Virus record (IMG/VR): IMGVR_UViG_3300027801_000207
Location: 1 to 20,496 of that record
Source of the DNA: a virus
Strand: one strand, 5' to 3'
DNA length: 20,496 nt
The position numbers and the translations under genes were made by a program. Shown in pieces: positions 1-20,496 of this stretch (within the stretch, counting starts at the first letter, position 1; each line of letters starts with the position of its first letter). A model generated the notes under the pieces. The model was not told the origin of the DNA. It did not search any database and saw only the letters and a list, made by a program, of their open reading frames with translations.

Positions 1-2598
1 ACAATAAGATGGAATCCAGCTATTTCAAGACAAGATAACGGAGCTAACTTCTCTAATGTATTACCATCTAATGAACTCCATTTAGGAGATGGGACTGGTG
101 TTGGTGTTACCGGATATGACGTTAATCCAATGGGTTACCCAGTTACGGGATACACCTACCAAGTAAATTGGAGATATGGTGATTATATAGGAGGTTCGTC
201 AGGTGGTACTACAGGATGGACAGCTCAAACATCAGGTACAGTATTTACATGGACTGCAGCGACACAAGATATGGTAGTCGCAAAATTAAGAAGTAGAGGT
301 AGTTATTCACTTAATACTTTTACAAGAAATGTTGGTGATAGTACAGGTGGTTCAGCAGGTGTTACACTACAACAATCACCTTCATTTGGTGACGGCCCAG
401 GACCTTGTCCACAATTGGCAGCACCTCCACTATCTCCAGATTGTACCGCTAGCGAATTTAGAACAATTAATACCACAAATTATAAACAAAACTTTTATGT
501 CTCAGGTTTTACAGGACCAGGGGCTCAGTTTAGTTATCAAACAAATTTAGATAGTAGTTCACAGAATTACATCACAAAAGTATTCGGTACTGATCCTTTT
601 GATAAAACTAATAATATGTGGGTTGAAGAAATATATGACAATAGTTTGAATAACTTAGCGGCGTCAGCATTAACATTTAGTCAAATATCAATAGGACAAG
701 AACCAGTTTTTGATAACTATAGTGAAGATTGGCAACCATTAGCCGCGACAAAAGGACCAGAAACACCATGGATAATGTCAGAACTAAGAGGTAACCAAAT
801 ATTCAAACTATTCAAAGTAATCCTTATCTCAGACGGTAATGATGCAAATGATATGGTTAAAATATCCATACAGAATATTGATAAGAATACAAAAAGTTTT
901 TCATTAGTTGTTAGAAATATTAATGATTCAGACACAAATCAAATTATATATGAGAGTTTCCAAAACTGCACACTGAACCCAGGTAGTCAAAACTATATAG
1001 GACTAAAAATAGGTACTGAAAATGGTGACTATACCCTTAGGAGTAGATATATAATGCTTGAATTTGATGAGGATGGACCAATAGATGCGTTACCAGCAGG
1101 ATTTCAAGGGTATCCAATTAGAAATTATAGTGGAGCCACTCTTACAACAGGAGCTGTTGGTCAGTGGTATAATGACCCACCATCAGCCGCTCAGTTAAAT
1201 TCTAATACATTTAATAGTGGGGCGGTTTCAGGATGGCCAGATAGTGCAGCACCTAAACCATTCTATAATTTAGTGTATAATACCTTAACTGATAATATAA
1301 AAAGAACTTATTTAGGGTGGTCAAGTAAAAAAGGATTCGATAAATCATTCTTTATATATAAAGGACTTGACGGAGCAAACCCAACAGTACCATATAAGTG
1401 TGGTGCGGGAGGGGGTAATCCGGGAGTTGTTTGGACAGGAAAGACACTAGGATTCCATTTTGATAATAGAGTATCGGCAATGACAACTACAGATACTTAC
1501 CAATATCATGTAGGGGCTTACAACTTCAATCCAAGTGGTAACACGTCATTACAAACTCAAAATTATTATAATGATAGTAATTATCTTAAATTCACAGTTA
1601 TTCCTTATGGTGGTAATGACGGATGGGATAGATATAGAAAAAGTAGAACTAACGGAGACACATACATTATAAACCAAACTAACTACTCCACTTTCTGGTA
1701 TAATAACACAATTACGTCGTCTTGTGAAGCAACTGATTACTATTCTTTCTATGATGGTATTAGAAAATACGCAAACCCAGAGAGTATTGATATTAGTCTT
1801 TTTGGGACACCGGGTCTAGACTATACTAATAACCTTTCTTTAGTTAATAGAGCGGTTGAAATGATTGAAAATGATAGAGCGGATTCACTATACGTTGTAA
1901 ATTCAACAAACCCTACAAACCAAACAGTATCAGCAGCTGTTGATAATTTTAGTAATTCAGCATTATCTAGTAGTTATGTGACGACATATTGGCCTTGGGT
2001 TAGATATAAAGACACAGAAAATAACATAAGATTATATCTACCACCAACAGGAGAAGCGTTTAGAGTGATGGCTTTAACAGACAATATATCTTTCCCATGG
2101 TTTGCACCAGCTGGACAGAATAGAGGTTTATTAAATACTATCGATAAAGCACAAACTAAATTAACACAACAAAATAGAGACGATTTATATGAAGCTAGGA
2201 TTAATCCTATTGCTACTTTTAATGGGGTTGGTGTTGTAATATGGGGACAGAAAACACTTCAAAATACTATCTCTGCTTTAGATAGGATTAATGTAAGAAG
2301 GTTAATGATTTATCTTAAAAAGAAAGTCACTACTGTTGGTATACAATTACTATTTGAACAAAACGATGATATTGTAAGACAACAATTCCTCTCACTAATA
2401 AATCCAATTTTAGAAGACGTTAGACGAGATAGAGGATTAGTTGAATATAAAGTTGAACTTAATAGTGAGGTTGGTGAACTAGACACAAACTCTATGACAG
2501 GTAGAATATTTGTTAAACCAACGAGAACTTTAGAGTTTATCGAGGTAGAATTTAATATTACACCTTCTTCAGTGTCATTCAACGACATAACTCAGTAA
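1..2598 (+). CDS. Tail sheath protein, gp18-like (5' end outside window)
   Basis: This is the contractile tail sheath subunit, which forms the outer tail cylinder that shortens to drive the tube into the host. The reading frame is open from base 1, so the ATG at 130 is internal and the true start lies upstream; 865 residues are visible. The C-terminal third carries the sheath hallmarks: a PWFAPAGQNRG segment (about visible residues 699-709), an INPI..FNGVGVVIWGQKTL strand (about 736-755), the ALDRINVRRLMIYL helix (about 759-772), and a final domain with a VGELDTNSMTGRI turn and a closing FIEVEFNI strand. These are family features that join neighbouring subunits. T4 gp18 is 659 residues, so this protein is much longer. 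The extra length is upstream of the conserved core, in a Gly/Thr/Asn/Tyr-rich region that probably forms surface-exposed insertion domains (inference). The HAD-like gene follows after one base. Confidence 0.93.
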   Translation, partial: TIRWNPAISRQDNGANFSNVLPSNELHLGDGTGVGVTGYDVNPMGYPVTGYTYQVNWRYGDYIGGSSGGTTGWTAQTSGTVFTWTAATQDMVVAKLRSRGSYSLNTFTRNVGDSTGGSAGVTLQQSPSFGDGPGPCPQLAAPPLSPDCTASEFRTINTTNYKQNFYVSGFTGPGAQFSYQTNLDSSSQNYITKVFGTDPFDKTNNMWVEEIYDNSLNNLAASALTFSQISIGQEPVFDNYSEDWQPLAATKGPETPWIMSELRGNQIFKLFKVILISDGNDANDMVKISIQNIDKNTKSFSLVVRNINDSDTNQIIYESFQNCTLNPGSQNYIGLKIGTENGDYTLRSRYIMLEFDEDGPIDALPAGFQGYPIRNYSGATLTTGAVGQWYNDPPSAAQLNSNTFNSGAVSGWPDSAAPKPFYNLVYNTLTDNIKRTYLGWSSKKGFDKSFFIYKGLDGANPTVPYKCGAGGGNPGVVWTGKTLGFHFDNRVSAMTTTDTYQYHVGAYNFNPSGNTSLQTQNYYNDSNYLKFTVIPYGGNDGWDRYRKSRTNGDTYIINQTNYSTFWYNNTITSSCEATDYYSFYDGIRKYANPESIDISLFGTPGLDYTNNLSLVNRAVEMIENDRADSLYVVNSTNPTNQTVSAAVDNFSNSALSSSYVTTYWPWVRYKDTENNIRLYLPPTGEAFRVMALTDNISFPWFAPAGQNRGLLNTIDKAQTKLTQQNRDDLYEARINPIATFNGVGVVIWGQKTLQNTISALDRINVRRLMIYLKKKVTTVGIQLLFEQNDDIVRQQFLSLINPILEDVRRDRGLVEYKVELNSEVGELDTNSMTGRIFVKPTRTLEFIEVEFNITPSSVSFNDITQ

Positions 2599-2599
2599 T

Positions 2600-3382
2600 A
2601 TGAAACGAAGATTGTTATACGAAATAACTATGAGAGCATATAGTTTTGATTGGGATGATAATATTCTTCATATGCCAACCATGATTCACATGGATAAAAT
2701 GGATGGGGATAAGTGGAATAAAGTAAAATTAACAACAGGGGAATACGCCAAACTTAAGGATTCTGAAGAGTATAGATATCCCGACAACGATATTAAGAAC
2801 GCTTTTGTTGAATTTAATGACGATAATGAATTTATAAAAAATGTAAAAGAAAGTTTAGATAATGAAGATTTTGCCCCTTCATTTAATGATTTTAAGGAAG
2901 CACTTATAAAAGCAAGGACATTATCAATTATCACAGCTAGGCCACAATCACCACAAACTCTCAAAGCAGGGGTTAGTATAATAATTGAGAACCATTTTAC
3001 TGATGAAGAAAGAGAAGAAATGGTTGAGAACATTATTAATAATTATGACTTTACAGGGACACAAGATGAGATAATTAAAAAGTATATAGAGTCAAATTAC
3101 TATTACCCTGTCTCATTCAAAAACAGATACGTCGATGTTAAAGCTTCAAAAGTTAATGCACTAGATGATTTTATTAAGAAAGTAATTACATCATTTGAGA
3201 AAATGGATAAGGACGAATACAATCAAATGAGTGTGGGATTTAGTGATGATGACACAGATAATGTGGAACACATGGTAAAAAAAGTAGAAGAGGAGATATC
3301 AAAAAGGTATCCAGAGGTTAAATTTTATATTTACGATACCTCAGAAAAGGGTAAAAATAAACTAATAGTACATTCAACATAG
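2600..3382 (+). CDS. HAD-superfamily phosphatase-like protein with capsid-targeting-like leader
   Basis: This 260-residue protein carries the HAD hydrolase signature. Motif I is FDWDDN, with D17 and D19 as nucleophile and acid/base. Motif II is SIITARP with T112. A Lys-containing segment (DVKASKVNALDDF) fits motif III, and motif IV is GFSDDDTDN at residues 213-221. HAD enzymes of this type remove phosphate from small molecules or polynucleotide ends; the substrate here cannot be read from the sequence. It starts one base after the sheath stop, so the two are probably co-transcribed. The N-terminus MKRRLLYE ends in L-x-E, the cleavage consensus of the T4 prohead protease gp21, and a second Met (M11, base 2630) follows just after it. 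This suggests the protein may be targeted into the prohead and trimmed (inference). If translation instead starts at M11, that idea fails. An enzyme gene between sheath and tube is unlike T4. Confidence 0.8.
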   Translation: MKRRLLYEITMRAYSFDWDDNILHMPTMIHMDKMDGDKWNKVKLTTGEYAKLKDSEEYRYPDNDIKNAFVEFNDDNEFIKNVKESLDNEDFAPSFNDFKEALIKARTLSIITARPQSPQTLKAGVSIIIENHFTDEEREEMVENIINNYDFTGTQDEIIKKYIESNYYYPVSFKNRYVDVKASKVNALDDFIKKVITSFEKMDKDEYNQMSVGFSDDDTDNVEHMVKKVEEEISKRYPEVKFYIYDTSEKGKNKLIVHST

Positions 3383-3400
3383 ATAATTTTATTTATCGAT

Positions 3401-3409
3401 ATATTTATA
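3401..3409 (+). promoter_or_regulatory. Candidate late promoter motif ATATTTATA before tail tube gene
   Basis: ATATTTATA lies 41 bases before the tube ATG in a 68-base gap of very high AT content. The same octamer ATATTTAT recurs in the gaps before the genes at 5041 and 9207, and I did not see it inside genes. Its reverse complement contains TATAAATA, the T4 late promoter consensus, but that would point leftward, away from the genes. A rightward promoter role is inferred only from recurrence and position; a general AT-rich bias could also explain it. Confidence 0.3.
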
Positions 3410-3450
3410 GATGTATTGATTAATAATACAAATTAAAAAAAACAAAAAAA

Positions 3451-3939
3451 ATGGCAGACTTATTAATGAAAATGCCGGTTCCTTACGAACCAAAAAGAAA
3501 GAATCGGTTTATACTAAAATTTCCTTCAGACTTAGGAATCGCAGAATGGATAGTATCTAGTGCGGCTAGACCATCAATAACAATAAATGAGGTAGAGATC
3601 CCTTTTCTTAACACGAAAACTTTTGTAGCTGGACAATTCCAGTGGGAAACAATTGATGTGACTTTCAGAGACCCTATTGCGCCGTCTTCATCACAAGCTT
3701 TAATGGAGTGGGTAAGGTTACACGCTGAATCAGTAACAGGAAGAATGGGTTACGCAGCAGGATACAAGAAGAAAGTGGATTTATTCATGTTAGACCCAAC
3801 AGGTGCTATTGTAGAGAATTGGGAACTAAGAGGTACTTTCTTAACTAACGTTAACTTTGGTGACTTGGATTATAGTGGAGACGATTTAGCTGATGTTTCA
3901 GCAACATTAAGATTTGATAGAGCAATCTTAAAATACTAA
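3451..3939 (+). CDS. Tail tube protein, gp19-like
   Basis: This is the major tail tube subunit, which stacks as hexamers to form the inner tail channel through which DNA passes. At 162 residues it is almost the same length as T4 gp19 (163). Family features visible are the N-terminal P..P..KNRFILKFP strand, the SSAARPSI segment, the ETIDVTFRDPI strand near residue 70, the ALMEWVRLH helix, the KKVDLFMLDPTG hairpin, and a C-terminal NFGDLDYSGDDLADVSATLRFD stretch before the end. The ATG follows an A-rich leader (runs of A separated by one C) with no Shine-Dalgarno match. The gene stands alone between a candidate promoter motif upstream and a hairpin downstream, which fits separate high-level expression of a subunit needed in many copies (inference). 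Confidence 0.93.
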   Translation: MADLLMKMPVPYEPKRKNRFILKFPSDLGIAEWIVSSAARPSITINEVEIPFLNTKTFVAGQFQWETIDVTFRDPIAPSSSQALMEWVRLHAESVTGRMGYAAGYKKKVDLFMLDPTGAIVENWELRGTFLTNVNFGDLDYSGDDLADVSATLRFDRAILKY

Positions 3940-3964
3940 ACACATTTTTACATAAAATAATATT

Positions 3965-3993
3965 AATTAAAGGACCACTTAGGTCCTTTAATT
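3965..3993 (+). terminator. Hairpin terminator after tail tube gene
   Basis: A perfect 12-base-pair stem (AATTAAAGGACC pairing with GGTCCTTTAATT) encloses the five-base loop ACTTA, 25 bases after the tube stop codon. The T-rich stretch is mostly in the descending arm and continues only as TGTTTA, so it is less canonical than the second terminator in this window. It could act as a terminator or as a stabilising 3' end for the tube mRNA. Confidence 0.65.
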
Positions 3994-4063
3994 GTTTACA
4001 TATGGTTATTAGTTAGTATTCTTTAATGAAAAATTATAATTTTATCTAAAAAAAATAAAAGAA

Positions 4064-4822
4064 ATGTCAGAAAAAGAAGTAAAATTTAGTGTACCCTTTG
4101 ATGTAATTGAATTACCATCTAAAGGATTACTATATAAAGAGTGTGGTGAAACTATTAAGGTGGAGTATATGACCGCAGAAGACGAGAACATACTAACGTC
4201 ACCAAACCTTTTACAATCTGGTAAAGTGCTAGATGTACTTTTGGAGCGTAAAATAAAACAAAAGGGAATCACAGCTAAGAATCTTTTAGTTGGAGATAGA
4301 AATGCTATTATGGTATTCTTAAGAGCAACCGCTTATGGTGAGATGTATCCGGTGAAATTAACCGATCCAACTACTGGAGAAGAGTTCGAGACAGAAATCG
4401 ACCTTAACGAATTAAAAGTTAAAGAGATAGGAGCTGACCCAGATGAGAATGGATATTTTTCATTTGAATTAAAACGTTCTAAGAAAACAATTAAATTTAG
4501 ATTACTAACGGCTAAAGATGAAGAAGATTTAATTCTCGGAGAAGAAAAAAGACAAAAGGTGTTAAAGAATGAGGTTTCCAAATTACTTACATCTAGACTA
4601 ACTACACAGATTATGGAGGTAGGTGGAGAAACTAATAAAGGTTATATTGAACAATTTGTACAATATATGCCAGCTGGAGATTCATTGGAGTTACGAAAGT
4701 ACATGGATGATATTGAACCAGGAATAGATCTGAGGGTAGACGTGGAGGCTCCTTCAGGTGCCGGGTTTCGCAGTCTCGTTCCCATCACAGTCCGATTTTT
4801 TTGGCCTAACGTCGAGTTATAA
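4064..4822 (+). CDS. T4 gp26-type baseplate hub / tail assembly protein
   Basis: This 252-residue protein resembles the T4 gp26 baseplate family (Pfam T4_baseplate). Features seen are VIELPSKGLLY near residues 13-23, then VEYMTAEDENILTSPNL, a long central helix with VLDVLLERKI and NAIMVFLRATAYGE, a paired strand LTDPTTGEEFETEIDL, and a FRLLTAKDEEDLI repeat of the TAEDE motif. The end, RFFWPNVEL, is typical of the family (from memory). T4 gp26 is 208 residues and takes part in hub assembly. The gene lies between tube and tape measure genes, the position of tail-assembly chaperones in other phages. Its last 65 bases overlap the next ORF in the +1 frame, and a run of seven T (4796-4802) in the codons for F245-F246 offers a possible frameshift site. 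The start is the ATG after an A-rich leader. Confidence 0.82.
   Translation: MSEKEVKFSVPFDVIELPSKGLLYKECGETIKVEYMTAEDENILTSPNLLQSGKVLDVLLERKIKQKGITAKNLLVGDRNAIMVFLRATAYGEMYPVKLTDPTTGEEFETEIDLNELKVKEIGADPDENGYFSFELKRSKKTIKFRLLTAKDEEDLILGEEKRQKVLKNEVSKLLTSRLTTQIMEVGGETNKGYIEQFVQYMPAGDSLELRKYMDDIEPGIDLRVDVEAPSGAGFRSLVPITVRFFWPNVEL
4744..4748 (+). promoter_or_regulatory. Possible Shine-Dalgarno GGAGG for the overlapping small gene
   Basis: GGAGG lies nine bases before the GTG at 4758, good spacing for a ribosome binding site. It is the only strong Shine-Dalgarno match before a start in this window; most others have A-rich leaders. It falls inside the gp26-like coding sequence, so the match may simply reflect Val-Glu-Ala codons. 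Confidence 0.4.
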
Positions 4823-4997
4823 ACCGTCGTTATTTCAAGAAATCTATATACTAGTACATCACGCTGGGTTTACGAGACAAGATGTAATGTCTATGCCAAT
4901 ATTTGAAAGGAGAGCATATATGACTTTCTTACAAAAAGAAGTAGATGAAAAAAACAAAGCACAAAAAGCAGCTAACGCTAAAGCGAAGAGGGGATAA
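4758..4997 (+). CDS. Small tail-assembly partner overlapping gp26-like gene (GTG start or frameshift product)
   Basis: This 79-residue ORF is in the +1 frame relative to the gp26-like gene and overlaps its last 65 bases. Its core reads FQEIYILVHHAGFTRQDV followed by MSMPIFERRAYMTFLQKE, then a charged Lys/Ala/Glu tail. Small proteins of this pattern follow gp26-like genes in other T4-related phages (from memory), where they are thought to help hub or tail assembly. Two readings are possible. It may start independently at GTG 4758, helped by GGAGG at 4744. Alternatively, a +1 or -2 slip on seven T (4796-4802) would join about 246 residues of the upstream protein to the last 64 residues here. 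No ATG is available before the conserved core. The stop codon TAA lies in the loop of the terminator hairpin. Confidence 0.75.
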   Translation: MPGFAVSFPSQSDFFGLTSSYKPSLFQEIYILVHHAGFTRQDVMSMPIFERRAYMTFLQKEVDEKNKAQKAANAKAKRG

Positions 4998-5013
4998 CCC
5001 CTCTTCTTTTTTT
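4985..5013 (+). terminator. Strong intrinsic terminator with stop codon in its loop
   Basis: A perfect nine-base-pair stem, GAAGAGGGG pairing with CCCCTCTTC, encloses the tetraloop ATAA and is followed directly by seven T (5007-5013). This is a textbook Rho-independent terminator. The TAA stop of the small gene (4995-4997) lies in the loop and the 5' arm encodes its last residues. It ends the tube-distal transcription unit before the gene at 5041. Confidence 0.93.
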
Positions 5014-5020
5014 ATATAAG

Positions 5021-5029
5021 ATATTTATA
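5021..5029 (+). promoter_or_regulatory. Candidate late promoter motif ATATTTATA after terminator
   Basis: The same nine bases as at 3401 occur eight bases after the T-tract of the terminator and 11 bases before the TTG at 5041. Terminator followed at once by this motif suggests a new transcription unit. If it is a -10 element, the leader to TTG 5041 would be only a few bases, which would favour the internal ATG at 5071 as the start. Confidence 0.3.
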
Positions 5030-5040
5030 ATAAAAAGATT

Positions 5041-6636
5041 TTGGATAATAGAGCCCGACAATATAATAGAATGAAAGAATTAATGGGATTAAGTTCTCAT
5101 TCCTTAGCTGAACAAAACCAACCCAACATCAGTAAAAACCCTATAACAGCTACGGTAACGGGTGTTAGTATAGATAGTAATGCAGGGACAACAGGTGTTA
5201 ACCAAGGAGTTGAAGATTTTTCACAAGGATTTGTAGGCGCTGATACGGCATTAGACGCAGTTAGACAAGGTATAGGAGTTACCCCTATAAGTCAAGGTAT
5301 TGTAAATGAAATTGTTCTAGATTACCATTATAAGACAGGACCATTTACTCTTAAGTATTCATTTTCTAACGACATAAAAATTCCTGGAGGTGTAATCCCT
5401 AAAAACACATCATTTACCACTAAAAACGCAAATTATATAGGTTTAACAAAGGAAGGACAAACCATTTCCGTTGAAACACCAACCCCAGTAGAAAGTAGTG
5501 ATTCAAATGATACAGGAAATAGAAACAAAAAAATAGTAGATTTATTTAAGTCAGTGGGGATAACGATTAGTCTCAGTAGTACCTTCGTTACCTACTTCAG
5601 AAAAAATATAAGACCAATTCTAAGAAGAATAAAAAAAGAATTACCAGAATACAGACTCCAATTTATTGATCAACCAACAACAGAACTAGTAACTGATAGT
5701 TTCATTAGAATTAAAGATATTTTATTAGAGAGTTATAATGAAAATTTGAAACAATTAAAAGATCTTATAGCCGCTAAGGATGGGCAGAAGAAAGATAAAA
5801 AAATGACCGGAATATTGGAAAAAGAGATAGAAAAAGAAAAGAAGAAACTTCTAACAATTGTAAAACCAAAATTCAAAAAAATATTTAAGGACAACATTAG
5901 AGAATTAACAGACAATGATATAGTATCATTAATTTCATCATTTGAGGTTTTTTTACAAGGACTAAAAGAAGATTATCCCCAGTATAAGATTAATTTTAAT
6001 GAAAACCAATTAAAAGAGGAAGAGGATGTGGAGACTAAAACCCCTAAAGATATGTTAATTCATCTTGATGATAAACAAGATATTATTTTTATAAGTAGAA
6101 AATATCCATGTACAGTCTCAATAGATGGTAAACAAACAGGACAAAATACTATAAACATCATGGATGTAACTTCACGATATGTTTATAAAGGAGGAGCAAA
6201 ACAAAAAACTACACAGGGAGGGGCGTCAGGAAATACCAAAACAGAAGAAGAGTTCTATACTCTACCAATATATAATCAATTACAGAATGATAAGGGAAAA
6301 CTGTTCGATGTCAGTATGTCAGTAGATATTGACCCCCAGGTGTACTTAGCACAGCACAATGAACATGCTAGTCTTCTACGTAAACATGAGGGAGACTTAT
6401 GGAAATATAAGATTAAAATGATGGATAATGGGTTTGAGTTGGTTGATATAAAAACCTCACAAGGAGAGACAATAAGATTACCCGCAGAGGCCCAGTTGAG
6501 AATGTTATTCCCAAGAGAAACAGAAAAGATAGAGTTTGGGAAACAATACCGAGTAACAGTTTTACAAAATAATGATAATATAGGTAAATTATACATAACA
6601 GTAGATGATGTTAAAAAACAAACATCAGGTTTTTAA
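5041..6636 (+). CDS. Tail-module protein of unknown function
   Basis: I do not recognise this 531-residue protein. The N-terminal 100 residues are Gly/Thr/Asn-rich and end in a possible beta region (EIVLDYHYKTGPFTLKYSF). Residues about 160-310 are Lys/Glu-rich and mostly helical, with a charged coiled-coil-like stretch (EKEIEKEKKKLL). A Gly/Lys/Thr-rich linker (about 388-402) precedes a C-terminal part with VSMSVDIDPQVYL and an ending rich in short strands. There is no signal peptide or membrane segment. It lies between the chaperone-like pair and the tape measure, so a tail or virion assembly role is likely. The start is uncertain: TTG 5041 gives the full frame with only a weak A-rich leader, while ATG 5071 would begin MKELMGL. 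With the latter, SLAE near the N-terminus would fit an L-x-E prohead-protease site, a weak hint of a cleaved leader. Confidence 0.8.
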   Translation: MDNRARQYNRMKELMGLSSHSLAEQNQPNISKNPITATVTGVSIDSNAGTTGVNQGVEDFSQGFVGADTALDAVRQGIGVTPISQGIVNEIVLDYHYKTGPFTLKYSFSNDIKIPGGVIPKNTSFTTKNANYIGLTKEGQTISVETPTPVESSDSNDTGNRNKKIVDLFKSVGITISLSSTFVTYFRKNIRPILRRIKKELPEYRLQFIDQPTTELVTDSFIRIKDILLESYNENLKQLKDLIAAKDGQKKDKKMTGILEKEIEKEKKKLLTIVKPKFKKIFKDNIRELTDNDIVSLISSFEVFLQGLKEDYPQYKINFNENQLKEEEDVETKTPKDMLIHLDDKQDIIFISRKYPCTVSIDGKQTGQNTINIMDVTSRYVYKGGAKQKTTQGGASGNTKTEEEFYTLPIYNQLQNDKGKLFDVSMSVDIDPQVYLAQHNEHASLLRKHEGDLWKYKIKMMDNGFELVDIKTSQGETIRLPAEAQLRMLFPRETEKIEFGKQYRVTVLQNNDNIGKLYITVDDVKKQTSGF

Positions 6637-6643
6637 TTAATAT

Positions 6644-9154
6644 ATGGCAGAAGACGCAAATAAAAGGATAGCAGAACTACAACAACAAAGAGAGTTGATG
6701 CAGTGGATGATTGACAATCAAAAGAGGGTCAATAATGGAGTTAGTGCACACCTAAAGGCCAAAAAAGAACTTTACGAATACACTGAAATGATGCAAGTTG
6801 CTTCAAAAGATTTGCTAGAAACAGGAGAATTAATACTAGAACTTGAGACGGGAAGAATAAAGTTGAGTGAAGAAGAGGAATTAAATTTAAGGCAATTAAA
6901 TAAAGACCTTAAAAAGAAACGAGATACCATAGAAAAAGAGATTAATGCGCTTAAAAAAACACTTAGTCTAAGGAAGGCTTTAGTTAAGGAAGTTGAAAAA
7001 GGGGTTAAAGCATTATACAATGAGTTATTTACTGTAAGAAAGTTAACTAACTTATATCTAGAACTGGATAAATCTATTAGGACTATTAGTGTTAGTATGG
7101 GATTAACCGGTGGATCTTCAGAAATGTTTAGAGAAAATATGCTTAATACGGCGATGTATGCCGCTAGGTTTAATGTAAGTTTAGCCGAAGTCGCAAAACT
7201 ACAGGGAGACATGGCTCGTGGAACAGGTACGGCGGCTATTTTAACTGAAGAGGAGATGAAAAGGTTTAGTGTTATATCTAAACTATTCCCACAGATAGGT
7301 GACATGGGGGCACAATTAGAATTATATGGAATTGGTGCAGGTCAATCAGCAAAAGAGTTTGAAAAAATATTTCACACCGCGCAAGAATATGGATTAGACG
7401 CGGACATGTATTCCAAAAGCATGCTCAAGAATTTCAAAATGATAACCAAATATAGGTTTAGGGGTGGGATAGCTGATTTAAGGGAAGCAACCGCACTAAC
7501 TCAAAGAATGCGTCAGGACATGGAATCCTTCACAGGTTTTGCTGAAAAGGTTATGAGACCCGAAGGAGCAATAGAAGCGGCGGCTTCTTTACAAGTATTA
7601 GGGGGTGAAATGGCCAAGTTAGGGGACCCATTCAAGTTGATGTATTTAGCAAGGAATGATATGGCTGGGTTTACTGAGGAAGTGATGAACGCAACCAAGT
7701 TTACTGGAATCTTTAACAAAAAGACAGGAACATTTGACTTAACAGCAAATGAATTGGATCGTTTAAGAGAATTGGCTAAAATAACAGGACTACAATTTGA
7801 GGATTTAGCGACACAAGCTAGGGAACAAACAGCGGACGCAAGAATAAAGGCTGAAATAACCGCCTTCATCCCACAAAAGGATAAGGATTATTTGAGTGGA
7901 CTAACTAAGTTCGATGATGAAGGAGGAATGTTTATCGAAGTTAGAGGAGCACCAAAAGATCTATCAAAAGTTGACGAAACAGATGTTAAATGGCTAAAAC
8001 AGAATGAAGTAACAATGGCAGAGATGGTAAAAATGCAAATGACATTTAAGGATAATTTAGATGCGATGGCCAAGATGTTACAACTAACCCTATTACCAGT
8101 ATTGAATTATCTAGGTGAACAGGCAAAATACTGGACAGAGAAAATGGCAGATTGGTCAGATAGTACCAAAACATGGGTAACAATTGGTATTTTAGGATTA
8201 ACCGCGGCTTTTGGAATTGCTACTATGTTTGCTGCAGGGGTATCAATGGGACTTGGATTCAGGATGTCTTCTGGAGCCACAGGGTTAAAAAGTACTATGA
8301 TGGGTGGAGCGTCCGGGTCACAATTATCAGGTATGGGCTCTGGAGCAAGAAAAAGACTAATGGGTACTGCCGCGGTTATTGCATCAATTGGAGTTGCATT
8401 GGCCGGAGTAGGACTTGGGGTATGGTTTGTTACTAAAGGTTTTGCCGCGTTGGCTAACGCAATAAAAGATTTGGACACGGAAAAACTAAAATTCATGCAA
8501 AGTGCGATGTTGGGAATTGGGATTGCTTTTGGTGTGTTAATTGCTATTATGACAGGTTTAGCTGTTAGTGGGGTTGGTACAGTAGCGGCGGCAATAATGT
8601 TAGCATTTGGGGCCGCTTTATTGATGGTTGGTGGTGCGGTTGCTATAGCATCCCTAGGTATAAGTAAGATTATATCAGCGTTGGGAACCTTAGGTGGTAT
8701 AGACCTAACGAACTTACCTACTTTTTCACAATTAGCTTCATTTGCTGCTGGTTTAACTACACTTAGTTTGGCGTCTATAGTTGGATTACCGGGGTTGTGG
8801 ATACTGGAGGAGATGGCATCATATGGTCCTGGGTTAGAAATGGCTGGTAAAGGAGTTAAAAACTTGTCCACTAACATATGGGGACTTAGTGAAGCTTTAA
8901 GGTCGGTAACAGTTGATGGAGGAAAGTTTCAGGAATTAGAAAGTGTAATAGGTAGTCTAAGTAGTTTAATGCTCCAAACACAATCAACACCCATAAGAGT
9001 AGAAGTGGGTGGAAGTGTAGATGGTTCGGTAAATGTGGCGATTGAAGGTAGCGACTTCAAAAAAGATTTACTGAGAGATTCCTATTTTTTAGAGGAATTA
9101 ACAAGTAAAATAGAACAACGTGTAACACTTAGAGACAATACTAGTGGGTTATAG
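6644..9154 (+). CDS. Tail tape measure protein
   Basis: This 836-residue protein has the composition of a tape measure, which spans the tube lumen and fixes tail length. Residues 1 to about 150 are highly charged helix and coiled coil. The middle (about 150-490) is helical, with Met/Ala/Gly-rich stretches such as GIGAGQSAKEFEKIFHTAQE. Hydrophobic Gly/Ala-rich segments follow at roughly 509-535, 571-596, 619-680 and 690-724, the kind that can insert in the host membrane on DNA entry. The C-terminal 100 residues are more polar. The position after the tube and gp26-like genes and before the baseplate genes matches gene order in contractile-tailed phages. At about 0.15 nm per residue, a rule of thumb, the tail would be near 125 nm. 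It starts seven bases after the previous stop and ends with TAG. Confidence 0.85.
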   Translation: MAEDANKRIAELQQQRELMQWMIDNQKRVNNGVSAHLKAKKELYEYTEMMQVASKDLLETGELILELETGRIKLSEEEELNLRQLNKDLKKKRDTIEKEINALKKTLSLRKALVKEVEKGVKALYNELFTVRKLTNLYLELDKSIRTISVSMGLTGGSSEMFRENMLNTAMYAARFNVSLAEVAKLQGDMARGTGTAAILTEEEMKRFSVISKLFPQIGDMGAQLELYGIGAGQSAKEFEKIFHTAQEYGLDADMYSKSMLKNFKMITKYRFRGGIADLREATALTQRMRQDMESFTGFAEKVMRPEGAIEAAASLQVLGGEMAKLGDPFKLMYLARNDMAGFTEEVMNATKFTGIFNKKTGTFDLTANELDRLRELAKITGLQFEDLATQAREQTADARIKAEITAFIPQKDKDYLSGLTKFDDEGGMFIEVRGAPKDLSKVDETDVKWLKQNEVTMAEMVKMQMTFKDNLDAMAKMLQLTLLPVLNYLGEQAKYWTEKMADWSDSTKTWVTIGILGLTAAFGIATMFAAGVSMGLGFRMSSGATGLKSTMMGGASGSQLSGMGSGARKRLMGTAAVIASIGVALAGVGLGVWFVTKGFAALANAIKDLDTEKLKFMQSAMLGIGIAFGVLIAIMTGLAVSGVGTVAAAIMLAFGAALLMVGGAVAIASLGISKIISALGTLGGIDLTNLPTFSQLASFAAGLTTLSLASIVGLPGLWILEEMASYGPGLEMAGKGVKNLSTNIWGLSEALRSVTVDGGKFQELESVIGSLSSLMLQTQSTPIRVEVGGSVDGSVNVAIEGSDFKKDLLRDSYFLEELTSKIEQRVTLRDNTSGL

Positions 9155-9185
9155 TATTTTTTGTTTCAATAAAAGTTAATTAAAA

Positions 9186-9194
9186 ATATTTATT
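9186..9194 (+). promoter_or_regulatory. Candidate promoter motif ATATTTATT before baseplate gene
   Basis: This third copy of ATATTTAT lies in the 52-base gap after the tape measure gene, 12 bases before the ATG at 9207. No terminator hairpin is visible in this gap. AAGGA (9199-9203), three bases before the ATG, could be a weak ribosome binding site. Confidence 0.25.
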
Positions 9195-9206
9195 CTAAAA
9201 GGATAT

Positions 9207-12200
9207 ATGTCACTTAATATAGATAATACAATAATAAATGGAGTACCACAAGCAAGTACCACCCAGGAACTAAGGGAATGGCTACTATCTCGTAATTTAC
9301 CAAATGTAATTACATCAGCTGGATTCCAACAGAATATTGAGATGTATCAACAGTCTTCATTGTTATTTGAAAACGATAATAACAACCTATTACAAGAATT
9401 AATCACGGGTAATGAATATTTTAATCCAGGATTATTTTATGATAGAGGAATATTAGATAGTGGGTCTCAAGCTTTTAATGTATACGGACTTACTAACAGG
9501 GGGTTGTTAAATTTGGACACAGTAACAAATGACTCCCAAGTGCCGATGCCCCATATACAATGTGAGTTCCCAGAATTCATAATACCAACACAATCAAGCG
9601 AACTATGTGAGTTAAACCTATACACCTATGAGGCAGTCTATACTGCAGAAGGAGGAGAAGGGGTAGATTTTTATAATGAGACGACAGCTAATGGAGAGAC
9701 AGTAGGAGAAATCTGGCAACCTGATAGGTTTGGGGCACTCCCTCCATTTATGATAGGGTCATTTGAAAATAGATACGGGGGAATGATTGAGTATCCTGGA
9801 CCAACAACCCCCACACTTATTATGAAAACCCAGGCACAAAATCCATCAAATAATCCCTACTCTTGGTTTATGAATAACCCAATTATGTATGACCTATTCA
9901 TATCTCCAGACTTTGATGGTAATTTTATGAGATTTGATGTCACAACAATCGAACTTAACCAATTAGACAATAGATTTTATGGGCTAAAGATAAGTGAAAG
10001 AGGATTCCAATTTAATAACGCTTCAGCGCCAGATGGTTCGGGGGTTAAAACTTTTTATACTCCACTACAACCTTATAATGATGGATTAACTGATACAGCA
10101 CCACCAGTCCTAATTCAAAACACTAGAATCTTAGAACAATACATTCTCGGTTCATTTGGTACAAGGACTACTAGAGACCAGTTACTAAATAGAAATCTAT
10201 TTTCTTCTGGTGATATGTACATTGGGGGGACGCCTAATGTGCCCGCTATTGATTATATTGAGGGAACAATTGGGTTAAACAATTCCTACTATAGTCTAGC
10301 TTGGGTTCTTTCGGGACCACGTAAACCAAAAACAAACACTAACTACTTTGTACAACAACTAAGATTAAGTGATATGAGTAGTGAAGCTGCTTGGCAGGAG
10401 TTTGGGCTGAGTAGAGGATTAGTAGATAGTACTAGTTATGGGATGAAGGTAACCGAAGAATCACTGCAACATTGGAGACCAGAATCTGGAGAAAATGACA
10501 TTAATGTAGGGAATAAGGGACTATTAAACTTTACTCAAAAACTTGTTAATACCTCAGTTACTAATGGAGATGAAGTATCTATTGGAGACGCTATAAGGCA
10601 AGATACACGATATTTGAAAACTAAAAAGGGAGCTATTAGTAGAGGTTCTGGAATATGGAATTACTGGGCAGATGGACAGAAACCATATTCAAGAAGTTGG
10701 ATAAAACCATCAAATCCATGGTCACCTGAATCTGGTAATGAGGAACCTGAATCATATTCGAGATATGACTCTCTTTTAAGACACCAACCCCTAATTAGAT
10801 CAGGTACGGGAGATACCTTTGGTATGAGAGGTGGTTGGAGTAATGGAGGTAGTGTTATTAATGATGTGAGTGGTGTGCACATAGCACAAAGCTCAAAAAA
10901 TGATATAAGAAACTTTATGTTCTCTTTAGAGAATTTAGCGTGGAAAGATAATGTAGATGGTATGTTAGCAAAACACGAAATAGGACCAAATAAAGGTAGG
11001 TTAATGTGGTTTCCACCATATATAGAAAGTTGGACGGAGAACACTAACGCTAATTATAACCAAACAGATATTATTGGTAGGATAGAACCAATATGGACGT
11101 ATAAGAATTCAGTAAGACAAGCCAACTTAAACTTTATGTTGGTTACAGACTATCCTGAGGCAATAGACACAATGGATTTTAGTGAAAATTCTGATATGGA
11201 GGCTGCTCAATTCTTTGGGGGGCAAGACTTTCTAGAAAAACATATGGAGAATATCGCCACGGGTAAAGGACCTACTTTTGCAAACCCAGAAGAATACAAG
11301 GCTTTATTAGAGGCGGTTGTTGCACCAGAACCAGTAAACACAAATCAATTACCCGAAGGATTCCAAGTACCAACAGAAACAGGACCTGCCGACTCTCAAC
11401 CACTTAAGGTGTTTTATTACAGTGGATGTAGTGAAATCGGTAGTGTTGTGTGGGATACAACTAATTCTAATGCTGAAGAAGTTTATAGTGCAACACAACC
11501 ATTAGATACCAACGCTGGTAAATTATGTAACCAACAATTTCTTCACATACCCGAACCTACTCCGAATACATCAACTATGCCACCATTTATCAATGGTAAT
11601 GGAGAGGAACAGGTTGGTGCTGAGTTAAGTTTTGACGCTTTAGGTAAGTTCTTAGCGACTGAGGACGGTAAACAATACAAAATTGTTATCACCACCTATT
11701 CTGCACCAGTATATGAACTAACAGCAGAGGATCAGATTATAACCGACATTCAAGATTCTATGGATCCTAGTCAACCTGACCCAAACTTCACCACCGCAGG
11801 GGCACAAGTAGTTCAATATCTTTCCGATCAATCAGACGAAGCTCAAGCAATTTTTGGAAAAGATAAAATGACATGTGCTCCTTTAAGAGCCGCTAATTTA
11901 CAAGAAAAATTAAAAACGAAAATATTATATTATGAACAAGGTGATACTTTATATGGGGCGCCAATAACAGTACCAGAAACAATGAATCATATTGATGATT
12001 GGTATAGTGATCAAGACCCACCAGAAGGTAGATGGGAGGTTAGAGAGGGAGGAAGAGTTCCTGGGTGGAGTCAATTGATACGAGAAGCTGGTTCTGTTGT
12101 TGTACACGCTACAATACAAGACCCAGGAATATATGAGATGGGAGGTGTTCTAGGAGTTTTACCTGTTACTATTAGTGTAGAACCTAATCCAGAGTTATTA

Positions 12201-13610
12201 TCTAACACCTCTGTTATTGAAGCAGAAGAGGAATACACAAGACTATTAACAGAGACTCATAGAGATTATGTTCAGAATAATTCAAGAATACCAGATGGGG
12301 ATTATTTTGAAAAACTTAAAGAAACGGATCTTTTTGCTTATCAGAATTACAAGGATAAAGTAAAAAATTTCCACCCAGCTTTTCATTCGATACACCCGTG
12401 CGCCTTTAATTCCAGACTGACATTCTTGAATCAATGTCTAAGACCAGGACCGTCGATTAATTCCACAGTGGGGCCAAATAATATGGCCTTTGGTCGACCA
12501 CCAATATGTGTACTTAGACTAGGAGATTTTTACCATTGTAAAGTGATTATTAATAATGTTGATATTAGTTATGAACAACCTTTTTGGGACCTAAACCCTG
12601 AAGGTATAGGAGCCCAACCTTGGATAGCTAGAATTTCTATGCAATTTTTCATTGTGGGAGGTATGTCAATGGCAGGTCCCCTATCCCAATTACAAAATGC
12701 TGTCTCATTTAATCATTTCGCTAATACTGAAATATGTGAACCGGATAGGGCCAACCCAAATAAACGTACTACTGGCGATATAACAACCACAACTAACGAA
12801 GAGATACAAATCACTACCGGTGGTAGTGGCACAAATGATTATTCATCAGATAGTGGTGGTGGTGGTGATGATTCAACTTATGATTATTCATCAGATAGTG
12901 GTGGTACTGACGATAATGAAGGTACTGGTGCAATTGGTGCTGATACTACTGGTACTGATGCCGATGTGTTGTCGTGGGTATTTCAAGATTATAATATGGC
13001 TTGGGTTGTATTTACTAGAGTTTGGAATAATGATCAATATGTACATAACTCAACCATATCTCCTACTCCTTGCCTCCAATCTAATTGTGGTTTTGAAACA
13101 AAAGTAACTGCGTCATTAGGATTAGTGACTAAAGGTAATACTGATCTAAATGATGGGAATGATGTTTACAAACTTAGTTATACGTTTGACACAGCGTCAA
13201 TGACAGTTAACAACGTGGCTAGACAATTAGGTGATTCAGAGACCCATTATTTACCTTTAATACTAGATGACATGGGTTGTATAGGTATACCAGGATTAGT
13301 TGATGATTTCAATTTCATTAATTCCAATTGTGCTTCCATGATGGCAGCAGTGGTCCAAATGAATCAAGAAATACAAAACCACTATATAGAGAAGTTTGAT
13401 GAGTATAAAGGAGCAACACCGTCAGGATATTGGAATAACCCTACTGCTTATGACACACCACCAGTAGATTGGGCTCAATTATCGATTGGTTTTTGTAGTA
13501 CCGTTTTAGGTGATATAAGCGGCGACTCCACTTCAATTTCAGAGACCGATAATGGATGTACTTTTTGGAATACCGGATCAGTAGATTGGGTAGAACATAC
13601 TAACTATTAA
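9207..13610 (+). CDS. Very large baseplate protein with tube-initiator-like domain
   Basis: This 1467-residue protein is probably a baseplate component on which the tail tube begins. Residues about 572-655 contain SLENLAWKD, MWFPPYIESWTEN and IIGRIEPIWTY, a pattern I associate with tail-tube-like and adaptor proteins of contractile systems. Residues about 806-834 (LSFDALGKFLATEDGKQYKI onward) faintly recall an OmpA-like peptidoglycan-binding fold, but key residues cannot be confirmed. Residues about 1055-1170 hold the clearest block: HPAFHSIHPCAFNSRLTFLN, FGRPPICVLRLGDFYHCKV, then WDLNPEGIGAQPWIARISM and NAVSFNHFANTEIC. I take this as a gp48/gp54-type tube-like domain. A Ser/Gly/Asp-rich linker with a repeated unit follows (about 1198-1251), then a C-terminal domain of some 215 residues that I do not recognise. 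The gp53-like gene follows after 13 bases. Confidence 0.75.
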   Translation: MSLNIDNTIINGVPQASTTQELREWLLSRNLPNVITSAGFQQNIEMYQQSSLLFENDNNNLLQELITGNEYFNPGLFYDRGILDSGSQAFNVYGLTNRGLLNLDTVTNDSQVPMPHIQCEFPEFIIPTQSSELCELNLYTYEAVYTAEGGEGVDFYNETTANGETVGEIWQPDRFGALPPFMIGSFENRYGGMIEYPGPTTPTLIMKTQAQNPSNNPYSWFMNNPIMYDLFISPDFDGNFMRFDVTTIELNQLDNRFYGLKISERGFQFNNASAPDGSGVKTFYTPLQPYNDGLTDTAPPVLIQNTRILEQYILGSFGTRTTRDQLLNRNLFSSGDMYIGGTPNVPAIDYIEGTIGLNNSYYSLAWVLSGPRKPKTNTNYFVQQLRLSDMSSEAAWQEFGLSRGLVDSTSYGMKVTEESLQHWRPESGENDINVGNKGLLNFTQKLVNTSVTNGDEVSIGDAIRQDTRYLKTKKGAISRGSGIWNYWADGQKPYSRSWIKPSNPWSPESGNEEPESYSRYDSLLRHQPLIRSGTGDTFGMRGGWSNGGSVINDVSGVHIAQSSKNDIRNFMFSLENLAWKDNVDGMLAKHEIGPNKGRLMWFPPYIESWTENTNANYNQTDIIGRIEPIWTYKNSVRQANLNFMLVTDYPEAIDTMDFSENSDMEAAQFFGGQDFLEKHMENIATGKGPTFANPEEYKALLEAVVAPEPVNTNQLPEGFQVPTETGPADSQPLKVFYYSGCSEIGSVVWDTTNSNAEEVYSATQPLDTNAGKLCNQQFLHIPEPTPNTSTMPPFINGNGEEQVGAELSFDALGKFLATEDGKQYKIVITTYSAPVYELTAEDQIITDIQDSMDPSQPDPNFTTAGAQVVQYLSDQSDEAQAIFGKDKMTCAPLRAANLQEKLKTKILYYEQGDTLYGAPITVPETMNHIDDWYSDQDPPEGRWEVREGGRVPGWSQLIREAGSVVVHATIQDPGIYEMGGVLGVLPVTISVEPNPELLSNTSVIEAEEEYTRLLTETHRDYVQNNSRIPDGDYFEKLKETDLFAYQNYKDKVKNFHPAFHSIHPCAFNSRLTFLNQCLRPGPSINSTVGPNNMAFGRPPICVLRLGDFYHCKVIINNVDISYEQPFWDLNPEGIGAQPWIARISMQFFIVGGMSMAGPLSQLQNAVSFNHFANTEICEPDRANPNKRTTGDITTTTNEEIQITTGGSGTNDYSSDSGGGGDDSTYDYSSDSGGTDDNEGTGAIGADTTGTDADVLSWVFQDYNMAWVVFTRVWNNDQYVHNSTISPTPCLQSNCGFETKVTASLGLVTKGNTDLNDGNDVYKLSYTFDTASMTVNNVARQLGDSETHYLPLILDDMGCIGIPGLVDDFNFINSNCASMMAAVVQMNQEIQNHYIEKFDEYKGATPSGYWNNPTAYDTPPVDWAQLSIGFCSTVLGDISGDSTSISETDNGCTFWNTGSVDWVEHTNY
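12835..12905 (+). repeat. In-frame direct repeat of 26 bases in a Ser/Gly/Asp linker
   Basis: Two identical 26-base copies (12835-12860 and 12880-12905) are offset by 45 bases, exactly 15 codons. Each encodes DYSSDSGG with its flanks, in a low-complexity GGT/GAT/ACT-rich stretch running to about 12960. It separates the tube-like domain from the C-terminal domain, so it is best read as a flexible linker that could grow or shrink by slippage. Confidence 0.9.
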
Positions 13611-13623
13611 AAGATAAAAAAAC

Positions 13624-13944
13624 ATGAGCGTATATTACAATAGATATTATAAAATGACAAACGAAGGTGGTAAACCTAAAACAATGCCTTTTATAACCCT
13701 TTCTGAAAAAGGTAGTGATAAATTTGAGGTTTATAAAAAAGGGGTTACTAGATTTGATAAATTAAGTCAAAAATATTATGGAAACCCTCTTCATGGTTGG
13801 TTAATAATGTTAGCTAACCCTAGTTATGGTGGATTAGAATTTATAATAGAACAAGGAGAAATTATAAGAATCCCGTTTCCCTTTACAAACACTTTACAAG
13901 AGTATGAAGATGCAGTAAATACTCATATTAGATTAAATGGTTAA
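13624..13944 (+). CDS. Baseplate wedge protein, gp53/LysM-like
   Basis: This 106-residue protein matches the core of the T4 gp53 baseplate wedge family, which has a LysM-like fold and sits between the hub and the wedges. The diagnostic part is residues about 38-62: VTRFDKLSQKYYGNPLHGWL followed by IMLAN, then EFIIEQGEIIRIPFPF. This is the LysM-type pattern of a helix ending in YYG, a Trp-containing second helix and a closing strand with G..I.IP. T4 gp53 is 196 residues, so only the core domain is present. The A-rich leader AAAAGATAAAAAAAC precedes the ATG, with no Shine-Dalgarno match. It is packed between two giant baseplate genes (13 bases before, two bases after), consistent with co-translation in one operon and with contact between the three products. 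Confidence 0.85.
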   Translation: MSVYYNRYYKMTNEGGKPKTMPFITLSEKGSDKFEVYKKGVTRFDKLSQKYYGNPLHGWLIMLANPSYGGLEFIIEQGEIIRIPFPFTNTLQEYEDAVNTHIRLNG

Positions 13945-13946
13945 TT

Positions 13947-16900
13947 ATGGGTATAAAAATAGTAGATCCAAATAAAGTTATAAGTGATTATGTAAGCGGA
14001 GTTCAAGGTTTACATGGGGCAAGCGGACAAGCCTGGCCAGGAAATATAGGAACAGGGCCTGTAACAACACCCCCTGAAGATTTAGTAACTTATGTAGATT
14101 TAGAGGTTTTTCTACCAGGGAGATCTATAATTGTTGACGACATTGCTCGACAACCCCAAAGAAAAGAGAATATAGGATTTGTTGTTCCCAAAAAATTACC
14201 ACCAGAGAACTATGGACAATTAGGAACATCGTGGACTAATATAGGAGGGTTACAAGGATTTCAAAAGAATGATGATGGGGCATTCACTGTTGACGGAAGT
14301 GGAAGCTTTCAAAAAGAGGGGGGGTTTAATGAAACCTTTGGGATACAAGATATACAAATAAAACTTAATGCTTCATTTGAGCCACAAGTATTTATTACAT
14401 TTGTAGATATTAGAGGGGCTTCTTTAATGGAACCTGGACATAGGTCACCATACGCTGCTTTCTTTCATATGCCGTATCCCTTATTTACTTTAACGGTAAA
14501 AGGATTTTATGGGAGAGGGATTTCATATAAACTACACTTAATGAAGTTTAATTCAAGATTTGATAATGATACGGGTAACTTCATCATCAACTGTGAGTTT
14601 ATCGGATTTACTTTTACTTATCTTGCTGACATGCCCGCTATCTATGCAGATGTGGGACCGGATTTACTTGGTTTTTATGGAACTAAAGCAGGGGGAGAAC
14701 ATGAATTTGCAACAGATTTTGATAGTGGTAGGGACCCTCGTCTTCCTTGGCCAGAAGGTAGTATGACTTTAGGTGTTTATATTAATAATATAGCAACTTT
14801 AGCTTCTAAGATGGAACATTTTGAAGATGACGCCATATCTACAGACTATTATCTTCTTAAAGAGGGAATGGATAACCTAAGATTGATTGAAGATAGATTT
14901 AATCAAATAACTTACAATGTGGGTTGTGAAGATGCCGCGGCCGTAGCATGTGGATATAAATTTTCTACAAGTATGGTGATAACTTGTAAAGAATTATACA
15001 CTAATACTGGATCTTTAGTGAGTATAGATGAGGCAAAAGTATTTAGACAAGCTAATAAGAGTGACTTTTACCGACAATTACAAATACAATTAAGAGGAAC
15101 TGATAAAAATATAGCCGATACTACCAGTTCACGGGGGACAGAAGATTCAAACTTTGTGGGTTTTGTTACTGGAGTTTATGATTCTTTAACAGAGATAGCG
15201 ATAGGGTATTTAGGGCAACCTCCCAACTTATCCCTAATCAACCAAGGAGACGATAATTTTGAAGTTTATGGAAAAGTAGCGGGATTTGAAACTACAGAAG
15301 ACGGACAATCAATAACCGCACTAGATAGATATGGAATTGGAGAAATAGACGCAGAAGACTACTTTAAGAAATTAAGGATTTATATTACTAGAGGGTCACA
15401 AAAAGAGAAAGAAGTTAAAAGAAAAATGAATGAACAAGAGAATGAGTTAAAACTCGACACTCTTGTTATGCCACCCACACTTGAAAATATATTTAAGTTA
15501 TTATGTAATGGGATGACAGCGTTTCAAAAAGTCCTAGTAGAAGTAGGGATAAGTGCCTACAACCAACATAATGAGGATGACAATATAAAATCTATGTTAA
15601 TAAAGTCTGGAGGTTCGGATATAAAGAGCCTACATGATAAGAATTCTAAAATGTATGCTTTTCCTTTATATTATGAAACCAGAAATGACAGCATACCTCT
15701 TGGAACCACCGGAGTTCCACAACCAGTAAGTAGACTTGAAAAACAATTTCCAGGTTGGAAAATAAATAAAACTACATACGGTAGACCAGAGTTTATTACA
15801 CCAAAAAAATGGCCAGAAATAACTTTAGTTGAACAACTTATAAGATTTATTATTAAAAAACAAAGAGAGTTAAAACAATCTTGGGATCCCTCAGATACAC
15901 AGTTTGGAGATGGATACATACCAGCAATTGTTGAAGAAACTCCTCTACTACCAACAAGTCCTTATTACCGACTCACACATGTAGAAGGACAAATTATACC
16001 TACTCTTATGATTAGATCTATAATGAGAATAGGGCACACTAATAATTTTCCACCACAAGAACAAGATATACTGTATCCAGGTTTTGGAGGTGAAAATGAC
16101 CACTCCATCGGTGATATCAGGAACCGGTTGAGACACCAGACCGAAGGAAATGTACAACCAAGTAAAGAGAATGGAGGGTTTGATGCGATAGAGGCCCTTG
16201 GGGAATTAGAGGGGGAAACTATGATTACGGGTGTTTTAGATACTGGTAAAAAAAGAATAAAAGAGATATTAAGAATTTTAACCGATGCTACAACTACCAA
16301 TACACAACAAGGTAAGGGATTAAACGCAGTTGTTAAAGGTGTAGAATTATTAAGAAAAGCGGGTTATCTTATAGAAAGTAAGACAGTATCTCCATCTTCA
16401 GGTGGTGATGTAGTATGGCTAGGATACCGAGGAGCTAAACAACCATTAAAAGATGTTTGGACCTATAATAGTGTTATAGGGGAAGTTGGACAAGAAGTAA
16501 CTAATATACATGAGTTTTGGTTACCAAACATTAACACTAAACTTAGTACTAATATATTTTATGATACTTGTAGTGACGCAGATTACGCAATGGAATGTAA
16601 GGGGTTCTATATTTCATCCGTTGCTTTTTACGAGACTGAAGGTTCTAGTGAACAAACTGTAACAGGTTTAGATGAAAAACAAACTGAAGAATTATTAACT
16701 GCTGGTGATAAATTAATTGACTGGTATAAATCTTGTTTTGGTCAATCCTCCGGAAAAGAGGCGGAATATAGTAAGGTAGATAAATTAGTAATTGGTCCAC
16801 AAGGAACATTAGATTATGATTATAAACTTTGGTTAGGTTGGGACTTTTTCTCATATTGGTCAAGAGCAAAATACACAGATAAAGTTAATACTGATAAACA

Positions 16901-19900
16901 GAGTTGTAATTTTAGTAGTAGTAATCATATAGAACCCGACCAATTCGCTCCTCACGCTGTGAGATACTCAGCACCATGGAGATTAAAAGGGTCAACTACT
17001 TTGCAGACAGCGGCCGGATATAATCACTATAGAGAATTTGGATGGAATGCCGATAGACAAACCTTTATACTAGAAGATTTCCTATGGATTAAAAATGATT
17101 GGGAAAACGATACAATAAATAATTATACAGTACAAGACGATAATGGAGAATATCAATACATACCATACAGCACAGCCGCCGATACTAATGGATATGAAGA
17201 CGCAAAGGATGGGCAAGGAAGTGGAACGGTAAACCCACAGATGGCTAGTAATTTAGCTTTAGGGTATCTCTGGATTAACAATGTGGGTAAATATTATAGC
17301 AGTACCAGTAATAATACCAAATCCACTGAATTTACGAAGAAAAATGATATAACAAGGTTTTTTGATCAATTTGCAGGATATGCAACAGTTCCTGAATTCC
17401 TTGTTTTACAAATTGGGTCATGGTTGTATAGGTATCAAGAAACAGAAGATATAATTAGGTGGCCTAACTATTTTACAACCACTGGAGCTAAAAAGAACGG
17501 ACAATGGACATTCAGAATACCAACAAAGAAGGAAAGACCACAACCATCAGGGGACATGATTTCGGCTACGGCACTCAACAATGGAGGTGATCAGGTACAA
17601 ATCTGGACGGCGGAATGGAGAAGAGTTTATAGAAACGCGTTCAAATTGAATTTTGAAACCGACGCAAACTGGATGAGTGCTTCGGATTTTAATAATACAT
17701 TATGGTTTTTTGGGGGTCAGATGGCCGATTGGAAAAGCAAGACAGCCGGTACTCCCATCTTTAATAAAGATAATTTCAAATATGATAAGATTGATACTGC
17801 GTTTAGGTACCTAGCGCCTGAAATAAAAGACCAATTTATCGACTCTTTTGTAATGTGGGCAACTGGTAGACCTCTAGGTACTCAGACTTATAATTTAAGT
17901 CCTTCCTTTCCTGAACTTAAACGAGCCTTAACAGCAACAGTAAAAGTTAAGGACGAACTATGGGACGATAGAGGGGCTTGTTATGATATGGCTGAGTATT
18001 CATTAGCTGATTGCCAAGGATGTCAGAGTCCAAATCCTCCACCAACAGTTAATCTTAATCCCGATTCCAGACTATGGACATCTTTTTGTGATAGTCAACA
18101 TGTTGGTCAGTATAACGCTGTTAGTTCTTATCCAGGGGACGGAAATTCAGGGCACGATGTAAAAAATTCGAACCCAGTTGATTGGACACCCCCTGCACAA
18201 GTTGGTATTGTCAACTCAAATGGAGGAAAATGGTTTGACTTTAATAATGGAATAAGTACAGGAACGATTGGTATGACAACTGACATTGGACAAGCAACAA
18301 GTGGAGTGAAAAGTATGCATTCGAAGTGGCCTCACGGACAAGTAGACTTCGCTACCCGAGAAACTAATATGTCGGCAACAACTGATAATTATGTACATAA
18401 CTTTGTAAACGATGATGGTAATCAACAATTGTATGGAACCTTTGTTATTCCTCTTCTTTATAATGGTTTTGTTAATAATCGTCGAAATAGGGGACAAGAT
18501 AATTGGAATGGTAAATCCCCATTGAACGGATCACCAGATATCACAGCTTCATATAGAGATCAACATAACGACGCAGCACAATGGAATGCTAATATGGGCA
18601 GCGGATATGGAATCTATCAAGAAACTATGTACCACTCGTTAGCTGGAGGAAGTTTTAACTATTACTTTATAAGAAAGGCTAGTCACACTGATAGGATTGT
18701 ACAATTTAATATGGGATTCAACTTGGAGTACACAACTAGGACCTGGGATTGGAATTCTTCACATGTGACCGCGCAAGGAGCTTATGTTGCTATTGGAACT
18801 CCACCCCCTTCAGAATATGTCCAGATAGAAGAAACTGGTCAATACTGGCGTAACGATAGTTATAATGGTTTTACTAATGTTGGATCAGAAGTTTACCTAA
18901 ACGTACATTATCGTAATCCTATTAGGTCTCAGTGGTTTAGTAATGAAGCAGAAGAGGGAGATAGTTTTGCATATGCGGGATTAAACTATGAATCAGGACA
19001 TCCATTTATAATATCAAATAATATAGTAGGTGGATTATCTCCAGGAATGTACGGTAAACCATCTTTTTATGTTCCTAAAACACACTATTCTCCAAACTAT
19101 AACGAAACGATAACATCCCAGTCTAGTAACGAAGAAAGAAAAGTAATTGAAGGAAATGAGTCCCCTCAGACAAGTGAACTTTATGAAATGTTAGAAACTT
19201 TTATGAAGAATAGGGTTGTAATTAAAAATGTAACATGGAGACAATGGATAGGAGTAGGAAATCTCGACACCGCCACCCAAATCTATGATGACTTCTCCAC
19301 CGTATTTACTACTAAACCTATTTTGGGGATGTACTTTGATGGTTTAATTAAAAAATTAACTAACTTTGTTAATGAAGGTAACGTTATAGATGATATAAAA
19401 GCAGTGGCAAAAGAAGAAGAATTATTAGACGATAATGATATAAAATTAGATACCTATCTTACATTAAAAAATATACACGATAAGTGGTTAACGGGCTCCG
19501 CTGCGGAAGGATTAAGAAAAGTCAAGTTAGGGGCGGCATTTGACTTTGACCAATCTAAAGAATCTTGGTTATTTTCACAATTTAGTTTTGTTGACAGAGC
19601 ATACACAGACATAAGACATAAGGTCATAGACCCAACACCACTCTTAAATCTTAAAGAAAATCCTAAAGTTAGTCTTTATACTTTAATGTATGATCTAATC
19701 GCACATAACCAATTTGAGTTCTTCCCACTTCCTACTACTGTAGATTTTTCTACTAAGGGTTTTGATATGTCTTTTATGCCCCACTTAACTGTAGATAAAG
19801 AAAGTATTGACGAAAATCCTAGATTCTATATAATGTATATGGGAGGGTTTTCCGATAGTCTAGATATGGAATCTAAGGATTATGAGTTTGCCAATGACGG

Positions 19901-20496
19901 ATTTGATATAACACCAGAACCATGTATAGATTGTCCAATAGATTTTTATAAAGGAGATGTAGCGGTATATGGTAACCAACAAAGCTTACCGAACTCGGTA
20001 CTATTAATAGAAGGGGGAGCAGAAGATGATGGAGGTTTTAGAATTGGTGGACATGGAGATGCAGTATCTATTCCATCATATGGAAATTGGATATGTGTTG
20101 GTACTGCAGGTATGGGAGATTGTAAAATCCAAAAACAAGAATTAAAAGCGTTCGCAGTAAATTATGGTCAAGATAATCAGAACTTTTTCAAATCAATAGC
20201 GCTTGATCAAGCAGAATTTCAGGAAACACAGGAGTCTTTAATGGTAATAGATGCTTTAACACACGAAGAAGGGACAACTAAAGACCCTATGCTAAAAGGG
20301 CAAAATCTATTAAATGTATACCAAAAAAGAAGTTATACATGTAAAGTAGACGCCTTTGGAATGATGTCAATATTGCCACTTCAATACTTCCAATTAAATA
20401 ATGTACCAATGTTCCATGGGGCGTACATTATAACCAATGTAGAACATCATGTGACACAAGGAGATGTGTCTACAACGTTTGAAGGTGTGAGAATAT
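13947..20496 (+). CDS. Giant baseplate hub protein, gp27-like ends (3' end outside window)
   Basis: One frame runs from ATG 13947 to the window end without a stop, giving at least 2183 residues. Near the N-terminus (about 126-232) lies a conserved-looking block with FGIQDIQIKLNASFEPQVFI, SPYAAFFHMPYPLFTLTVKG and FNSRFDNDTGNFIINCEFIG. It recalls hub barrels that bind the tube end. The visible C-terminus (about 2121-2183) contains SYTCKVDAFG, FQLNNVPMFHGAYIITNVEH and TTFEGVRI. This is the closing strand pattern of gp27/gpD/VgrG-type hubs (G.Y.v..V.H.i..g...T.f...R). T4 gp27 has only 391 residues. The roughly 1,900 residues between are Asn/Tyr/Trp/Gly-rich and have no domain I can name. Pairs of Cys (DCQGC near 1355, PCIDC near 1992) may bind metal or form disulfides. 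The start is two bases after the gp53-like stop. A few residues may remain beyond the window, or many. Confidence 0.8.
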   Translation, partial: MGIKIVDPNKVISDYVSGVQGLHGASGQAWPGNIGTGPVTTPPEDLVTYVDLEVFLPGRSIIVDDIARQPQRKENIGFVVPKKLPPENYGQLGTSWTNIGGLQGFQKNDDGAFTVDGSGSFQKEGGFNETFGIQDIQIKLNASFEPQVFITFVDIRGASLMEPGHRSPYAAFFHMPYPLFTLTVKGFYGRGISYKLHLMKFNSRFDNDTGNFIINCEFIGFTFTYLADMPAIYADVGPDLLGFYGTKAGGEHEFATDFDSGRDPRLPWPEGSMTLGVYINNIATLASKMEHFEDDAISTDYYLLKEGMDNLRLIEDRFNQITYNVGCEDAAAVACGYKFSTSMVITCKELYTNTGSLVSIDEAKVFRQANKSDFYRQLQIQLRGTDKNIADTTSSRGTEDSNFVGFVTGVYDSLTEIAIGYLGQPPNLSLINQGDDNFEVYGKVAGFETTEDGQSITALDRYGIGEIDAEDYFKKLRIYITRGSQKEKEVKRKMNEQENELKLDTLVMPPTLENIFKLLCNGMTAFQKVLVEVGISAYNQHNEDDNIKSMLIKSGGSDIKSLHDKNSKMYAFPLYYETRNDSIPLGTTGVPQPVSRLEKQFPGWKINKTTYGRPEFITPKKWPEITLVEQLIRFIIKKQRELKQSWDPSDTQFGDGYIPAIVEETPLLPTSPYYRLTHVEGQIIPTLMIRSIMRIGHTNNFPPQEQDILYPGFGGENDHSIGDIRNRLRHQTEGNVQPSKENGGFDAIEALGELEGETMITGVLDTGKKRIKEILRILTDATTTNTQQGKGLNAVVKGVELLRKAGYLIESKTVSPSSGGDVVWLGYRGAKQPLKDVWTYNSVIGEVGQEVTNIHEFWLPNINTKLSTNIFYDTCSDADYAMECKGFYISSVAFYETEGSSEQTVTGLDEKQTEELLTAGDKLIDWYKSCFGQSSGKEAEYSKVDKLVIGPQGTLDYDYKLWLGWDFFSYWSRAKYTDKVNTDKQSCNFSSSNHIEPDQFAPHAVRYSAPWRLKGSTTLQTAAGYNHYREFGWNADRQTFILEDFLWIKNDWENDTINNYTVQDDNGEYQYIPYSTAADTNGYEDAKDGQGSGTVNPQMASNLALGYLWINNVGKYYSSTSNNTKSTEFTKKNDITRFFDQFAGYATVPEFLVLQIGSWLYRYQETEDIIRWPNYFTTTGAKKNGQWTFRIPTKKERPQPSGDMISATALNNGGDQVQIWTAEWRRVYRNAFKLNFETDANWMSASDFNNTLWFFGGQMADWKSKTAGTPIFNKDNFKYDKIDTAFRYLAPEIKDQFIDSFVMWATGRPLGTQTYNLSPSFPELKRALTATVKVKDELWDDRGACYDMAEYSLADCQGCQSPNPPPTVNLNPDSRLWTSFCDSQHVGQYNAVSSYPGDGNSGHDVKNSNPVDWTPPAQVGIVNSNGGKWFDFNNGISTGTIGMTTDIGQATSGVKSMHSKWPHGQVDFATRETNMSATTDNYVHNFVNDDGNQQLYGTFVIPLLYNGFVNNRRNRGQDNWNGKSPLNGSPDITASYRDQHNDAAQWNANMGSGYGIYQETMYHSLAGGSFNYYFIRKASHTDRIVQFNMGFNLEYTTRTWDWNSSHVTAQGAYVAIGTPPPSEYVQIEETGQYWRNDSYNGFTNVGSEVYLNVHYRNPIRSQWFSNEAEEGDSFAYAGLNYESGHPFIISNNIVGGLSPGMYGKPSFYVPKTHYSPNYNETITSQSSNEERKVIEGNESPQTSELYEMLETFMKNRVVIKNVTWRQWIGVGNLDTATQIYDDFSTVFTTKPILGMYFDGLIKKLTNFVNEGNVIDDIKAVAKEEELLDDNDIKLDTYLTLKNIHDKWLTGSAAEGLRKVKLGAAFDFDQSKESWLFSQFSFVDRAYTDIRHKVIDPTPLLNLKENPKVSLYTLMYDLIAHNQFEFFPLPTTVDFSTKGFDMSFMPHLTVDKESIDENPRFYIMYMGGFSDSLDMESKDYEFANDGFDITPEPCIDCPIDFYKGDVAVYGNQQSLPNSVLLIEGGAEDDGGFRIGGHGDAVSIPSYGNWICVGTAGMGDCKIQKQELKAFAVNYGQDNQNFFKSIALDQAEFQETQESLMVIDALTHEEGTTKDPMLKGQNLLNVYQKRSYTCKVDAFGMMSILPLQYFQLNNVPMFHGAYIITNVEHHVTQGDVSTTFEGVRI

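Follow-up and report, generated by a model that had tools for sequence, protein, structure and literature searches.

The window analyzed here is a 20,496-base virus fragment from IMG/VR, read on one strand from 5′ to 3′. Directly downstream of a tube gene (3451-3939; phrog_4542 match) lies an ORF whose product resembles T4 gp26, and this ORF is overlapped at its 3′ end by a small ORF in the +1 frame. The features of the locus are as follows.

4064..4822, + strand: short form, a gp26-like predicted tail assembly chaperone (TAC-N), 252 aa; stop codon TAA at 4820-4822; PF12322 8e-14, phrog_150 4e-16
4740..4997, + strand: small ORF, stop to stop, in the +1 frame relative to the gp26-like ORF; from ORF reading and alignment
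4796..4802, + strand: putative shift site, a run of seven T residues (T7) read CGA TTT TTT TGG in frame 0 and TTT TTT GGC in the +1 frame; conserved, 43 distinct junctions
4803..4997, + strand: putative C-terminal domain (gp51-type, phrog_634/DUF6760) read after the shift, GLTSSYK...AKRG; phrog_634 5e-7, aligned in relatives
4064..4997, + strand: predicted long form (TAC-NC), 310 aa, by +1 shift, join(4064..4801,4803..4997); phrog_150, AlphaFold
4744..4760, + strand: GGAGG (4744-4748) and GTG (4758-4760), a candidate independent start, lacking conservation beyond the clade of the window
4728..4781, + strand: GC-rich stretch with low synonymous change in the clade of the window, from a synonymous-difference comparison; possible upstream stimulator

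The first usable start codon of the small ORF is the GTG at 4758, which lies 9 nt beyond the GGAGG, and no ATG occurs ahead of the conserved core. An ORF beginning at this GTG overlaps the gp26-like ORF by 65 nt. In frame 0 the T7 run is phased as TTT TTT T(GG), and in the +1 frame as TTT TTT. These coordinates agree with the initial annotation, which had described a +1 ORF with a 65-base overlap and no ATG before its core, as well as seven T residues (4796-4802) covering two Phe codons in both frames, and its estimate of a joined protein of about 310 residues matches the 310 aa of the +1 product. The placement of the pair between tube and tape measure genes holds in part: the tube gene is directly upstream, but a 521-aa ORF (5071-6636) intervenes before the presumed tape measure gene (6644-9154), which is identified by size and position alone. 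The corresponding gene order in phage immuto is tube-type protein, hub, small ORF, and tape measure. Profile searches yielded no convincing family match for the 521-aa protein or for a 260-aa protein encoded at 2600-3382; the latter contains an FDWDDNIL motif and appears HAD-like by eye.

In this AT-rich window, T7 runs occur at the level expected by chance (19 observed versus 18.4 expected), and TTTTTTTGG is present twice (0.9 expected). A chance T run was rejected as the whole explanation of the site: the run by itself is at chance level, yet its position, phase, and frame are conserved in 42 of 43 junctions. Because the T run alone is unremarkable, the significance of the site derives from its conservation across relatives.

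Relationship to T4 gp26 and gp51

The gp26-like protein scores 52 bits against PF12322 (T4_baseplate), above the cut-off of 24.5, in addition to its match to phrog_150, and the phrog_634 family matched by the small ORF is that of T4 gp51. The small ORF also has a weak DUF6760 match that falls under the cut-off in the window and exceeds it in one relative (L046). When the two ORFs are joined, the 310-aa product matches phrog_150 over residues 8-294 with 72 bits, compared with 60 bits for the short form alone. An AlphaFold model of the joined product has a pLDDT of 95.1 and a pTM of 0.89, although its alignment consisted of separate N and C rows and it thus demonstrates a plausible fold rather than production of the fusion. 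A fold search with this model led to T4-like baseplate hub proteins, and searches of solved structures by sequence and by fold found no relative. The lone match in a scan of genome contigs with the gp26-like protein (L269) was discarded as false, as it is an unrelated carboxypeptidase-regulatory-like protein; profile alignment A1 proved too divergent for use in a scan of this kind.

PF12322 is strongly matched by T4 gp26 (208 aa) and by T4 gp51 (249 aa), and of the two only gp51 has the phrog_634 part. By these profile matches, T4 gp51 is a gp26-type domain combined with the domain that the small ORF of the window encodes, and gp26 and gp51 are paralogues. It follows from this domain composition that T4 has two genes where phages of the window type would use one gene and a frameshift. 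This also bears out the earlier remark that T4 gp26 is not itself frameshifted, as T4 encodes a short form, gp26, and a long form, gp51, in separate paralogous genes. From this homology we infer a chaperone function for the gp26-like protein and the long form, including binding to the tape measure protein and absence from virions.

Natural in-frame fusions of the gp26-like and DUF6760 parts are found in two Bacteroidota genomes (L272 859-1623 and L273 859-1623), where they retain the FF at the join and reside beside tube-like and sheath-like genes. A different arrangement is seen in a Bacteroidota genome (L271, reverse strand, about 1115-1665). A DUF6760 ORF there lies −1 to a short gp26-like ORF, which it overlaps at TCG GGG GAA, and its domain is preceded by no ATG, GTG, or TTG; tail sheath-like and tube-like genes adjoin the pair. 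This pair may represent a contractile injection system chaperone made by frameshifting. It comes from a single genome, in which a sequence error is possible.

Conservation of the putative shift site and frame relation

Using both proteins, we fetched 65 IMG/VR loci, 64 of which carry both parts, and these include 43 distinct junctions with that of the window counted. The small ORF is in the +1 frame in 42 of the 43, the sole exception (L019) being in −1; the junctions share ancestry, and their counts are not phylogenetically independent. The shift-site sequence is TTT TTT TGG in 39 junctions, TTT CTT TGG in three, and TTT TTT CGT in one, and TTC never occurs as the second codon (0/43). Broken T runs of this kind include TTT CTT TGG in L035, L050, L053, and immuto, and TTT CTA TTC in LR756508. 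Codon-phase counts on either side of the T run were uninformative, with too few changes on the upstream side. In 11 of the 43 junctions, the stretch from the upstream stop codon of the small ORF to the stop codon of the gp26-like ORF contains no ATG, GTG, or TTG. The same is true for the conserved domain in the isolate RM378, a Rhodothermus phage, in which only ACG AAT CCT spans the distance from TGA to TTT TTT GGA. The +1 relation also occurs in the isolates immuto (a Flavobacterium phage), Mel-JY01 (a Microcystis phage), SP-15, LIS04, and GXN1, and a weaker version of the site with a possible ATG is present in SP-15, LIS04, GXN1, and LR756508. In the annotated records we examined, the C-terminal part is absent, shortened, or entered as a separate hypothetical protein. 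The gp26-like ORFs of one clade (L031-L049) encode approximately 420 aa, of which some 180 form an N-terminal extension.

A second arrangement is observed in syn9, P-SSM2, phiM12, phiW-14, and HTVC008M, where a gp51-domain ORF lies −1 to the single gp26 gene and overlaps it at either T TTT TTT or T TTT TTC. Among 99 distinct junctions of this cyanophage type, all have the −1 relation with T TTT TTY, and 92 lack a start codon ahead of the gp26 stop. A Shine-Dalgarno-like motif ends 9-11 nt 5′ of the shift codons in every cyanophage-type junction checked (56/56). The window does not contain the heptamer T TTT TTC/TTT of this −1 version, and instead reads A TTT TTT TGG with the +1 relation. In the Salmonella phage Vi01 (L095, near 2290-2307), a gp51-type ORF, unannotated as a C part, lies in −1 relative to gp26 at a site lacking a standard slippery heptamer.

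For −1 shifting, two tRNAs must re-pair and a T is needed ahead of the two Phe codons, whereas in +1 shifting a single tRNA moves to the next base. The junctions agree with this expectation, in that the base ahead of the Phe pair and the choice of codons appear to track the frame. The Phe pair is preceded by T in 100/100 of the −1 junctions and in 0/42 of the +1 junctions, and TTC is the second codon in 91/99 cyanophage-type versus 0/43 window-type junctions. Two window-type members have the preceding T, and in both the small ORF is in −1: L019 and LR756511, the latter fetched separately, outside the tally, and reading T TTT TTC. A possible hairpin (GGATCTTTAAAAGAGATCC) lies immediately after the shift site in L019 (4690-4750), the only window-type locus of the tally in −1. 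In a tree of these proteins, the +1 and −1 clades are deep and separate, L019 is nested inside the +1 clade, and the T4 two-gene proteins group on the −1 side with a support of 91; the tree is from a quick search and has long branches (RM378, A31 gp26), making its fine structure uncertain.

A probable programmed frameshift and the alternatives to it

Taken together, the gp26-like ORF and the small ORF very probably constitute one tail-assembly-chaperone gene that yields two proteins via a frameshift. The initial annotation had proposed a programmed frameshift joining the pair, and this is supported by the conserved site and frame, by the relatives that lack a start codon, and by the end-to-end match of the joined product to phrog_150. 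Most ribosomes would complete the 252-aa short form. A fraction would reach CGA TTT TTT where, with the A site occupied by the UGG codon, the P-site tRNA-Phe would slip forward by one base, from UUU to UUU, and reading would then continue at GGC to give the 310-aa long form with its gp51-type C-terminal domain. The sequences themselves show a conserved joined frame, missing start codons in many relatives, and homology to T4 gp26 and gp51; we infer the slip, its +1 direction, and its efficiency.

A direction of +1 is preferred, though not proven, over −2 at the T7 site. A programmed −2 frameshift at the same run, which is used by phage Mu (PMC5009743), would generate a 311-aa protein containing RFFFGLT, since seven T residues would let tRNA-Phe re-pair two bases back. 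The broken runs of relatives, such as TTTCTTT and TTTCTATTC, would re-pair poorly at −2, yet they permit a clean +1 slip from UUU to UUC, and we consider the −2 reading unlikely. Slippage by RNA polymerase on the homopolymer, producing a mixed mRNA on which ribosomes need not shift, appears highly improbable: the frame relation is retained in relatives whose run is broken or shortened, and such a process would not need the observed dependence on codon phase and on the base before the two Phe codons. Seven T residues are, moreover, a short run for efficient polymerase slippage. A sequencing or assembly error might be suspected for a lone homopolymer in a metagenomic contig, but over 40 distinct junctions share the arrangement, as do the isolates immuto, Mel-JY01, SP-15, LIS04, GXN1, and RM378, leaving this explanation with a negligible probability.

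The small ORF could alternatively be a separate gene, translationally coupled to the gp26-like gene and started at GTG 4758 from the GGAGG at 4744-4748. Within the window's own clade, the GTG is kept in 12/12 members and the GGAGG in 5/12, and the GTG region overlaps a zone of synonymous constraint. This zone corresponds to the stretch at 4728-4781 (alignment A2, columns 1-54), which is 61% GC compared with 34% in the remainder of the gene. In this clade, codons −25 to −5 have a synonymous difference of 0.00-0.23, compared with 0.44 elsewhere in the gene, and the constrained stretch occupies a region approximately 15-75 nt 5′ of the shift site. The constraint begins 5′ of the GTG and vanishes over the last five codons ahead of the T run, unlike that of a selected overlapping frame, a pattern more in keeping with a possible 5′ stimulator of the shift than with the start of an overlapping gene. 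Separate initiation is further contradicted by the absence of ATG, GTG, and TTG in 11/43 relatives, in RM378, and in 92/99 junctions of the −1 clade, and a start located further down would deprive the small domain of its FF..LT beginning. A comparison of homologous pairs had been suggested at the outset, and across relatives the T run and frame relation are indeed kept while the GTG and GGAGG are not. We judge a separate gene to be very unlikely, although the GTG could add a minor product in the window's clade.

For the frameshift favored here, no classical stimulator is apparent. No Shine-Dalgarno motif was seen close to the window's shift site, RNA structure downstream of the site is not notable (z −0.77), and RNAalifold analysis of an upstream hairpin yielded neither compensatory pairs nor stability exceeding that of shuffled sequences.

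Comparison with known systems and implications

The lambda-type G/GT frameshift is a textbook example, with a −1 shift at GGGAAAG. Like lambda gpG/gpGT (Xu, Hendrix and Duda, 2004; PMC5009743), the window pair would comprise a short chaperone and a frameshift-extended long one encoded beside tube and tape measure genes, a likeness of organization rather than of demonstrated sequence homology. On the lambda model, the tape-measure protein would be coated by numerous short-form and few long-form copies, and the additional C-terminal domain would recruit tube subunits during tail assembly. A 2016 review describes the G/GT frameshift as conserved in long-tailed phages except T4, with −1, −2, and +1 shifts all occurring (PMC5009743). 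Another likeness is to bacterial prfB (CUU UGA), in which a P-site tRNA slips +1 onto an overlapping codon with U next, and three window relatives have CTT TGG; the gene is unrelated, however, and the window has neither an A-site stop codon nor a Shine-Dalgarno sequence three bases upstream.

Also close to the present case are the T4-like chaperone genes of Vladimirov, Gautam and Davidson (Virology, 2022), who, as cited in PMC10885494 and PMC12846349, identified these genes together with their two-gene form and −1 signals of the poly-T type. As far as that work is represented there, its chaperones share with the window homologous short and long forms, a gp51-type C domain, and a Phe-Phe shift close to the short form's end, whereas the window site is +1 (or −2), has no T before the Phe pair, has mostly UGG in the A site, and has no close Shine-Dalgarno motif. 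The literature searched, which did not include the full text of the 2022 paper, contained no report of a +1 site, or of a one-base +1/−1 relation, in the T4-like chaperone family. The chaperone family and its frameshift switch are already known; within that scope, the conserved +1 site and one-base +1/−1 switch appear to be new.

A broader proposal, which we offer tentatively and would rate at somewhat below even, has three parts. A deep clade of T4-related phages would use a previously undescribed +1 chaperone site, UUU-UUU-UGG, lacking a preceding T, an A-site stop, and a close Shine-Dalgarno sequence; the −1 and +1 forms would be distinguished by a single T ahead of the Phe codon pair, with L019 and LR756511 as natural switches; and the GC-rich stretch would serve as an upstream stimulator in the window's clade.

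Cyanophage gp51 has been described as approximately 20% of the length of T4 gp51, with the first ~200 residues missing (Sullivan, 2010; PMC3037559). Its C-terminal domain is identical in type to that of the window, and while it is annotated as a separate short gene, we read it as extending gp26 through a −1 shift at T TTT TTC/TTT, which would account for its truncated appearance. Annotations of these T4-like phages mostly miss the predicted frameshift, and in many of them the cyanophage ‘gp51’ and DUF6760 ORFs beside gp26 are most likely frameshift extensions rather than genes. DUF6760 thereby gains a probable role as a chaperone C domain, and the two clades allow +1 and −1 shifting to be compared in nature on one codon pair. 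The frameshift reading would also fit a simple history for the exception represented by T4, in which duplication into gp26 and gp51 replaced the frameshift.
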